A program made the translations under genes and the position numbers. Below, one piece after another: positions 1 through 64,000 of a stretch of DNA of 64,000 bases; the first letter of the stretch is position 1, and each line of letters opens with the position of its first letter. Source of the DNA: Sulfurihydrogenibium azorense Az-Fu1 (GTDB lineage Bacteria > Aquificota > Aquificia > Aquificales > Hydrogenothermaceae); NCBI RefSeq assembly GCF_000021545.1, contig NC_012438.1, forward strand, positions 990,003 to 1,054,002, read 5' to 3'. The notes below the pieces were generated by a model. It had not been told where the DNA came from and did not search any database. It worked only from the letters and a program-made list of their open reading frames with translations.

Positions 1-2070
1 ATATCAGGTTCTGATATAAAGGTAGGAAACTGGCCTGGTGTTACAGTTGAAAAGTTAGAAGCTACTTTTATATACAACGATTACAAAATCAGATTTATAG
101 ACCTTCCAGGTGTATACAGTTTAAGAAACCAAACTGCAGAAGAAAAAATAACTATAGAATTTTTATTAAAAGAAAGGCCAGACGTTATACTCAACGTTGT
201 AGATGCTACAAACCTAAGAAGAAACCTATACCTTACTTTTCAGCTATTAGAGTTGGAAATTCCTATGGTAGTTGCTTTAAATATCTGGGATGAAGCAGTT
301 GAAAAAGGAATAATCATAGATTATGAAAAGATGAGTAAACTGCTGTGCTGTCCTGTAATTCCAACTTCTGCAAAAAATAAAACAGGTATAGACCAACTTT
401 TAGAAAAAATAGTAGAGACTTATGAAAATAAAAAGTTTGTGCAGTGTGAACATTTTGAGTCGCAGATAGAAGAGTATTTAAAGAAAGTAATAAACCTTGT
501 TAAAGAGTATAATCCAGTTCTTTTAGATATCTACCCTAAAAGATACTTAGCAATATCTTTACTTGAAGGGTCTTTTAAAGACTCTATTTCTCCAGATTTA
601 GAAGAAAATATTGAAAAAATTAGAAATGAGATTAAGTCTTTGTACAAAAAAGACGTAAAAACATTTATTGTAGAAGAAAGGTATGGAAACGTTTTAAGTG
701 TGTATCATCAAACAGTTAAAAAACAGCAGGAAGACGTAGTAGATAGTTCTATAACCTTGGATAAAATTTTTCTTCATAAATATGTTGGACTGCCTATCTT
801 CCTTCTTTTAGTCTGGATAGTTTTTGAGATTACTTTTAAAGTATCTTCTCCTTACGTTGAGTGGCTTGATAAAGTTTTAAGTGTTGTATCTGGATGGACT
901 TTGTCTGTTTTAAACAGTGTTAATGCAAACGATGTTTTAAAATCTTTTGTCAGTGAAGGTGTACTTGGTGGTGTTGGGTTTGTTTTAACGTTTATTCCTG
1001 TTTTGTTTACTCTTTATGTTATGATAGCAATATTAGAAGGTAGTGGTTATATCGCCAGAGCTGCCTTTTTGATGGACAGATTCTTTAGTAGTATAGGACT
1101 TAGTGGAAAGTCTTTTATACCTCTTCTACTTGGCTTTGGTTGTAATGTTCCTGCGGTGTATGCTACTAAAACTATAGAAAATACAAGGGAAAAAATTCTA
1201 ACTACGTTAATGATTCCATTTATGTCCTGTGGTGCAAGGCTTACAGTCTTTGCATTTTTTGTCTCCGTGTTTTTTAAAAATCATGGTGGACTTGTTATAT
1301 TTTCCCTTTACTTGATAGGCATTTTAACCGCTATTATAGTTGCCTTACTGCTAAATAAATTTCACTTTAAAACTCAGTCTGAATTTTTTATTATGGAACT
1401 TCCTCCTTACAGACTTCCTACATTAAGGTACATTTTAAACAATGCTTGGGTTAGAGTTAAAAGTTTTATAGTAGAGGCTGGAAAATTTATATTTGCTATG
1501 TCTGTTTTAGTATGGTTTTTAACTAACATTCCTTACGGTGCAAAGAAAGATAAAACGATACTTGCAAAAGTGTCTCAAAAGGTAGCTGTTATCTTTGAAC
1601 CACTTGGTTTTGGAACGTGGGAAGCAACTGCCTCCTTGTTTTCTGGATTTGTTGCTAAGGAAGTTGTACTGTCAACGATGGGTAACATATATGTAGGAGA
1701 AAAAATTGAGGAAGAAACTAAAGAGCTATCTTTTCAAGAAGGAGTAAAAGAGATAGTGGTTGGATTTGTAGATGCGAACATAAATCTTGTAAAAAACTTT
1801 ATGGCTGTCTTTGGTTTTGTAAAGGTAGAGAGTGAAGAAGAGTTTAATAAAAGTCTTGCTGATAGTATAAGAAGTGCCTTTACTCCTGCATCTGCCTACT
1901 CATTTTTGGTATTTTTACTTTTATACACTCCTTGTCTTGCAACTGTATTTGCGATAAAGCAGGAGCTTAACAGTTATAAATGGATGTTTATATCTATCGC
2001 TATAAACTTTAGTTCTGCATGGATAGTGTCTTTTATAGTTTATAAGATTTTAACTTTTTATAACTTCTAA
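1..2070 (+). CDS. feoB: Ferrous iron transport protein B (5' truncated by window edge)
   Basis: This is an inner-membrane Fe(II) transporter with an N-terminal G domain. The frame is open from base 1, so the gene begins before the window and only its first ~25-30 residues, with the P-loop, are missing. Visible motifs are the switch-I-like NWPGVTVE (bases 28-51), DLPGVYSL (G3, from base 100) and NIWD as the G4 motif. The membrane part follows with the two Gate repeats: GFGCNVPA and MSCGAR in the first, and SGFVAKEVVLS in the second, about 500 codons further on. Six to eight hydrophobic segments are visible. The 3' end overlaps convergent glnD by 21 bp. No feoA is visible. The identity is certain. 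Confidence 0.96.
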   Translation: MSGSDIKVGNWPGVTVEKLEATFIYNDYKIRFIDLPGVYSLRNQTAEEKITIEFLLKERPDVILNVVDATNLRRNLYLTFQLLELEIPMVVALNIWDEAVEKGIIIDYEKMSKLLCCPVIPTSAKNKTGIDQLLEKIVETYENKKFVQCEHFESQIEEYLKKVINLVKEYNPVLLDIYPKRYLAISLLEGSFKDSISPDLEENIEKIRNEIKSLYKKDVKTFIVEERYGNVLSVYHQTVKKQQEDVVDSSITLDKIFLHKYVGLPIFLLLVWIVFEITFKVSSPYVEWLDKVLSVVSGWTLSVLNSVNANDVLKSFVSEGVLGGVGFVLTFIPVLFTLYVMIAILEGSGYIARAAFLMDRFFSSIGLSGKSFIPLLLGFGCNVPAVYATKTIENTREKILTTLMIPFMSCGARLTVFAFFVSVFFKNHGGLVIFSLYLIGILTAIIVALLLNKFHFKTQSEFFIMELPPYRLPTLRYILNNAWVRVKSFIVEAGKFIFAMSVLVWFLTNIPYGAKKDKTILAKVSQKVAVIFEPLGFGTWEATASLFSGFVAKEVVLSTMGNIYVGEKIEEETKELSFQEGVKEIVVGFVDANINLVKNFMAVFGFVKVESEEEFNKSLADSIRSAFTPASAYSFLVFLLLYTPCLATVFAIKQELNSYKWMFISIAINFSSAWIVSFIVYKILTFYNF

Positions 2071-4641
2071 AAGTTTTTCTTGAACGTTTTTTAAAAAATT
2101 TGAGTCTGTTATTTTTTCTTTATCTTTTGTCCTTACGTAAAATGCGTCCCGTGCCCTAAGTCCCTGTGTAGAAGCTTTAACCATATGGACATATATATCA
2201 AAAGAGGCAAAAACTTTAATAATGTCAAAAAGAAGTCCTATCCTATCTTCAGCTGATACATCAAAGATAGTGTACCCTTCTGACATTTCGTTGTCTACTT
2301 TTACAAATATAGGGGGTGGAACAGTACTTGCCTTAAATCCTTTCTGTCTTTTAACTGATATCTTTTCAAAGTAAGAAGGGTCTTTTAAAACATTCTCTAA
2401 AATTTCAACAAATCTACTAAATTTAGCCTCATCTACAGCTTCAAGACTTGATGTAGAGATTTGTAGGTCTATAAGGTAAACTCCGTCTTTTCTTTCAAAA
2501 CTGTAAGCTGTAAGTATGTTTATACCAAGGTAAGACAGTATTCCTGTAATTATGAGAAGTGGATTGTCTATATCTTTTATCGCTATTATTACCTGAGAGT
2601 AGCCAGCTCCCGTATTCTTTTCAAAGTGTATACTAAATTTATTATTTGAGGATAGAAGTTTGTCTTCCAATTTAACATGTTTAAGTATATCTTCTATTGG
2701 AGTTGATACTATGTAGTAGTCTGATAACCTGTTTAGATGTTTAACTGCTTTTTCTTTCCCTAGTTCTAGTATCAATATTTCTAAGAGTTTTATTCTTTTT
2801 TCTTCTGCTTTCTTTTCTATTGATTCTATACTTCCTTCTGTTAGAAGTTGAGTAGATTTTGTGTATAACTCCATAAGTAGTGCAAACTTCCAATCGTTCC
2901 AAGCTCCGGGACCTACAGCGTTTGCATCACAGTATGTTAAAACTGTTAACATATTTAAAAGTTCTTTGTTTTTTATAAGTTTTACAAACTCAGTTATTAC
3001 TTTCGGCTCGTGAAGGTTCCTTCTTTGAGAGATGTGTGCCATATCAAGATGGTGCCTTACTAAAAAAGATACGGTTTCTACATCAGCAGGAGGATATCCA
3101 AACCTTTCTAAAATGTTTTTACTTAATTCAGCTCCAAGTTCACTGTGGTCAGTTTTATGTCCTTTTCCTATATCGTGTAAAAATACTGCCCATATAAGAA
3201 GGTCTTTTCTTTCTATCTCTTTGTATATCTCATAAATATGTTTCTTTTGAGGGCTGTCTATTCTTTGAAGGTTTTCTAACTCTTCTAATGCTTTTATTGC
3301 GTGGGCATCTGTTGTGTACTTGTGGTAATGGTCATACTGAAAGTGGCATCTTTGATATCCAAACTCTGGAATAATGTCATCTAAGACGTAAAAATCTTGC
3401 ATCTTTTTAAGAGTTCTTGGAAGATTTGATATATTAGAAAAAATTTCTCTTATTAATGCTTTTTCTTCTTCTGTTAAAACTTTGTTTTTTAAAACTCTTT
3501 CATTTTTTCTTAAAAGATACTCAAGAGTTGAAGAGAAGTTTAAACCGTAATCTTTATAGTATTTAAAGGCTTTTAAAATGTTTACTGGGTCTCTTTCAAA
3601 CTTTTTTGGGTCTAATATGTCTATCTCTTTTGACGTTCTTATAAAGACATTGTCTATTGGTATGTACTCTTCATAAGGATTTTCTTGTTCGATAAGGTTT
3701 TTTAGTATTCTGTTGGTGATGTTATTTATAGATTTAGCATTTAGGTAGTAGAGTCTCATCATTCTTTCAACACTTTCTCTAAGTTCTTCGTAATCTGCCT
3801 CAGGGCTTGCATATCCTAATTTTTTAGCTACTTCTTCTTGTAGTGGGAAGGTAAGGACATCGCATTTTTTATTACATAAAAGGTGCATCTGGTTTCTTAT
3901 CTTAAGTAGGTAGTCGTATGCGTTCATAAGCTCTATGTACTCTTCTTCAAGAATTATCTGTTTTTCTACAAAGTATTTGTAGTCGTTAACATCGTCTAAG
4001 ACTTTTGCTATCCAGTATACTTCGTGAAAGTCTCTTAAGCCTCCTTCACCTTCTTTAACGTGGGGTTCCATCATATATATACTACTTCCTGTGTTTTGAT
4101 ATCTGATTTTTCTTGCTTTTAAAGTTGCTTCTATGTAAGCTCTTCTTCTTGATTTAATTAGTTTTTTAAATCTGTCTGTTAATGTTTTGAAAATTTCTTC
4201 ATTTCCGTATAAAAATCTTCCTTGAAGTAAAGCAGTTGCAACTGTTAAATCTTCTTTTGATAAGTCTAAAAAGGTTCTTATGTTTCTTGGTGAAAATCCA
4301 ATGTCAACTTTTAAATCAAGTAAGCAGTAGTAAAAGTTTTCAATGCCTACTTTTAGTTTTGATATGTCTTCGTGGGTGTATACGATAGATATGTCTATGT
4401 CTGATTTAAAACAAAGCTCTCTTCTTCCGTATCCACCTAAAACGATAATGGCTACATTCTCTAAATCTGGGAAAGATATTTTGGCAAAATCTTGAATGGT
4501 CTGGTCTGTTAAATCAGAGAGCTGCCTGACTATCTCTAAACCACTTTCTCCTGCATAATGTTTTAATATTAGTTCTTTCTTTTTTTCGTTGTAGTTGTCT
4601 AGTATCTTCTTTTTTGTATCTAAATCCAAAACTTCTAACAT
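2050..4641 (-). CDS. glnD: Bifunctional PII uridylyltransferase/uridylyl-removing enzyme
   Basis: This is the nitrogen sensor that uridylylates and de-uridylylates the PII protein in response to glutamine. At 863 aa it has the family length. The nucleotidyltransferase signature GGYGRREL lies at about residues 69-76 and SDIDI at 80-84. The HD hydrolase motif FLHDIGKG is near residue 490, with a later RHHLD. Two C-terminal ACT-like regions follow, the last covering roughly the final 70 residues. The start is supported by AAGAGG a few bases upstream. It is divergent from pgeF with only 47 bp between them. With glnE at 48.6-51.3 kb it implies full enteric-type control of glutamine synthetase. Confidence 0.96.
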   Translation of the reverse strand: MLEVLDLDTKKKILDNYNEKKKELILKHYAGESGLEIVRQLSDLTDQTIQDFAKISFPDLENVAIIVLGGYGRRELCFKSDIDISIVYTHEDISKLKVGIENFYYCLLDLKVDIGFSPRNIRTFLDLSKEDLTVATALLQGRFLYGNEEIFKTLTDRFKKLIKSRRRAYIEATLKARKIRYQNTGSSIYMMEPHVKEGEGGLRDFHEVYWIAKVLDDVNDYKYFVEKQIILEEEYIELMNAYDYLLKIRNQMHLLCNKKCDVLTFPLQEEVAKKLGYASPEADYEELRESVERMMRLYYLNAKSINNITNRILKNLIEQENPYEEYIPIDNVFIRTSKEIDILDPKKFERDPVNILKAFKYYKDYGLNFSSTLEYLLRKNERVLKNKVLTEEEKALIREIFSNISNLPRTLKKMQDFYVLDDIIPEFGYQRCHFQYDHYHKYTTDAHAIKALEELENLQRIDSPQKKHIYEIYKEIERKDLLIWAVFLHDIGKGHKTDHSELGAELSKNILERFGYPPADVETVSFLVRHHLDMAHISQRRNLHEPKVITEFVKLIKNKELLNMLTVLTYCDANAVGPGAWNDWKFALLMELYTKSTQLLTEGSIESIEKKAEEKRIKLLEILILELGKEKAVKHLNRLSDYYIVSTPIEDILKHVKLEDKLLSSNNKFSIHFEKNTGAGYSQVIIAIKDIDNPLLIITGILSYLGINILTAYSFERKDGVYLIDLQISTSSLEAVDEAKFSRFVEILENVLKDPSYFEKISVKRQKGFKASTVPPPIFVKVDNEMSEGYTIFDVSAEDRIGLLFDIIKVFASFDIYVHMVKASTQGLRARDAFYVRTKDKEKITDSNFLKNVQEKLLEVIKS

Positions 4642-4653
4642 TTTAAAAACCTC

Positions 4654-4682
4654 TTAAATTAATTTTATCACAATGGTATAAT
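4654..4682 (+). promoter_or_regulatory. Putative sigma-70 promoter of pgeF, nearly leaderless
   Basis: A perfect TATAAT (4677-4682) follows a weak -35 (TTAAAT, 4654-4659) at 17 bp. The -10 ends only 6 bp before the ATG at 4689, so the transcript would start at or next to the initiation codon. No Shine-Dalgarno is present, which fits a leaderless mRNA. Confidence 0.5.
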
Positions 4683-4688
4683 TTTTCT

Positions 4689-5315
4689 ATGAGATTACTT
4701 ACGTTTGATAACATTTTAATAGCATTTACTGAAAAACAAGATTTAAATCAAAGAGAAGAAAAAAACCGTTTACCTGTACAACTATCTCTGGGTGTAGATA
4801 CTATACATATACCAAATCAAAAACACACAAATAAGGTTGTAAAGGTAGAAGAAGACTTAAATCAAGAGTGTGATGGCATATACACAAATAAAGAAAATAC
4901 AGCTGTAGGGGTTCTTACTGCTGACTGTATTCCTATAGTGCTGTTTAACAGTAGAGAGATAGTAGTTATACACGCTGGGTGGAAAGGACTTTTTGGCGGT
5001 ATTATAGAAAATGGTTTTAGTCTTCTTAAAGATAAAAGAGCTAAAGCCTTTATTGGTGCCTGTATAAGGGGTTGTTGTTATGAAGTTGATAAACAATTTG
5101 TAAACAATTTGAATATATCCGATAAATTTTATAAAATATACAACGATAAACCTTACTTAGATTTAGTTAGCGCAGCTGTAGATAAGCTAATAAAACTTTC
5201 TGTAAAAGATATTTATGACCTTGGAGAGTGTACAAAGTGTAGTGGAAAGTTTTTCTCCTACAGAAACGGAGATTTTGAAAGTAGAATACTCACAGCAGCT
5301 GTTATTAAGGAGTGA
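4689..5315 (+). CDS. pgeF: Peptidoglycan editing factor / YfiH-family (Cu-oxidase_4) protein
   Basis: 208 aa, slightly shorter than the usual ~240. The family signatures are present: LTADCIPI with the metal-binding Cys, VIHAGWKG with the His, and GACIRGCCYEV. Related proteins are described as purine nucleoside phosphorylases/laccase-like enzymes and as a factor that keeps non-canonical residues out of peptidoglycan stems, so the exact substrate is open. It heads a forward run: accD follows, with its Shine-Dalgarno inside the last codons of this gene. The -10 box abuts the ATG and no ribosome binding site is seen. Confidence 0.88.
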   Translation: MRLLTFDNILIAFTEKQDLNQREEKNRLPVQLSLGVDTIHIPNQKHTNKVVKVEEDLNQECDGIYTNKENTAVGVLTADCIPIVLFNSREIVVIHAGWKGLFGGIIENGFSLLKDKRAKAFIGACIRGCCYEVDKQFVNNLNISDKFYKIYNDKPYLDLVSAAVDKLIKLSVKDIYDLGECTKCSGKFFSYRNGDFESRILTAAVIKE

Positions 5316-5317
5316 AG

Positions 5318-6154
5318 ATGGGCTTAAAAGATTTTATAGACAAGATAAAAGGAAGAAAAAAGTTAAAAATAGAAGAAGGGTCTTGGATTAAATGTGAAAA
5401 ATGCAAAACACTTCTTTACATAGAAGACCTTATTAGAAATCTAAAGATATGTCCACACTGTGGTTATACATTTAGAATGTCTGCAAAAGAAAGGGTAGAC
5501 TCCCTTTTAGACAAGGTATACTCTTACGACCTTTTTCCAAAGATAAAACCTGTTGACATTTTAAACTTTAAAGATACGAAAAAATACAAAGACAGAATTA
5601 AAGAGTATCAAGAAAAAACAGGTTTAAACGACGCAATTATAATTGCAAACGGTCTTATATACGACAGAGAAGTTGTTATAGCTTCTATGGACTTTAACTT
5701 TATGGGTGGAAGTATGGGAAGTGTTGTAGGAGCAAAGTTTGTAAGGGGTGTTGAATTTGCCATAGAAAAAAAGATTCCTTTTATATCCGTAGCAGCTTCC
5801 GGTGGAGCAAGAATGCAAGAGAGTATACTATCTCTTATGCAGATGGCAAAAACAGCTATAGCTATTGATAGACTAAATAAAGCCGGAATACTTTATATAT
5901 CTGTTTTAACAGATCCTACGATGGGGGGTGTTTCTGCAAGTTTCGCATTTTTAGGGGATATTATAATAGCAGAGCCAGAAAGTTTAATAGGATTTGCAGG
6001 TCCAAGAGTTATAGAGCAGACGATAAGACAGCAGCTCCCTGAAGGTTTCCAAAGGGCAGAGTTTCTACTTGAAAAAGGACAGATTGATATGGTTGTAGAT
6101 AGAAAAAATCTTAAAAAAACAATCTATACACTGATAAAGCATACCCATGGATAA
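5318..6154 (+). CDS. accD: Acetyl-CoA carboxylase carboxyltransferase subunit beta
   Basis: This is the biotin-dependent carboxyl-transfer half of acetyl-CoA carboxylase, the first step of fatty acid synthesis, and it pairs with AccA (not in the window). A four-Cys zinc ribbon (CEKC, then CPHC) is at about residues 26-50. It is followed by the crotonase-like carboxyltransferase core with GGSMGSVVG, ASGGARMQE and DPTMGGVSASFA. Its length is about 278 aa. I chose ATG 5318 over the overlapping GTG 5312 because AAGGAG (5307-5312) then sits 5 bp upstream. It overlaps mobB by 8 bp, so the two are translationally coupled. Confidence 0.96.
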   Translation: MGLKDFIDKIKGRKKLKIEEGSWIKCEKCKTLLYIEDLIRNLKICPHCGYTFRMSAKERVDSLLDKVYSYDLFPKIKPVDILNFKDTKKYKDRIKEYQEKTGLNDAIIIANGLIYDREVVIASMDFNFMGGSMGSVVGAKFVRGVEFAIEKKIPFISVAASGGARMQESILSLMQMAKTAIAIDRLNKAGILYISVLTDPTMGGVSASFAFLGDIIIAEPESLIGFAGPRVIEQTIRQQLPEGFQRAEFLLEKGQIDMVVDRKNLKKTIYTLIKHTHG

Positions 6155-6644
6155 ACCAGTAGTAGCGATAGTAGGAGCTCACAACAGTGGAAAAACCACA
6201 TTTATAGAGAAAGTTGTAAATATTCTCTCAAGTGAAGGATACAATGTATGTTATATAAAACACGACCCAAAAGGAAAGGCAAAAACAGACACAGAAGGCA
6301 AAGACAGTTATAAAGTTTACCAAGCTGGCTCAAAACAAGTTATAGTAGCATCTCCTGATAAAGTATCTTCTTTTGTAAGAATGCGAGATTACACACTTTT
6401 TGACATTATAAAAAACTTCACAACACAGGACATAGATATTATAATAGTAGAAGGTTTTAAAACAGTAAAAGGTATAGACAAGTTTGAAGTGATAAGGAAG
6501 GAAGAAAATAGGCAACTGATGATAAGTAAGGAAGGTGGACTTGTTGGTGTTATAACAGATTACTACCAGTACAACTTAACCTTTGATATCAATAATCCAC
6601 AAGAATTTGTAATCTATTTAAAAAATAACTACATAAAGAGGTAG
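6147..6644 (+). CDS. mobB: Molybdopterin-guanine dinucleotide biosynthesis protein B
   Basis: This is a 165-aa P-loop GTPase that assists MobA in making the bis-MGD molybdenum cofactor. The Walker A motif GAHNSGKTT lies at residues 10-18. It is followed by YIKHDPKG and by DTEGKDS, the typical MobB metal/nucleotide loop. IIVEGFK in the second half is also characteristic. The start codon lies inside the end of accD. Its presence implies molybdo- or tungsto-enzymes of the DMSO-reductase class elsewhere in the genome, since no such enzyme is encoded here. Confidence 0.93.
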   Translation: MDKPVVAIVGAHNSGKTTFIEKVVNILSSEGYNVCYIKHDPKGKAKTDTEGKDSYKVYQAGSKQVIVASPDKVSSFVRMRDYTLFDIIKNFTTQDIDIIIVEGFKTVKGIDKFEVIRKEENRQLMISKEGGLVGVITDYYQYNLTFDINNPQEFVIYLKNNYIKR

Positions 6645-6648
6645 AAAG

Positions 6649-6918
6649 ATGCAGTTACACATAATATTTGCTGGAAGAGTTCAAGGTGTAGGATTTAGAA
6701 AGTTTGTTAAAAAAGTAGCAAACCAAATGAATGTAAGGGGTTTCGTAAGAAATCTTCCCGATGGAACTGTTGAAGTTTTGGCTGAAGCTGACGAAGAAAC
6801 ATTAAAGAACTTTTTCCAAGCTATAGAAAATGGACCACCTTTAGCAAGTGTTAACGGTATTAGGTACGAATTTTTAGAAAAAGAAGGAGGGTTTGATGAG
6901 TTTAAAATCGAGTATTAA
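6649..6918 (+). CDS. acyP: Acylphosphatase
   Basis: This small cytosolic enzyme of 89 aa hydrolyses carboxyl-phosphate bonds such as those of acetyl- and carbamoyl-phosphate. The phosphate loop GRVQGVGFR (residues 8-16) carries the substrate-binding Arg. The catalytic Asn is in VRGFVRNLPDGTVEV. The ATG is preceded by AGAGG. It overlaps the next gene by 23 bp, and the Shine-Dalgarno of that gene (AAGGAGG, 6884-6890) lies inside acyP. Confidence 0.95.
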   Translation: MQLHIIFAGRVQGVGFRKFVKKVANQMNVRGFVRNLPDGTVEVLAEADEETLKNFFQAIENGPPLASVNGIRYEFLEKEGGFDEFKIEY

Positions 6919-8218
6919 ATTAGGTTTAATATCAGCATTAATTCCTTTTATGGCTATGGCTGAAGTTTACGAAGTAAAAAAAGGTGATACTTTAGAAAAG
7001 ATAGCAAAAAAATACAACGTAAGTATCGAAGATATCAAAAAAGCAAATAATATCAAGGATGAAAAAAAATTAAGAGAAGGTATGAAGTTAAAAATACCTG
7101 TAAAAACTTCAAAACAAGAAAAAAAGAAAAAAGTAGAGGTAGTAGAAGAGACCTACACAGTTAAAAAAGGTGATACTCTTGAAACAATTGCCAAAAAGTA
7201 CGGTATAACCGTAAAAGAGATAATGGATTACAACAATATGAAAGATGAGAAGATATTCGCAGGAGATGAGCTTAAAATACCTTTAAAAGGGTCAGAAAAG
7301 AAAAAAGAAGAAAAGAAGGAAGAAGTAACAACTCCTTCAATAGATTACTCTAAATGTGAAGTATACACACTTAAAAAAGGTGGAACGTTAAAACACGTTT
7401 CAAAAAGGACAGGTGTAGATGTGTCTATTCTTGAAAAACTAAACGATATACCTTCAAACCAATGGTTGAAAGCCGGAACGAAAGTATGCTTAGCACCTAA
7501 GAAAGAAAAAGTAGAAGAAAAAGCACCTAAATCACAAGATTTAGAAAACTGTACCATCATCTACAACCCAACAAAGAAGATTTCTTTAGAAGAAATAGCA
7601 AGAAAGTTTCACACTTCTACAAAGAAAATCAGAGAGATTAACAACTTACCATCAAGTGTTAAATACGTAGATTCTGGACAAAAGGTATGTGTTGCGGTAG
7701 AAGATGTATCTAAATCTAAAAATGTTGTAATTGAAGAAAAACGGGAGACTCTAAAAGAAGAGCCAAAAGTTAAGGAGGAATCTCCAACAAAAGAAGTACC
7801 TATGCCTAAAAAAGTTGAGCCTAAAGTTGCTAACGGTGATAGTTTAGGTATAAAGTTAGATTGGCCTGTAAGAGGTAAAGTTGTTGCACCTTTCCAAAAC
7901 GATGACCAAGTAAGACATTTAGGCATAGATATCCAGACTGAATGTGGAGCTCCCGTAAGAGCTTCGGAAGATGGTAAGGTGATATACGCAGGAGATGGAA
8001 TAAAGGCCTTTGGCAACTTAGTTGTAATAAGACATAACAACGGCTTAACAACAGTCTACGGATACTTAGACAGTATTAACGTAAAAGAAGGAAGAGTTGT
8101 AACTAAAGGAGAAACAATTGGGTCAGCTGGAAGGTTGAAAAACTCTGATAATTGCGGTATATACTTTGAAGTTAGAAAAAATGTAACACCTTTAGACCCA
8201 ATGACAGTTTTAGAATAA
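6896..8218 (+). CDS. Secreted LysM-repeat protein with degenerate LytM (M23) domain, NlpD/EnvC-like
   Basis: About 440 aa. A signal peptide ends at about residue 22 (FMAMA|EV). Two clear LysM repeats follow (VKKGDTLEKIAKKY and VKKGDTLETIAKKY), then two weaker LysM-like stretches, a Lys/Glu-rich linker and a C-terminal M23 fold. The first zinc-ligand motif is kept as HLGIDI. The second, usually YAHL, reads VYGYL, and the third, usually HLHFE, reads GIYFEV. The active site is therefore incomplete, as in NlpD and EnvC, which activate cell-wall amidases instead of cutting themselves. ATG 6896 is chosen 5 bp after AAGGAGG. The amidase-activator role is inferred. Confidence 0.85.
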   Translation: MSLKSSIKLGLISALIPFMAMAEVYEVKKGDTLEKIAKKYNVSIEDIKKANNIKDEKKLREGMKLKIPVKTSKQEKKKKVEVVEETYTVKKGDTLETIAKKYGITVKEIMDYNNMKDEKIFAGDELKIPLKGSEKKKEEKKEEVTTPSIDYSKCEVYTLKKGGTLKHVSKRTGVDVSILEKLNDIPSNQWLKAGTKVCLAPKKEKVEEKAPKSQDLENCTIIYNPTKKISLEEIARKFHTSTKKIREINNLPSSVKYVDSGQKVCVAVEDVSKSKNVVIEEKRETLKEEPKVKEESPTKEVPMPKKVEPKVANGDSLGIKLDWPVRGKVVAPFQNDDQVRHLGIDIQTECGAPVRASEDGKVIYAGDGIKAFGNLVVIRHNNGLTTVYGYLDSINVKEGRVVTKGETIGSAGRLKNSDNCGIYFEVRKNVTPLDPMTVLE

Positions 8219-8234
8219 CTTATAAAGGAGTGAT

Positions 8235-9437
8235 ATGATGCCTGAAGAGTTTCCACGAATTAAAAGACTTCCACAGTACGTATTTGCAGTAGTAAACGAT
8301 TTAAAGGCAAGGTTAAGGAAAGAAGGAGAGGATATTATAGACCTTGGTATGGGAAATCCAGACTTGCCACCAGCTCCTCATATAATAGAAAAGCTGTGTG
8401 AATCTGCAAAAAAGAAAACAACTCACAGATACTCAATGTCTCAAGGAATACCAAGGCTTAGAAAAGCTATAACTGACTTTTATAAGAAAAGGTACGACGT
8501 AGATCTTGACCCTGAAAAAGAAGTAATAATGACGATAGGTTCTAAGGAAGGTTTGGCTCATTTAATGCTTGCAATGCTTGAACCGGGAGACATTGCAATG
8601 GTTCCAAGCCCAAGGTATCCTATTCACTACTACGCACCAGTAATAGCTGGAGCAAGTGTTTTAACTGTACCTCTTCCCTTAGAAGGGTCTGACAGTGAAA
8701 AGCAAGAACAGTTTCTAAAAAATATATATGAAACTTACGAAGACTCTTACCCTGAGGCAAAAGTCCTTATTCTCAACTTTCCTAATAACCCTACAACTAT
8801 GACTGTAGATTTAGAATTTTTTAAAGAGATAGTGGCCTTTGCTAAAAAGAAAAACCTTTGGATAATCCACGACCTTGCCTATGGTGATCTTTGTTATGAT
8901 GGATACAAAGCACCAAGTATTCTACAGGTAGAAGGTGCAAAAGATATTGCAGTTGAAACCTACTCTATGACTAAAGGCTTTTCAATGGCTGGGTGGAGAG
9001 TTGCCTTTGTTTTAGGAAATGAAACACTTGTATATAACCTCAAAAGACTAAAAAGCTACCTTGATTATGGAACATTTACACCAATTCAAGTAGCAAGTAT
9101 AATAGCCTTAGAAGGAGATTACTCTGTTGTAGAAAAGGCTAGAGACACTTACTCAAAAAGGTTAGATATATTAGTAGAAGGACTTAATAAAGCTGGATGG
9201 CCTGTAGAAAAACCCAAGGCTACTATGTTTCTTTGGGCAAAAATTCCAGAAAAGTTTAGACATCTTGGTTCAATAGAGTTTAGTAAACTACTTTTAACAG
9301 AAGGTAAAGTAGCCGTAGCTCCCGGAATAGGTTTTGGAGAACACGGTGAAGGCTATGTTAGATTTGCAGTAGTTGAAAACGAAAAAAGAATAAGACAGGC
9401 AATCTCAAACATCAAAAAGCTTATGAAAAAGTACTGA
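8235..9437 (+). CDS. alaC: PLP-dependent class I aminotransferase, AlaC-like
   Basis: 400 aa. The N-terminus (FPRIKRLPQYVF, then IDLGMGNPDLP) matches the AlaC/YfdZ group, which transfers amino groups between alanine, pyruvate and glutamate. The Schiff-base lysine lies in SMTKGFSMAGWR near residue 238. NNPT and the late FAVVENEKRIR also fit. AAAGGAG ends 4 bp before ATG 8235, and ATG 8238 is an equally good start. Its stop overlaps the start of the downstream permease (TGATG), so it is coupled to a peptide-transport gene pair. LL-diaminopimelate or aspartate specificity cannot be excluded. Confidence 0.85.
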   Translation: MMPEEFPRIKRLPQYVFAVVNDLKARLRKEGEDIIDLGMGNPDLPPAPHIIEKLCESAKKKTTHRYSMSQGIPRLRKAITDFYKKRYDVDLDPEKEVIMTIGSKEGLAHLMLAMLEPGDIAMVPSPRYPIHYYAPVIAGASVLTVPLPLEGSDSEKQEQFLKNIYETYEDSYPEAKVLILNFPNNPTTMTVDLEFFKEIVAFAKKKNLWIIHDLAYGDLCYDGYKAPSILQVEGAKDIAVETYSMTKGFSMAGWRVAFVLGNETLVYNLKRLKSYLDYGTFTPIQVASIIALEGDYSVVEKARDTYSKRLDILVEGLNKAGWPVEKPKATMFLWAKIPEKFRHLGSIEFSKLLLTEGKVAVAPGIGFGEHGEGYVRFAVVENEKRIRQAISNIKKLMKKY

Positions 9438-10423
9438 TGATACTTTACATCTTAAAAAGACTTCTCCAGATGATCCCTCTTATAGTAGGGATCACTTTTC
9501 TTTCTTTTGTTATCATCCAGATGGCTCCTGGAGATTACTTAGACCAGCTGAGAATGAACCCTCAAATATCTGAGTCTACAATTGAGAAACTAAAGCAAAC
9601 TTACGGATTAGACCAACCTATCCTTATTCAATACTTTAAATGGCTTTCAAATGCATTACTATTTGACCTTGGTTTTTCCTTTAGTTATAACATGCCTGTT
9701 TTAGACCTTATAAAAGATAGAGTGCCTAACACTTTATTTTTATCGATTACCTCTGGATTACTTGCGTGGCTACTAGCAGTTCCCTTAGGAATAATAGCTG
9801 CTTTAAGGCCTAACTCTATAATAGATAGGTTTATACAGGTATTCTCATTTACATTTATGTCTTTACCTTCTTTCTTTTTAGCTTTTTTACTTTTGTTTTT
9901 TGCTGTAAAGACTGGTTTACTTCCAACTGGAGGAGCTACAAGTCCGGGTTATGAAAGTATGCCTTTTTGGGAAAAGGTTTTAGATAGACTATGGCATGTT
10001 AGTCTTCCTGCTTTTGTCCTTGCAATAACTTCTTTGGCAGGGTTAGTAAGGCTTGTTAGAAGTGCAATGATTGAAGCTCTACAGTCAGAGTACGTTCTAT
10101 TTGCAAGGGCTAAAGGTTTAACTGAAAAACAGGTCGTACTAAAACATGCTTTGAGAAACGCCTTAAACCCGTTTATAACTATACTTGGTTTTGAAATAGC
10201 ATCTTTGTTATCTGGAGCTGCTTTAGTAGAGATTATTGTAAACTGGCCGGGAATGGGTATGCTTATGCTTGATGCTGTTTTATCTCAAGACTTGTACCTT
10301 GTAATGGGTGGGCTTTACATAGGTTCAATAATGCTTATTATAGGAAACCTTATAGCCGACTTACTTCTTGCAAAATTAGACCCAAGAATAAGACAGAGAG
10401 AAGTTGAAGGAATACTAAAATGA
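9437..10423 (+). CDS. ABC-type di/oligopeptide permease, DppB/OppB family
   Basis: 328 aa with six predicted membrane helices. The N-terminus is typical of the family (ILKRLLQMIPLIVGIT). The conserved cytoplasmic EAA loop reads EYVLFARAKGLTEKQV, followed by KHALRNALNP. It forms a pair with the next gene. No solute-binding protein or ATPase lies next to it, so those must be encoded elsewhere. The start codon overlaps the stop of the aminotransferase gene. The substrate (dipeptide, oligopeptide, nickel or similar) cannot be read from the sequence. Confidence 0.93.
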   Translation: MILYILKRLLQMIPLIVGITFLSFVIIQMAPGDYLDQLRMNPQISESTIEKLKQTYGLDQPILIQYFKWLSNALLFDLGFSFSYNMPVLDLIKDRVPNTLFLSITSGLLAWLLAVPLGIIAALRPNSIIDRFIQVFSFTFMSLPSFFLAFLLLFFAVKTGLLPTGGATSPGYESMPFWEKVLDRLWHVSLPAFVLAITSLAGLVRLVRSAMIEALQSEYVLFARAKGLTEKQVVLKHALRNALNPFITILGFEIASLLSGAALVEIIVNWPGMGMLMLDAVLSQDLYLVMGGLYIGSIMLIIGNLIADLLLAKLDPRIRQREVEGILK

Positions 10424-11481
10424 AGGAAGTTTTTAAATATATCAAAAAAAATAAATTTGCTTATATCTCCCTTTATATATTAGGTATATTTTACTTTTTA
10501 GCTTTGTTTGCAGACTTTATAGCACCATACCCTTACGATATTCAGCACAGAGACACTCCTTACCATCCTCCTACCCAGATTCACTTTTTTGATGAGAAGG
10601 GGAATTTTCATTTAAGACCATTTGTTTACAAGTATGACTTTGTTGACCCTGTTTTTAAAAGTTATAAAGTAAATTACGATGTAAAATACCCAGTAGAGTT
10701 TTTTGTAAGAGGACATGAGCATTACTTACTTGGTTTTATAAAAACAGATTTACATCTTTTTGGTGTAAAAGAGGGGAAGATTTTCCTTCTTGGAGCTGAT
10801 AACTTAGGAAGAGATATATTTTCAAGAATGCTTTACGCATCGAGAATATCTCTATCTATCGGTATAATAGGAGTTTTACTTTCTTTTACTATAGGAGCTG
10901 TTATAGGTGGAGTGGCTGGATACTTCGGTGGAAAAGTTGATAACATTCTTATGAGGTTGTCTGAGATAGTGATGTCTTTTCCGGGGTTTTACCTTATGCT
11001 TGCTTTAAGAGCTGTTTTTCCCATAACTTTATCTTCTGTAGAGGTGTTTTTACTTATAGTTGTGATACTGTCTTTTGTTGGTTGGGCTGGACTGGCAAGG
11101 GTTGTAAGAGGTATGGTCTTGTCTATAAGAGAGCAAGAGTATGTTTTAGCTGCAAAGTCTTACGGAGCTTCTTCTTTTAGAATAATAGCAAAACATATAC
11201 TACCAAACACTTTTTCTTACTTACTAATTGCTGCAACTTTATCAATTCCGGGATACATACTGGGAGAGAGTGCACTTAGTCTTTTAGGACTTGGAATACA
11301 AGAGCCTTACGCAAGCTGGGGTAATATGCTTTCCTCTGCAAGGAGTATAACCGCTATATCCTCTTACCCTTGGATACTTGCTCCGGGTGTTGCAATATTT
11401 TTAACAATACTGGCTTTCAATTTACTTGGAGATGCTTTAAGAGACGCCTTAGACCCAAAGCTTAAGAGGTTGATAAAATAG
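10420..11481 (+). CDS. ABC-type di/oligopeptide permease, DppC/OppC family, with large periplasmic insert
   Basis: 353 aa. TM1 (residues ~15-32) is followed by about 90 periplasmic residues before the conserved LLGADNLGRDIFSRML, longer than in plain DppC and reminiscent of YejE-like permeases. The core has the EAA-like loop EYVLAAKSYGASSFRI with KHILPNT, and the end is LGDALRDALDPKL. Start ATG 10420 overlaps the dppB-type gene by 4 bp. It is the last gene of the forward run and is followed by an unrelated orphan ORF. Confidence 0.92.
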   Translation: MKEVFKYIKKNKFAYISLYILGIFYFLALFADFIAPYPYDIQHRDTPYHPPTQIHFFDEKGNFHLRPFVYKYDFVDPVFKSYKVNYDVKYPVEFFVRGHEHYLLGFIKTDLHLFGVKEGKIFLLGADNLGRDIFSRMLYASRISLSIGIIGVLLSFTIGAVIGGVAGYFGGKVDNILMRLSEIVMSFPGFYLMLALRAVFPITLSSVEVFLLIVVILSFVGWAGLARVVRGMVLSIREQEYVLAAKSYGASSFRIIAKHILPNTFSYLLIAATLSIPGYILGESALSLLGLGIQEPYASWGNMLSSARSITAISSYPWILAPGVAIFLTILAFNLLGDALRDALDPKLKRLIK

Positions 11482-11501
11482 GTTAGATTATCTAGGAAAG
11501 T

Positions 11502-11861
11502 ATGAGTAGAAAGGGTAGTGGAGACATTCGGCTCGGTAATAATGCAGATACTTTGATAGAAGATTATAAATCTGTCCTTGAATATCCTCCTGAACTGCCC
11601 GACGCATATTCTCACCACAACTATTGGATGCTAACTGATGTAAGAGATGCCATAGAACGCTTAGGATTGAGTGAAGATGAAAGAGTAAAAGCTCTTGATA
11701 TAGAGCTCCTTAAGAGGCTCAAAAAGTACGGACCACCTGCATACAGAGAAAAAGAAAGACCTGATTACTGGTGGTGGCATCTGGACGACATCTATAAAGG
11801 CACTTATCCGGAAGAAAAACTCCCCGGTCATCTTAGAGACTGGAATAATGGCAAAAATTAA
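11502..11861 (+). CDS. Hypothetical protein of 119 aa next to the CRISPR locus
   Basis: I do not recognise this family. The protein is hydrophilic with no signal peptide or membrane segment. It has a predicted helix around DVRDAIERLGLSEDERVKALD and an aromatic-rich C-terminal part (PDYWWWHLDDI) followed by a charged tail. An AGGAAAG sits just before the ATG. It stands 20 bp after the permease gene and about 280 bp before the first CRISPR repeat. Whether it belongs to the CRISPR locus is unknown. Confidence 0.6.
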   Translation: MSRKGSGDIRLGNNADTLIEDYKSVLEYPPELPDAYSHHNYWMLTDVRDAIERLGLSEDERVKALDIELLKRLKKYGPPAYREKERPDYWWWHLDDIYKGTYPEEKLPGHLRDWNNGKN

Positions 11862-11879
11862 AGAAATACAGCTTATTAC

Positions 11880-12141
11880 AAAACTGTTATTAACTACCGA
11901 ATTGCTGTTGTCGTCCTATCGAAAATGGCAGTTTTTGAGTCTCAATTAGAAGGGGTTAATTGAGTTAATTGAGTTAAGTGATTGAAAAATAATCACTGTC
12001 GATCTCCGGGGATTTTTGCAGGATCAAAGGTCGACAGGAAAATTGCTATTTCAGTTGCATTTTTTGGAAAAGTGTACTATAATGTCTAATAGTTGATAAT
12101 AAAGGATTTGAACCTTGACAACCGAATAAGCTAAAAGAAGG
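11880..12141 (+). promoter_or_regulatory. Leader of CRISPR array 1 with promoter
   Basis: This is a non-coding AT-rich stretch directly before the first repeat. A promoter TTGCAT (12055-12060), 17 bp, TATAAT (12078-12083) points into the array. TTGACA (12115-12120) begins an element shared with the leader-like region of array 2. CTGTCGA (11996-12002) and TCGACAG (12031-12037) form a 7-bp inverted repeat. TTAATTGAG is repeated in tandem near 11957. Leader placement on the left is supported by repeat decay at the right end of the array. Confidence 0.75.
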
Positions 12142-12834
12142 GTTTTTAGAGTGCCTATAAGGAATTGAAACTCATGTAAATCTCTCAATTGTCACTTGAG
12201 AATAGCATGTTTTTAGAGTGCCTATAAGGAATTGAAACTTGCGTTCAAAATTCGCAAACTATTGAATACTACTGGTTTTTAGAGTGCCTATAAGGAATTG
12301 AAACCGCGGTTTTCAAGACTATTGAAAAAATCAATAGAGGGTTTTTAGAGTGCCTATAAGGAATTGAAACTATACTTTAGGTCTATTCCGTTTTTTTCTG
12401 TTGAAAGTTTTTAGAGTGCCTATAAGGAATTGAAACGTTGTTCTATCGGAGCTTTTAGTTCAAGCTGTACCAGTTTTTAGAGTGCCTATAAGGAATTGAA
12501 ACAAACTTCAATTAGCTGGAGTTTTAAATGGTTTAAATAGTTTTTAGAGTGCCTATAAGGAATTGAAACATTTTTGATATGTAAATTGTAATATAAGATT
12601 AGTTAGTTTTTAGAGTGCCTATGAGGAATTGAAACTTGTTGTTTCTGTGGGTTCTTTCCCTGTCCTGTTGGGTTTTTAGAGTGCCTATAAGGAATTGAAA
12701 CCGTTCAATACAGGGTCGTCGTATGCATTCTGATGCGGTTTTTAGCGTGCCTATGAGGAATTGAAACTTATTCTTGCTGGTTTGCGAGCTTCTTTAAGGA
12801 GCTCGTTTTTAGTGTACCTATGAGGAATTGAAGG
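12142..12834 (+). CRISPR. CRISPR array 1: 11 repeats of 30 bp, 10 spacers
   Basis: The repeat begins GTTTTTAGAGTGCC and ends AGGAATTGAAAC. Repeats start at 12142, 12209, 12275, 12341, 12407, 12473, 12540, 12606, 12672, 12738 and 12805. Spacers are 36-37 bp. The first seven repeats and the ninth are identical. The eighth (12606) has one change (CCTATGAGG), the tenth has two, and the last is degenerate, ending GAATTGAAGG. Decay on the right and a promoter on the left fix transcription as rightward. The ATTGAAAC end is the usual 8-nt crRNA tag of type I/III systems. No cas gene is in the window. Confidence 0.98.
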
Positions 12835-13189
12835 GATTTTTCTGAAGGTGTTGCATAAAAAAGGAAAATTTGTTATACTTTTTATAACTTTTTTAAAGAC
12901 TTTGACAAGTGAATAGGTAAAGCCCGCTTAAATTTTTGAGGAATAAAGAAATTTTGCTATTTGATATTAGGTATCATTTAGTTTTGCATCGTGAAAACAG
13001 AAAATATATTATTGTAATATTCAAGTAGTGATGCGGGTAAAAGTGGGAATATAATAGAAAATATATTTGCATTATGTGAGCTACGATGCAATTAACCTCA
13101 ATTTGCGAGCGGTTAACGAAAACAAAAACTACCTGCAAAGTAGCGTCATTACTTGATTAATGGATTTTTTTATTTTTTAAAATTAACGG
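12835..13189 (+). promoter_or_regulatory. Leader region of CRISPR array 2, with a second leader-like copy
   Basis: 355 bp without a gene. A first promoter TTGCAT (12851-12856), 17 bp, TATACT (12874-12879) is followed by TTGACAAGTGAATAGG, like the leader of array 1. It has no repeat behind it and may be a relic. A second promoter TTGCAT (12984-12989), 17 bp, TATTAT (13007-13012) is nearer to the array. Inverted repeats lie between: 9 bp (12984-12992 with 13083-13091), 14 bp with two mismatches (13021-13034 with 13143-13156) and TTAACC/GGTTAA (13092-13097, 13111-13116). Confidence 0.65.
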
Positions 13190-13412
13190 GTTTTTTCCCG
13201 ACTATGAGGGAATTGAAGTTCTATAGACACGAGCTAGCGATTGCTGGTAATCTCGTTTTTTCCCGACTATGAGGGAATTGAAGGGTATTGCCGTCTAGAA
13301 TATTTCACTCCCCACATTTGTTTTTTCCCGACTATGAGGGAATTGAAGGTGTTGTTTATTGTATACGAGATTTTTCCAGTGAAGTTTTTTCCCGACTATG
13401 AGGGAATTGAAG
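13190..13412 (+). CRISPR. CRISPR array 2, leader-proximal part: 4 repeats of 29 bp, 3 spacers
   Basis: The repeat begins GTTTTTTCCCGACTATG and ends AGGGAATTGAAG. Repeats start at 13190, 13255, 13320 and 13384 and are identical. Spacers are 36, 36 and 35 bp. The fourth repeat ends at 13412 and is followed directly by internal IS transposase sequence instead of a normal spacer. The array resumes at 15984. The 3' half of the repeat resembles that of array 1 but the 5' half differs. Confidence 0.97.
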
Positions 13413-13968
13413 GATTTTAGCAAGGCTTTTGTATGGTAAGAAGATAGAACTTGTAATAGATGGAACCATAGTGGACATAGCCAATGTAAACAGGGCGAGG
13501 ACACAGAAGATAAGGAGGGTAAGAGGGAAGGTATGGTGGGCAAAGAGGAGAAGGAAGATAGTTCGGAGAGACAATGGGAAGGTAGTGGAGTTTGAGGAGG
13601 TCAGGTATGGCATGTTGATGATGGTGTTATGTGATAGGTGGGGAAGAGTTTATGATGTGTGGATAAGCTTTGGAAGTGTGCATGAGGTTAGGGCATTTAG
13701 GGAAAGGAAGAGAAGGAGTTTATGGTTTAGGGAGCTTGTGGAGAATTGTGTGGTGTATGGTGATAGGGGTTATAGGGGTTGTGAAGGTGTGATTGTGTGT
13801 GGTAGTAGGGAGATGAGGGCAAAAAGGCAGGTAGTGGAAGGTGTTATAAGTCAGATAAAGCTTTTTAATGCTGGTAGTGGGTGGAGGACTTTAACTTGTG
13901 TGCTTGTGTATGTATATGCTTATGCTATTGGATATAGCTATTATAGGAGGGGTGAACTTGAGGTCTAA
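13413..13968 (+). pseudogene. Transposase C-terminal fragment (same IS family as 22815-23778)
   Basis: The frame is open from the CRISPR repeat boundary. It matches about residues 96-278 of the complete transposase at 22842-23678: first DDE aspartate in VIDGTIV, second in YGDRGYRG, glutamate in VEGVISQIK, and the ending YAYAIGYSYY. The first 95 residues are missing, and no start codon with a ribosome binding site exists. The stop TAA runs into the terminal repeat. Its G-rich codons (AGG, GTG) differ from those of neighbouring genes and of the intact copy, suggesting a diverged copy from another host or element lineage. Confidence 0.92.
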
Positions 13969-13983
13969 TTTCTCACCCGGCGT
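13967..13983 (-). repeat. IS right terminal inverted repeat
   Basis: Read on the minus strand it is ACGCCGGGTGAGAAATT. It matches the ends at 15831-15847, 22815-22831 and 23762-23778, all of which fit AC[GC][CT][CT]G[AG] followed by GTGAGAAATT. It marks the outer end of the transposase fragment and faces the ligase-like cargo gene. Confidence 0.85.
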
Positions 13984-14013
13984 ATTGCTTTTTATTATAA
14001 AATATTCCAAGTT

Positions 14014-15186
14014 ATGAAGCTATTATTATTGTTGTTTGGTTTGTCCTGGAGTATAACGGACAGTGCTGTTCTAATTGTTTACATATTACTCTTGATCTTT
14101 TTAAGTGTAAAAATAGGACTTAAGAATTTTCGGAACAAAGATTCAATCAATTTATTTATATTATTACTCGCTTTGTGGAGGGTAATAACCTGCTGGATAA
14201 AAGGTGTTGTGTCTATAAATATTCTTAGCAAGAATGTCAAGTTTCTTTTTGATGTTTCCCCTATTTTTGTATTTCGTTATGCCAAAGTGGAGCACCAATT
14301 TGGTTATTTATTTTACTCATTCATACTTTCCTTATCTTTAATAACTGCACTGTCTATTCTTGAGTTTTTAGGTGTTGTGGATTTAGGTTTCTTCCAGGGA
14401 GGATATTTGCAGGCTTTTCATAGAAATCATATAAAATCTGGGTTTATCTGGTCCTTAGCTAGTTTACTATCCCTAGTTTTTACAATAAAGATGAACAAAA
14501 AATTTATCATATTCGTGCCTCTCCTTGTAACAGGCTTGCTGTTTACCCAATCCCGAAGCTACTATTTGGGATTTTTGGGAACAGCCTTTATAATTCTGAT
14601 CCTTGTGGGATTTAAACGCTCTTTTAAATACTCTATGTTTGCTATTAGCTCTATAATTTTTACGTTTGGTTTAATTTATTTAATACCAGAGGTAAGAAGT
14701 AGATTTTTAAGTATATTCACGAATATACAAGCAGAGTGGAGTATTAAATGTAGGCTAATATTTTTAGAAGAAGGGCTTAAAATAGTTGAAAAGCATCCTG
14801 TATTTGGCATAGGCTTTGGTCAATGGCCTTCGTATTTTTCTCAGATAAACCAGATATATAAGTATCCTTGTCCAAACTATCATGTGCACAATATTTTCAT
14901 TCATGAGCTTGTAGAAACCGGTCTGATAGGGCTTATTTTGCTTATACTAATCCTTGTAATTATTGTTTATAAGCTTTTAAATGCTTATTTCCAATTAGAT
15001 ATAAAGAATAAATTCGGAGAAGCACTTATACTTTCTGGAATAGCTGCCATATTTAATCTGATAATAGGTGGGCTTTTTGAGCCTGATTTGGTAAAAAGTG
15101 TGGTACTTATTCCTACCTTCACGGTGCTTGGTTTTGCGCTTGCTGAAGCTGATAAATTAACCCGAGTTGCTACCTACAGGTCATGA
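14014..15186 (+). CDS. O-antigen ligase-like membrane protein (Wzy_C family)
   Basis: 390 aa with about ten hydrophobic segments. The signature region of the O-antigen ligase/polymerase family is visible: TQSRSYYLGFLG in a mid-protein helix, then GLKIVEKHPVFGIGFGQWP, with YHVHNIFIHELVETGLIGL in the large periplasmic loop. Members attach O-antigen or other glycans to lipid A core or to proteins at the periplasmic face, and the acceptor here is unknown. It is the only intact gene between the two IS fragments and so looks like transposon cargo. No glycan genes flank it. The start has no strong ribosome binding site. Confidence 0.82.
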   Translation: MKLLLLLFGLSWSITDSAVLIVYILLLIFLSVKIGLKNFRNKDSINLFILLLALWRVITCWIKGVVSINILSKNVKFLFDVSPIFVFRYAKVEHQFGYLFYSFILSLSLITALSILEFLGVVDLGFFQGGYLQAFHRNHIKSGFIWSLASLLSLVFTIKMNKKFIIFVPLLVTGLLFTQSRSYYLGFLGTAFIILILVGFKRSFKYSMFAISSIIFTFGLIYLIPEVRSRFLSIFTNIQAEWSIKCRLIFLEEGLKIVEKHPVFGIGFGQWPSYFSQINQIYKYPCPNYHVHNIFIHELVETGLIGLILLILILVIIVYKLLNAYFQLDIKNKFGEALILSGIAAIFNLIIGGLFEPDLVKSVVLIPTFTVLGFALAEADKLTRVATYRS

Positions 15187-15830
15187 CTATAACCTTAAGG
15201 TAAAACCCCTGTAAAGATTGAAAGCGAGAACAGACAGGAGGACTTTAAGAACAATACCATCCTTAGTAGGTGCATAAGGTCTCAATCCTAAAAACCTGTA
15301 AATCACACTGAAGATACTCTCTATCAGCCTTCTGGCATGCCTTTTGAAGTACTCAATCCACTCTCCCTCATACCTGTTCTCCCCAACCCTCCTCACAGGA
15401 TTTAAACATATACCTTCATTTGCCAACTCATCCTCAAAACTGTAGTCAACATACGCCCTATCCCCTATAACTTCATGACCTCTCACTCCCCAAAAGCTCA
15501 TAACAGCCAATCCTTCAAGGTCGTGCAACCTACCCTCAAGCAAGTGAACCTCTCTGAATAATCCTCTATCATCAATAAGAGCGTGTAGCTTGAATCCAAA
15601 AAAGTACTCCCTCTTGCTGGGTATATATCCTCTATATTCCTCTCCCTTTAAAACTCTTGCCCTCGGTATCCTGATATTCTCACAGACCTTTATAGGTTTG
15701 CTGTCTATGAAGTATCTCTTGGGACTCCTACCTGACAGCCCTATCTTTCTAATTATTGTCCGCAGGTAGGGTTCAAGCTTGTGTAGTCTTCGTGAGAACC
15801 TTGATAGAGAAGGTACATATGGGAACAGAT
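15187..15830 (-). pseudogene. IS982-family transposase, N-terminally truncated
   Basis: The frame is open without a stop from about 15829 down to TAG at 15187-15189. The translated fragment begins YLFPYVPSLSRFSRRLHKL and carries the IS982-like FIDSKPIKVCENIR, then FGFKLHALID, VIGDRAYVDY (second acid) and RRLIESIFSVIY (glutamate). About the first 60-80 residues are missing. It ends at the terminal repeat of the other IS at 15831, so that IS inserted into or recombined with it. Its base usage is unlike the AT-rich neighbours. Confidence 0.85.
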
Positions 15831-15983
15831 ACGCCGAGTGAGAAATTCCCTTTAAGCTAAACCTTCCATATCAATAAAAAGACAGCAGGGCTACTATAAT
15901 AGTAGCCCTAAAAACCATCGGAGGTTTTTACCATGGAAATTATACCACCTTACCTACGCATCTACCAACAAATCCTCAAAGAC
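15831..15983 (+). mobile_element. IS left end with first 17 transposase codons, cut off by a CRISPR repeat
   Basis: The terminal repeat ACGCCGAGTGAGAAATT spans 15831-15847. A perfect 21-bp palindrome at 15888-15908 (GGGCTACTAT centre-paired with ATAGTAGCCC) precedes GGAGG and ATG 15933. The peptide starts MEIIPPYLRIYQQILKD, comparable to MQLEKFYNILLKNF of the intact transposase. Codon 17 ends at 15983 and the next base is the first of a CRISPR repeat, which brings an in-frame TGA five codons later. Confidence 0.85.
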
Positions 15984-16402
15984 GTTTTTTCCCGACTATG
16001 AGGGAATTGAAGTTCTATATTTGTTATTGTTCAAAAAGACGGATATGGGTTTTTTCCCGACTATGAGGGAATTGAAGCACGCTGGATAAGAAAAGGGAAA
16101 AGGACATCAGGACGTTTTTTCCCGACTATGAGGGAATTGAAGCAGTCTTAATTATTATAAAACTGATACAGAAGATAATGTTTTTTCCCGACTATGAGGG
16201 AATTGAAGGTAAACTTTCACTTCTTCGCTTTTTGTTTCTATTAAGTTTTTTCCCGACTATGAGGGAATTGAAGTTTGACGAGAAAATTGCATCTCTCTAT
16301 ACCTCTGCGGTTTTTTCCCGACTATGAGGGAATTGAAGGTAGATAGTATTACAGTTTTGTATAAAGCCATTTTGTTTTCTCCCGACTATGAGGGAATTGA
16401 AG
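15984..16402 (+). CRISPR. CRISPR array 2, leader-distal part: 7 repeats of 29 bp, 6 spacers
   Basis: Repeats start at 15984, 16049, 16114, 16180, 16245, 16310 and 16374. The first six are identical to those at 13190-13412. The last carries one change (GTTTTCTCCC) and is followed by unique DNA, marking the trailer end. Spacers are 35-37 bp. It is clearly the continuation of the array that starts at 13190, giving 11 repeats in total. Confidence 0.97.
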
Positions 16403-16472
16403 AAAACGCGAATCTTACTTTCTTTTGAGAAAGGGATTATTCTCTCATCTTCAAAGATTATCAACTACCATC

Positions 16473-16501
16473 TTAACGAACTCAAACACTCATCGTATAA
16501 T
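16473..16501 (+). promoter_or_regulatory. Putative guaA promoter
   Basis: TTAACG (16473-16478), 17 bp, and a perfect TATAAT (16496-16501) lie 35 bp before the guaA ATG, just after the CRISPR trailer. Confidence 0.5.
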
Positions 16502-16536
16502 ATTTAGATTAAAATTTTTTAATTAGGAGTGATTTA

Positions 16537-18072
16537 ATGCATCAAGGGATAGTTATTTTAGACTTTGGCTCGCAATACACACAACTTATAGCAAGAAGAA
16601 TAAGAGAGCTTCACATTTACAGTGAAATACTTCCTTACAACACACCAGTTGAAGAAATACTAAAACACAACCCAAAAGGAATAATATTCTCTGGTGGTCC
16701 TGCCTCTGTGTATGAAAAAGATGCACCAAAACCCGACGAAAGAGTTTACGACTTAGGACTACCTATACTTGGTATATGCTACGGACTACAACTTATAACT
16801 CATCACTTTGGCGGTGAAGTTGTAAAAGCAGACAAACACGAGTATGGAAGAGCCGAAATTCAAGTTTTAAACCATGAAGATTTATTCTACGAAATTCCTG
16901 AGTTTACCCACGTTTGGATGAGCCATGCAGACAAAGTTGTAAAACTACCACAAGGTTTTGAAGTCCTTGCAAGGTCTTTTAATGCACCTTATGCAGCTGT
17001 AAGGAATAAAGAAAAGAAAATCTGGGGTGTTCAGTTTCATCCGGAAGTAAGTCATACCCTTTTAGGAAAAGAGATTCTTAAAAACTTTGCAGTTAGAATA
17101 TGTGGCTGTAAACAAGACTGGACTATGGGTAACTTCCTTATGGAAGAGATTGTAAAAATAAGACAGACTGTCGGTAATAAAAAAGCCATATGTGCACTAT
17201 CTGGAGGAGTAGACTCATCAGTTGCAGCTGTTTTAGTTCATAACGCCATTGGAGATAACTTAACTTGTATATTTGTTGACAACGGATTACTTAGAAAAGG
17301 AGAGAGAGAACAAGTAGAAAAAACATTTAGAGATAACTTCCATATTCCTTTAATAGTAGTAGATGCAAGGGAAAGATTTTTAAATGCTTTAAAAGGTATA
17401 ACTGACCCGGAGCAAAAAAGAAAGATAATAGGAAACCTCTTTATAGAAGTATTTGAAGAAGAGGCCAAAAAGCTAAAAGATGTAGAGTTTTTAGTCCAAG
17501 GGACCTTGTACCCTGATGTTATAGAGAGTGTGTCTGTGAAAGGACCTTCTGCCGTTATAAAAACTCACCACAATGTAGGTGGTCTTCCAGAGAGAATGAA
17601 CTTAAAACTAATTGAACCTTTAAGAGAACTTTTCAAAGATGAAGTGAGAGAGCTTGGAAAAGAACTTGGTCTTCCTGATGAGATAATATACAGACAACCA
17701 TTTCCGGGTCCGGGTCTTGCTATAAGAGTGATAGGAGAAGTAACTCAAGAAAGTCTTGATATACTTAGAGAAGCCGATGCAATAGTTTTAGAAGAGATTA
17801 AAAAAGCCGGATTATACAAGGACCTATGGCAGTCATTTGCCGTTTTACTTCCAATCCATACAGTAGGAGTTATGGGAGATTATAGAACTTACGAGAAAGT
17901 TATTGCAGTTAGAGCTGTAGAAAGTAGTGATGGTATGACAGCTGACTGGGCAAGACTTCCCTACGACCTGTTGGATACAATTATGAGAAGGATAATAAAC
18001 GAAGTAAAAGGTGTAAATAGGGTAGTGTACGATATATCTTCTAAACCACCTGCAACGATAGAGTGGGAATAA
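16537..18072 (+). CDS. guaA: GMP synthase (glutamine-hydrolysing)
   Basis: Converts XMP to GMP with ATP and glutamine. 511 aa, the usual length. The N-terminal class I amidotransferase has the nucleophile in GICYGLQL and the catalytic pair in FHPEVSHT. The central ATP-pyrophosphatase P-loop is [12 protein letters not shown]. The C-terminal dimerisation domain contains [12 protein letters not shown] and ends with the XMP-binding [16 protein letters not shown] is 8 bp before the ATG. It is followed after 1 bp by the patatin gene. Confidence 0.98.
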
Positions 18073-18073
18073 T

Positions 18074-18826
18074 TTGAAGATAGGTTTAGTGTTATCAGGA
18101 GGAGCTGTAAGGGGGCTTGCCCATGTGGGCGTCCTCAAAGCCCTTGAAGAAAAAGGCATAAAACCCGACTTTGTTTCAGGGGTAAGTGCAGGCTCTATTG
18201 TAGGTGTGTTTTACTGTAGTGGCTACACTCCAAAAGAGATGGAAGAAATAGCCCTTAAAACCAACTTTACAACTATGATAAAACCATCTCTATCAAAAAA
18301 AGCTTTTTTCAGTTTAGACAGTATTGAAGACTTTTTAAAAAAGTATATTCATCACAAAAAGTTAGAAGAGTTAAAAATACCTTTTTATGTTACCGTAACT
18401 AACCTAAACACTGCTAATGTAGATTTTTTTAGTGAAGGAGATTTAATAAAGATAATAAAAGCTTCTTGCTCTATTCCTGTAATGTTTAAACCTGTAAAGA
18501 TAGGAGAGTACTATTACGTTGATGGTGGAATTATGAATAACCTACCTGTAGAACCTTTACTTGATAAAACCCAGTACATTATAGGCAGTGAAGTAAACCC
18601 ATTCTTACCAGAAGAAAAAGATTTTAGTAATGTTATCTCCATAGGGATAAGAAGTTTTTATCTTGCAGTTAGGTCTAACATAGAGTCAAGGAAAAACTAC
18701 TGCAACCTTTTTATCCAACCACCAGACCTTGTAAAAATCCCTCTTTTTGCAACATGGAAATCCAAAGAAGCAATAGATATTGGCTATAACTACACAAAAA
18801 ACTTACTTAAAGATTTAAATCTTTAA
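18074..18826 (+). CDS. Patatin-like phospholipase, RssA/NTE family
   Basis: 250 aa. The oxyanion hole motif LSGGAVRGLAHVG is at residues 6-18, the catalytic serine in GVSAGS (about 35-40) and the catalytic aspartate in DGGIMNN. Members hydrolyse acyl ester bonds of phospholipids, and the physiological substrate is unknown. A TTG start 1 bp after the guaA stop implies co-transcription and probably translational coupling. The 3' end overlaps the convergent ABC exporter gene by 20 bp. Confidence 0.88.
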   Translation: MKIGLVLSGGAVRGLAHVGVLKALEEKGIKPDFVSGVSAGSIVGVFYCSGYTPKEMEEIALKTNFTTMIKPSLSKKAFFSLDSIEDFLKKYIHHKKLEELKIPFYVTVTNLNTANVDFFSEGDLIKIIKASCSIPVMFKPVKIGEYYYVDGGIMNNLPVEPLLDKTQYIIGSEVNPFLPEEKDFSNVISIGIRSFYLAVRSNIESRKNYCNLFIQPPDLVKIPLFATWKSKEAIDIGYNYTKNLLKDLNL

Positions 18827-20465
18827 ACGTTCCTTCTTTAATTAATTTACCGTTTTCAAAAAACAAGATTTTATCACACTTTTCTAACGTTTTTAATCTG
18901 TGGGCTATAATGAGGACTGTTTTATCAGAAAAATAAGTGTATATACTATCCATAACATACTTTTCTGTTTCTATATCTAAAGCAGAAGTCCCTTCATCTA
19001 CTATAACTATCTCAGGGTTTTTTAAAAATATCCTTGCTATAGCAATTCTCTGTCTTTCTCCACCAGATAAACTACTACCTCTTTCTCCTACCATCATTTT
19101 TATTCCGTCTTTATGTTTAAAAACAAAATCAGCTTTTGCAAGATTTAAAGCTTTGATAATCTCTTCTTGAGTTGCATCAGGTTTTACTATCCTGAGATTA
19201 TTTTCAACAGTATCGTTAAAGATAAAGACATCTTGAGATACAACCGCTATCTTTTCCCTTAAAGATTTAATACTGTAATCTTTAAGTTCTTTATCGTCTA
19301 AAAGTATCTTTCCTTCATAGTTTCTATAAATTCCATAAAGTAGTTTTACAAAACTGCTTTTTCCACTACCTGTAGGACCCACAATACCTACCTTCAGACC
19401 TTTTTTAATTTCTACATTTACATCTTTTAATATGTAGTGGCTATCTATCTTTAAACTAACATTTTCATATTTTACTTTTTCTTTTAAAGTTTGGAAATTC
19501 TCTCCTTTTTCTTCTTCTTGAGGTAAATCTAAAACAAATAAAATTCTTTCTACAATGGGAGTTATAACCTTCACTTGAAGTAGTCCCCTTTGAAGTATCT
19601 GAAGGGAGTTAACAAGTATCAGTAAAGCAGATAGAAAAGAAAATAAAGCACCAGTTGTTAATTCTCCGTTTATTATCCTTATTCCACCGTAGAGTATTAT
19701 CCCAGAAGCTGCAAAGTAAGATGCAACTTCAATTGACGAGAGAAAAAAAACATCGTAAAGAGCACTTTTTCTCTGATTTTTAAAAAAGGTTTGGTTTATC
19801 TTTTCAAAGATGTTAAGTATAAACTCTTTTTTAAAAAGTTTAACCGTTTCAAGTCCTGATATAACTTGATTTAAAAATTGGGTATACTCTGATGCAGACT
19901 CTTGAACCTTTTGAGAGTACTTTTTTCTTTTATTCCCAAAGTAGTTAAAAGATAAAGCAAATAAAGGAGTTGCCACTAAGAATATAGTAAACAACTTCCA
20001 GTCCATATATACAAGAACAAAAACCATTGCAACTACTGTAAAAATCTGGGTAAAAAGATCTATTCCTAAAAATATCATAGAGTTTCTAAAGGCTTCTACA
20101 TCGTTTGTTGCTCTACTTAGAATATCTCCATACTTTTTCCCTAAAAATGCCGTAAAATCTACATTTATAATTTTTTTGAATATCTCTTCTCTAATGTTTT
20201 TTACTACTTTGGCAAGGGCAAGGGGAAATAGGTATTCTTTTAAGATAAAACCAAGTTGTTTTAAAATGGCCAGTCCTAAAATTAAGAGGATTATAAATTT
20301 TAACTTTTCTAAATCTTTTTCTATAAAAACTTTATCTATGACATCTTTTACAATAAGAGTTAGTCCTGATAAGCTTGCAGCTTCTATTAAACTTCCTACA
20401 AGTGAGAAAAAAAGTAAAACCCAGTAAGGTTTAAATCTTTGGTAAATAAATCTTAAAGCTAAAAT
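18807..20465 (-). CDS. ABC exporter (MsbA/multidrug type), probable ATT start
   Basis: A fused six-helix membrane domain and ATPase, about 552 aa from an ATT at 20463-20465. The first ATG in frame (20078) would delete the first ~129 residues, including several helices and conserved text such as FLGKKYGDILSRATNDVE, so it cannot be the start. The frame is open up to a TAA at 20487, and GGGAG lies 6 bp before the ATT. CTG at 20469-20471 is the alternative. ATPase motifs are GPTGSGKSS, LSGGERQR, VIVDEG and AHR. Lipid A/lipid flipping or drug efflux are both possible. Confidence 0.85.
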   Translation of the reverse strand: MLALRFIYQRFKPYWVLLFFSLVGSLIEAASLSGLTLIVKDVIDKVFIEKDLEKLKFIILLILGLAILKQLGFILKEYLFPLALAKVVKNIREEIFKKIINVDFTAFLGKKYGDILSRATNDVEAFRNSMIFLGIDLFTQIFTVVAMVFVLVYMDWKLFTIFLVATPLFALSFNYFGNKRKKYSQKVQESASEYTQFLNQVISGLETVKLFKKEFILNIFEKINQTFFKNQRKSALYDVFFLSSIEVASYFAASGIILYGGIRIINGELTTGALFSFLSALLILVNSLQILQRGLLQVKVITPIVERILFVLDLPQEEEKGENFQTLKEKVKYENVSLKIDSHYILKDVNVEIKKGLKVGIVGPTGSGKSSFVKLLYGIYRNYEGKILLDDKELKDYSIKSLREKIAVVSQDVFIFNDTVENNLRIVKPDATQEEIIKALNLAKADFVFKHKDGIKMMVGERGSSLSGGERQRIAIARIFLKNPEIVIVDEGTSALDIETEKYVMDSIYTYFSDKTVLIIAHRLKTLEKCDKILFFENGKLIKEGTFKDLNL

Positions 20466-20537
20466 TGCCAGCTCCCAAAAGTTATATTAGAGTGTAGATA
20501 ATATATCACAAGATTTGATTTGATGAGAAGAAGAGAT

Positions 20538-20564
20538 AACTCCCCTGCGTAAACAGGGGAAGTT
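20538..20564 (-). terminator. Hairpin terminator after tpx
   Basis: CCCCTG (20542-20547) pairs with CAGGGG (20554-20559) and the stem extends through AACT/AGTT with one bulged base. On the minus strand it is followed by a T-rich tract (TTATCTCTTCTTCTC). Confidence 0.6.
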
Positions 20565-20570
20565 AAAGGG

Positions 20571-21080
20571 TTATTTCAATAAGTTAGCTACAGCTTGTAA
20601 AACTTCGTCGTAGTTAGGCTCTTCTGTTATTTCTGGAACTATTTGTTTGTAAGTAACAGTTCCATCTTTGTCTACTACAAATACAGCTCTTGCAAGTATT
20701 CCTTTTAATGCTCCTTCAGCTATTAAAACTCCGTACTTTTCCATATCTCTGTATCTAAAGTCAGATGCAACAGTGATATTTCCAATGTTGAAAGACTCAC
20801 AGAATCTTTTTTCTGCAAATGGTAGGTCCATAGATACAACTGTCACGTCAACATCGTATCCTGCACACTTTTCATTGAAAGTTTTTGTTTCTTTTTCACA
20901 AACAGGTGTGTCTAAAGATGGAACTGTGATAATGACTTGAACTTTTCCTTTTGCTCCACCTATTCTTTTTTCTGATAAATCAGATGCTACTACTACAGCT
21001 TCTGGAGCTTTGTCTCCTACGTTGAGTTGTGGTCCTGCTAATGCCACAGGATTTCCCTTTAAATTTACTGTTGTTGCCAT
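20571..21080 (-). CDS. tpx: Thiol peroxidase (atypical 2-Cys peroxiredoxin)
   Basis: 169 aa from ATG 21080. The longer reading from TTG 21095 starts inside the Shine-Dalgarno region (GGGAGG, 21088-21093) and is wrong. The peroxidatic Cys is about residue 61 in SLDTPVCEKET, and the resolving Cys is about residue 94 in AEKRFCESF. It reduces H2O2 and alkyl hydroperoxides using thioredoxin. It is monocistronic, between a hairpin terminator and a weak promoter (TTAAAC, 17 bp, TATAAC on the minus strand, about 21110-21140). Confidence 0.95.
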   Translation of the reverse strand: MATTVNLKGNPVALAGPQLNVGDKAPEAVVVASDLSEKRIGGAKGKVQVIITVPSLDTPVCEKETKTFNEKCAGYDVDVTVVSMDLPFAEKRFCESFNIGNITVASDFRYRDMEKYGVLIAEGALKGILARAVFVVDKDGTVTYKQIVPEITEEPNYDEVLQAVANLLK

Positions 21081-21166
21081 TACAACACCTCCCAAAAAAT
21101 TTGGTTATAATTTTAACGGAAGCTTGGTTTAAGTAATATGATAGTAATCAAAGTTATTTTTAATAA

Positions 21167-21195
21167 TTGACAGAGTTTTCTCAAAGTGCTATCTT
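21167..21195 (+). promoter_or_regulatory. Promoter of tRNA-Ala
   Basis: Consensus TTGACA (21167-21172), exactly 17 bp, TATCTT (21190-21195). The tRNA begins 10 bp later, as expected for a short 5' leader. Confidence 0.75.
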
Positions 21196-21205
21196 ATTAA
21201 TATAT

Positions 21206-21278
<73 letters not shown>

Positions 21279-21282
21279 TTAT

Positions 21283-22668
21283 TTAAAGCACACCACCTAA
21301 AGTTAATCTTTTTATCCTAACTGTAGGTTGAGCATCACTTACAGGAGCTCTCTGTCCATCTTTTCCACAAGTTCCAATAGCCCATCCTAAATCGTATCCA
21401 ACAGCATCTATATCCATTAAAGCTTGAGGTCCATTACCTATTAAAGTTGCTCCTTTTATAGGGTATGTTATTTCTCCGTTTTCTATTCTGTATCCTTCTA
21501 TTATCTCAAATACAAAGTCTCCGTTGACTGTGTTTACCTGTCCACCACCCATTTTTACTACGTATATACCGTCTTTTGTATCTTTTATTATATCTGATGG
21601 GTTATCTTTTCCTGCATCTATGTAAGTGTTTGTCATTCTAACAATTGGTATGTTTTTATAGCCGTCCCTTCTTCCGTTTCCGGTTGACTGTTTTCCTTCT
21701 TTCATAGCAGTTAACCTATCGTACATATAACCTACTAAAACTCCATTGTCTATTAAAACTTTCCTTTGAGCAGGAACGCCTTCATCATCAAAAGTAAAAG
21801 AGCCATTTTTACCTTTTAATGTTCCATCGTCTATAACTGTAACAAGGTCTGAGGCTACTTTTTGTCCTAATTTTCCTTTATAGACTGATAAACCTTGATT
21901 TACAAGGTCTGCTTCTAATCCGTGTCCTACAGCTTCATGAATCATAGTTCCACCAGCATGGGAAGACATAACAACGGTAAAACTTCCAGCTGGTGCAGGT
22001 TTTGCTTTTAGTCCTAAAACGGCTCTCTCAGCTGCCTTTGTAGCTACATAGTCAATAACATCTATAAAATCTTCGTTAAACAGTTCGTATCCTACACTTC
22101 CACCAGTTGCTTCATAACCCCGGTATAAAGAAGTTCCATCACTTGCTATCGCTTCAACAAAGAATACAACTCTTACTTGATGGTCTTCTACAATTTCTCC
22201 TAATGAGTTTATGATTAGGATGTCTCTTTTTACATCTCTTAGCGTTACTGAGACTTGTTTTATTCTTTCATCGTATGACCTTGCTATTTCGTTTGCCCTT
22301 TCTAATATATCTTTTTTCTTTCTTATATCAAACTCATCTGGGTCTATTAAAACCTCTGTTTTACCTACATAATGGCTTTTTCCTACTGCAATTTTTCCTT
22401 CTCCTTCATATTTAGCCAAAGTTTTTGCAAGGTTTAAGAGATTCTCGTAGGTTAAATCACTTGTGTATCCATAGTTTGTTTTAAAGTTTTTTATAAGCCG
22501 TAAGCCTACACCAGTATCTCTTCCACTGTTGACTTTTTCTATCTTGTTATCTTCCAAGTTAAGTGTTAAACTTTTTAAATCTTCAAAAAATATCTCTCCG
22601 TACTCTCCTTTATCAGCCATTAAAGCTGTAAGTATGTATGGTGCTTTTTCTCTGATTAGCTCTTTCAT
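21283..22668 (-). CDS. tldD: Metalloprotease TldD
   Basis: 461 aa. The metal-binding HEAVGHGLEAD lies in the middle of the protein. Downstream are the conserved DDEGVPAQR and the glycine-rich NGRRDGYKNIP. TldD and TldE form a heterodimeric barrel protease that clips unfolded or modified peptides (known for microcin B17 maturation and CcdA turnover), with TldD carrying the metal site. AAGGAGGAAAT precedes the ATG. The partner (tldE/pmbA) starts at the right end of this window, about 40 kb away and not co-transcribed. Confidence 0.95.
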   Translation of the reverse strand: MKELIREKAPYILTALMADKGEYGEIFFEDLKSLTLNLEDNKIEKVNSGRDTGVGLRLIKNFKTNYGYTSDLTYENLLNLAKTLAKYEGEGKIAVGKSHYVGKTEVLIDPDEFDIRKKKDILERANEIARSYDERIKQVSVTLRDVKRDILIINSLGEIVEDHQVRVVFFVEAIASDGTSLYRGYEATGGSVGYELFNEDFIDVIDYVATKAAERAVLGLKAKPAPAGSFTVVMSSHAGGTMIHEAVGHGLEADLVNQGLSVYKGKLGQKVASDLVTVIDDGTLKGKNGSFTFDDEGVPAQRKVLIDNGVLVGYMYDRLTAMKEGKQSTGNGRRDGYKNIPIVRMTNTYIDAGKDNPSDIIKDTKDGIYVVKMGGGQVNTVNGDFVFEIIEGYRIENGEITYPIKGATLIGNGPQALMDIDAVGYDLGWAIGTCGKDGQRAPVSDAQPTVRIKRLTLGGVL

Positions 22669-22788
22669 ATTTCCTCCTTATAAACCTAACAAGAATACTA
22701 ATTCTTCCTTATAGTAAATATTGTACTGCATTTAATCCTTTTTTATCTAAAAATATGTAAAAAACTTTAATTTTAAAGCTTTTCAAAA

Positions 22789-22814
22789 TTATTTTATTAT
22801 TATACTCTTTTAAT
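22789..22814. repeat. 26-bp direct repeat, left of IS
   Basis: Begins TTATTTTATTA and ends ACTCTTTTAAT. It is identical in all 26 bases to 23779-23804 and abuts the IS terminal repeat at 22815. It behaves like a target duplication, though unusually long. Confidence 0.85.
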
Positions 22815-22841
22815 ACGTTGAGTGAGAAATTAATGCCATAA

Positions 22842-23678
22842 TTAAACCTCACAGTACCTGAAAAAGCTATAACCTATTGCATAAGCATACAAATATGAAA
22901 GAAGCGTTATACCTTTTCTCCATCTGCTAAGAGCGTTAAATTGTTTTAACCTTGAAAATACGCTCTCAATAATCTGCCTTTGAGCTTTATCCTCTTTTGT
23001 CTCACATACGATAACATTCTCACATCCTCTATAGCCTTTGTCTCCTATTACTTCAAAAAGGCTTATAAGTCTTTTAAACCAAATACTAGTTTTTGCTCTT
23101 AACCTAAAAGATTTAACTTCATGATAACTTGCTGGATGAAACCAAATGTCATAAACTCTTCCCTTTGTATCACAAATTATCATAACAAGCACTCCATAGT
23201 ATATCTCTTCAAATTTTACTCTTTTTTTGTAGTGTTGACTGTATAGATTTCTTTTTCTTCTTACCCAAAACTTCTTTCCATTAAATCTCTTTATTCTCTG
23301 GGTTTTTGCTCTGTTTACATTAGCTACTGGAAGTATTGTACCATCTACTATAAGCCTTGGTTTTTTATTAGATACCAAAACTTCTATAATTACAGACAGT
23401 ATTCTCATTTGTAGATATATTCTAAGCAGTTCGTATATTCTTTTAATTCTTGATTTTCTGAATATGTGATAAGACTTTATAGAGTCATCAATAAATTGTC
23501 TTGCTATTTTCAAAACAGGCATTCCAGTTATGTATGATAAGATGAAAACTGCTGCTATTTCTTCATCGGTAATTTTTGGTTTTCTACCAGCATTAGATTT
23601 AGCTGTATTCTTATAAAAAGAAACTTTAAATGATTGAAAATTTTTGAGAAGTATGTTATAAAACTTTTCCAGTTGCAT
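22842..23678 (-). CDS. DDE transposase (IS4/IS5-like superfamily)
   Basis: 278 aa from ATG 23678, with GGGAGG 8 bp upstream. The longer reading from TTG 23693 begins inside the ribosome binding site. An N-terminal helix-turn-helix-like part (GRKPKITDEEIAAVF) precedes the catalytic core. The first Asp is in LIVDGTIL (about 112), the second in VIGDKGYRGCEN, and the Glu in IIESVFSRLKQF. The frame is intact and codon use matches the AT-rich genome, so it may be active. The exact ISfinder family cannot be fixed without a search. Confidence 0.9.
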   Translation of the reverse strand: MQLEKFYNILLKNFQSFKVSFYKNTAKSNAGRKPKITDEEIAAVFILSYITGMPVLKIARQFIDDSIKSYHIFRKSRIKRIYELLRIYLQMRILSVIIEVLVSNKKPRLIVDGTILPVANVNRAKTQRIKRFNGKKFWVRRKRNLYSQHYKKRVKFEEIYYGVLVMIICDTKGRVYDIWFHPASYHEVKSFRLRAKTSIWFKRLISLFEVIGDKGYRGCENVIVCETKEDKAQRQIIESVFSRLKQFNALSRWRKGITLLSYLYAYAIGYSFFRYCEV

Positions 23679-23689
23679 TTTTTGACCTC

Positions 23690-23733
23690 CCAAAAGTAGT
23701 TTGGGTATATTATAACCCGAGCTACTTTTGGCT
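23690..23733 (-). promoter_or_regulatory. Large hairpin in the transposase 5' leader
   Basis: An outer stem CCAAAAGTAG/CTACTTTTGG encloses an inner GGGTTATA/TATACCC-type stem. It ends at the GGGAGG of the transposase. Such hairpins commonly sequester or insulate transposase translation from outside transcripts. This role is inferred. A simpler palindrome occupies the same place at 15888-15908. Confidence 0.6.
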
Positions 23734-23778
23734 TTTTATTAGAAATAAAATTGAAAAAATGAATTTCTCACTCAAGGT

Positions 23779-23804
23779 TTATTTTATTATTATACTCTTT
23801 TAAT
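23779..23804. repeat. 26-bp direct repeat, right of IS
   Basis: Identical to 22789-22814 and directly adjacent to the right terminal repeat, which ends at 23778. The 215 bp between this copy and the next gene hold nothing further that I can identify. Confidence 0.85.
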
Positions 23805-24019
23805 TTTGTTTGATTTTGATAGTTTTTTAGAGAAGAGCGTTGTTAACAGCTGCTTGACTTTTTAACCATTTTATATTACATTTATACGAATAAAAAAACA
23901 CTTACGAGACTTTAAAAAATGAGTAATATATACACACTCTTTACCTGCAGTTTAACAAGTTAATCAAGTATTCATATTTAGATAAAACGGATAAGAAAGA
24001 TGGGACGGACGGAAAAGTT

Positions 24020-24379
24020 ATGGGAAAAAAAGAGATTCAAGACCTTTTTGAAAGGTTAAAAGACCTTCTTTTAGTTGAAAAAGATTTAATAGTAAAGGCT
24101 ATAAATGACTCTCAAGCTGTAGATCAGTTAAATAAAGTTGTGGAAGAAAAAAGAGAAGTGTTGTTAAAACTTGCAAACTATAACCCTGAAGACTTTAAAG
24201 GGTTTGAAAACATGGTAAGAGAGATTCAAGACCTTTCAAAAAGTAATATGATCCTCTCCCAAGCAAATTTAAAGTTTATAGAATCTGTATTTGATAGTAT
24301 TTTTGAGAATGCTTCTACTTACTCTACAGAAGGTCAGATAAAAAAACAATCTTCAAGTATTATCAATAAAAAAGCTTAA
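24020..24379 (+). CDS. FlgN-like flagellar export chaperone
   Basis: 119 aa and almost entirely alpha-helical. It shows the pattern of FlgN-type chaperones, which escort the hook-filament junction proteins FlgK and FlgL: an N-terminal LxxLLxxEKDLI helix, a central helical pair, and a C-terminal TYSTEGQIKK...IINKKA resembling the Y-x-x-x-GQ...A tail of FlgN. It is alone, 12 bp ahead of a reductase gene, and 10 kb from the filament cluster. The ribosome binding site is poor (GGAAAAG). The call rests on the tail and size only. Confidence 0.6.
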   Translation: MGKKEIQDLFERLKDLLLVEKDLIVKAINDSQAVDQLNKVVEEKREVLLKLANYNPEDFKGFENMVREIQDLSKSNMILSQANLKFIESVFDSIFENASTYSTEGQIKKQSSSIINKKA

Positions 24380-24390
24380 AGGGGGCTTTT

Positions 24391-25416
24391 ATGAGAGCTG
24401 CATACTACGATAGATTAGAAGGCTACAAGGCTATAAAAATAGGAGATTTTCCTGCTCCTGAAATTAGTGAAGATGAGGTTTTAGTAAACATAAAGGCATT
24501 TTCGTTAAACCATCTTGATGTATGGGTTATGGAAGGAAAATATCCTGCAAACATACCTCTTCCTCACATATTTGCATCTGACGGAGCTGGAGTAGTTGCA
24601 AAAGTTGGAAAAAATGTAAAACATTTAAAAGAAGGAGATAGGGTTGTAGTGTTTTCTGGACTTTCCTGTGGTGTTTGTGAAAAATGTCTATCAGGGAAGG
24701 ATAATGAATGTAATAGTTTTAGACCTCTTGGCGTACTGGAAGATGGAGTTTCAGCAGAGTACGTTAAAGTTCCAGCTGTAAATGTTTTCAAAATCCCTGA
24801 AAACTTGTCTTTTGAAAAAGCAAGCTGTATTCCTATCACTTATATAACATCTTGGCATTCTCTAATAACAAGGTCGGGAATAAAACAGGGGGATACAGTG
24901 TTAATTCACGGTGGTGGAAGCGGTGTCGGGACAGCTTTAATCCAGATAGCCAAACTTTACAACGCAACAGTTATAACAACTGTAGGAGATGACTGGAAAG
25001 TAGAAAAATGTAAAGAGATAGGAGCTGACTTTGTTATAAACTACAATAAAGAAGACTTTGTAGAAAAAGTTAAAGAGTATACAAAGGACCAGCTTTGTGA
25101 TATTGTGGTAGACCATATAGGTGCAGCTACATTTTCAAAATCTCTCTCCTGCGGGAAAAGGGGAGGAAAAGTAGTTACCTTTGGCTCAACGACAGGAGCT
25201 GACACTCAAGTTAACTTAAGGTACATATTTGGTAAAAATCTTACAATTCACGGAGTTTATATGGGTACAAAAGGAGAGTTTGCAACTATGTTAAAACTAT
25301 TTCCTGATAAACTCGATCCTGTCATAGATTCTATATTTGACTTAGAAGATGTCCAAAAAGCCTATGAAAAACTTTTAAGCAGGCAGTTTTTTGGGAAAAT
25401 CGTGGTAAGAGTATGA
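24391..25416 (+). CDS. Medium-chain dehydrogenase/reductase (zinc-type alcohol dehydrogenase/quinone oxidoreductase family)
   Basis: 341 aa. The GroES-like N-terminus carries the four structural-zinc cysteines in CGVCEKCLSGKDNEC (about residues 92-106). The Rossmann domain has HGGGSGVGTALIQIAK near residue 170. The usual catalytic-zinc cysteine near residue 38 is not seen (the stretch reads SLNHLDVWV), so the enzyme looks more like a quinone-oxidoreductase type than a true alcohol dehydrogenase. Its substrate is unknown. Its stop overlaps the start of the znuC-like gene (ATGA), which suggests one transcript. Confidence 0.85.
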   Translation: MRAAYYDRLEGYKAIKIGDFPAPEISEDEVLVNIKAFSLNHLDVWVMEGKYPANIPLPHIFASDGAGVVAKVGKNVKHLKEGDRVVVFSGLSCGVCEKCLSGKDNECNSFRPLGVLEDGVSAEYVKVPAVNVFKIPENLSFEKASCIPITYITSWHSLITRSGIKQGDTVLIHGGGSGVGTALIQIAKLYNATVITTVGDDWKVEKCKEIGADFVINYNKEDFVEKVKEYTKDQLCDIVVDHIGAATFSKSLSCGKRGGKVVTFGSTTGADTQVNLRYIFGKNLTIHGVYMGTKGEFATMLKLFPDKLDPVIDSIFDLEDVQKAYEKLLSRQFFGKIVVRV

Positions 25417-26177
25417 TAAAAATTGAAAATTTATACGTTGAGATAAACTCAAACACAGTACTTGAGGATATATCCCTTGAGATAAAAAAAGGTGAGATAG
25501 TTGCAATAGTTGGACCAAACGGAGGGGGTAAAACTACTCTCATAAAAGTTATTTTAGGGTTTATAAAACCATCAAAAGGAGTTGTACTTATAGAAGGTAA
25601 AACACCACAGGAGTATGTAAAATCAGGTAAAATAGGTTATCTGCCTCAAAGGTCTAACTACGATAGAGATTTTCCTGTCTCAGCCTTTGACGTTGTAATG
25701 TTTGGATTAGTAAACTCAAAATTAAGTAGAAAAGAGAAAGAAAAAAAGGTTTTAGAGTATCTAAGATATGTCGGAATGGAAGAGTTTAAAGACCATCCTT
25801 TTGGAAAGTTGTCTGGAGGACAGCAACAAAGGGTGATGATAGCAAGAGCCGTTATCTGTGAACCTGAGCTACTTATTTTAGATGAGCCAGCTACAGGAGT
25901 TGATGTAGTAGCACAGGAGAGTTTTTACGAATTTATAAAAAAGTTAAATAAAGAAAAAGGAATAACTGTAATAATGGTTACCCACGATATTGGAGCTGTA
26001 GGCTCTTTTACAACTAAGGTAGTTGGTTTAAACAGAAAACTTCACTACCTTGGAGAGTATGTAAATTTCTTGTCTAAAGAGTCTTTAGAGAAACTTTACG
26101 GCTCGGAAGTCAAACTCCTTATCCACTCCCCTGAATGTTTTACTTGTCAGTATTTTAACATTGAGGTTAAACATTGA
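25413..26177 (+). CDS. znuC: Zinc/manganese ABC transporter ATPase, ZnuC-like
   Basis: 254 aa. Walker A GPNGGGKTT at about residues 36-44, signature LSGGQQQR, Walker B LLILDEPATGVD, and the H-loop in VTHDIG. It belongs to the ATPases of cluster-9 metal uptake systems. It overlaps both neighbours by 4 bp. The C-terminal end HSPECFTCQYF contains two cysteines that could bind metal. No substrate-binding protein (ZnuA) is next to it. Zn versus Mn or Fe cannot be decided. Confidence 0.88.
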   Translation: MIKIENLYVEINSNTVLEDISLEIKKGEIVAIVGPNGGGKTTLIKVILGFIKPSKGVVLIEGKTPQEYVKSGKIGYLPQRSNYDRDFPVSAFDVVMFGLVNSKLSRKEKEKKVLEYLRYVGMEEFKDHPFGKLSGGQQQRVMIARAVICEPELLILDEPATGVDVVAQESFYEFIKKLNKEKGITVIMVTHDIGAVGSFTTKVVGLNRKLHYLGEYVNFLSKESLEKLYGSEVKLLIHSPECFTCQYFNIEVKH

Positions 26178-26977
26178 TAGATTTTTTATCTATTCCTTTT
26201 ATAAGAAATGCAATAGTTGGTGGTATTTTAATTGCAGTTTTACTGTCTGTTTTGTCTTTGTTTGTGTTTGTGAAGAGATGGTCTTTTATAAACATAGGTA
26301 TATCCCACGCAGCATTTGGCGGTCTTGCCATAGGATTTTTCTTAGGGATTAACCCTACGATAGTAGGAAGTATATTTGCAGTTTTAGTTGGAATTTTGAT
26401 AGGTTACATAAGTAAAAAAGGTCAGATACATGAAGATATTTCCATAGGTATTTTACTTTCTTTCTCTATGGCTCTTGGTGTTGTGGTAATGTCTTTCTCT
26501 AACAATTACAACTCTGACCTTTTTGCATTTTTGTTTGGTAATATTTTAACTATATCCTCTCAGGATATTCTGATGATTTTTATATTTTCTACATTTTCTT
26601 TAATCTTTTTATTTTACAACTTAGAAAAGTTGATGTACTGCTGTTTTGATGAAGAACTTGCTTACATAGGTGGAGTAAAAACTGATTTTTTATACTACAG
26701 CGTTATAACAATAATAGCCATTGCAACGGTTTTATCTATTAAGTTAGTTGGGTCTATTCTCTCTTCTGCAATGATAATACTTCCTGCAGCTGTAGCTTCT
26801 CAACTATTTTGGAGGTACAAGAGTATAATAGCAGCTTCTATAGTGATAAGTGTGATAGTTGTTTTAGTTGGGATATTTTTATCCTTTGAGTATAACCTAC
26901 CATCAGGCTCAACGATAGTAATCCTTTATTCTCTATTATTCTTTATAGTGTTGTTAGTAAAAAGAATTTTAAGATAA
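26174..26977 (+). CDS. znuB: Zinc/manganese ABC transporter permease, ZnuB-like
   Basis: 267 aa with about seven hydrophobic helices of the ABC-3 family. Typical text includes FINIGISHAAFGGLAIG near residue 40 and LVGSILSSAMIILPAAVA in the second half. It starts inside the last codons of the ATPase gene. It ends 1 bp before the stop of convergent rbgA. Confidence 0.9.
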   Translation: MIDFLSIPFIRNAIVGGILIAVLLSVLSLFVFVKRWSFINIGISHAAFGGLAIGFFLGINPTIVGSIFAVLVGILIGYISKKGQIHEDISIGILLSFSMALGVVVMSFSNNYNSDLFAFLFGNILTISSQDILMIFIFSTFSLIFLFYNLEKLMYCCFDEELAYIGGVKTDFLYYSVITIIAIATVLSIKLVGSILSSAMIILPAAVASQLFWRYKSIIAASIVISVIVVLVGIFLSFEYNLPSGSTIVILYSLLFFIVLLVKRILR

Positions 26978-26978
26978 A

Positions 26979-27758
26979 TTAAAGCCAGTAAGCTTTTATA
27001 TGTCCTTTTATCCAGTCCCAGAGGATTTTTTTGGCCGTCCTATCGTAATCAACCTCTCCACCTGATACTTTGTAGTTTAACTTTTTCCCTATTGTTTCAA
27101 GGGCTTGTAGTGGGTCATCTGGAATTTTTACTTTGTAAGCATCCTCTAGAGCTTCTTTTTTGTTTTGGATTATTTTCTCAATAAGTTTTATGGCAACGTC
27201 TGCAGGGTAAGGTAGTTTATCAGGAATGTAAGAGCCTTTTAACGCCAAATCTTCCTGATACTCAAGGGTTATTATCCCCGGAGTGTCTATTAAGTATATG
27301 TTTTCATCTAACTTTATTAGCTTCTCTCCTACAGTCATTCCCGGTTTTGGAGATGTGGTTGCCACTTTTTTCTTTTTTAAGGCATTTATAATAGAAGATT
27401 TTCCTACATTAGGATAACCTAAAACTCCCACTTTTACTATCTGTTTTTCTTTAGCATACTCTTTTATCTTTTCTAAAAGCTGATTTACACCTATATTTTT
27501 ATGAGCTGAAAACATAACAACTGGAAAATCTTTTTCTATTACACCTTTAGCCTGTTCTAAAAACTCTTTTGGAACTAAATCAGACTTGTTTAAAACAACT
27601 ATTAAACTTTTGTTTCTTTCTTTTGCTAACGACTCTACAACAGAGTTTCTTGTAAGGAGAGGTATTCTTGCATCAACCACCTCTAAAACTACGTTAGACT
27701 CTTTTAAAACCTTCTTTGCTATACTTTTTTCCCTTAACCACTCTCTTGGTTTTTCCAA
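26979..27758 (-). CDS. rbgA: Ribosome biogenesis GTPase RbgA/YlqF
   Basis: 259 aa, a circularly permuted GTPase. The G4 motif NKSDLV (about residue 57) comes before G1 GYPNVGKSS (about 119) and G3 DTPG (about 158). VVDARIP in the N-terminus is also characteristic. It works in late assembly of the 50S subunit. The C-terminal domain is shorter than in Bacillus (usually ~280 aa). The DUF4388-type gene lies 11 bp upstream on the same strand. Confidence 0.93.
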   Translation of the reverse strand: MEKPREWLREKSIAKKVLKESNVVLEVVDARIPLLTRNSVVESLAKERNKSLIVVLNKSDLVPKEFLEQAKGVIEKDFPVVMFSAHKNIGVNQLLEKIKEYAKEKQIVKVGVLGYPNVGKSSIINALKKKKVATTSPKPGMTVGEKLIKLDENIYLIDTPGIITLEYQEDLALKGSYIPDKLPYPADVAIKLIEKIIQNKKEALEDAYKVKIPDDPLQALETIGKKLNYKVSGGEVDYDRTAKKILWDWIKGHIKAYWL

Positions 27759-27769
27759 CTTCCTATATC

Positions 27770-28552
27770 CTAAATTTCCTTTAAAGAATCTTTAACGCTC
27801 TTTTTCTCAAGGTATAAAAGTATTCTATCTAATACATTTTCAGACTTTTTTGCTGGCTTGTGTTTTCTAACTAAACCAGCTGCTAAAAAACCATACAAAG
27901 CCCTTTTTACATCTAACTCTGTCTCTTGATAAAGTTTCTCTATAAACTCTTTATTTTGAGCAGCAGAGTTTAACTTTTCACTTTCAAGAACCCTTTCAAA
28001 ATGCAGTTTTACTATAATATCAGATACTTTGTTAACTCCGTTTATGAGATTTAGTATCTCCTTTTCCTTATCGTTTAAGTTTACACTTTTTAACTTCTCT
28101 TCAAAGTCTGGAGTTTTTTCATAAATTAAGTGAAGGTCTGTTATCTTTCTGTTGACTTCTTCTAAGGTTAAATTTCGAGATAGAAGGATTATTAGTTTAA
28201 TAGATTCTATATAAGTGGGAATATCTTCAGTATACTTTATGAATCCAGAAGTTATTGAAAATCTACCTTCTTTTAATCCTAAAATTAAAGGCAGTAAAGT
28301 GGAAATGTTTTTAAACAGATCTTCTTTAGATGCTTTGTCTCTTTTTAAAACAGTGTTAAAGTCTAAATCAAGGTAAAGTAAAAAGTTTCTCTTGACTTTT
28401 CTTACATACACAGGGTTTCCTTTATGAAAATACACACCGTAAGTTCCTATATCTTTATTTTCGATAGTAAGTATACAGTCCTTTTCCTCGTAACTTATAA
28501 CCTGCAGTATATCAACAAGGTTAAATGTTTTTAAATCTCCTGAACTTATCAT
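27770..28552 (-). CDS. DUF4388-type (PatA N-terminal-like) protein
   Basis: 260 aa, soluble. The first ~100 residues (GDLKTFNLVDILQVISYEEK, then YFHKGNPVYVR and LGLKEGRFSI) follow the DUF4388 pattern found in regulators with two-component or gliding-motility links. The C-terminal part (LNDKEKEILNLINGVNKVSDI) resembles a winged helix. The function is unknown. It is transcribed toward rbgA with an 11-bp gap. Its promoter region is shared with the divergent thiF operon. Confidence 0.65.
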   Translation of the reverse strand: MISSGDLKTFNLVDILQVISYEEKDCILTIENKDIGTYGVYFHKGNPVYVRKVKRNFLLYLDLDFNTVLKRDKASKEDLFKNISTLLPLILGLKEGRFSITSGFIKYTEDIPTYIESIKLIILLSRNLTLEEVNRKITDLHLIYEKTPDFEEKLKSVNLNDKEKEILNLINGVNKVSDIIVKLHFERVLESEKLNSAAQNKEFIEKLYQETELDVKRALYGFLAAGLVRKHKPAKKSENVLDRILLYLEKKSVKDSLKEI

Positions 28553-28627
28553 AACTTTTTATATTACCTTAAACTTATTTATTAAATTATTATAACCCAA
28601 ATCAGGTTTTAATTTTCTAAAAAGTGA

Positions 28628-28633
28628 TATAAT
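28628..28633 (+). promoter_or_regulatory. -10 box of the thiF-tusA-dsrEFH-pdxA operon
   Basis: A perfect TATAAT lies 41 bp before the thiF ATG, followed by AGAGGTGAT as Shine-Dalgarno. No convincing -35 is seen at the matching distance. Confidence 0.4.
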
Positions 28634-28673
28634 TTTTTTACACTTATTTTATGGATATAGAGGTGATTAGATA

Positions 28674-29489
28674 ATGTTTGGATTTACAGAAGAGCAGATA
28701 AAAAGGTACAGTAGACATATAATACTTCCAGAAGTTGGTGGTGTTGGCCAGCAAAAACTGTTAAACGCAAAAGTTTTAGTAATAGGTGCCGGAGGTCTTG
28801 GGTCTCCTTCAATATACTACCTTGCAGCTGCAGGTGTTGGGACAATAGGGATAGTTGATTTTGATGTAGTAGATTTTTCAAACCTTCAAAGACAGATTTT
28901 ACACAACACTTCAAGGGTAGGAGTGCCAAAGGTTGAATCTGCAAAAATGACAGTTGAAGCTCTTAACCCGGATGTAAAGGTGATAGCCTACAATCAAAAG
29001 ATAACAAAAGAAAATGTTTTAGACATAGTTAAAGATTTTGATATAGTTTTAGATGGTTCAGATAACTTTCCTACAAGATTTTTAGTTAATGATGCTTGTT
29101 ATATGCTTGGAAAGCCTCTGGTATCAGCTGCCATACTCAGATTTGAAGGACAGTTAACAGTATTTGATTACAGGAATAAAGAAACATCACCTTGTTATAG
29201 ATGTCTCATTCCTGAGCCTCCACCACCGGGTCTTGTTCCTTCTTGTCAAGAGGCAGGCTTACTTGGCGTAGTTGGTGGTATAATGGGGACATTGCAGGCA
29301 AACGAAGCTCTAAAGCTAATATTAGAAATTGGAGAGCCTCTAATAGGAAAACTTTTAGTTTTTGACGCTTTAAAGACAGAGTTTAGAACGGTTAAATTTA
29401 GAAAAAATCCAAAATGTGAACTGTGTGGTGAAAACCCTACCATAACAGACCTTATAGAGTACGACCAAGCTTGTGAAGTAAGATTTTAG
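28674..29489 (+). CDS. ThiF/MoeB/HesA-family adenylyltransferase
   Basis: 271 aa, E1-like. The ATP-binding motif GAGGLGSPSIYYLAAAG lies at about residues 39-55, with DFSNLQRQIL and the conserved Arg after it. Zinc cysteines are in CYRCLIP and in the C-terminal CELCG. These enzymes adenylate the C-terminal glycine of sulfur carrier proteins (ThiS, MoaD). The catalytic-loop Cys lies in PSCQEAG. Being first in an operon with TusA and DsrEFH suggests that it feeds or draws from a persulfide relay. Thiamine versus molybdopterin use is undecided. Confidence 0.88.
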   Translation: MFGFTEEQIKRYSRHIILPEVGGVGQQKLLNAKVLVIGAGGLGSPSIYYLAAAGVGTIGIVDFDVVDFSNLQRQILHNTSRVGVPKVESAKMTVEALNPDVKVIAYNQKITKENVLDIVKDFDIVLDGSDNFPTRFLVNDACYMLGKPLVSAAILRFEGQLTVFDYRNKETSPCYRCLIPEPPPPGLVPSCQEAGLLGVVGGIMGTLQANEALKLILEIGEPLIGKLLVFDALKTEFRTVKFRKNPKCELCGENPTITDLIEYDQACEVRF

Positions 29490-29498
29490 AGGTGTAAG

Positions 29499-29732
29499 AT
29501 GCAGGTAGACAGAGAGTTAGATTTAAAAGGTGAGGTTTGTCCCTTTACATTTGTAAAAAGTAAATTAATAATTGAGCAAATGGAAAAAGGTCAGATTTTA
29601 AGAGTTATTCTTGATTACGAACCTTCTGTGGAAAACGTGCCAAAAAGTATGGAAATGGAAGGTCAAAAAGTTTTAGCTGTAAACAAGATAGGAGATAAAC
29701 TCTGGGAAGTTTTAGTGAGAAAAGAGAGATGA
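29499..29732 (+). CDS. tusA: TusA-family sulfur carrier
   Basis: 77 aa with the TusA fold. The persulfide-carrying cysteine is in GEVCPFTFVKSK (the CPxxxxK motif, about residues 15-20). TusA passes sulfane sulfur from rhodaneses or cysteine desulfurases to DsrEFH/TusBCD, either for tRNA 2-thiolation or, in sulfur oxidisers, into the dissimilatory pathway. It overlaps the DsrE-like gene by 4 bp. Confidence 0.92.
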   Translation: MQVDRELDLKGEVCPFTFVKSKLIIEQMEKGQILRVILDYEPSVENVPKSMEMEGQKVLAVNKIGDKLWEVLVRKER

Positions 29733-30031
29733 AACTACTTATACTTATGGCAAGTAATCCTTACTCAGCTGATTTTAACACGATGGTTAAGTTTGCAAAG
29801 GCAGGGATAAAAAGAAACGATAAAGTATCCATATTTTTTATGGCTAACGGAACTTACTGTCTAAACCATGATAAGGTTAAAGAGTTAGCTGAAGAAGGTG
29901 TAAAACTTTACTACTGTGCCCATAACGCAGAAGAAAGGAAGATAAATCCACCTTCTTATGCAGAAAGTAGTAGTATGTATGGACTTTCTAAGTTGATAGT
30001 AGAAGCTGATAAAGTGATAAATCTATCTTAG
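29729..30031 (+). CDS. DsrE/TusD-like sulfur relay subunit
   Basis: 100 aa. The N-terminus MKLLILMASNPY is the first strand of the DsrE fold. A cysteine in KLYYCAHNAEE matches the position of the catalytic Cys of DsrE/TusD. It is the first of three consecutive DsrE-superfamily genes, an arrangement known from DsrEFH and TusDCB complexes. Whether the set serves tRNA thiolation or sulfur oxidation cannot be told from this locus. Confidence 0.85.
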   Translation: MKLLILMASNPYSADFNTMVKFAKAGIKRNDKVSIFFMANGTYCLNHDKVKELAEEGVKLYYCAHNAEERKINPPSYAESSSMYGLSKLIVEADKVINLS

Positions 30032-30038
30032 GTGTGTT

Positions 30039-30392
30039 ATGGCAAAGAAAAAAGTTGTATCTATTATAAAGTCTAACCCTTTTGGGTGGAAAACGTTTGA
30101 AGCTTTAAGACAAGCCGTTGGAATGGCATTAGACCATCAAGTAAGTGTTGTTTTTATGAGAGATGGTGTCTTTGCCCTTACAAACTGGAATCCTAACCTA
30201 ATAGGTGTTCCTTCTTTTGATAAATCCATAGAAGCTCTGGGTATGCTAAACGCAAGAATTATTGTAAACAAAGAGTGTTTGGGGGATAGAGGAATTACAA
30301 AATTAAAGGATTTTGGTGTAGAGATTGAAATACTGTCTAAAAACGAAATATGCCAAATAATAAACGAAGCTGAGGTTGTAATTACATGGTAG
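30039..30392 (+). CDS. DsrF/TusC-like sulfur relay subunit
   Basis: 117 aa of the DsrE superfamily. VSIIKSNPFGWKTFEALRQAVGMALDH is read here in parts: the motif NPFGWKTFEALRQA is typical for the F/C subunit. One cysteine (NKECLGDRG) lies in the later half. It starts 7 bp after the E subunit and overlaps the H subunit gene by 7 bp. It is probably a structural partner in a heterohexamer. Confidence 0.83.
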   Translation: MAKKKVVSIIKSNPFGWKTFEALRQAVGMALDHQVSVVFMRDGVFALTNWNPNLIGVPSFDKSIEALGMLNARIIVNKECLGDRGITKLKDFGVEIEILSKNEICQIINEAEVVITW

Positions 30393-30628
30393 ATACAGTT
30401 TACCTTATAAAAAAACCTGCTGAGTTTCCTATCGCAGATTTAATCTCTGATAACGACGTTCTAATACTTATACAAGATGCCGTTTTAAGGCAACCATCTA
30501 TATCTAACTGGTATGCCTGTAAAGAAGATGTTATTGCAAGAGGAATTAAAATACCAGACAACAAACTTTTAGACTATGAAGATATTTTAAACCTAATTGA
30601 AAAATCAAACAAAGTTGTTGTATGGTAA
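30386..30628 (+). CDS. DsrH/TusB-like sulfur relay subunit
   Basis: 80 aa. It has the short fold of TusB/DsrH with ILIQDAVLR, then [13 protein letters not shown], where the cysteine is embedded in the pattern normally reading YALKEDVEARG. It ends with the hydrophobic NKVVVW. It overlaps the F subunit by 7 bp and pdxA by 7 bp, so the whole operon is translationally coupled. Confidence 0.83.
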
Positions 30629-31611
30629 AAGTTGGTATATCCCTTGGAGACCCTTCTGGAATATCCCCTGAAATACTTGTAAAATCTTTAAATAAACTTC
30701 CTAAAAGTAATGCTTACATAATCTACGGTGGAAAAAAGGTTTTAGATAAAACAGCAAAAAATTTAGGTTTAAATGTTAACTTTACAGTAATTAAAAGTCC
30801 TGAAGAAGTAAAAAAACCCGGATACTATCTTATAAACATTTTTGATGAAGATTTCCAACCTGCAAGTCCATCAGTTTTGTCAGGAAAAGCATCTGTTATA
30901 TTTTTAGAATCAGCTGTAGAAGATGTCTTAAATAAAAAAACAGATGCAATAGTAACCCTTCCCATCTCAAAACGATGGATTATGGAAGCTGGTTTTAAAT
31001 ATGCAGGACATACAGACTATCTGGCAGAAGTTTCACAAGCAAAAGAGTATGTTATGGTTTTAATGTGTAAAAAATTAAAGGTTGGACTGATTACAACCCA
31101 TATACCCCTTAAAGATGTTCCAAAAAGTATAACAACACAAAAGATAATCTCAAAAGTCAAGCTAATAAATAAAGAGTTAAAGGAAAAATTTGCCATAGAA
31201 AAGCCAAAAATAGCGATAGTAGGTTTAAACCCTCACGCTTCAGATAACTCAAACATAGGAGATGAAGAAGAAAGAATAATAATACCTGCGGTAAATCAAC
31301 TTCTTAATGAAGGAGTAGATATTACATATCCTTTATCAGCTGATACTGCATTTAACAGGTATAAAGAGTTTGACTTTTATGTAGCGATGTATCACGACCA
31401 AGGTTTAATACCTTTAAAGTTAATGTGTTTTAGAAAAGCTGTTAATATCACTTTTGGACTAAAATTTATCAGAACTTCCCCAGACCATGGAACAGGTTAT
31501 GATATAGCAGGTAAAAATGTAGCTGACCCTTCTTCTTTTATAGAAGCTGTTAAATTAGCAGTTAAACTTGCTTATAACACTCAAAATAAAAATCGTCTCC
31601 AAAACGTTTAA
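30622..31611 (+). CDS. pdxA: 4-hydroxythreonine-4-phosphate dehydrogenase
   Basis: 329 aa. The N-terminus [14 protein letters not shown], the metal/substrate site [22 protein letters not shown] and the metal-binding [11 protein letters not shown] are all present, with the ending [13 protein letters not shown]. It oxidises 4-phosphohydroxythreonine in DXP-dependent vitamin B6 synthesis. Being coupled to the sulfur relay genes probably reflects operon economy, though PLP is the cofactor of cysteine desulfurase. The 3' end overlaps convergent ribD by 50 bp. Confidence 0.95.
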
Positions 31612-32662
31612 AATCCTCAACTTTAAGCTTTATACTTTCGTTTATATCATTTACTCCAAGACTACCAAAAGAAGATATCCCGTCTTCTCCTACTATTTTT
31701 GGAGCTGTAAAAAGGGAGATTTTATCCCAAAAATCTTCTTTAATAAAAGATGTAATAACTTCCTTTCCACCTTCAACAAGTAAGTGAACTATTTGATTTT
31801 GATATAAAATCTCAAGAATATCTTTAATTTTAAATTTACCATTGTAAGTATCTAATGTATAAAGTTTTACATTAGACTGTTTTGACAGTATCTCCTTTTT
31901 ATAAGGGTCAGCTTCCTTTGAGGTTATAACTATTGTGTCTGCTTCTTTACTATAAATGTTGTAATTTAGAGGGACTTTTAGTTTACTATCTAACAATACT
32001 CTAATAGGTTGTCTTTCTGTTTGAATATACCTAACTGTTAAAGATGGATTATCTAATTGTGCAGTGTTTGACCCGACTAAGACAGCTGTTGCTTGGTTTC
32101 TAAGTATGTGTGCGTACTTTCTTGACTCTTGAGATGTTATCCATTTGGAGCTTCCTGTTTTAGTTGCTATTTTACCATCTATCGTTTGAGCTACCTTTAT
32201 GTGAACAAAAGGTCTTTTTTGAGTTATGTATATAAAAAAGTCTTCATTTATTTTTTGTGCTTGTTTTTCTAACACTCCTAATACTACTTCTACACCTTTT
32301 TGTTTGAGGATTTCAACACCTTTCCCTGCAACTAACGGATTTGGGTCTAATGTAGCAACTACTACTTTACTTATACCTTCTTCTAATATAGCTTCTGTGC
32401 AAGGAGGAGTTTTGCCGTAATGACAGCAAGGCTCTAAACTTACAAATATTGTAGAGCCTCTAAGGTCAAAGCCTTTGGATTTAGCGTCTTTTATAGCCTC
32501 TCTTTCAGCGTGGGGCATTCCTGCTTTGTAATGAAAACCTTTTCCTATAATCTTTCCATCTTTTACAATAACAGCTCCTACAGTAGGGTTTGGGTGTGTA
32601 TAACCTTTCCTCTCTTTTGCTAAATCTAATGCTATGTTCATGTAGTATTCTAAATTTTCCAT
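31562..32662 (-). CDS. ribD: Bifunctional riboflavin biosynthesis deaminase/reductase
   Basis: 366 aa. The N-terminal zinc deaminase has [10 protein letters not shown], the catalytic HAE in GMPHAEREA and the Cys pair in [14 protein letters not shown]. The C-terminal NADPH reductase includes [12 protein letters not shown] and LLVEGGKEV. It carries out steps two and three of riboflavin synthesis. It lies 13 bp downstream of the citrate synthase gene on the same strand, and no FMN riboswitch is visible. Confidence 0.95.
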
Positions 32663-32675
32663 AAACAGAATTTTA

Positions 32676-33803
32676 TCATAAAGATTTTATGTCTTTATAA
32701 TGAATGTTATGTCCTCCGTCGTAAACTTGAGTTGGTCTAAAGAGTTTATTATTTCTAACATACTCTATACAGTGGGCTATCCAGCCTGGAACTCTTGCCA
32801 TCGCGAATATAGTTGTAAAAAAGTCTGAAGGTATTCCCATTTGAGAGTATAAAACCCCAGAATAAAAGTCTATGTTTGTATAAATTTTTTTCTCTTCTAA
32901 GTATTCTAATGCTATTTTTTCAAAGATTTCAGCTTTTTTTAAAAGCGGCGTAGGTTTTTCTTTTTGAAGATTTTCTAAAAGATATTTCATTATTTTTGCT
33001 CTTGGGTCGTAGGTTTTGTAGATTCTATGTCCAAAGCCCATAATTTTATCTTTATTTTTTAACTTATTTTCTATATACTCTCTTATTATTTTCTCATCGT
33101 TTGGAAGAGAAGATAACATTTTATATACTTCTTCATTTGCTCCACCGTGTAATCTTCCAGATAAAGACCCAATTGCAGAAGAAACACAGGCATAAAGGTC
33201 TGCTAATGTTGAAACGACTACCATCGCTGTAAATGTTGATGCATTTATTGTATGCTCTGCATGTAAGATTAAAGTTTTATCTAACGTTTGCCAGTAAATT
33301 TTTTCTACAGATTTACCGTTTAGCATATAAAGAAAATTTTCAGTGTAATAAAAATTTTTATCTGGAAAAACTATTTCTTTTCCTTCTTTTAATCTTTTTG
33401 AAAAAGCTATAACAACAGGAACTAGCGCCATTATTCTTACAGTCTGTCTATACTTGTTTTCTTCTTTCATTATATCTGTATCTATGTCATCAAAAGCAAA
33501 TACAGGAACTAAACTTTGTAATATTTTCATAGGATGTAAATTTTCTGGTAATGACTTCACTATATCTAAAATTCTTTCAAAGTATTTCAGATTTTCTTTA
33601 ATATCTAACTCAAACTTTAACAACTCATTTTCATCAGGAATTTTTCCAAAGATAAGTAAATATGACAATTCTAAAAAGTTAGAGTTTTCTACTAACTCTT
33701 GTATTGGTATTCCTCTATATTCTAAAATACCATTTTCTCCATCTACGTAGCTTATGCTTGACTTTACAACTGGAATACCAGCCAATCCTTCATAAACTTG
33801 CAT
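32676..33803 (-). CDS. gltA: Citrate synthase family protein
   Basis: 375 aa from ATG 33803. AAAGGTGAT lies 4-5 bp before it and GTG 33812 is less likely. The catalytic histidines are in LILHAEHTINAS and FGHRIYKTYDPRA, and the acidic residue is in the C-terminal IDFYSGVLY. The ~375-aa length is that of the Gram-positive/archaeal type. 2-methylcitrate synthase activity cannot be excluded. In an Aquificota host that fixes CO2 through the reductive TCA cycle, a citrate synthase may run in reverse or serve biosynthesis. That part is inference. Confidence 0.9.
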   Translation of the reverse strand: MQVYEGLAGIPVVKSSISYVDGENGILEYRGIPIQELVENSNFLELSYLLIFGKIPDENELLKFELDIKENLKYFERILDIVKSLPENLHPMKILQSLVPVFAFDDIDTDIMKEENKYRQTVRIMALVPVVIAFSKRLKEGKEIVFPDKNFYYTENFLYMLNGKSVEKIYWQTLDKTLILHAEHTINASTFTAMVVVSTLADLYACVSSAIGSLSGRLHGGANEEVYKMLSSLPNDEKIIREYIENKLKNKDKIMGFGHRIYKTYDPRAKIMKYLLENLQKEKPTPLLKKAEIFEKIALEYLEEKKIYTNIDFYSGVLYSQMGIPSDFFTTIFAMARVPGWIAHCIEYVRNNKLFRPTQVYDGGHNIHYKDIKSL

Positions 33804-33894
33804 TTTTATCACCTTTAATTTTGATAATTGTCATTAAAAAAATTTAAACAAAACATTAAAATTTAGCAATAATAAACCTCAGGAGGTTTTTTAA

Positions 33895-34818
33895 ATGTTT
33901 TACGTAATAAGTCTAATTTTATCTCTGTTTGCTATTTCTTTGGCAGATGAAAGACTCTACACTATATCACCAAAAGATGCCTTTAATCTTTTAAACAACA
34001 AAAACGTTGTGTTTGTTTACACAGAAGATAGTGAAACTTTCAAAAAAGAGCATATACCTTCATCAGTCAACCTTGATAGTCTTTTACTGCAAGACATTGC
34101 CCTAAAAAACAATGAAAAGCTAAAATGCAACTACTTACCACTTTGTCCAAAAACTGCAGAAAAAATCTTCTCAGAAAAAGGTTTAACACCTAATAATTTT
34201 TACATCATTTACTACGATGAACTACCTAACAAGGCATCTTATGTATGGTTTTTACTTTATTCGATGGGAGTTGATGATAAAAATCTAAGAATATTAGATG
34301 GAGGATTTAAAGCTTGGAAGAATGAAGGTCTACCTACAGAGTCAGGAGATGAAAAACCTAGAAAAAAAGCAACGTTTAAAGCAAAACCAAGATACGAAGT
34401 GGTAGCTACAAAAGAAGAAGTCTTAAAACATGTAGAAAACTATCAAAAAGGATTAGATGACAACACAATACTTATAGATACACGAACTTTTTTAGAGTTT
34501 ACAGGAAGACAAGAGATGACAGACATAAAAAGGTCAGGACACATTCCAAGTGCAAAGTTTGTATACTGGCGATGGTTTGCAGATAAAGAAACAACCTATA
34601 AACCTTTTGAAAAGCTACAAGAAGATGTAAAGAAGCTGAACATAGACTTTAGCAAAAAAATCATACTTTACTGCACCATAGGAAACAGGTCTTCTTTTGT
34701 TTTTATTCCTTTAAAAGCACTAGGTGCAAAAAATCTAAAAATATACACAGGAAGTTGGTACGAATGGGGTAATGATGAATCTTTACCTTTAGAAAAAGAA
34801 AAATTCAGAGAACGCTAA
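33895..34818 (+). CDS. Exported tandem-rhodanese thiosulfate sulfurtransferase
   Basis: 307 aa. A signal peptide is predicted (about residues 1-17, cut near SLA|DE). Two rhodanese domains follow. The first lacks an active cysteine at the loop. The second has the active site in LYCTIGNRSS near residue 261. TRTFLEFTG and HIPSAK are typical. It probably handles thiosulfate or sulfane sulfur in the periplasm. TCAGGAGG lies 7 bp before the ATG. The stop codon is part of the sigma-28 promoter of fliC. Confidence 0.9.
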   Translation: MFYVISLILSLFAISLADERLYTISPKDAFNLLNNKNVVFVYTEDSETFKKEHIPSSVNLDSLLLQDIALKNNEKLKCNYLPLCPKTAEKIFSEKGLTPNNFYIIYYDELPNKASYVWFLLYSMGVDDKNLRILDGGFKAWKNEGLPTESGDEKPRKKATFKAKPRYEVVATKEEVLKHVENYQKGLDDNTILIDTRTFLEFTGRQEMTDIKRSGHIPSAKFVYWRWFADKETTYKPFEKLQEDVKKLNIDFSKKIILYCTIGNRSSFVFIPLKALGAKNLKIYTGSWYEWGNDESLPLEKEKFRER

Positions 34819-34842
34819 AAAATTTTTAAAAACTTACGATAA
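34816..34842 (+). promoter_or_regulatory. Sigma-28 (FliA) promoter of fliC
   Basis: TAAA (34816-34819), exactly 15 bp, TACGATAA (34835-34842), matching six of eight bases of the flagellar -10 GCCGATAA. The -35 overlaps the stop codon of the rhodanese gene. The flagellin ATG is 35 bp downstream behind TAGGAGG. Confidence 0.75.
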
Positions 34843-34877
34843 TAAGAATTGAAAAAACTTTTAGGAGGTAAATAGTC

Positions 34878-35756
34878 ATGGCAATGAGAATCAACTACAA
34901 CTACTCATCAGACTTTACACTTGTAAACCTAAACAGAACAGAGTCTGCTTTAAACAAATCCCTTGAAAGACTTTCAACAGGATTTAGAATCAACAGAGCA
35001 GCAGATGATGCGGCAGGATACTTTATTGCAGACCAATTAAGAACTTATGCACTATCTTTGGAACAGGGAACAAGAAACGCTAACGACGGTATAAGTATAT
35101 CACAGATAGCTCAAGGTGCGTTAAAAGAAGTGTACGACATACTAAACGATATTAAAAAGAAGGCAATTCAAGCAGCAAACTCATCTGATGATACTTCTAG
35201 AAACCAAATCCAACAAGACATTAACAAGTTAGTAGATGCTATCTCCAAAATATTTAAAGACACGGAGTTTAACGGGTTAAAATTATTTAAGTCTGATGAG
35301 TCTGCAACATTTACAATCCATTATGGTGGAAGAAAAGATCAATACTTAGAAATGACAACAGCTACTGTAGGAGCTCAATCAGAAGCAGTTACAGGAGTTG
35401 GTGGTAGTACATTTAATAAAGCATCTCTGGTTACAATAGATACTACTGGATATTGTATAGACGTAACTTCTGTAAGTGCAGCAAACGCAACTGTATCAAC
35501 AGTCGATGCTTTAATCAAAGCTGTAGACGATATGGCTGCTAAGTTTGGTTCATATCAAATAGAGCTTGAGAAAATAATATCAAACAATGAAACATCAAGA
35601 GTAAATACACAAGAAGCAGAAAGCAGAATTAGAAACGTAGATATGGCTAACGAAATGGCTAACTTCACAAAACTACAAATCTTAATGCAGTCTGGTACTG
35701 CAATGCTCGCTCAAGCTAACGCTAAAAACCAACTTGTTCTACAGCTTTTAAGGTAA
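34878..35756 (+). CDS. fliC: Flagellin
   Basis: 292 aa, short for a flagellin. The conserved D0/D1 N-terminus contains NRTESALNKSLERLSTGFRIN and RAADDAAGYFIADQLR. The conserved C-terminus has RIRNVDMANEMANFTK and ends LVLQLLR. The variable centre (about residues 150-210) is only ~60 residues and rich in Thr, Val and Ala, with one unusual Cys in TGYCIDV. It forms the filament, needs FliS and FliD, and is expressed from the sigma-28 promoter upstream. A strong terminator follows. Confidence 0.96.
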   Translation: MAMRINYNYSSDFTLVNLNRTESALNKSLERLSTGFRINRAADDAAGYFIADQLRTYALSLEQGTRNANDGISISQIAQGALKEVYDILNDIKKKAIQAANSSDDTSRNQIQQDINKLVDAISKIFKDTEFNGLKLFKSDESATFTIHYGGRKDQYLEMTTATVGAQSEAVTGVGGSTFNKASLVTIDTTGYCIDVTSVSAANATVSTVDALIKAVDDMAAKFGSYQIELEKIISNNETSRVNTQEAESRIRNVDMANEMANFTKLQILMQSGTAMLAQANAKNQLVLQLLR

Positions 35757-35769
35757 TATAATTATATAG

Positions 35770-35792
35770 GGGGGATAAAATCCCCCTTCTTT
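35770..35792 (+). terminator. Rho-independent terminator after fliC
   Basis: GGGGGAT (35770-35776), AAA, ATCCCCC (35780-35786), then TTCTTT. It probably sets flagellin mRNA above the downstream flaG-fliDS level by partial termination. Confidence 0.85.
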
Positions 35793-35817
35793 AAAAACCT
35801 AAGACAGGTGAGTAGCC

Positions 35818-36213
35818 ATGAATATAAATCCTTTAGAAAGATTACCAATACAGCCTCAAGATATTCAAATAAACATGCAGCAAATTGAAAAATCTCCTAC
35901 TCTTCAAGATGATGCTTCACAAACAAAAACAGCAGTAGTAATTGATGACAATAAAAATTTAGAAAATTTAATGAAAGAGCAGTTAAGAAATCCGGAAGAA
36001 CTAAAAAAATTAATAGAAGAGCTCCAAAATAAAATAAGTTATTTAAACAAATCTTTAAAAATAGAAATTGATAGAGATATAAACGAGCCTATTATCAAAA
36101 TAGTAGAAGTAGAAACTAACAAGGTAATCAGACAAATACCACCAGATTATATGATAAACATAATCAAAAACATAAATAAAATGTTAGGAAGTCTATTTAA
36201 TGAAAAAGTTTAA
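35818..36213 (+). CDS. flaG: FlaG-family flagellar protein
   Basis: 131 aa. The C-terminal half has the FlaG signature: LKIEIDRDINEPIIKIVEVE followed by KVIRQIPPDYM. The N-terminal ~60 residues are polar and variable. FlaG affects filament length in several bacteria, but the mechanism is unsettled. It lies between fliC and fliD as is usual. Confidence 0.88.
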   Translation: MNINPLERLPIQPQDIQINMQQIEKSPTLQDDASQTKTAVVIDDNKNLENLMKEQLRNPEELKKLIEELQNKISYLNKSLKIEIDRDINEPIIKIVEVETNKVIRQIPPDYMINIIKNINKMLGSLFNEKV

Positions 36214-36234
36214 CTAAAATAGGTGGTGATAATT

Positions 36235-37539
36235 ATGGCAGGTGAATTAACCGTAACAGGATTGGTAAATAACTTTGATATTAATTCTGTTTTACAACAG
36301 ATACAAGCTATAAAAAGTCAGCAGATTTTACTCCTTCAACAAAAGCAGCAAACTGTATCAGATAAAAAATCTGCTCTATCTGATATACAAAACATACTAA
36401 AAAACATCCAAAACACAGTTAACAATATTACAGACCCAACAATTGCTTACGCTAAATCTGTAAACCTATCTAATCCAAATGTAGCTACAGTATCTATTAC
36501 CGACCCAACCCAAGTCCAAACTGGAGTATACTCTCTAACTGTTAACCAACTTGCACAAAACGACGTTTACGCAACAAGTAATGCTGTTTCCGATAAAAAC
36601 GCACCTTTAGGATTATCTTCTGGAACATTAAAGATTACTATAAAAGGTTTGGATTACAATGTAGTTTATGATAATACCTACTCTCTACAATCATTGGCTG
36701 ACCAGATAAACAATGTAGCAAACACCTATAATGGTGATTTTAGAGCTTTTGTTGTTAATGTAGGAACTGTTTCAAACCCTCAGTATAAGTTAGTAATATC
36801 CGGAACAAAGACTGGACAAGAAAACACTTTAACGATTTCAGATACAGGTAATCTAATTTCAACACTTGGATTAGATCACATAAAAACAGCTCAAGATGCA
36901 CAGATAAGTTATGAAGGATTGACTATTAATAGCTCAACGAATACCTTTACAAATATTCCGGGCTTATCTCTAACAGTAAACCAGACTGGTAATACCACAA
37001 TAACTGTAAACAAAGACTCAAAGCCAATCACAGACACTTTAAACAGCATAATAAATGGCTATAATAACCTTGTTAACACTTTAAACAAAGAAACAGGTAA
37101 AGATGGAAGATTGAGTGGTGAATACTCTTTGAATATAATTAAGAGTGGATTGTATAGACAGTTAGAACCACTTTTAACCAACGGACTTATAAATTATGAT
37201 AGAACTAACGAAAATATATCCTTAGATACTTCAAAACTTAGAGATATGATAGAAAACAATCCAAATGATCTACAAAACATCCTAACCCAAGTAAAAACAA
37301 ATGTTTATGACTACTTAAAGACTTACACCCAACCTTCAGGTATTATTGACTCAAGTTTAAAATCTTACGATAAACAAATAAACTCTATCCAGAATATGAT
37401 AGATCAGATAAGTAAAAGAATCCAAACAGAGATTCAAATACTTAGAAACCAGTTTATATACATGCAGTCCCTACAAGCTCAGTACAACGATATAAGCGCT
37501 AGAATACAAGCAACCTTTGGTTTACAAACAAATAAATAG
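36235..37539 (+). CDS. fliD: Flagellar hook-associated protein 2 (filament cap)
   Basis: 434 aa from ATG 36235 behind AGGTGGTGAT. The GTG 36223 reading starts inside that site. The N-terminal domain has FDINSVLQQI and a coiled-coil that begins around KSQQILLLQQKQQ. Middle cap domains follow, and the C-terminal coiled-coil reads SYDKQINSIQNMIDQISKRI. FliD caps the growing filament and promotes flagellin folding. It is followed 10 bp later by fliS. Confidence 0.94.
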   Translation: MAGELTVTGLVNNFDINSVLQQIQAIKSQQILLLQQKQQTVSDKKSALSDIQNILKNIQNTVNNITDPTIAYAKSVNLSNPNVATVSITDPTQVQTGVYSLTVNQLAQNDVYATSNAVSDKNAPLGLSSGTLKITIKGLDYNVVYDNTYSLQSLADQINNVANTYNGDFRAFVVNVGTVSNPQYKLVISGTKTGQENTLTISDTGNLISTLGLDHIKTAQDAQISYEGLTINSSTNTFTNIPGLSLTVNQTGNTTITVNKDSKPITDTLNSIINGYNNLVNTLNKETGKDGRLSGEYSLNIIKSGLYRQLEPLLTNGLINYDRTNENISLDTSKLRDMIENNPNDLQNILTQVKTNVYDYLKTYTQPSGIIDSSLKSYDKQINSIQNMIDQISKRIQTEIQILRNQFIYMQSLQAQYNDISARIQATFGLQTNK

Positions 37540-37549
37540 GAGAAGATAG

Positions 37550-37918
37550 ATGGTTAATCCCTACCAAAGTTATATAAAAACAGAGCTGGATTCTCTTCCT
37601 GTAGCAGGTATTATAGCAAAAGGTTATGACCGTATAATATTGGAGCTGAAAAGAGCGATAGAGAATATAGAAAAAGGAAACATTAAAGGAAAAATTGAAA
37701 ACATTTCAAAAGCCCTTGATTTACTTACTACACTTCGTCTTGGACTTGACTTTGAAAAAGGTGGAGATATTGCAAGAAATTTAGAAGATATATACTCTTT
37801 TTGTGAAAGAGAAATACAGCTTGCCAACTTAAAAAACGATACAGAGAGATTAAAAAGTGTTATTAAGGTATTAGATACTCTTAAAAGTGGGTGGGAAGAA
37901 TTAGCAGCCAAATCTTAA
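37550..37918 (+). CDS. fliS: Flagellin export chaperone FliS
   Basis: 122 aa, four-helix type. The characteristic N-terminus is YQSYIKTELDSL, with YDRIILELKRAIENIEKG and the mid motif ALDLLTTLRLGLDFEKGG. It binds the flagellin C-terminus and prevents early polymerisation. Its end overlaps the next ORF by 28 bp. Confidence 0.94.
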   Translation: MVNPYQSYIKTELDSLPVAGIIAKGYDRIILELKRAIENIEKGNIKGKIENISKALDLLTTLRLGLDFEKGGDIARNLEDIYSFCEREIQLANLKNDTERLKSVIKVLDTLKSGWEELAAKS

Positions 37919-38199
37919 AAGAGCTTTTAGATAAGATAGATAGATTAGTGTTAGAAGCCCAAATCTCAGAAGAATCTTACTATCTCGAAGATTTAGGTAA
38001 GTTGGTAAATGAGATAGAAGGTTATCTACAAAACGGTTTATTAGATGAATCTTCTGCAAAGATTATATTAGAAAAAGTGCAGCTGATAAGCAATATAATT
38101 CAAGAAAAGTCAAACAAAATCATCAAAATCCTCGAAGATAAACAAAAAGAAGAAAAATTAATCCAGCAAGCTCAAAAACTCTTATCTGAAATAGTCTAA
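37891..38199 (+). CDS. FliT-like small helical protein
   Basis: 102 aa, fully helical and charged, directly downstream of and overlapping fliS. FliT, the chaperone of FliD, commonly sits here. Sequence similarity to FliT is not obvious, so the call is positional. The start is uncertain: GTG 37891 lies inside fliS, and TTG codons after the fliS stop would give a shorter product. The sequence shows no membrane segment. Confidence 0.5.
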   Translation: MGRISSQILKELLDKIDRLVLEAQISEESYYLEDLGKLVNEIEGYLQNGLLDESSAKIILEKVQLISNIIQEKSNKIIKILEDKQKEEKLIQQAQKLLSEIV

Positions 38200-38244
38200 A
38201 CTTTCTATGGTAAAATAATAAAAAATTCTTGTGGAGGATTATAT

Positions 38245-38781
38245 TTGAATAAGTTAGAGCAGATTGTTGAAAGAATTTTGTGGGAATCAAGGTTGATGGT
38301 TGTATTTTCTGTTATAGCTTCAATTTTGGCTGCTTTTATATTAGTTATAATGGGAACTTACGACATTTTACTTATTTTCAAAGAACTTTTTCACGCTTTT
38401 TCAGATCAAGAGATTTATGAACAGTTTCATAAAGATGCAATTACCCATATAATAAGTGCGATAGATGCATATTTAATATCTACGGTTTTACTTATTTTTG
38501 GAATAGGGCTTTATGAACTTTTCGTAAGTAAAATTGACTATGCAGAAAAAGATACAAGGTCTTCTAAAATATTAATTGTACACTCTTTAGACCAGCTTAA
38601 AGACAAATTAGCTAAAGTGATAGTTATGGTTTTAATCGTTACATTTTTTAAACACGCAGTTAAATACAGTTATGAAGAAGTTTTAAACTTGCTATACCTT
38701 GGAATTGGAATATTTTTAATAGCACTGGCTATATATTTATTAGCTAAACCCCACGAAGCTCACAAAAATGAGGAGCATTAA
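38245..38781 (+). CDS. yqhA: YqhA/UPF0114 family membrane protein
   Basis: 178 aa with four predicted membrane helices (about residues 18-40, 65-88, 118-140 and 147-165). The N-terminal ILWESRLMVVFSVIASIL and IDAYLISTVLLIFGIGLYELF match the UPF0114/YqhA pattern. The function is unknown. The start is TTG with GGAGG 8 bp upstream. It is followed 2 bp later by the copper ATPase locus, so it may be co-transcribed with it. Confidence 0.82.
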   Translation: MNKLEQIVERILWESRLMVVFSVIASILAAFILVIMGTYDILLIFKELFHAFSDQEIYEQFHKDAITHIISAIDAYLISTVLLIFGIGLYELFVSKIDYAEKDTRSSKILIVHSLDQLKDKLAKVIVMVLIVTFFKHAVKYSYEEVLNLLYLGIGIFLIALAIYLLAKPHEAHKNEEH

Positions 38782-38783
38782 AG

Positions 38784-39131
38784 ATGAAAGACATAGTTGT
38801 TTTATTAACTTCTTTAACGTTAGTCTCTGGTATAAGTTGGTTTTTTTTCTCAAAAGATAAAAAGAAAGAAGAGGAAAATCAAGAATCAGGAGAATTAGAA
38901 AAGCTTGAAGTTAACATATCTGGAATGCATTGTGCTGGATGTGCAGCTGGAATAGAAGCCACTTTAAAAATGGTTAGTGGAATAAAGTATGCAGCTGTAA
39001 ACTTTGCAACCTCTAAAGGAGAGTTTTTATACGACCCATCAAAGATAACAAAACAACAGATAATAGAAAAAATAAAAGAGTTAGGTTACGATGCATCAAT
39101 TGATTTAGAAAGTTTTGAAAAAAAAAGTTAG
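38784..39131 (+). CDS. Short product of copA: membrane-anchored HMA metal-binding protein
   Basis: The 115-aa product of reading straight through in frame. An N-terminal hydrophobic helix (about residues 3-21) is followed by a Lys/Glu linker and one heavy-metal-associated domain with GMHCAGCAAG (Cys about 50 and 53). It ends at TAG two codons after an A9 run. In Escherichia coli, frameshifting in copA yields a short copper chaperone of the same kind. Here the short form would be anchored or exported by its N-terminal helix. It could instead just be the first piece of a broken gene. Confidence 0.7.
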   Translation: MKDIVVLLTSLTLVSGISWFFFSKDKKKEEENQESGELEKLEVNISGMHCAGCAAGIEATLKMVSGIKYAAVNFATSKGEFLYDPSKITKQQIIEKIKELGYDASIDLESFEKKS

Positions 39132-41041
39132 AAGAAATTTCATCTCTTAGAAAAAGAGTTTTAATTTCCCTTTCTCTTTTTATAGTTGTAGTCCTATCAA
39201 TGTTTTTCCATTTTTATTACTCAGATTATCTACAGTTTTTAACAGCTTCTATTATCCAGTTTTACGCTGGTTATGAGTTTTATAAGTCTTCTTTAAAGTC
39301 TTTAAAAAATAGAATAGCTGATATGAATCTCCTTGTCAGTATTGGAACCTTTTCAGCGTACTTTTACTCTGTAGCTGTTTTATTTTTCAAGGACTTTTTT
39401 CCAGTGGAGATGAGACATCTTTACTTTGAAGGGTCTTCTGCTGTTATTACATTTGTTTTAATTGGTAGATACTTAGAACTAAAAACAAGGCAAACAGCAA
39501 CAGAGTTTATGAAAAAACTAATCTCTTTAAAACCAGATAAAGCAATAAAGTTGGTAGATGGAAAAGAAGAGGTTGTAGATGCAGTATCTATTAAAAAAGA
39601 TGATATCGTAATAGTAAGACCGGGGGATAAGATACCTGTTGATGGAGTTGTGATAGAAGGGCAGACTGAAGTTGACCAATCCATCTTAACAGGAGAGTCA
39701 AAACTCTTGTATAAAAAAGAAGGAGATACAGTTTTAAGTGGAGGTATAAATAAATCCGGACTGATTAAGATAAAAGCTATAAAAGATGCAAAGGACAGTA
39801 TTTTAAACCAAATTATAAAGCTACTTCTTGAGGCTCAGTCTAAAAAGCCTAAGATAGGAAAACTTGCAGATAAGATAACTGCTTACTTTGTTCCAGTTGT
39901 TTTAATTATATCAATTTTAGTTTTTGATGTATGGTATTTTTTAGGTTATCCACTGAATTTTTCTTTAACAGCTGCAATTTCTGTTTTGGTTATAGCCTGT
40001 CCCTGTGCCTTAGGACTTGCAACTCCTATAACAATTGTAAATGTTGTTGGAAGAGGTGCAAAAGAAGGACTTCTTTTTAAAGACCCTGAAGTTATAGAAA
40101 AGTCAGAAAAAATAGATTATGTGATTTTTGACAAAACAGGAACATTAACAGAAGGAAAGATGAAAGTAGAGGAGTATTTAGTTAAAGACTTTCTTTCTGT
40201 GTTTGTATCTTTGGAAAAAGGTATAAATCATCCTGTTGCCCAAAGCATTTTACAGATTCCATCTCAAGAGGTAGAGATTAAAGACAAACAGGTAATAGTT
40301 GGTAAAGGTGTTGTAGGGACTTACAAAGGTATTAAGGTTATCATGTGTAATAAAAAATTTTTAGATGAGCTTAATATTCCTTTAGAAAAAGAGTTTGAAG
40401 AGTTTTACCTAAAAAGTAAAGAAAAGGGAAATACAGTTATCTTTGGAGTTATAGATAGTAAAGTTTATGGAGTTTTTTCAATATCAGACAGTGTAAGACC
40501 AGAGAGTAAAGAAGTGATAAAAACGTTAAAAAACAAAGGCATAAAAGTTGTAATGCTTACAGGAGACAATCAAAAGGTTGCAGAAAAAGTAGCTAAAGAA
40601 GTAGGTATAGAAGAGTTTTACTATGACTTAACTCCCATCGATAAGTATAACTTTATAAAAGGTTTAAAAGAAAAAGGTTTTACGGTTGTGTTTGTAGGAG
40701 ATGGAATCAACGACGCTCCATCTATGGTAGAGAGTGATATAGGAATTGCAGTTGAGACAGCTTCAGATTTAGCAAAAGAATCAGGAAGTATAGTACTTTT
40801 AAAAAGTGATTTAAGAGGAGTAGTAAAAGCTATAAACTTGTGTCAAAAAGGCTTAAAAACTATAAAACAAAACCTTTTTTGGGCTTACATCTACAACATT
40901 ATAGGTATTCCTATAGCAGGTGGGCTACTTTATCCGTTTTTTGGTATTCTTTTAAATCCCATGTATGCGGGAATTGCAATGAGTTTTAGTTCTATAACTG
41001 TTGTTCTAAATGCTTTAAAGTTAAGGTACATCTCTATCTAA
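38784..41041 (+). CDS. copA: P1B-type copper-transporting ATPase, expressed by -1 frameshift
   Basis: The ATPase frame is open upstream of its first ATG (39200) and continues the HMA domain once the frame moves by -1 at the A9 run 39118-39126. The join reads ...SFEKK-KLEEISSLRKRV, with a normal first helix after it. ATG 39200 has no ribosome binding site and would cut that helix. Motifs: actuator TGES in QSILTGES, metal site CPCALGLATP, phosphorylation DKTGTLTEG, HP-type GINHPVAQ, hinge GDGINDAP. The product is about 752 aa. CPC and the HMA suggest Cu(I) export. Confidence 0.85.
39118..39127 (+). other. Slippery A9G sequence in copA
   Basis: Nine A then G, read in the zero frame as GAA AAA AAA AGT TAG. 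A one-base backward slip on AAA AAA gives AAG TTA GAA and joins the HMA to the ATPase. Polymerase slippage on the A9 run would have the same effect. Confidence 0.75.
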
Positions 41042-41113
41042 TGATAAAAATCATTTTTGATATAGGTTTTTATATGTATATTCTTTGAAAAATTAAAGTG
41101 GAGGTAAGTTGCT

Positions 41114-42346
41114 TTGAATAAACCTGAAATTTTAGCGCCTGTAGGACATTATGAAGGACTTGCAGCTGTTATAAAAGCAGGAGCTGATGCTATATACATG
41201 GGTGTAGGAAAGTTAAATCAAAGAGCTTTAAAAAGTGAATTTGACATAAACGATGTAAAAGAGATAAGAAAGATAACACAAGACAAAGGAGTCAAACAGT
41301 ACATAGTTTTAAACTCTATCGTGTTTGAAGATGACCTTCCTTGGGTAAACGAGACTTTAGACCAACTTAAAGAGATAGGTGTAGATGCTGTTATTGGTTG
41401 GGATATGGCTGTAATAACAGGCTCTATAAAAAGAGGTATTACTACCCACTTGTCTACTATGGCTTCTGTATCTAATACCCAAGCAGCTAAATTTTATGAA
41501 GAGTTGGGAGTAAAAAGAATCGTTCCTGCAAGAGAAGTAAAACTTCAAGGTTTACTGGAGCTGAAAGAAAAGACAAACCTTGAGATTGAAATATTCGTTC
41601 ACGGTGCTATGTGTATGGCAGTTTCTGGAAGATGTTTTTTAAGCCACGATGTTTTTGAAACTTCTGGAAATAGAGGAGAGTGTTATCAGGTTTGTAGACA
41701 TGAGTTTGAGGTAAAGATAACTTCAAAAAACACAGGAACAGACTTTATACTTGGGTCTGATTATGTACTCTCTGCAAGAGACCTTGTTACTCTTAACTTT
41801 GTAGATAAACTTATGTGGGCTGACAGCTGGAAGATAGAAGGAAGAAATAAAAACCCAGATTACGCATACCTTGTAACATATTCATATAGAGAAGCAAGGG
41901 ATAGAATTTTAAACGGAGAGTGGAATACAAAAGGTTATCAAGATTTATGGGATCTTTTAGAGAGGGCATACCATAGACAGTGGGACAGTGGCTTTTACTT
42001 TGGACAAGGATTATTTGGTCTAAACCAATCTGTAGCCAAAGAAAAAAAAGTTTATGTAGGAGAAGTAATAAAGTACTATCCAAAAATAAGTGTTGCAGAG
42101 GTAAGGATAGTAAATAACCCTATGAAAATAGGAGATACAATACATATAGTGGGAAAAAATACAGGTGTAGTTAGACAAAAGGTAGAATCTATGCAGATAG
42201 ATAGAAAGAACATCGAAGTAGCAGAGAGAGGAACTGTAGTAGGGTTAAAGACAGTTGAGAGAGTTAGGGAAGGTGATAAAGTTTACCTTATGGTTGAAGT
42301 TGAAAACCCTATAGAAGAGCACAAAAGAGAAGCTGCAAAAGTTTAA
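41114..42346 (+). CDS. Peptidase U32 family protein, TrhP/YegQ-like
   Basis: 410 aa. Starts PEILAPVGHYEGLAAVIKAGADAIYMG, read here in parts (PEILAPVG and KAGADAIYMG). The iron-sulfur-type cysteines lie in HGAMCMAVSGRC and in GNRGECYQVCRHEF, the hallmark of U32 proteins. Characterised relatives act with prephenate in tRNA uridine-34 hydroxylation (TrhP), in rRNA hydroxylation or in ubiquinone hydroxylation; protease activity is doubtful. The start is TTG behind GGAGG. The 3' end overlaps the convergent GGDEF-EAL gene by 4 bp. Confidence 0.85.
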   Translation: MNKPEILAPVGHYEGLAAVIKAGADAIYMGVGKLNQRALKSEFDINDVKEIRKITQDKGVKQYIVLNSIVFEDDLPWVNETLDQLKEIGVDAVIGWDMAVITGSIKRGITTHLSTMASVSNTQAAKFYEELGVKRIVPAREVKLQGLLELKEKTNLEIEIFVHGAMCMAVSGRCFLSHDVFETSGNRGECYQVCRHEFEVKITSKNTGTDFILGSDYVLSARDLVTLNFVDKLMWADSWKIEGRNKNPDYAYLVTYSYREARDRILNGEWNTKGYQDLWDLLERAYHRQWDSGFYFGQGLFGLNQSVAKEKKVYVGEVIKYYPKISVAEVRIVNNPMKIGDTIHIVGKNTGVVRQKVESMQIDRKNIEVAERGTVVGLKTVERVREGDKVYLMVEVENPIEEHKREAAKV

Positions 42347-43671
42347 TTTATGTACGGTGTTGGCTTACCAAAATAGTATCCCTGCAGATAGTCAACACCG
42401 AGTCTTTTTAAAGTTTCATACTCCTCTTTTTCTTCTACCATCTCTGCAAGGACTTTTATATTTTTGTGTCTTGCTATTTTTATAATACTTTCAATTATGA
42501 CTTGATCGTCTACATCTTTATCTATATCACTAATTAGTGAACCGTCTAACTTTACAAGGTCTATAGGAAAATGTTTTAAGTATATAAAGTTGGAGTAACC
42601 TGCACCAAAATCATCTATTGCAAAATTAAAACCAAGGGTTTTTCCATACCTTATGTATTCCTTGAGGGTTGTTAAATCAGATAAGGCTTCCTCTTCAGTC
42701 ACTTCTAAGAATATATTGTTAGGATTAACATCATTAGAATTTAAAAGTAATAAAAGATCATCTAAATTGCTTACTTTTTCAAAAAAAGTTTTAGACATGT
42801 TGAAAAAGATTAAAATATTTTTTTTATTTTTTTCAGATATGTATCTAATAGCTTTTTCTTGAACTATCTTATCAATCTTTTCTAAAACCCTATACCTAAT
42901 TGCTTCTGGAATGAATTTATATGCCGGTAAATATTTATCTTCCTCTGGAATGTATATTCTTGCTAAAACTTCGTAACCAACTATTTCTAAAGTGTCTGAC
43001 TTTACTATAGGTTGGAAAAATGGAACTATCCTGTCTTCTTTTATAGCCGATACTAATATATTTTTTGATTCAAATTCACTTGATATTAAACTTTCTATCT
43101 CATCTTTAGTTAAAAATTCGACCCTATTTTTACCTTCTTTTTTTGCTTTGTATAAACCAAGGTCTGCTGCTTTTAGTAAAAGTTGAGAGTCATAACCATG
43201 TAATTCCGTACTCGCTATTCCTATACTGACAGTAAAAGGAATTTTTGTATCATTTATTATAAATGAAGATTGTTCTATATTTTTTCTTATTTTTTCTGCT
43301 GCTTTTAGGGTTCCATCAAGTGAAGTCTCAGGCATTATTACTAAAAACTCTTCTCCACCGTATCTTCCGACTATATCAGTTAACCTTATAGAGTCCTTTA
43401 GAATATCAACAACATGTAAAAGTGCAAGATCTCCAACATCATGTCCAAAAGAATCATTTATAATTTTAAAATCATCAATATCTATCAGTGCAATAGATAA
43501 AGGCCTATTAAATCTTTTTGCTCTTAGAATTTCTTTTTCTAAATCCATCATTAGTTTTCTTCTATTTGGTATTTTTGTTAAAAAGTCTAAAGTGGCAAGG
43601 TTGTAAATGTTTATTTTATAAACAAAGTTTGACAAGATTACATCCAGATACTGCAAATCTTCTTCTTTCAA
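42343..43671 (-). CDS. GGDEF-EAL half of a split c-di-GMP regulator
   Basis: 442 aa from TTG 43671, but the frame is open up to a TAG at 43723-43725. The cyclase domain has DFLTKIPNRRKL, the metal site LIDIDDFKIIND and the active loop RYGGEEF, so it is catalytically plausible. The phosphodiesterase domain has EVLAR (for EALAR), NMS, EVTEEEAL, DDFGAGYS and QGYYFGKP. The residues before TTG 43671 (DDDLSLIFIGF) look like the last strand of a GAF domain whose beginning is at the end of the upstream ORF. The two are probably one protein. Confidence 0.85.
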   Translation of the reverse strand: MKEEDLQYLDVILSNFVYKINIYNLATLDFLTKIPNRRKLMMDLEKEILRAKRFNRPLSIALIDIDDFKIINDSFGHDVGDLALLHVVDILKDSIRLTDIVGRYGGEEFLVIMPETSLDGTLKAAEKIRKNIEQSSFIINDTKIPFTVSIGIASTELHGYDSQLLLKAADLGLYKAKKEGKNRVEFLTKDEIESLISSEFESKNILVSAIKEDRIVPFFQPIVKSDTLEIVGYEVLARIYIPEEDKYLPAYKFIPEAIRYRVLEKIDKIVQEKAIRYISEKNKKNILIFFNMSKTFFEKVSNLDDLLLLLNSNDVNPNNIFLEVTEEEALSDLTTLKEYIRYGKTLGFNFAIDDFGAGYSNFIYLKHFPIDLVKLDGSLISDIDKDVDDQVIIESIIKIARHKNIKVLAEMVEEKEEYETLKRLGVDYLQGYYFGKPTPYIN

Positions 43672-43714
43672 TTTTTCTTTTGAAAATCCTATAAAAATTA
43701 AAGATAGATCATCA

Positions 43715-44848
43715 TCAACCTCCTATTATAAATTTACCGTTATTTACATCTATGAAATTCTCCTTATTATTTAATTTTTCTATAACTTGGTTTACATCTA
43801 TTAAAATTCCTTTTTTTTCTGCATTCTCTGAATAGAGAATATCATTTTTTGAAAATTTAGATACAGAAATTAAAACAGATCCTTCCATATTTAGTATTTT
43901 ATCTATTCTGTTTAAAGTGTAATATGCAAATTTATTGAAATTGTTTGATATCGATATCATCTTCGTTACTGTTTCAAAAATAAGTTTAAACTTATGGTTA
44001 GACTTGACTATACTTTTTCTAAACTCTTCTAGGAGAGAAGATACCCTTGCAAGTTCATCACTTCCAAAATATTGTAAAGTAAACTTAAATTTTTCTAATC
44101 CTTTTTCATTTATTTCTTCTAACTGATATGTCAGAAATGTCAATGGAAATAGTATAAATTTTCTTACTACGAAAAAAGATAGTAATAAAATAGAAATAAA
44201 GCTTGAGGAGAAAATTATAGAATCTTTAAAAACATTACCTAAAGTTATTTTTAAAACAGTCTCATTTTTAATACATCCAACAAGGTAAAAATCAGAGTTA
44301 TCATACTTTTTACCACTACAGATTTCATTGTTTGAAACTGTTTTTGATATGTAAAAGTCAGGATTATAAATAGATATTATACCTGCTTTAGACATTATTA
44401 TATCGTAGAGCATTTTTTCATCAATACCTATCAAGTAAAAGCTTTCTCCAAATTTATAGGAATGGTATATAATTCCATTTTCGTAAAAGTATTTAAAAGG
44501 TTTATTTATCGGTTCATTAATCTCTTTAAAAACTTTTATGTTAGGGTCTGATTTTATCTCACTAATTAACTTATTTTTCAACATTTTTTCTATTTTTTCG
44601 GTAAAAATCTCTAATTTTTGTTGACTTAGATTTTGTCTTATTGTAGTTGCAAGGTCAATGTGTTTTTTTACATCTTTAAAGCTTTGTTGTATATGATAAT
44701 ACGATAGAATTCCGAATGAGATTATTGTAGAAATAGTGGACAAAGCTAAAAACATTAATGTTATTTTTGTTGCAAAAGACCTTACCTTTAAAACATTCTC
44801 TACAAAGTAATTTATTTTAAAGCAAATTTTACTTTCTTTAAATTTCAT
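43715..44848 (-). CDS. Membrane sensor/GAF half of the same c-di-GMP regulator
   Basis: 377 aa. TM1 at about 29-50, a periplasmic sensor of ~160 residues with four cysteines or fewer (one pair in NNEICSGKK and YLVGCIKN), TM2 at about 210-230, a HAMP-like linker, then the start of a GAF-like domain. It stops at TGA just after KFIIGG, within a strand that continues in the +1 frame of the next ORF. AGGAGG lies immediately before the TGA. This may be a real frameshift, a programmed site or a sequencing error. Confidence 0.75.
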   Translation of the reverse strand: MKFKESKICFKINYFVENVLKVRSFATKITLMFLALSTISTIISFGILSYYHIQQSFKDVKKHIDLATTIRQNLSQQKLEIFTEKIEKMLKNKLISEIKSDPNIKVFKEINEPINKPFKYFYENGIIYHSYKFGESFYLIGIDEKMLYDIIMSKAGIISIYNPDFYISKTVSNNEICSGKKYDNSDFYLVGCIKNETVLKITLGNVFKDSIIFSSSFISILLLSFFVVRKFILFPLTFLTYQLEEINEKGLEKFKFTLQYFGSDELARVSSLLEEFRKSIVKSNHKFKLIFETVTKMISISNNFNKFAYYTLNRIDKILNMEGSVLISVSKFSKNDILYSENAEKKGILIDVNQVIEKLNNKENFIDVNNGKFIIGG

Positions 44849-44856
44849 CTATTTTT

Positions 44857-45060
44857 TTATTCTTTACTCCTATAAAAGTTATACTTTAAATTTTTAAACC
44901 AAACTACAGCCTCTTCTTTTGTATTAAATGGCTTTGATTTTAAAGGCTGGGGGTAGTTAGTGTAAAAAAGCCAGTGGTATTTACCATTTTCTTCTATTAA
45001 CTTTACTCCAGCTACATTATTTAAAAGTATATACATATTATCGTCAATTTCTTGAAACAT
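44857..45060 (-). CDS. Hypothetical protein of 67 aa
   Basis: Soluble and aromatic-rich (KYHWLFYTNYPQP, EAVVWFKNLKYNFY). The family is not recognised. It sits 1 bp after the stop of a two-helix membrane protein and 8 bp before the sensor gene, in the same direction, so it is probably part of that operon. Confidence 0.6.
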   Translation of the reverse strand: MFQEIDDNMYILLNNVAGVKLIEENGKYHWLFYTNYPQPLKSKPFNTKEEAVVWFKNLKYNFYRSKE

Positions 45061-45061
45061 T

Positions 45062-45289
45062 TTAGCTTTCCTCTTTCACCTGCTTTAATTCCCTTTGTTT
45101 TTTCATAAACCATTTTACAGATGATACAATTAGTATTATTAATGCTATGGTTCCGGCTATAAGTTTTGCTTTTTCCATCTCCATATTAAAAATCCTAAAT
45201 ATACTAAACCACATAAATACATAAGTTAGGTACAGACCGTATAGTAGTAAAGCAATCGAAAACGCTTCCCAGATAATTTTTCCTATCAT
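45062..45289 (-). CDS. Hypothetical small membrane protein of 75 aa
   Basis: Two hydrophobic helices (about residues 8-33 and 42-62) and a basic/acidic C-terminal tail (MKKQRELKQVKEES). The family is not recognised. It is first in the run leading to the c-di-GMP regulator, and AGGTGTTTTA-type sequence lies before the ATG. It is divergent from the phosphoesterase gene, sharing a 69-bp intergenic region. Confidence 0.6.
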   Translation of the reverse strand: MIGKIIWEAFSIALLLYGLYLTYVFMWFSIFRIFNMEMEKAKLIAGTIALIILIVSSVKWFMKKQRELKQVKEES

Positions 45290-45358
45290 TAAAACACCTC
45301 TTTAATTTAATTTATATGGTATATATTTTATTTCATTTTAAACAAAGAGGTTTTAGTA

Positions 45359-46471
45359 ATGTTATTTTACGTTGTGTTTTTTTCTCTGTACGCTTTTATG
45401 CACTTATACTTTATTTATAAGCTGAAAAAAGCTTTTAATTTAAATGTTTTAACACTATACTTAGTATCTCCAACTTTTATATTCTCTCCTTTATTCTATA
45501 GAATGTATGACAGAGCTGGTTATGACCTTTATTACTTATCCTTTTTTATTTTAATGTGGATGGGTTTTATAATGCTATTTTTTATCTACTATATCTTAAT
45601 TGATTTTTACCATGGTTTAATCAAAGCCTTTAATAAGGTTTTTGGTATAAATCCACTTCCATCTATAAGAAATAAGATTAGTTTTGTTTTTATCTTATTT
45701 TTAACAATTTCATCTTTAGTATACGGATACTATGAAACCTTGAATTTAAAGGTTTACAGATTTGTGATATACTCAGATAAAATTCCAAGAGACATTAAAA
45801 TACTTCACATATCAGACCTTCATCTTAACCAAGTTATGAGAGAAGACAAAATCAAACTTGTTTTAGATGTCTACAACAAGGAAAAGCCTGATATTGTTAT
45901 ATCTACTGGAGACCTTGTAGATGGTAAAGTCTCTTACAGAAAGTCCTACGTAGAGCTCCTAAAAAATATGAACCCACCACTTGGTAAGTACGCCATACTT
46001 GGAAATCATGAGTACTATACGGATATAAACGACGCTGTAAAATTTCATCTCTTGTCAGGGTTTCAGCTCCTTAGAAATGAGACTACATCTATTGATAAAG
46101 TTAATGTTGCAATTATTGGTGTAGATGATATAGATGGTGTAAGGCTTGGGTACATAGCAGAATATCCGGAAAAGGACTTATTTAAAGGATTAGATAAAAC
46201 AAAGTTTGTAATATTCCTTAAACATCAACCAAAGTTAGACAAAACTCTTGTTGGAGAGTTTGATTTAATGCTCTCAGGACATACTCACGGGGGAGTTTTA
46301 TTTCCTGTTAGATACATTTTAAGAAAGATTTTTATAGCTGATTTTGGATTAGTCAATATCGGAAGTAGTTATATATTCGTAAGTAGAGGTGTTGGAACAG
46401 GAGGTCCTCCAATTAGAATAGGTTGTCCTCCTGATGTAGCTGTATTTGAGATTAAAAAGCTCCCGAGGTAA
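45359..46471 (+). CDS. Membrane-anchored metallophosphoesterase (YkuE/YaeI-like)
   Basis: 370 aa. Four N-terminal hydrophobic helices (about 1-20, 30-45, 55-82 and 108-125) are followed by a calcineurin-type domain with all metal motifs: ISDLHLN, STGDLVDG, LGNHEYY, and GHTHGG. It ends GCPPDVAVFEI. Relatives cleave lipid-linked or nucleotide phosphodiesters at the membrane, but the substrate is unknown. AGAGG precedes the ATG. A short inverted repeat (CTCCCG/CGGGAG, 46460-46483) spans the stop codon. Confidence 0.85.
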   Translation: MLFYVVFFSLYAFMHLYFIYKLKKAFNLNVLTLYLVSPTFIFSPLFYRMYDRAGYDLYYLSFFILMWMGFIMLFFIYYILIDFYHGLIKAFNKVFGINPLPSIRNKISFVFILFLTISSLVYGYYETLNLKVYRFVIYSDKIPRDIKILHISDLHLNQVMREDKIKLVLDVYNKEKPDIVISTGDLVDGKVSYRKSYVELLKNMNPPLGKYAILGNHEYYTDINDAVKFHLLSGFQLLRNETTSIDKVNVAIIGVDDIDGVRLGYIAEYPEKDLFKGLDKTKFVIFLKHQPKLDKTLVGEFDLMLSGHTHGGVLFPVRYILRKIFIADFGLVNIGSSYIFVSRGVGTGGPPIRIGCPPDVAVFEIKKLPR

Positions 46472-46569
46472 TAGCCCCGGGAGAGGAGGTTAGTATCTGT
46501 ATAAGTTTCAATACACAGTGAACACCTACCCCTTTAAAATAATTTCAACAAAAACAGGAGGTAGGTTAT

Positions 46570-46620
46570 ATGAAAGGTATTATAGGAACCCCCTATGTAT
46601 ATGACAACACTCTTTCCTAA
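46570..46620 (+). CDS. Possible 16-aa leader peptide in front of the transposase
   Basis: ATG 46570 has the only strong Shine-Dalgarno of the element (AGGAGG, 46556-46561, 8 bp spacing). It encodes MKGIIGTPYVYDNTLS and overlaps the transposase start in another frame. The transposase ATG 46595 lies inside it, after ACC CCC TAT. It could serve translational coupling or a +1 shift at CCC-T. It may be only a decoy. Confidence 0.35.
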   Translation: MKGIIGTPYVYDNTLS

Positions 46621-47554
46621 AAAACTATCAAACAAGATTAAAGACATTCCTTTAACAAAAGAAGCCAAAAAAAGACTAAAATGGATACAGCACTACCAAG
46701 ATACAAAAAATATATCCAAAACCTGCAGATACTTCGGAATATCAAGAACTACCTTCTATAAATGGTTTGAAAGATACAAAAAAGACGGACTTGAAGGACT
46801 TCTTGATAGACCTAAAACACCAAAAAACACAAGAAAACCAACTATAAGAAATCAGTACAGAGAACAAATAATAAAAGTCAGGAAACAAAACCCAACTTGG
46901 AGCAAAGAAAAAATATCGGCATATCTACAAGAAGAAAAAAACATAAAAGTATCACCATCTACAGTGTATAAAGTATTAAAAGAAGAAGGATTAATAGAGA
47001 GAACAAAATCAATTAAAATACAAAACAAAAGAAAAAAGAGTATAAAGAAGAAAAGGACAAAAAGAGGCTTGCAAGCACAAGCCCCAGGGGATGTAGTACA
47101 AATAGACGTAAAACACCTGAACATCGCAGGTGCAACATATTACCAATTCACAGCTATAGATAAGTATAGCAGATTTTGTTTTGCACGGGTATATGAAAGT
47201 AAAAATTCAAAGAAAACAAAAGAATTTTATATTGAGTTAAATGAGTATTTTGAATTTGAGATAAAGAGGGTACAAACAGATAACGGGAGTGAGTTTTTAG
47301 GGGAGTTTAACAAGTATTTAACGGATATAGGAGTGGAGCATTACTTTAGCTATCCAAGGAGTCCAAAGACTAATGGTGTTGTAGAAAGATTGATAAGGAC
47401 AATAGAAGAGGAGTTATGGTTGATAGAGGGATTAGATTACACATTAGAGGAGATGAATAAGAAGTTAAGGAAGTATGTAAGGAAGTACAATTTTATAAGG
47501 CCACATCATTCTTTAGGATACAAAAGACCAGCAGACATTGTTTATGGAGTATGA
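46595..47554 (+). CDS. IS481-family transposase
   Basis: 319 aa. The N-terminal helix-turn-helix reads NISKTCRYFGISRTTFYKWFERYK. The catalytic core has Asp in VVQIDVKHL, Asp in QTDNGSEFLG and Glu in NGVVERLIRTIEEEL, and it ends FIRPHHSLGYKRPADI, as in IS481/IS3-type integrases. The frame is intact. No ribosome binding site precedes ATG 46595 itself, and ATG 46601 is an alternative. The first third is A-rich with few stops to spare and the last third uses more G. Confidence 0.92.
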   Translation: MYMTTLFPKKLSNKIKDIPLTKEAKKRLKWIQHYQDTKNISKTCRYFGISRTTFYKWFERYKKDGLEGLLDRPKTPKNTRKPTIRNQYREQIIKVRKQNPTWSKEKISAYLQEEKNIKVSPSTVYKVLKEEGLIERTKSIKIQNKRKKSIKKKRTKRGLQAQAPGDVVQIDVKHLNIAGATYYQFTAIDKYSRFCFARVYESKNSKKTKEFYIELNEYFEFEIKRVQTDNGSEFLGEFNKYLTDIGVEHYFSYPRSPKTNGVVERLIRTIEEELWLIEGLDYTLEEMNKKLRKYVRKYNFIRPHHSLGYKRPADIVYGV

Positions 47555-47581
47555 TAAAATTTTTAGGTGAAGGTGTTCACG

Positions 47582-47797
47582 ATGTATAGAACTCATACAG
47601 AAACCTTTTGGCAAGAATTAATAGGTTTATCATACGATCCTAAAGATGATGTGTTTGAAGTTGCAGCTGAGAGACACGACCACTTAATACACAAACCAAC
47701 AGAGATTTACGTTGAGGAAGAAAATGGGGACTTGAAAGCTGTTGAAGTTGTTCAGTGGGATGGTACAAAGAACATAATCTCATTTAAAGTAGAATAA
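47582..47797 (+). CDS. Small protein resembling DUF5335
   Basis: 71 aa, predicted beta-rich: FEVAAERHDHLIHKPTEIYVEEE, read in parts (HDHLIHKPTEIYV), then VVQWDGTKNIISFKV. The HLxHxPxxI...DG pattern resembles DUF5335; the function is unknown. The IS481-type element ends at 47580. AAGGTG inside its terminal repeat is now 6 bp before the ATG and seems to be the ribosome binding site. GTG 47567 within the IS would add five foreign residues. A bidirectional terminator follows. Confidence 0.65.
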   Translation: MYRTHTETFWQELIGLSYDPKDDVFEVAAERHDHLIHKPTEIYVEEENGDLKAVEVVQWDGTKNIISFKVE

Positions 47798-47807
47798 AGT
47801 ATAAGTA

Positions 47808-47829
47808 AGAGGGCTGTATGCCCTCTTTT
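47808..47829. terminator. Bidirectional hairpin terminator
   Basis: AGAGGGC (47808-47814), TGTAT, GCCCTCT (47820-47826), then TTTTA on the plus strand. It separates the small gene on the left from the convergent phosphatase gene, whose stop codon (47828-47830) overlaps it. Confidence 0.8.
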
Positions 47830-48571
47830 AATCATCAAAAGAATAGTATTGTCTCTTTGCTTTCACAAATAAAAACTCGTCGGTAATGGGATTGTAAGCT
47901 GTAAGTTTATTACCTAAAACGCAGCCTGTATCTATTCCATAACAAAGATTGTTTATATAAGGTTCATCATAAACTACATGACCGTATATAATTTTTGGGC
48001 TGTCTGGTTTTAAATGCCTTTCTTTTGTCCAATCTAAACGTTCTGGAAAGCCTTTTTCTGTATATTTACCAGTAGTCTGTCCATATAAAACAAAACTCTT
48101 TACTTTTTCATCTGTTTTACCAATATACTCATCTTTTATTCCTGCATGACAGACTACTACATTTTGATTTATCACTATATAAAGAGGAAGATTTTCATAG
48201 TAAGATATAACTTCTTGACGTAATTTTTCTTTTTCTTCTTCAGAGAGTTTTAAAAACTCATCAACGGTTTTTTGCATTCCAAAAGATATTTTTACTTTAT
48301 TTCCTTTTAAATATCTATAAAACTTATCAAGATGATTACTTTTAACTTCATAAAATCTATTTTCTTTTTGTAGCTGCATACAGTAGTTGAGTGTTTTTAG
48401 ATTGTAATCTCCTCTGTCTATTGTATCACCAACAGAGAAAATAATTAAATCTTTACCATATTTTTCTTCAGCTATATTGACAAGTTCAAAAAATTCATCA
48501 AAACATCCATGTACATCTCCAACTACTATGTATGGTTTATCTATGTTTAAATTTAAATAAAACTCTCTCAC
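47828..48571 (-). CDS. Calcineurin-like phosphoesterase (PrpE/ApaH/PP1-like)
   Basis: 247 aa. VVGDVHGCFDEF at residues 17-28, SVGDTIDRGD, then KSNHLDK in place of the usual GNHD, VVCHAGI and IYGHVVYDEP. This is the arrangement of Ser/Thr-phosphatase-like and diadenosine tetraphosphatase enzymes. The Gly to Ser change in the GNH motif is unusual but keeps Asn and His. Its substrate is undecided. It overlaps glnE by 4 bp and is translated from the same mRNA. Confidence 0.83.
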   Translation of the reverse strand: MREFYLNLNIDKPYIVVGDVHGCFDEFFELVNIAEEKYGKDLIIFSVGDTIDRGDYNLKTLNYCMQLQKENRFYEVKSNHLDKFYRYLKGNKVKISFGMQKTVDEFLKLSEEEKEKLRQEVISYYENLPLYIVINQNVVVCHAGIKDEYIGKTDEKVKSFVLYGQTTGKYTEKGFPERLDWTKERHLKPDSPKIIYGHVVYDEPYINNLCYGIDTGCVLGNKLTAYNPITDEFLFVKAKRQYYSFDD

Positions 48572-51276
48572 TTAAAGTACCTGTAAAAATGATTTCTTAC
48601 TCTTTCTTTTGTTTCTTTTAATGTATTCCAAAAAGTCTTTGTGTCTAACTCAAATGTATCTGCAATTCTACCTGTTATAGTATCATCTTTTGTAAGTTTA
48701 GATGTTGATAAACCTTTAACTAATCTAAGTCTTGTTTCTATCTCCCTTAAAAATATGTAATCGTCTACTACGTCAGGATCAAAATCTAACAAACCTTCTA
48801 ATATACCTGTCCTTCTATCTTTGTTTTCAAGGTAAAAAAGTTGAACCATAAACTCTATATCTGCTATTCCACCTTTCCCAAGTTTTATGTCTAACATACT
48901 TTCTGTTTCTTTTGTTATTCCTTCTAACTTTAATCTCATATCTAAAACTTCTTCTTTAAAAGCTTTGTCTACTTTTTTACTAAATAGAAATTCTTTTATA
49001 AGGCTTTCAAACTCGTTTTTTACATCTTCATCACCGGCTATAAATCTTGATTTTGTCCATGCTAAAACTTCCCATACCCTTGCTTCTTTTGAAAAGTACT
49101 TTCTGTAAAAATCCATAGTTGGTGATAACTCTCCAGCCTTTCCGTAAGGTCTTAACCTAAGGTCTATCTGGTACAACTGTCCTTCTTTTGTGTATTTTGT
49201 TAAATCTTGAACTATCTTTTGAGGTATTTTTAAATACTTTAATTTTGACTCTTCATCTTTAAAGACAAATATCAGGTCTAAGTCTGAGCCTATATTCATC
49301 TCTTTACTTCCAAGTTTTCCAAGCCCAAAAATGGCAAATCCGCTACCTTCGTTTAGAGTATAGAGCTGTTTTATTATAAAGTCTGCAAGGTTTGTAATTA
49401 TGTTGTTTAGCTTTTTTAATCTTGCTACAGGGCTGTTTAGTTTTATTCGTGCAAAGTAATCTAACGCTCCTAAAACTTCCACAATTTTTTTAAGTTTTTT
49501 AAGTTTTTCTATAGGGTCTTCTATATTGAGTATAGACAGTTCTTTTAAAAAGTCTTTTTCATTTACAAGGGGTCTACCTGAAGAAAATGCTAAATCTATA
49601 ATCTCTGTATCTTTTGAAATTATGTTTGTTATATAGTCTGATGTTCTTCCGATTTGTAAGATAAAGTCTATCAGTTTTGATTTGTTTTCTAAGGCAGTCA
49701 AAAATATTCTGTAGATGTTTCCTTCTACAAAAAGTTTATTTAAATTAATGATAAATTCTTCTTTATCTGGAGAGTCTTTAATTTCTTTTTCAAGTTTTGA
49801 AATGTAATCAAAAAGTAGGTTTTTTTCTTTCTCAGATAGTAGTAGATACTCTGGGTTGTTAAATATCTCTAAAATAACGTTTAATGCCCACTTTCCATCT
49901 TTAAAACCAAGTTGTTTTAAGTACTCTACTGCTTCTTCTTCATTTTGTTTTGTCATTATGTAAGATTGTAAAGGTGTGTAGTGTTTTTCTTCTTTTCCTG
50001 CTATTTTATCAAATATTGATTTAACGTTTTTTCTGTGATTGTTAAAAACGCTTAAAAACTCTTGAGTGTCTGAAAAACCCAGTTTGTCAGCATACTCATC
50101 TGCATTTTTTAAGTTGAAAATTTGAGTTTGAGTACAGTTTTTAAGCTGTATCACGTGTTCTAAATTTCTTAAGAAAATGTAAGCAGATTCCAATTTATCA
50201 GCATCTTCTTCTGGTAAAATTCCATGTTCTTTTAACTTTCTTATTGCTTTAACAGTTTCTCTTTCTCTTAAATCAGGGTTTTGTCCTCCATGTAGGAGCT
50301 GAAATATCTGGGTTATAAACTCTATCTCTCTTATTCCACCTTCACATTTTTTTATATCTATCTCATCAGCTTTTTTAGATTTTGCAGATTCTTCTATAAG
50401 TTTCTTCATATTGAAAATTTCATCTATTAAATCTTTACTTAGACTTTTTCTGTAAACAAAAGGTGTTATTATAGATAAAAACTCCTTTGATACATTTTCA
50501 TCTCCAGCTGCATGCCTTGCTTTTATTAACATATGTCTTTCCCAAGTTCTACCTACTGACCAGTAGTAGCTTTCTATAAACGGAATACTGTAAGCAAGTA
50601 GTCCTTTCTTTCCTTCAGGGCGAAGGTCTAAATCTACGTTCCAAGTCATACCTTCAAAGTTTCTCTTTGTAAGGTAGATATTTACATCTGTAAAGACTTT
50701 AATAAAAAATTCCCTGTTTGATATTCCTTTTTCTGTCTTTCCTTCTCCTGAGTATATATACATCACATCAACATCAGAGTAGTAGTTTAAATCAGTTCCT
50801 CCATGTTTACCAAGTGCTATTACAGACCCGCTTGCAACCTTCCCTGTAGCTTCATCTACAGGCTGTCCATACTTTTGTAAATGTTTCTTGTAAGCCCTTC
50901 TGTATGCTACTTCAAAGCAAGCATCGGCAAGGTAAGAGTACTCTTCTGTAAGTTTTATAAGATGATGCTTTTTGTATATATCTTTTGCTACTATTCTACT
51001 AAAGTGTTTCATTTTAAAGTAAGTAAGTTTTGGGATAAAGTCCTCATCTTTTTCAACATTTAAAAGTGTAATAGCCTCTTGAATCAATTTATCTCTACCA
51101 AGTAGTGGCTGGTTTAAATTTTCTTCTATGTAAAAAAGTTCTTCAGGATGCCTAAATAAAAAATCTGATATACAGGAAGAAAAGTAGGCTAGTTTACTAA
51201 GAAGTTGCTTTTGGCTGAGATTTAGACTGTCTAAAAAATCTTTTTTTAATGTTTCAAACTTAAACAAATTACTCAT
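48568..51276 (-). CDS. glnE: Glutamine synthetase adenylyltransferase/adenylyl-removing enzyme
   Basis: 902 aa. It has two nucleotidyltransferase domains. The N-terminal one carries ALGKHGGTDLNYYSDVDVMY near residue 155 (the deadenylylating side), and the C-terminal one carries FGLGKLGSKEMNIGSDLDLI near residue 655 (the adenylylating side). Both SDxD pairs are intact. LDLRPEGKKG and LRLRPYGKAG are the family repeats. It adjusts glutamine synthetase activity in response to PII and PII-UMP and so works with GlnD at 2-4.6 kb. A calcineurin-like phosphatase is coupled downstream. Confidence 0.95.
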   Translation of the reverse strand: MSNLFKFETLKKDFLDSLNLSQKQLLSKLAYFSSCISDFLFRHPEELFYIEENLNQPLLGRDKLIQEAITLLNVEKDEDFIPKLTYFKMKHFSRIVAKDIYKKHHLIKLTEEYSYLADACFEVAYRRAYKKHLQKYGQPVDEATGKVASGSVIALGKHGGTDLNYYSDVDVMYIYSGEGKTEKGISNREFFIKVFTDVNIYLTKRNFEGMTWNVDLDLRPEGKKGLLAYSIPFIESYYWSVGRTWERHMLIKARHAAGDENVSKEFLSIITPFVYRKSLSKDLIDEIFNMKKLIEESAKSKKADEIDIKKCEGGIREIEFITQIFQLLHGGQNPDLRERETVKAIRKLKEHGILPEEDADKLESAYIFLRNLEHVIQLKNCTQTQIFNLKNADEYADKLGFSDTQEFLSVFNNHRKNVKSIFDKIAGKEEKHYTPLQSYIMTKQNEEEAVEYLKQLGFKDGKWALNVILEIFNNPEYLLLSEKEKNLLFDYISKLEKEIKDSPDKEEFIINLNKLFVEGNIYRIFLTALENKSKLIDFILQIGRTSDYITNIISKDTEIIDLAFSSGRPLVNEKDFLKELSILNIEDPIEKLKKLKKIVEVLGALDYFARIKLNSPVARLKKLNNIITNLADFIIKQLYTLNEGSGFAIFGLGKLGSKEMNIGSDLDLIFVFKDEESKLKYLKIPQKIVQDLTKYTKEGQLYQIDLRLRPYGKAGELSPTMDFYRKYFSKEARVWEVLAWTKSRFIAGDEDVKNEFESLIKEFLFSKKVDKAFKEEVLDMRLKLEGITKETESMLDIKLGKGGIADIEFMVQLFYLENKDRRTGILEGLLDFDPDVVDDYIFLREIETRLRLVKGLSTSKLTKDDTITGRIADTFELDTKTFWNTLKETKERVRNHFYRYFK

Positions 51277-51340
51277 ATTTTTACTCCACTTTGTGATATA
51301 TAATATTTTATAACTTTTTTCGGGGGTTTAATGGTTATAT

Positions 51341-52381
51341 ATGGACAGTGATGTTATAAAGTATAGATTAAAACTCATTGTTTTAACAATTATATTATTA
51401 TCCGTTCTATCATCATGTGAAAAGAAAAAAGAAAAAGACGTTTACGAAAGACTTCAAGAAAGAGTAGAAGGTGTAATAAAAGATACAACCCCCTCTATCG
51501 TTACAATATTCACAAAGCCTAAACAAAATCAACAAATCTTATTTAAAGATTTTGAGGACGAGTCTGTAGGTTCTGGATTTGTTTTTAAAAAAACTCAAAC
51601 TTATATATACATTGCAACAAATGCCCACGTTATAGAAAAAGCTAACCAAGTTTTTGTAAGGTTTTATAACGATAGGGTAATGAAAGCTGAAATTGTAGGG
51701 ATTGATAATCCTACAGACATAGCAGTCTTAAGGTTAAAGTTAAACCATTTAAATAAAAATGTAAAAACTTTGCAGTTTGAGAATATTGAAAATGTAAGAC
51801 CCGGTATGTTTGTATTAGCAGCTGGTAGCCCTTACAACTTAGGACATACTTACACATTTGGTATAGTATCAGCTTTAGACAGAGAAGTAGGTATATCTGA
51901 GATTGAAGGGTACATTCAGACAGATGCAGCGATAAACCCGGGGGACTCAGGAGGACCTTTACTAAACTTAGATGGAAAAGTGGTAGGTATGAATATAGCA
52001 ACTGTTCAGTCGGGACAAGGACTTGGGTTTGCTATACCTTCTGATGTTGTAAATGATGTTGTAAATCAGCTTATAAAGTACGGTAAAGTCTCAAGGGGAT
52101 ACATAGGAATAACGATAGCAGACTTATCAGAAGAGTTAAAAGAAAAGATGGACATTGATCAAGGTGTAATAGTCTTAAAAGTAAAGAAAAAAAGCCCAGC
52201 TGACGAATCTGGAATAAAAGAAGGAGATATAATAACAAAATTTAACGGAAACTTAATAAGAAATTCAAAAGATTTTAAGAAGATGTTTAGAAGAGTTAAA
52301 CCCGGAGATATGATAGAGTTTGAAGTAATATCTAATAAGAATGTAAAGACTATTACTGTTGTAGCTCAAGAGAAAAGTTAG
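51341..52381 (+). CDS. DegP/HtrA-type serine protease, lipoprotein
   Basis: 346 aa. The N-terminal helix ends in a lipobox (SVLSSC, Cys at residue 26), so the enzyme is probably lipid-anchored in the periplasm. The protease domain has the catalytic triad His in TNAHVIE, Asp in NPTDIAVL and Ser in NPGDSGGPLL. One C-terminal PDZ domain (RGYIGITIADL ... IKEGDIITKFNG) follows. It degrades misfolded envelope proteins. The start is uncertain: the ATG at 51341 has a weak site, while GGGGG at 51322-51326 is better spaced to an out-of-frame ATG at 51331. Confidence 0.92.
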   Translation: MDSDVIKYRLKLIVLTIILLSVLSSCEKKKEKDVYERLQERVEGVIKDTTPSIVTIFTKPKQNQQILFKDFEDESVGSGFVFKKTQTYIYIATNAHVIEKANQVFVRFYNDRVMKAEIVGIDNPTDIAVLRLKLNHLNKNVKTLQFENIENVRPGMFVLAAGSPYNLGHTYTFGIVSALDREVGISEIEGYIQTDAAINPGDSGGPLLNLDGKVVGMNIATVQSGQGLGFAIPSDVVNDVVNQLIKYGKVSRGYIGITIADLSEELKEKMDIDQGVIVLKVKKKSPADESGIKEGDIITKFNGNLIRNSKDFKKMFRRVKPGDMIEFEVISNKNVKTITVVAQEKS

Positions 52382-52439
52382 TAATTGACAACTATCACAA
52401 AAAATATTAACATAAGGTTATTCTATACGATGGATAAAG

Positions 52440-53297
52440 ATGAGAAAATTTAACTATGAAGAAGGCGTTGAATATTACATAAGATCAATATATAAAATCC
52501 CTCTTTTAACACCTGAGCAAGAAAAAGAAATCCTTGAGAAAATAAAGTTAGGGGATAAAGAGGCCTTCCAAAAGTTAATTCTTTCAAACTTAAGGTTTGT
52601 GATAAACATAGCAAAAAGATATGCAGGCTATGGAATACCTCTACAGGATTTAATCTCAGCAGGAAACATAGGTTTAATAGAAGCTGCCAAAAGGTTTGAC
52701 CCTTCTAAAGGTGTAAAGTTTATATCTTACGCTATATGGTGGATAAAACAGTCAATTATAAACACCCTAAGCCAAGAAGGAGATATAATAAGAAAACCTA
52801 CTAAAATCCAGAGTTTATTTCAAAAAATTAGTAATGCTTACTTCTATCTAAAAGATTCTCTAAACAGAGAGCCAAGTGTTGATGAAATTCATTCTTTTCT
52901 TTTAAGAGAAGGTTTAGAAGTAGAAAAAGATACAATTGAAAATTATCTTTTTTTCAACCAACATTTTATCAGTTTAGATGAACCTATTTTAAGTCAAGAT
53001 GAAGATATTCATCTATCAGACACCATATCTAATTCAGGAACGGAAGATATAGAAAGGAAGTTAATAGATGAAGATATTTTAAAATTTATTGACGAGCTGT
53101 TAGATACACTATCTCCAAGAGAAAAACAGATATTGATACATAGGTTTGGCTTATACGGTGAAGAGCCTAAGACATTAAAAGAAGTGGGAAATATAGTAGG
53201 TATATCAAGGGAAAGAGTAAGACAGATAGAGATAAGACTTTTAAAGAAGTTGAGAAAGTTAGCCACAAAAAGAAAAATAGAGGACTTAATCAGATAA
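52440..53297 (+). CDS. Sigma-70 family RNA polymerase sigma factor (group 2-like)
   Basis: 285 aa. Region 1.2 (YIRSIYKIPLLTPEQE) starts near the N-terminus, with no region 1.1. Regions 2.1-2.4 run through LRFVINIAKRYAGYG, DLISAGNIGLIEA and FISYAIWWIKQSI. Region 3 and region 4 follow, with the helix-turn-helix TLKEVGNIVGISRERVRQIE. The length and lack of region 1.1 fit an alternative RpoS/RpoH-like or second vegetative-type factor. The -10-reading residues are close to RpoD, so its promoters should resemble TATAAT. Its regulon is unknown. Confidence 0.9.
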   Translation: MRKFNYEEGVEYYIRSIYKIPLLTPEQEKEILEKIKLGDKEAFQKLILSNLRFVINIAKRYAGYGIPLQDLISAGNIGLIEAAKRFDPSKGVKFISYAIWWIKQSIINTLSQEGDIIRKPTKIQSLFQKISNAYFYLKDSLNREPSVDEIHSFLLREGLEVEKDTIENYLFFNQHFISLDEPILSQDEDIHLSDTISNSGTEDIERKLIDEDILKFIDELLDTLSPREKQILIHRFGLYGEEPKTLKEVGNIVGISRERVRQIEIRLLKKLRKLATKRKIEDLIR

Positions 53298-53382
53298 ATT
53301 ATATATCTCCTCTATTCAACAAAATCACCACTCAACTCTTCAAATTCTTTTATCTCCTCTCCATACTTTAAAACCGCAAAAA

Positions 53383-54444
53383 TTACCCAAATATATCTTT
53401 CATAGCCTTAATAAATTCGTCGTTTTCTTCTTTTTTACCGATGGATACTCTTATACAGTTTTCCATTTTAGGTAGATGAGACATATTCCGTGTAAGGACA
53501 CCTCTTTTAATCAGTTCTTGGTGGGTTTTGTTTGCGTCGGGAGTTTTCATTAAGAAAAAGTTAGCATCTGAAGGGTAAACCTTTACAGCTGATATTTTGG
53601 AGACCTCATTTATAACTCTTTCTCTTTCTCGTTTTACATTTTCTATCTGATTTTTCAACTCTTGTCTTCCTTGTGTTAAAACTACTTTACCTATAACTTG
53701 TGTAGGGTAGGTAATGTTAAAAGGAAGTCTTGCCTTATCTATGGCAGCTGCTACTTCCTTTTTCCCTATCATGTAGCCAAGTCTTATAGAAGCAAGTCCT
53801 ACTTTAGACATAGTCCTTAAAACTACCACATTTTCATACTCAAGAGCCTGTTTCAAGAAATTTTCTTTATCAGAAAAGTGTATGTAAGCCTCATCTATAA
53901 CGGTAAATATGCCCTTTTCAATTACCTTCATAATTAAGTTTTTGTCAAAGCTGTTTCCTGTTGGATTGTTTGGAGATGCAAAAAATGCGATATGAGGATT
54001 TTGTTTCAAACCTTCTTCTATACTCTCTTCTGTAAGCTGGAAGTTGTCATCTAAAAAAAACTCTGCCTTTGGTCTTCCTACAACATCACTTGAGACTTGG
54101 TACATAGGAAATGTAGGAACTGGATACATCACTGGATTTTTTAAATCTCCTATAACTGTTATCAAAAGGTGTATAATTTCATCTGACCCATTTCCTAAAA
54201 CAAGATTCTCAGGAGATACTTCTACTCCTTCCTCAGAAGATATAAAGTCAGATAGAGCCTCTTTTAACTCTTTTGCGTGGGGGTCTGGATACCTTTGAAA
54301 GTTTATTTTAACAATCTCTTCTTTTATTCTTTCTTTTAGTTCATCTGATAAATCAAAGGGACTTTCGTTTGAAGATAGCTTTACTTTACAAGGTGTAGTC
54401 TCAGTTTTGTATGCTTTTAAGTTTTCCAGTCTCTTTAGATACAT
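53383..54444 (-). CDS. hisC: Histidinol-phosphate aminotransferase
   Basis: 353 aa, PLP-dependent class II. The N-terminal LSSNESPFDLS, the site LGNGSDEII, FASPNNPTGN, VIDEAYIHFSD, and the PLP lysine in RTMSKVGLASIRLGY (near residue 214) are present, with the ending CIRVSIGKKEEN. It catalyses the transamination to histidinol phosphate. It is last in the secD-secF-hisC transcription unit and starts 3 bp after secF. Confidence 0.95.
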   Translation of the reverse strand: MYLKRLENLKAYKTETTPCKVKLSSNESPFDLSDELKERIKEEIVKINFQRYPDPHAKELKEALSDFISSEEGVEVSPENLVLGNGSDEIIHLLITVIGDLKNPVMYPVPTFPMYQVSSDVVGRPKAEFFLDDNFQLTEESIEEGLKQNPHIAFFASPNNPTGNSFDKNLIMKVIEKGIFTVIDEAYIHFSDKENFLKQALEYENVVVLRTMSKVGLASIRLGYMIGKKEVAAAIDKARLPFNITYPTQVIGKVVLTQGRQELKNQIENVKRERERVINEVSKISAVKVYPSDANFFLMKTPDANKTHQELIKRGVLTRNMSHLPKMENCIRVSIGKKEENDEFIKAMKDIFG

Positions 54445-54447
54445 CTT

Positions 54448-55374
54448 TTACACTCCTGATAGTTGTTCTTTTTTTACCCTTGACCTAAGTAGATTCTCAA
54501 CTTCTAATATTAAAGGAGCTGCAACGTATATTGAAGAGTAAGTTCCAAAGACTATACCTATTAAAAGAGCCAGTGCAAAACTGTTTAAAGATTCTCCACC
54601 AAAAAAGTAAAGTGCTAAAACTGAGAATAAAGATGTGCCAGAAGTTATTATAGTTCTTCCTAAGTTTTCATTTATACTTTTGTTTATTATAGTGCGTAAA
54701 TTTTTCTTTCCTCTTTGTTTAATATTTTCTCTTATTCTGTCAAAAACTATTATCGTATCGTTTAAGGAGTATCCCAAAACAGTTAAAATAGCAGCGACAA
54801 CTGTTAAGTCTATCTCTCTACCAATTAACGAAAAAAGTCCAAGAGTTATTATAGCGTCGTGAAAGAGAGGTATAACTGCTGCAATAGCAAATAAAGGTTC
54901 ATACCTGTATCCTACAAAAAGAAGTATTCCTAAGAAAACAAATGCAATAGAGTATATAGAGGCTCTTGCCATCTCACTACCTACTAAAGCATCTATAAAC
55001 TCAATCTTTCTTATCTCGTACTGACCTTTATACTTTCCATCAAGAGCTTTCTTTATATTTTCTACTACCATAGAAGAACTTCCTTTTTTTGTAGAGACTC
55101 TTATCTCTATCTCTTTCTTTTCTGTTCCAACTTCTTGAATTAAAGCGTCGTCAAGTTTTACTTCTTTTAAAAGTGGTCTTATATCTGATATCTTTACAGG
55201 TTGATTAAACTTTACCTGTACAGAAGTTCCACCTGTAAAGTCAAGTCCTAAGTTAAACCCTTTTGTAAAAAATAAAAAAAGACTGATAACAAGTAGTGAA
55301 AATGAGATTAAGTAGCCAATTTTTCTAATTTTAAGAAAATCTATATTCGGTGCTTCAACTAAAAAGTTTCTCAT
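54448..55374 (-). CDS. secF: Protein translocase subunit SecF
   Basis: 308 aa, six membrane helices. LGLDFTGGTSVQV near residue 46 is the conserved first periplasmic motif. LGYSLNDTIIVFDRIREN in the C-terminal helices is the RND-type signature. It uses the proton motive force with SecD to pull exported proteins through SecYEG. It is 12 bp downstream of secD. Confidence 0.97.
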   Translation of the reverse strand: MRNFLVEAPNIDFLKIRKIGYLISFSLLVISLFLFFTKGFNLGLDFTGGTSVQVKFNQPVKISDIRPLLKEVKLDDALIQEVGTEKKEIEIRVSTKKGSSSMVVENIKKALDGKYKGQYEIRKIEFIDALVGSEMARASIYSIAFVFLGILLFVGYRYEPLFAIAAVIPLFHDAIITLGLFSLIGREIDLTVVAAILTVLGYSLNDTIIVFDRIRENIKQRGKKNLRTIINKSINENLGRTIITSGTSLFSVLALYFFGGESLNSFALALLIGIVFGTYSSIYVAAPLILEVENLLRSRVKKEQLSGV

Positions 55375-55386
55375 CTTTTTATCTCC

Positions 55387-56931
55387 TTATATAGCGTACT
55401 TTAGGTATTTTTTACCACCGATCGTAAAGTCAAGCATCATCTTAGTTAAAAATACAGCTGTAAACAGGTTTATAAATGTACCTATTGATAACGTTGCAGC
55501 AAACCCTTTTAAAGGTGCATTTCCAAACTCTAAAAGTGCAAGAGCAGCTATTATAACTGTTACGTGGGAATCAAATATAGCTTGGAAACCCTTTTTGAAA
55601 CCTTCTTCTAACGAAACTCTAAGGGTTTTTCCCTGATGGAGTTCCTCTTTTATCCTTTCAAATATTACAACGTTTCCGTCAACACCCATACCAATGTTTA
55701 AAATAATTCCAGCAATACCAGGTAATGTTAATGTAATATCAAATAAAAGCATAGCAACCCACAGTAGCATTAAGTTAAATACTAAAGCAATCACAGCTAC
55801 AAAACCTGATAAAGCGTACCTGTAGATCATAAAAAGACCAACTAAGGTAAATGAAACTATACCTGCCATTAATGTTTTATCTATAGATTCTTTTCCTAAT
55901 GTGGGACCTATAACACTTTCTTCTACTATACTGACAGGCGCAGGTAAAGCTCCTGCTCTTAAGATTACAGCAAGGTCATTTGCTTCCTCTGTTGAAAATC
56001 TTCCAGTTATCTGTCCTGAAGACGTTATTCTTGACCTTATAACAGGAGCTGACATTACTTTACCGTCAAGGACTATAGCAAGTCTTTTACCTATCATCTT
56101 TTGAGTTGCTTCTCCAAAAATCTCAGCTCCTTCCGAAGTTAGTTCAAAGTTAACTGCAGGGTTTCCTCCTTGATCTAATGCAGTCCTTGCATCTTTTAAC
56201 ATTGCTCCAGTTATTACCGGAGTCTTTTTAACTAAAAACCACTCTTTTACTGTTTGACCGTTAACAACCTCTTCCTGACCTTCTAAAAGTTCCAAATCAT
56301 CTGGTATACCATTTGGATACTTTTTAAGGAGTTCCTCCTTTGAATAGGCAGAATCTACAACTTCTTTTAACTCAAGTTGAGCAGTTTTTCCTATTATAGC
56401 TTTTGCCCTTTCTATATCTATTACTCCGGGTATTTCCACTAATATCCTATCTTTTCCTTTTTGAGCTATGTTAGCGGATAACGTACCAAACTGGTCTATC
56501 CTGTTTCTTAAAGTCTCTACAGCTTGTTTCATTGTTTGGGTTTTTATTCTATTTAATTCCCAATCTGTAAATCTAACTGTTATACTGTCTTGCGAGCTTT
56601 CAACTACAAGTTGTGGAAACTCTTTTTTTAAGACTTCTACTGCTTTATCTATTTTTGTAGGGTCTAAAAGGATAAGCTTTAAAGTATCATTTTCTAATTT
56701 TGAGCTTAAAAGTTCTATATTATTTTCTTTAAATTTTTTTTCTATATCTTTTGCCACGTTTAAGTACTGGTCTTTTATAACTTTGTCTATATCAACTTTA
56801 AGAGTAATACTTATTCCTCCTTGTAGGTCTAAACCAAGTTTAGGTGTTTTAGTCATCATAACATAAATAGATCCAACTAAAACTAAAAAGATTACCAACA
56901 GTTTTATTTTCGCATCAACTTTCAAGCCCAT
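55387..56931 (-). CDS. secD: Protein translocase subunit SecD
   Basis: 514 aa, a normal length. TM1 is followed by LGLDLQGGISI, a long periplasmic P1 domain (to about residue 330), then five helices with GMGVDGNVVIFERIKEEL. Start ATG 56931 is behind AGGAG. First gene of secDF-hisC. The 22 bp between its start and the stop of the frameshifted transporter gene upstream leave little room for a separate promoter. Confidence 0.97.
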   Translation of the reverse strand: MGLKVDAKIKLLVIFLVLVGSIYVMMTKTPKLGLDLQGGISITLKVDIDKVIKDQYLNVAKDIEKKFKENNIELLSSKLENDTLKLILLDPTKIDKAVEVLKKEFPQLVVESSQDSITVRFTDWELNRIKTQTMKQAVETLRNRIDQFGTLSANIAQKGKDRILVEIPGVIDIERAKAIIGKTAQLELKEVVDSAYSKEELLKKYPNGIPDDLELLEGQEEVVNGQTVKEWFLVKKTPVITGAMLKDARTALDQGGNPAVNFELTSEGAEIFGEATQKMIGKRLAIVLDGKVMSAPVIRSRITSSGQITGRFSTEEANDLAVILRAGALPAPVSIVEESVIGPTLGKESIDKTLMAGIVSFTLVGLFMIYRYALSGFVAVIALVFNLMLLWVAMLLFDITLTLPGIAGIILNIGMGVDGNVVIFERIKEELHQGKTLRVSLEEGFKKGFQAIFDSHVTVIIAALALLEFGNAPLKGFAATLSIGTFINLFTAVFLTKMMLDFTIGGKKYLKYAI

Positions 56932-56953
56932 TCTCCTATTTTTTGATGATTTA

Positions 56954-57455
56954 TTATTCTATCATAGATAGAGTTTTACCCGTAAAGTAAACTATAGTCA
57001 AGACTATAGACATTATTAAAAGATGTTCAAAAACAGCTTTATATGGATTTTCGCCTCTTTCAATGGCAATTTTGAAACTATAAATAGAGACTAAAAATAT
57101 CCCCCCAGATTATACTTATTAAAATTGCTAAATTTAAATTAAATAACAAGACCGGTACAATAAAGCTAACTGTAATTATGAACTTTGATAAAAAGGTAAA
57201 TAAGGTTGCAATCCATATATGTTTTGATGATTTTGTTGTGTCTGATTCTTCAGACAAATGCATTCCTAAAGCGTCAGATACTGAATCTGCTATTGCTATA
57301 GAAAGTATTCCACTTATAACCACATATTTACTTTCCGTTGTAGTATATAAGCCTATTATCATTCCAAGTGTTGTTATTACACCAGACGTTAATCCAAAAC
57401 CAAAACCCTTAAAGATTGCTAATTTCAAAGTTTTCTCCAAAATGCTATAATACAT
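56954..57455 (-). pseudogene. VIT1/CCC1-type transporter gene, frameshifted at a C6/G6 run
   Basis: The uninterrupted ORF 57078-57455 gives 125 aa with helices typical of the vacuolar iron transporter family (LTSGVITTLGMIIGLY, SIAIADSVSDALGMHLSEES). It stops early. If one base is dropped in the six-G run (57101-57106 on the plus strand), the frame continues as WGIFLVSIYSFKIAIERG, then ENPYKAVFEHLLI and a last helix, ending at TAA 56954-56956 with ~167 residues. It could be a pseudogene, a phase-variable run or a sequencing error. Putative Fe(II)/Mn(II) transport. Confidence 0.75.
57443..57451 (+). promoter_or_regulatory. Extended -10 promoter of upp
   Basis: TGCTATAAT (TGn plus a perfect TATAAT, 57446-57451) lies 31 bp before the upp ATG and inside the first codons of the divergent VIT1-like gene. 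No -35 match is needed for an extended -10. Confidence 0.5.
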
Positions 57456-57482
57456 AATTATAACAAATTTTACGGAGTTGTA

Positions 57483-58106
57483 ATGGAACGCGTTTTTGTT
57501 GTTGACAATTCTATATTACAAAACTCTCTTACAAAAATAAGAGATAAAGATTTAAAACCATCTTTAGTAAGAAAACATTTATCTATTATTGGAAAAGTTT
57601 TACTAATAGAAGCTCTAAAAAATGAAGATATTAAATTAAAACGGATAGAAACTTGGTTTACAATGGATAATTTTCCCGTTATAAACGAAGATGATTATGT
57701 AATAGTCCCAATCTTGAGAGCAGGACTGCCTATGATGGAAGGTTGTTTAGAAGTATTAGAAGATGCAAAAGTCGGCTTTCTTGCTATTAAGAGAAATGAA
57801 GAAACTTTAGAAAGTAAAGTTTTCTATGAAAGACTCCCAGAGTTGGAAAATAAGACAGTTATCATAACCGATCCAATGGTAGCAACGGGAGGATCCCTTA
57901 TAAAAGCTATAGAAATAATAAAATCAAAAAATCCAAAAAAGATAATATCCCTTAACGTGATAGCATCAAAAGAAGGATTAGAAAGAGTATCCAAATTTAA
58001 AGATGTTTTTTTTTACATAGGAGCTGTAGATCCTATACTTAACGATAAAGGTTATATAGTTCCCGGAATAGGAGACGCAGGGGATAGGTGTTTTAATACA
58101 TTATGA
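57483..58106 (+). CDS. upp: Uracil phosphoribosyltransferase
   Basis: 207 aa. It converts uracil and PRPP to UMP in pyrimidine salvage. VPILRAGLPMMEG near residue 76, the PRPP loop ITDPMVATGGSL near 128, and the uracil-binding C-terminus GIGDAGDRCFNTL are all intact. ACGGAG lies 7 bp upstream of the ATG. Monocistronic in appearance. Confidence 0.97.
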   Translation: MERVFVVDNSILQNSLTKIRDKDLKPSLVRKHLSIIGKVLLIEALKNEDIKLKRIETWFTMDNFPVINEDDYVIVPILRAGLPMMEGCLEVLEDAKVGFLAIKRNEETLESKVFYERLPELENKTVIITDPMVATGGSLIKAIEIIKSKNPKKIISLNVIASKEGLERVSKFKDVFFYIGAVDPILNDKGYIVPGIGDAGDRCFNTL

Positions 58107-58136
58107 TTATAAACATATTCTAAATTCTTTATATAT

Positions 58137-58164
58137 TTGCATTTTTTAAAATAAAATTTATAAT
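58137..58164 (+). promoter_or_regulatory. Putative promoter of the small membrane protein gene
   Basis: TTGCAT (58137-58142), 16 bp, TATAAT (58159-58164), with a start ATG 34 bp later behind AGGAGG. Confidence 0.5.
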
Positions 58165-58197
58165 TAAAATTAATAAAAAAATTAGGAGGTGTGTATC

Positions 58198-58404
58198 ATG
58201 GAAATGTATGTTCTGTTTCTAATTCTTTTTACTTTAGGTATGGTTGCTTATGTTGTTTACTTTGTTAAAAAATCAAAAGAGGAATTAGCTGGAAAAGTTG
58301 AAGAAATCTCATGTAAGATTGATCCCCTTGTTCAGAAGATAAGTGGTGAAAAGTATGTATGTAAAGATGACGCTATAGAATTTCAAACTGAAGAGAAAAA
58401 ATAA
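58198..58404 (+). CDS. Small single-helix membrane protein of 68 aa
   Basis: The start is set at ATG 58198, 8 bp after AGGAGG; GTG 58189 overlaps that site. One N-terminal helix (MYVLFLILFTLGMVAYVVYF, about residues 3-22) is followed by a charged tail with two cysteines (EEISCKIDP and EKYVCKDD). The family is not recognised. It has its own promoter and a strong hairpin behind it, so it is probably an abundant independent transcript. Confidence 0.65.
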   Translation: MEMYVLFLILFTLGMVAYVVYFVKKSKEELAGKVEEISCKIDPLVQKISGEKYVCKDDAIEFQTEEKK

Positions 58405-58422
58405 AAATAAAGTTTATTAATC

Positions 58423-58460
58423 CTACCATTGAAAGGTTTTTTAAGACCTTTTGATGGTAG
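58423..58460. terminator. Long hairpin between small gene and histidine kinase
   Basis: CTACCATTGAAAGGT pairs with ACCTTTTGATGGTAG, 15 bp with two mismatches. It lies between two convergent genes and can serve both directions. The loop is T-rich. Confidence 0.65.
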
Positions 58461-58469
58461 ATGATTCCT

Positions 58470-59663
58470 TCAAATAAATTCAATTGTAAAAGTATTTAGC
58501 TTTTCATCTATTTCTACTTTTATTTTCCAGTTGTACTTTTTACATATATTGTATACTATAGACAAACCAAGACCTAAACCTTCCGTTGTTCCAGATAAGT
58601 CTTCTCTGTAGAACTTTTCAAAAATCTTTTTTATATCTTTAATTGGTTTTCCTGTATTTGATATTGAGACTTTATTTTTTGATACTTTTATAATTATTTG
58701 ACCGTTTTTTACGTTATACTTTATTGCGTTATCTATTAGGTTTGTAAAACATACATCTAAATCTATTTTATTTGCCTTTACAACTAAATCTTCTTCTTTT
58801 TGTATTTCGTATGATATTTCTTTTTCTTTTAGTTTTAAATCAAATTTTTTTAAGATATCATCAATTAAATTAGAGATATTTATGTCTTCTAAATCTTTTG
58901 TAGAAACATCTCTTAGGGCATCTACGTTGGAAATGATATTTTTAATATAATCTAAATTTTTCTCAATCTGCTTTAGATTATTTTCTATGCTTTGGAAATT
59001 TTTTTGCTTCATAATGTAAAGATTTGTATTGATTACAGATATAGGTGTTTTCAAATCGTGAGAAATAATGCTAAGTGTGTGTTCTAAGTTAGTTTTCTGT
59101 TTTTTTATAGGTTCAAGAAGCCTTCCAGATACAGAAAAGGCTAAAAATCCAGATAGAAAAATAACTGCTATTGATGATAATATTATAGAGTTCCTAAGCT
59201 TCTTTAAGTCTTCATTAACTTTGTTTATATTCTGACCTATTCTTATATAGTACTCTTTAGATGATTTATGAAAGTATCCTATTTGATAAAAGTTTTCTAC
59301 TACTTTAGTTCCTACGGTTATATCAAGATTGTTTTTATCAAAGTTAGAAAAGTTGTAGCTTATTCCGTTTATTTTATTTATGCATAATTTTTTTTGAGTA
59401 TCTAATATGTATACACATAAAAATGTTCCTTCTTCTAAATCTACCTGTAAAACTTTTCCTAAGTCTTGGTCTAAGATGGGTAGAATCTCAAAAAGTTTAC
59501 TTTTTAACTTGTCTTCTATCTCAACAAACTTTTGGTTTTCGTATGTTAAATAGATAGAAAGTGAAAGCATAAAAACTATGATAGAGGATATGAATATAAG
59601 AAAAGCTGTTATTTTTATTCTTATTTTATCTATTTCGTCTAACTTACTTAAAAAGTTAATCAA
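58470..59663 (-). CDS. Sensor histidine kinase
   Basis: 397 aa. TM1 at about 17-39, an extracytoplasmic domain of ~120 residues with two cysteines (GTFLCVY, KKLCINK), TM2 at about 158-180. Then the H box SIISHDLKTPIS (His about 202), N box DNAIKYN, G1-like NTGKPI and G2 GLGLGLSIV. It has no distinct HAMP. Its start overlaps the end of the response regulator gene by 8 bp, so the two are a cognate pair. The signal is unknown. Confidence 0.93.
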   Translation of the reverse strand: MINFLSKLDEIDKIRIKITAFLIFISSIIVFMLSLSIYLTYENQKFVEIEDKLKSKLFEILPILDQDLGKVLQVDLEEGTFLCVYILDTQKKLCINKINGISYNFSNFDKNNLDITVGTKVVENFYQIGYFHKSSKEYYIRIGQNINKVNEDLKKLRNSIILSSIAVIFLSGFLAFSVSGRLLEPIKKQKTNLEHTLSIISHDLKTPISVINTNLYIMKQKNFQSIENNLKQIEKNLDYIKNIISNVDALRDVSTKDLEDINISNLIDDILKKFDLKLKEKEISYEIQKEEDLVVKANKIDLDVCFTNLIDNAIKYNVKNGQIIIKVSKNKVSISNTGKPIKDIKKIFEKFYREDLSGTTEGLGLGLSIVYNICKKYNWKIKVEIDEKLNTFTIEFI

Positions 59664-60315
59664 TCCTGTACCCTACTCCAGATATAGTCTTTATTATTTT
59701 CTTTTCCGGGTCTATCAGTTTTCTAAGGAGTTTTATGTTTGCTCTAAGTGTTTCATTTGAAGGAACTTCTGTTATCTCCCAACATTTACTGTAAAGCATC
59801 TCGTAAGTTACTATTTTTCCTCTGTTTCTTACAAGTTGTTCTAAAATGCAGAAAAGTTTTGGAGTTAGGTCTATTTCTTTTCCATCTTTCTTAACTTTTC
59901 TTGAAGACAGATCTACCTCTAAATCATCTATCTTTACTACATCAGATTTTTCAACAGAAGACCTTCTTGCTACTGCCTTTATCCTTGCAAGTAGTTCTTC
60001 TACTTCAAAAGGTTTTGTTATGTAATCGTCAGCTCCAAGTTCTAATCCTTTTACTTTGTCTCTTAACTGGTCTTTTGCCGTTAGCATTATAACAGGTGTT
60101 TTTATTCCCTTTTCTCTGATAAGTTTTAGTAGTGTAAAACCATCTATATCAGGAAGCATAACGTCAAGGATTATAACATCGTAAAACGAGTTTTGTAAAA
60201 AGTTGAGAGCTTCATCTGCATCAAAAGCTCCATCTACTATATAACCATTTAACTCTAAAATTTCTTTTAATGATGCGTTAAGTCCTATATTGTCTTCTAC
60301 TAAAAGAACTTTCAT
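59656..60315 (-). CDS. OmpR-family response regulator
   Basis: 219 aa. The receiver has the acidic pair in LVEDN, the phosphoacceptor Asp in VIILDVMLPD (about residue 51), Thr in VIMLTAKD and Lys in DYITKPFE. The C-terminal winged helix reads LTPKLFCILEQL...TLRANIKLLRKLI and ends ISGVGYRID. It acts as a DNA-binding output of the adjacent kinase. Targets are unknown. The gene starts 2 bp after the nucleotidyltransferase gene. Confidence 0.94.
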   Translation of the reverse strand: MKVLLVEDNIGLNASLKEILELNGYIVDGAFDADEALNFLQNSFYDVIILDVMLPDIDGFTLLKLIREKGIKTPVIMLTAKDQLRDKVKGLELGADDYITKPFEVEELLARIKAVARRSSVEKSDVVKIDDLEVDLSSRKVKKDGKEIDLTPKLFCILEQLVRNRGKIVTYEMLYSKCWEITEVPSNETLRANIKLLRKLIDPEKKIIKTISGVGYRID

Positions 60316-60317
60316 TG

Positions 60318-62855
60318 CTACTTAACCTCTTTCAAATATTTATTCTTAATATAAGATACAGCCTCTTCTTTGTTTTTAAATTGGTCATTTAAATATTTTA
60401 CAAAAATATCTTCTAATATAGTCTTAAATTCAGGAGAAGGTTTTAATCCAAGTTCAATAAGGTCTTCTCCTTTTATTAGGGGATTTTTTTCTTTTTTCAG
60501 TACATCTATTATGCCTTTAAATTTATTACTGTCTAAAAAGGACATTAAAGCTGGTAAAAACTCTTTATTGAAAGATTTTAATATTCTATATAAAGTGTAC
60601 TTGTTTTGAGATTCTTTTACTATTTTAAAAGCTGATAGAAACTCATCTATGTATTTAGCCTCTTTCTCAAAGTGATATTTTTTTAAAAGATTGTAAACTA
60701 TCTCTTGGGGGTAGTTTGATAAAAGTACATACAGGTAGTTAGAAGAAGTAGGAAAGTCTGTATTTAAAATCTCTTTTAATATTAAAAAGTTGTCTTGGAG
60801 TTTAACAAGGAGTTTTTCTTTTTCTTTGTCTAACGTAATTCCAAATAGTTTATATAAAACTTTGTACTTATCCATCAGTTTTAGTATATCTAAAACCTTT
60901 TCTTCTTTAAAAGTTAGGTTTAACTCTAAGTTTATCCTTCCTGTAGGTGCAAAGTTCAAAAGGTCTTTTTCTACGGCGTGCTTTAAAAGGCTTTCTGTCT
61001 TTTTTTCTAACTTAAATTCCAGTCTTCCAGCAAACCTTAAAGCCCTTAAAATCCTGATAGGGTCTTCTACAAAGCTAAGTGTATGTAGTATTCTAATTCT
61101 TTTTTCTTTTATATCTACAAGACCATTAAAATAATCTATAAGCTTTCCAAAGTTTGAGTAGGTTATCTCTATTGCCAGTGTGTTTATTGTAAAGTCTCTT
61201 CTGTAGAGGTCTTCAAAGAGAGTTGCTTTTTCTACTTTAGGGTATGAACCTGGTGAGTCATATTCTTCTTTTCTTGCAGTTGCAAAATCAAGCTTTAAAC
61301 CATTTGGAAAAACTATATTTCCTGTCATAAACTCTGGATAAACGTGATAGGTTAAGTTGTTTTCTTTTGCATACCTTTTTATAAGGTCTATTGCAGAACC
61401 TTCAACTATTATATCTATGTCTAAACTTTGTTTTCCTAAAACTATGTCCCTTACAACTCCTCCTATTATAAAAGACTTGTATCCTAACTTCTCTGAAAAC
61501 TGTCCTATATCTTTTAGTAAATCCAACACATCTTTAGGAAAGAACCTTTTTAGTCTTTCTAAGTAGTTAACCGTTTTAACTTTTGAAGACAAGTTAAATA
61601 AGGGTTTATCATCACTTAATCCTGCTAAGGTGTTTACAATATCTTTTTTGTATATAACTCCTTTGTAAAATCCTTTTTCTACAACTGGAAAGATGTCTGT
61701 TTCGTAATTTGATGTAAGTTTTAGAAGCTGGAGGAAAGTTGTGTTAGGGTTTAGGGTTATAAAGTCTTCTGTAAAGGTAATTGCCTTTTCGTCTTTTAAA
61801 CCGTGTTTTATAGCGTTGTTTATTATCTTATCTGTAAGTATTCCTGCATACTTTCCTGACTGTAAAACAACTACATACTTATACCTACCCATAACTGATT
61901 TTACTTGATTTAAACTTAAGTTTGACTCTACAACTGGAAGGTCGTTTTTTATAAACTGGGATATGGTTTTATCTTTACCTGATATTAGGTATGTTAAGAA
62001 GTTTTTTATTTCGTTGTAATCAAAGCCTACAATAGTAGTAGAAGCTGCAAAAGGATGTCCTCCTCCATCAAGTTGGGACATTATTTTACTTAGGTCTATA
62101 TCTTTATCCTTTGACCTTCCGATAATAGTTTTTTTTGATTTTTGATTTATAACTAAAAAGTAGGCGTCAGCTTCTTCAAAAGGTTTTACATACTTCAAAA
62201 TCCAAGCAACATCTTTACTGTACTTTCTTATAAGGTTAGATATTAAAACTTTTTTATTTTCTACAGGTAATGTTTCAACGTTTTTTATGATTTCCCTTAA
62301 TACTTCTGAGTCTTCTAAATCAAAAGTATCAGACACTATATACTTTAACTTAACTAAATCAATTCCAATATTTAAAAGGTAGTTGTAAGCTTTTAAATCT
62401 CTACTGGTAGTTCCTAAAAATTTAAACCCTCCTGTATCTTCGTATATTCCCAAAGCTAAGATTGTTGCATCTTCAGTGTCTAACTTTACTTTCTGTTTTT
62501 TTATTTTTTCTACTATAATGGTAGATAAAGAACCTGTTTTGTAAATATAGATTTTGATGTTTTTATTTTTTAAGTCTTTTTTAGGATGGTGGTCAAAAAT
62601 CTCAATAGGAATGTCTAAGTCTGGAATAGTCTGACTGTCAACTACAAAAGCTTTTTTAACTTTTGAAAAATCTACTTCTTGCTTTTTTAAAATTTTTTGT
62701 TTAACTCTATCTTGAAAAATTTCTAAAGTTTTTCTTAGTTTGTAGTCATAACTGTTTGGAAGGATTATGTAAGTATCTGGAAAAAGTAGCGTCAAACCGT
62801 AAGCAGATGAAAAAGCGTCTAAGTCTGACCCTTCATCTAAAATTACAACTTGCAA
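60318..62855 (-). CDS. DHH-CBS-tRNA nucleotidyltransferase fusion (CCA/CC- or A-adding enzyme)
   Basis: 845 aa. An N-terminal DHH phosphoesterase (LDEGSDLDAFSS, IFDHHPKKD at about 90) leads into a DHHA1 part (DGGGHPFAAST). Two CBS repeats follow, then a class II nucleotidyltransferase head (IIGGVVRDIVLGKQSLDIDII near residue 465, RRDFTINTLAI, and RILRALRFAGRL). In Aquifex aeolicus CCA synthesis is divided between a CC-adding and an A-adding enzyme, one of them a long protein of this kind. Which step this one performs cannot be read here. Start TTG 62855 behind TAGGAG. Confidence 0.88.
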   Translation of the reverse strand: MQVVILDEGSDLDAFSSAYGLTLLFPDTYIILPNSYDYKLRKTLEIFQDRVKQKILKKQEVDFSKVKKAFVVDSQTIPDLDIPIEIFDHHPKKDLKNKNIKIYIYKTGSLSTIIVEKIKKQKVKLDTEDATILALGIYEDTGGFKFLGTTSRDLKAYNYLLNIGIDLVKLKYIVSDTFDLEDSEVLREIIKNVETLPVENKKVLISNLIRKYSKDVAWILKYVKPFEEADAYFLVINQKSKKTIIGRSKDKDIDLSKIMSQLDGGGHPFAASTTIVGFDYNEIKNFLTYLISGKDKTISQFIKNDLPVVESNLSLNQVKSVMGRYKYVVVLQSGKYAGILTDKIINNAIKHGLKDEKAITFTEDFITLNPNTTFLQLLKLTSNYETDIFPVVEKGFYKGVIYKKDIVNTLAGLSDDKPLFNLSSKVKTVNYLERLKRFFPKDVLDLLKDIGQFSEKLGYKSFIIGGVVRDIVLGKQSLDIDIIVEGSAIDLIKRYAKENNLTYHVYPEFMTGNIVFPNGLKLDFATARKEEYDSPGSYPKVEKATLFEDLYRRDFTINTLAIEITYSNFGKLIDYFNGLVDIKEKRIRILHTLSFVEDPIRILRALRFAGRLEFKLEKKTESLLKHAVEKDLLNFAPTGRINLELNLTFKEEKVLDILKLMDKYKVLYKLFGITLDKEKEKLLVKLQDNFLILKEILNTDFPTSSNYLYVLLSNYPQEIVYNLLKKYHFEKEAKYIDEFLSAFKIVKESQNKYTLYRILKSFNKEFLPALMSFLDSNKFKGIIDVLKKEKNPLIKGEDLIELGLKPSPEFKTILEDIFVKYLNDQFKNKEEAVSYIKNKYLKEVK

Positions 62856-62878
62856 ATTAATCTCCTACGATATATAAT
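62850..62878 (+). promoter_or_regulatory. Promoter of tRNA-Leu
   Basis: TTGCAA (62850-62855), exactly 17 bp, TATAAT (62873-62878). The tRNA begins 15 bp later. The -35 overlaps the start codon of the divergent nucleotidyltransferase gene. Confidence 0.7.
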
Positions 62879-62893
62879 ATTTATCTATTAAAT

Positions 62894-62977
62894 GCCCAGG
62901 TGGCGAAACTGGCAGACGCGCTGTCTTGAGGGGACAGTGCCCGCAAGGGCGTGTGGGTTCAAATCCCACCCTGGGCA
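62894..62977 (+). tRNA. tRNA-Leu (GAG)
   Basis: 84 nt with the long variable arm of class II tRNAs. Acceptor GCCCAGG/CCTGGGC, anticodon stem CTGTC/GACAG with loop TTGAGGG (anticodon GAG), variable stem TGCCCGCAAGGGCGT, T arm GTGGG TTCAAAT CCCAC, discriminator A. CCA is not encoded. It lies directly beside the gene for the enzyme that adds CCA or part of it. Confidence 0.97.
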
Positions 62978-62987
62978 CTCTTTAAAT

Positions 62988-64000
62988 CTATTCTCCTGCT
63001 ACCGTCAACCCTTCAACAACAACAGAAGGACTTCCAACATTACCGTAAAACTTCAAATCGTTTCCTACAAGTACAGCGTTTTTAAGTATATCTAAAAAGT
63101 TTCCTGCTATGGTTATACCCCTTACAGATTTTAAGACCTCTCCTTTGTGGTAGATAATTCCAGAAGCTCCCAGTGAAAACTCTCCTGATATTGGGTCTGC
63201 TGTGTGTAATCCCATAAGGTCTATTATGTATAAAACTTCATCAGCTTCTTTTAAGAATTGTGTTATGTTATCTTGTCCTGCCTCTACATAGAAGTTTGTA
63301 ATATCAACACTTGGAAGTGACCTAAAATCTCTTCTTACAGCATTACCTGTAGAAGATTGACCTGTTTTTTTAGCTGTGTAAAGGTTGTGTAAAAATCCTT
63401 TAAACACACCATTTTCAACTAAAACATTCTTTTTCTTTACTACACCTTCAGCATCGTAAGAAGAAGAGTATAGACCTTTTGGATATCTTCCATTATCAAC
63501 GATAGTTATCTTATGGCTAGCGATTTTTTCATCTATTTTATCTTTAAACAGTGTTTTTCCTTTTATCAGTGCATCTCCTGTGAAAGCGTAAGAGAATGTA
63601 GATAACAGTTCTGTCATGGCGTGAGGTGCAAGTAAAATAGTCATTTTCTTTGTTTCAATAGTAGTTGCATTTAATAAGGAGGTTGAGTGAAATACAGCTT
63701 CTGAGGCTATCTCTTCTAAGTTTAAATCTCCTAAAAATCTTGTAGAGTTATAACTCCATGCAATCTGGGAATCACCCTTATCTACTGCAACAGCTGAAAC
63801 CATAGCAGTGTAGTAAGTTCCCTTTTCTTCTATTTTTATACCATTTGAGTTAATCAAAGTTGTGTAAACAATGTTTTCTATAAATGTGGAGCTTCTTACG
63901 GCTTTTATTCTTTCATCTTTTAACTTTACTAACTTTTCCAGCTCTATAGCTTTTTCTAACTTTTCTTCAATTGGTAGATTGACGGCGAAAGTGTCAAAGT
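62988..64000 (-). CDS. pmbA: TldE/PmbA-family protease subunit (5' truncated by window edge)
   Basis: The frame is open to the last base of the window, beyond the TTG at 63857, so about 337 C-terminal residues are present. It has the glycine-rich STGNAVRRDFRSLPS, YDAEGVVKKKN and SGEFSLGASG of the TldE side. No HExxxH is seen in the visible part, unlike TldD, so it is the non-metal partner. It pairs with TldD (21.3-22.7 kb) to form the heterodimeric protease. The stop codon is 10 bp from tRNA-Leu. Confidence 0.93.
   Translation of the reverse strand, partial: FDTFAVNLPIEEKLEKAIELEKLVKLKDERIKAVRSSTFIENIVYTTLINSNGIKIEEKGTYYTAMVSAVAVDKGDSQIAWSYNSTRFLGDLNLEEIASEAVFHSTSLLNATTIETKKMTILLAPHAMTELLSTFSYAFTGDALIKGKTLFKDKIDEKIASHKITIVDNGRYPKGLYSSSYDAEGVVKKKNVLVENGVFKGFLHNLYTAKKTGQSSTGNAVRRDFRSLPSVDITNFYVEAGQDNITQFLKEADEVLYIIDLMGLHTADPISGEFSLGASGIIYHKGEVLKSVRGITIAGNFLDILKNAVLVGNDLKFYGNVGSPSVVVEGLTVAGE

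Follow-up and report, generated by a model that had tools for sequence, protein, structure and literature searches.

A locus in Sulfurihydrogenibium azorense Az-Fu1 raises the question of how a copper pump can be made from a gene, copA, whose metal-binding (HMA) domain and ATPase lie in different reading frames. The locus was analysed within a window of 64,000 nucleotides of the chromosome, to which the coordinates of the feature list refer, and was compared with the S. azorense genome (single contig, 1.64 Mb) and with related genomes. The reading favoured here, at a probability of about 0.68, is that copA of the Hydrogenothermaceae is a programmed-recoding gene in which RNA polymerase slippage would give both a short HMA form and the full pump. 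The features on which the argument rests are as follows.

38245–38781, plus strand: gene for a UPF0114 membrane protein, upstream of copA and ending 2 nt before it.
38784–39131, plus strand: short product with N-terminal membrane helix and HMA domain; zero-frame ORF of 115 aa plus TAG.
38790–38864, plus strand: predicted N-terminal membrane helix, residues 3–27, then a Lys-rich stretch; from hydropathy and a predicted helix of low pLDDT.
38910–39092, plus strand: complete HMA domain (PF00403), residues 43–103; from the PF00403 match and the predicted fold.
38931–38942, plus strand: CAGC metal-binding motif, C50 and C53; invariant in the alignment.
39116–39118, plus strand: TGA closing the ATPase frame upstream, read from the sequence; 0 codons of this frame are open above the match.
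39118–39126, plus strand: A9 run, the putative slippery site; zero frame G-AA AAA AAA A-GT, −1 frame onward AAG TTA GAA.
39129–39131, plus strand: zero-frame stop TAG, 2 nt past the A9 run; 2–8 nt past it in all A9 orthologs.
39125–41041, plus strand: P-type copper ATPase body in the −1 frame, with CPC, DKTGT, TM7 N-x6-YN-x4-P and TM8 M-x2-SS; from domain models and motifs.
39200–39202, plus strand: earliest ATG in the ATPase frame, within its first hydrophobic helix; from translation and hydropathy, with ATG at the same codon in genera g1 and g7 only.

The sequence-only reading of this DNA had placed the two domains in different frames, and this was borne out. The 115-aa ORF occupies the zero frame, the −1 frame is open for 640 codons (39119–41038), and the two overlap at 39119–39131 only. 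Because the overlap is confined to the A9 region, a protein spanning both domains must switch frame there, by a net −1, within the A9 run or its two next bases. The sequence at 39110–39131 is AAGTTTTGAAAAAAAAAGTTAG, with zero-frame codons GAA AAA AAA AGT TAG. As had been proposed, zero-frame reading stops two codons past the run (AGT TAG) and gives a short protein with a membrane helix and HMA domain (TM-HMA), ending about ten residues beyond the HMA domain with the C-terminus EKKS. The ATPase frame, also as proposed, is open upstream of its first ATG at 39200 as far as the run, where the TGA at 39116–39118 closes it. The fused product would be 752 aa long, with one extra N-terminal helix.

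Both parts were assigned by domain searches, structure prediction and motifs. The PF00403 match in the 115-aa ORF covers positions 2–62 of 62 (E 6.8e-16), and structure prediction of the short form gave the beta-alpha-beta-beta-alpha-beta order at pLDDT above 90. The N-terminal membrane helix previously noted was recovered by hydropathy and as a low-pLDDT predicted helix at residues 3–27; its residues S10, G16 and F20–F22 are invariant in the ortholog alignment, as is GMHCAGC in the HMA domain. The ATPase frame matches the copper-translocating P-type ATPase model TIGR01511 with 581 bits (cut-off 397), together with PF00122 (E1-E2 ATPase) and PF00702 (HAD), and its best solved relatives are the copper ATPases 7r0g, 3j09 and 3rfu. 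Cu(I) ATPases are marked by CPC in TM6, N-x6-YN-x4-P in TM7 and M-x2-SS in TM8; CPCALG, NLFWAYIYNIIGIP and MSFSS were found in the translation. Domains, model score and signature motifs together identify the frame as that of a predicted PIB-type Cu(I) ATPase (CopA).

The split arrangement is a property of the family. A TM-HMA ORF with a short open frame was found in 31 of 41 family genomes, covering 8 of 10 genera, and no relative of it at E ≤ 1e-15 was found elsewhere in the phylum. The 28 ATPase frames recovered at full length are open for 637–665 aa versus about 755 if fused, and a fused HMA-ATPase frame was present in 0 of the 31 Hydrogenothermaceae genomes. The run is exactly A9 in 30 of the 31 (the 28 full-length orthologs, L115 of genome G007 and a degraded copy, L039). 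The sole exception is A8 in a draft metagenome-assembled genome (MAG) with 7% contamination (UWMA-0248; G041; L116/L132; G041:C196; DTZN01000196.1), which could reflect either misassembly or genuine variation. The comparison of run lengths that the sequence-only reading had called for thus yielded neither unrelated lengths nor a single-frame relative. Among named contigs (Sulfurihydrogenibium, Persephonella and Hydrogenothermus), 18 of 19 carry A9, including that of the isolate S. yellowstonense SS-5. The junction mostly reads GAA AAA AAA AG[TC] TAG, with the variants AGC AGT TAR, AGC TCT TAA, AGG AAA GGA TAG and AGA TAG past the run. An exact-pattern search of the S. azorense genome with GAAAAAAAAAG was unspecific and returned 4 matches. 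Among relatives from other phyla, HMA and ATPase share one ORF in 47 of 49; the two split cases, L147 and L185, have no poly-A at the junction.

Two irregular copies were recorded along the way. L039 (G055) has a normal A9 junction and 15 stops in its ATPase frame, probably because of poor sequence; its genome is rated 55% complete. A metal P-type ATPase from another family of the order (L021, G031:C1:935374-937134) carries one in-frame TGA, possibly a selenocysteine codon or a frame break.

Codon usage at the run indicates that the nucleotides themselves are retained. In all 28 of 28 aligned frameshift products the columns GAA AAA AAA AAG hold a single codon each; at other invariant Glu/Lys columns away from the run (n = 10), both synonymous codons are used in every case. 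Were the codons chosen independently, log10 P would be −12 for GAA AAA AAA alone, a figure that overstates the case because the sequences are related by descent and the 28 are not independent tests. The ortholog tree nevertheless spans 7.29 amino acid substitutions per site, with genera grouping as under vertical descent, and the family products are as little as 46% identical (median 54%). The A9 codons are retained even in L009, which prefers GAG and AAG (28% GAA, 41% AAA), and GAA stands at the run in GAG-preferring members of genera g7 and g3 (GAA fraction 0.28 in L009 and 0.34 in L010). Elsewhere such runs are depleted: the AT-rich 64-kb window has 2 A9 runs versus 22.3 expected from shuffles, pattern searches of the 1.64 Mb genome returned 25 matches, and counts of homopolymer runs drop steeply beyond length 6.

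The sequence directly past the run is read as protein in the ATPase register. Over the 63 nt following it, the three codon positions show pairwise mismatches of 0.49, 0.29 and 0.55, and in the codon alignment the motif EKKKLE..LRKR runs smoothly over the junction. Both halves are under protein constraint. With a conserved slip-prone site, a frame change and both frames constrained, recoding as such, whatever its agent, is close to certain. That the split has been held across so divergent a family supports a functional need for a short HMA product.

The proposed mechanism would operate as follows. The DNA frame would encode a short membrane-anchored HMA protein ending 2–8 nt past the A9. RNA polymerase would slip on the run, and transcripts that had gained one A (or lost two) would join HMA and ATPase into a frame encoding the 752-aa Cu(I) pump with its extra N-terminal helix. 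One copA gene would then supply the pump along with a protein that is probably an anchored copper chaperone or metal buffer, and the extent of slippage would set their ratio. We infer the polymerase slippage, the product ratio and the chaperone function from sequence comparison.

The −1 frameshift at A9 proposed by the sequence-only reading stands in that a net −1 shift is needed and conserved; a ribosomal agent for it fares less well, as the evidence leans to the polymerase. Slippage by RNA polymerase is considered likely, and likelier than a −1 slip of the ribosome, because the run has slippage length, no conserved RNA structure accompanies it, the stronger ribosomal heptamer A_AAA_AAG is unused and A9 is exchanged for A10 in a second gene (see below). 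Selection against A/T runs appears at length nine in many bacterial genomes, and slippage is efficient at that length (PMC1088944, PMC5009743). As a homopolymer of at least 8–9 nt that is depleted elsewhere, the run in copA fits the description of a transcriptional slippage site.

The most serious rival is a programmed −1 shift by the ribosome at A_AAA_AAA, in which tRNA-Lys(UUU) would move back by one base and pair again, unaided by any strong stimulator. The heptamer, listed among those implicated in frameshifting (PMC3711429), is in phase in all A9 orthologs, and a stop codon follows close behind the run. The S. azorense genome has 39 tRNA genes, the number also given in PMC4227106, and only tRNA-Lys(UUU) for lysine, the condition under which E. 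coli ribosomes slip at A_AAA_AAG. Against this, A_AAA_AAG, the heptamer favoured in E. coli, is synonymous in the zero frame and used in 0 of 28 orthologs. No conserved downstream RNA structure was detected in windows of 40–120 nt (mean z −0.4 to −0.8) by a simple scan that a pseudoknot or a clade-specific element could escape, and no obvious Shine-Dalgarno-like element was seen upstream of the run in the orthologs. The A9/A10 exchange in the second gene also fits polymerase slippage better. Ribosomal slippage is accordingly judged unlikely, while ranking well above the remaining alternatives.

The second gene emerged from a screen of other A9 sites in S. azorense. It encodes a CCA/poly(A)-type tRNA nucleotidyltransferase (G000:C1 around 1138438; L059, L196; relatives L197–L225) with PF01743 and PF12627, and with an HD domain in Persephonella-type copies. 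In 22 family loci an A9 interrupts the gene and the same −1 shift is needed; 4 loci (L202, L206, L216 and L221) have A10 at this position and encode the protein in one ORF. The split point separates the catalytic/RNA-binding part from the C-terminal part. Retention of the homopolymer, with alternation between A9 and A10 templates, is expected under polymerase slippage, because either template yields both products, and it is the strongest pointer to that mechanism. The nucleotidyltransferase is therefore probably a second programmed polymerase-slippage gene, judging from its sequences, and the A9/A10 comparison in it makes polymerase and ribosome slippage directly distinguishable by experiment. 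A broader proposal is that the Hydrogenothermaceae use polymerase slippage at A9/A10 family-wide, splitting modular genes (at least copA and the nucleotidyltransferase) into short and full-length products, with the template changing between A9 and A10 in the course of evolution without loss of either product; this is given slightly less than an even chance. The ratio of short to full product may depend on copper or on growth conditions.

Most A9 runs in the screen lie in frame within ordinary ORFs, among them what we take, from reading the translations, to be an Mfd-like helicase and an alanine-racemase-like enzyme. Slippage at A9 must hence be tolerated there or be modest. Two further sites were noted. 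At L062 (G000:C1 around 1224124) an A9 ends a 290-codon frame, for which no Pfam match at E ≤ 0.001 was obtained, and another frame of 101 codons carries on; a further frame transition, a pseudogene or a phase-variable gene are possible. At L065 (G000:C1 around 1521981) the frame of an NtrC-like regulator stops 13 codons past an A9, within or just after the AAA+ region, and the DNA-binding part of the regulator is possibly encoded in a different frame.

The locus could also be read as encoding two separate proteins, a standalone chaperone from the HMA ORF and an ATPase translated from a start of its own, by internal initiation or re-initiation. Coupling through overlapping ORFs is common (PMC3711429), and some orthologs have purine-rich sequence past the run. 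Such initiation would need a start codon, and none in the ATPase frame is conserved across the orthologs, whether before or at the first ATPase helix. Several genomes lack a start for 66–80 codons of this frame (80 in L037 and L038), so that re-initiation would be unable to give a complete ATPase in those genomes. Conservation as protein of the frame right past the A9 also speaks against separate proteins, which would moreover leave the invariant codons at the run without an explanation; this alternative is very improbable. Least credible of all are phase variation by replication slippage, sequencing error and gene decay. Homopolymers are indeed error-prone and serve phase variation in other bacteria (PMC3711429), and one MAG has A8 and L039 has its 15 ATPase stops, but such processes would yield fused genomes (A10 or A7) where 0 of 31 are fused, independent assemblies agree, both halves are under protein constraint, and the same split with A9 recurs across family genomes and named contigs when 47 of 49 relatives in other phyla are fused.

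Under polymerase slippage, the preferred reading, copA can be set beside known recoded genes. E. coli copA relies on a different slippery heptamer plus an RNA structure. It is a case of programmed −1 ribosomal frameshifting (Meydan 2017 and Drees 2017, as cited in PMC9548414 and PMC5009743), in which the zero frame encodes an 834-aa pump and the shift gives the 70-aa chaperone CopA(Z) (PMC5009743). The analogy drawn by the sequence-only reading applies insofar as one gene would give a short HMA protein and a full Cu(I) pump through a −1 change just past an HMA domain, and most genomes here are likewise without a separate copZ. It fails in polarity, because the zero frame encodes the pump in E. 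coli and the short form in the Hydrogenothermaceae. The latter also have an A9, no conserved structure that was found, and a membrane helix on the short form. The gene therefore resembles E. coli copA in its predicted outcome; with reversed polarity, another heptamer and no structural stimulator found, its place in the same mechanism class is at best tentative.

By mechanism, the closest counterparts of copA appear to be the two-ORF poly-A dnaX genes. Transcriptional slippage at A9/A10 is described for dnaX of Thermus thermophilus and for two-ORF, Chlorobi-type dnaX (PMC1088944, PMC3711429). A run of 9–10 A and two products from one gene are shared features, and in the two-ORF genes, too, in-frame reading yields the short form and the long one depends on slippage. 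The gene and lineage are different, and Thermus has two tRNA-Lys (PMC5009743) whereas S. azorense has the UUU isoacceptor only. In mxiE of Shigella flexneri slippage is also required for the longer protein (PMC1088944); that case differs in having a U run in the mRNA and in encoding a transcription activator, and the part of the source dealing with it proposes no second product. A literature search, with most subscription journals outside its coverage, returned no report of a split copA in Hydrogenothermaceae. The chaperone-plus-pump form of copA, encoded by one gene, has apparently arisen a second time in this family, with opposite polarity and a different slip signal. Gene callers are expected to miscall Hydrogenothermaceae copA as an HMA protein and a truncated ATPase.

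The short product is a candidate copper chaperone. In 29 of the 31 copA-bearing genomes no HMA domain other than its own exceeds the Pfam cut-off, and no separate copZ of the HMA family was found in those 29, which leaves it as the sole copper chaperone candidate from that family there. Compared with CopZ, it has the complete HMA fold and the CxxC motif, carries in addition the predicted membrane helix, and does not reach the cut-offs of the CopZ equivalog model. Its sequence suggests a membrane-anchored copper chaperone or buffer. A UPF0114 gene similar to the one at 38245–38781 lies directly upstream in about 14 copA orthologs, and a functional link between this gene and copper export is possible.
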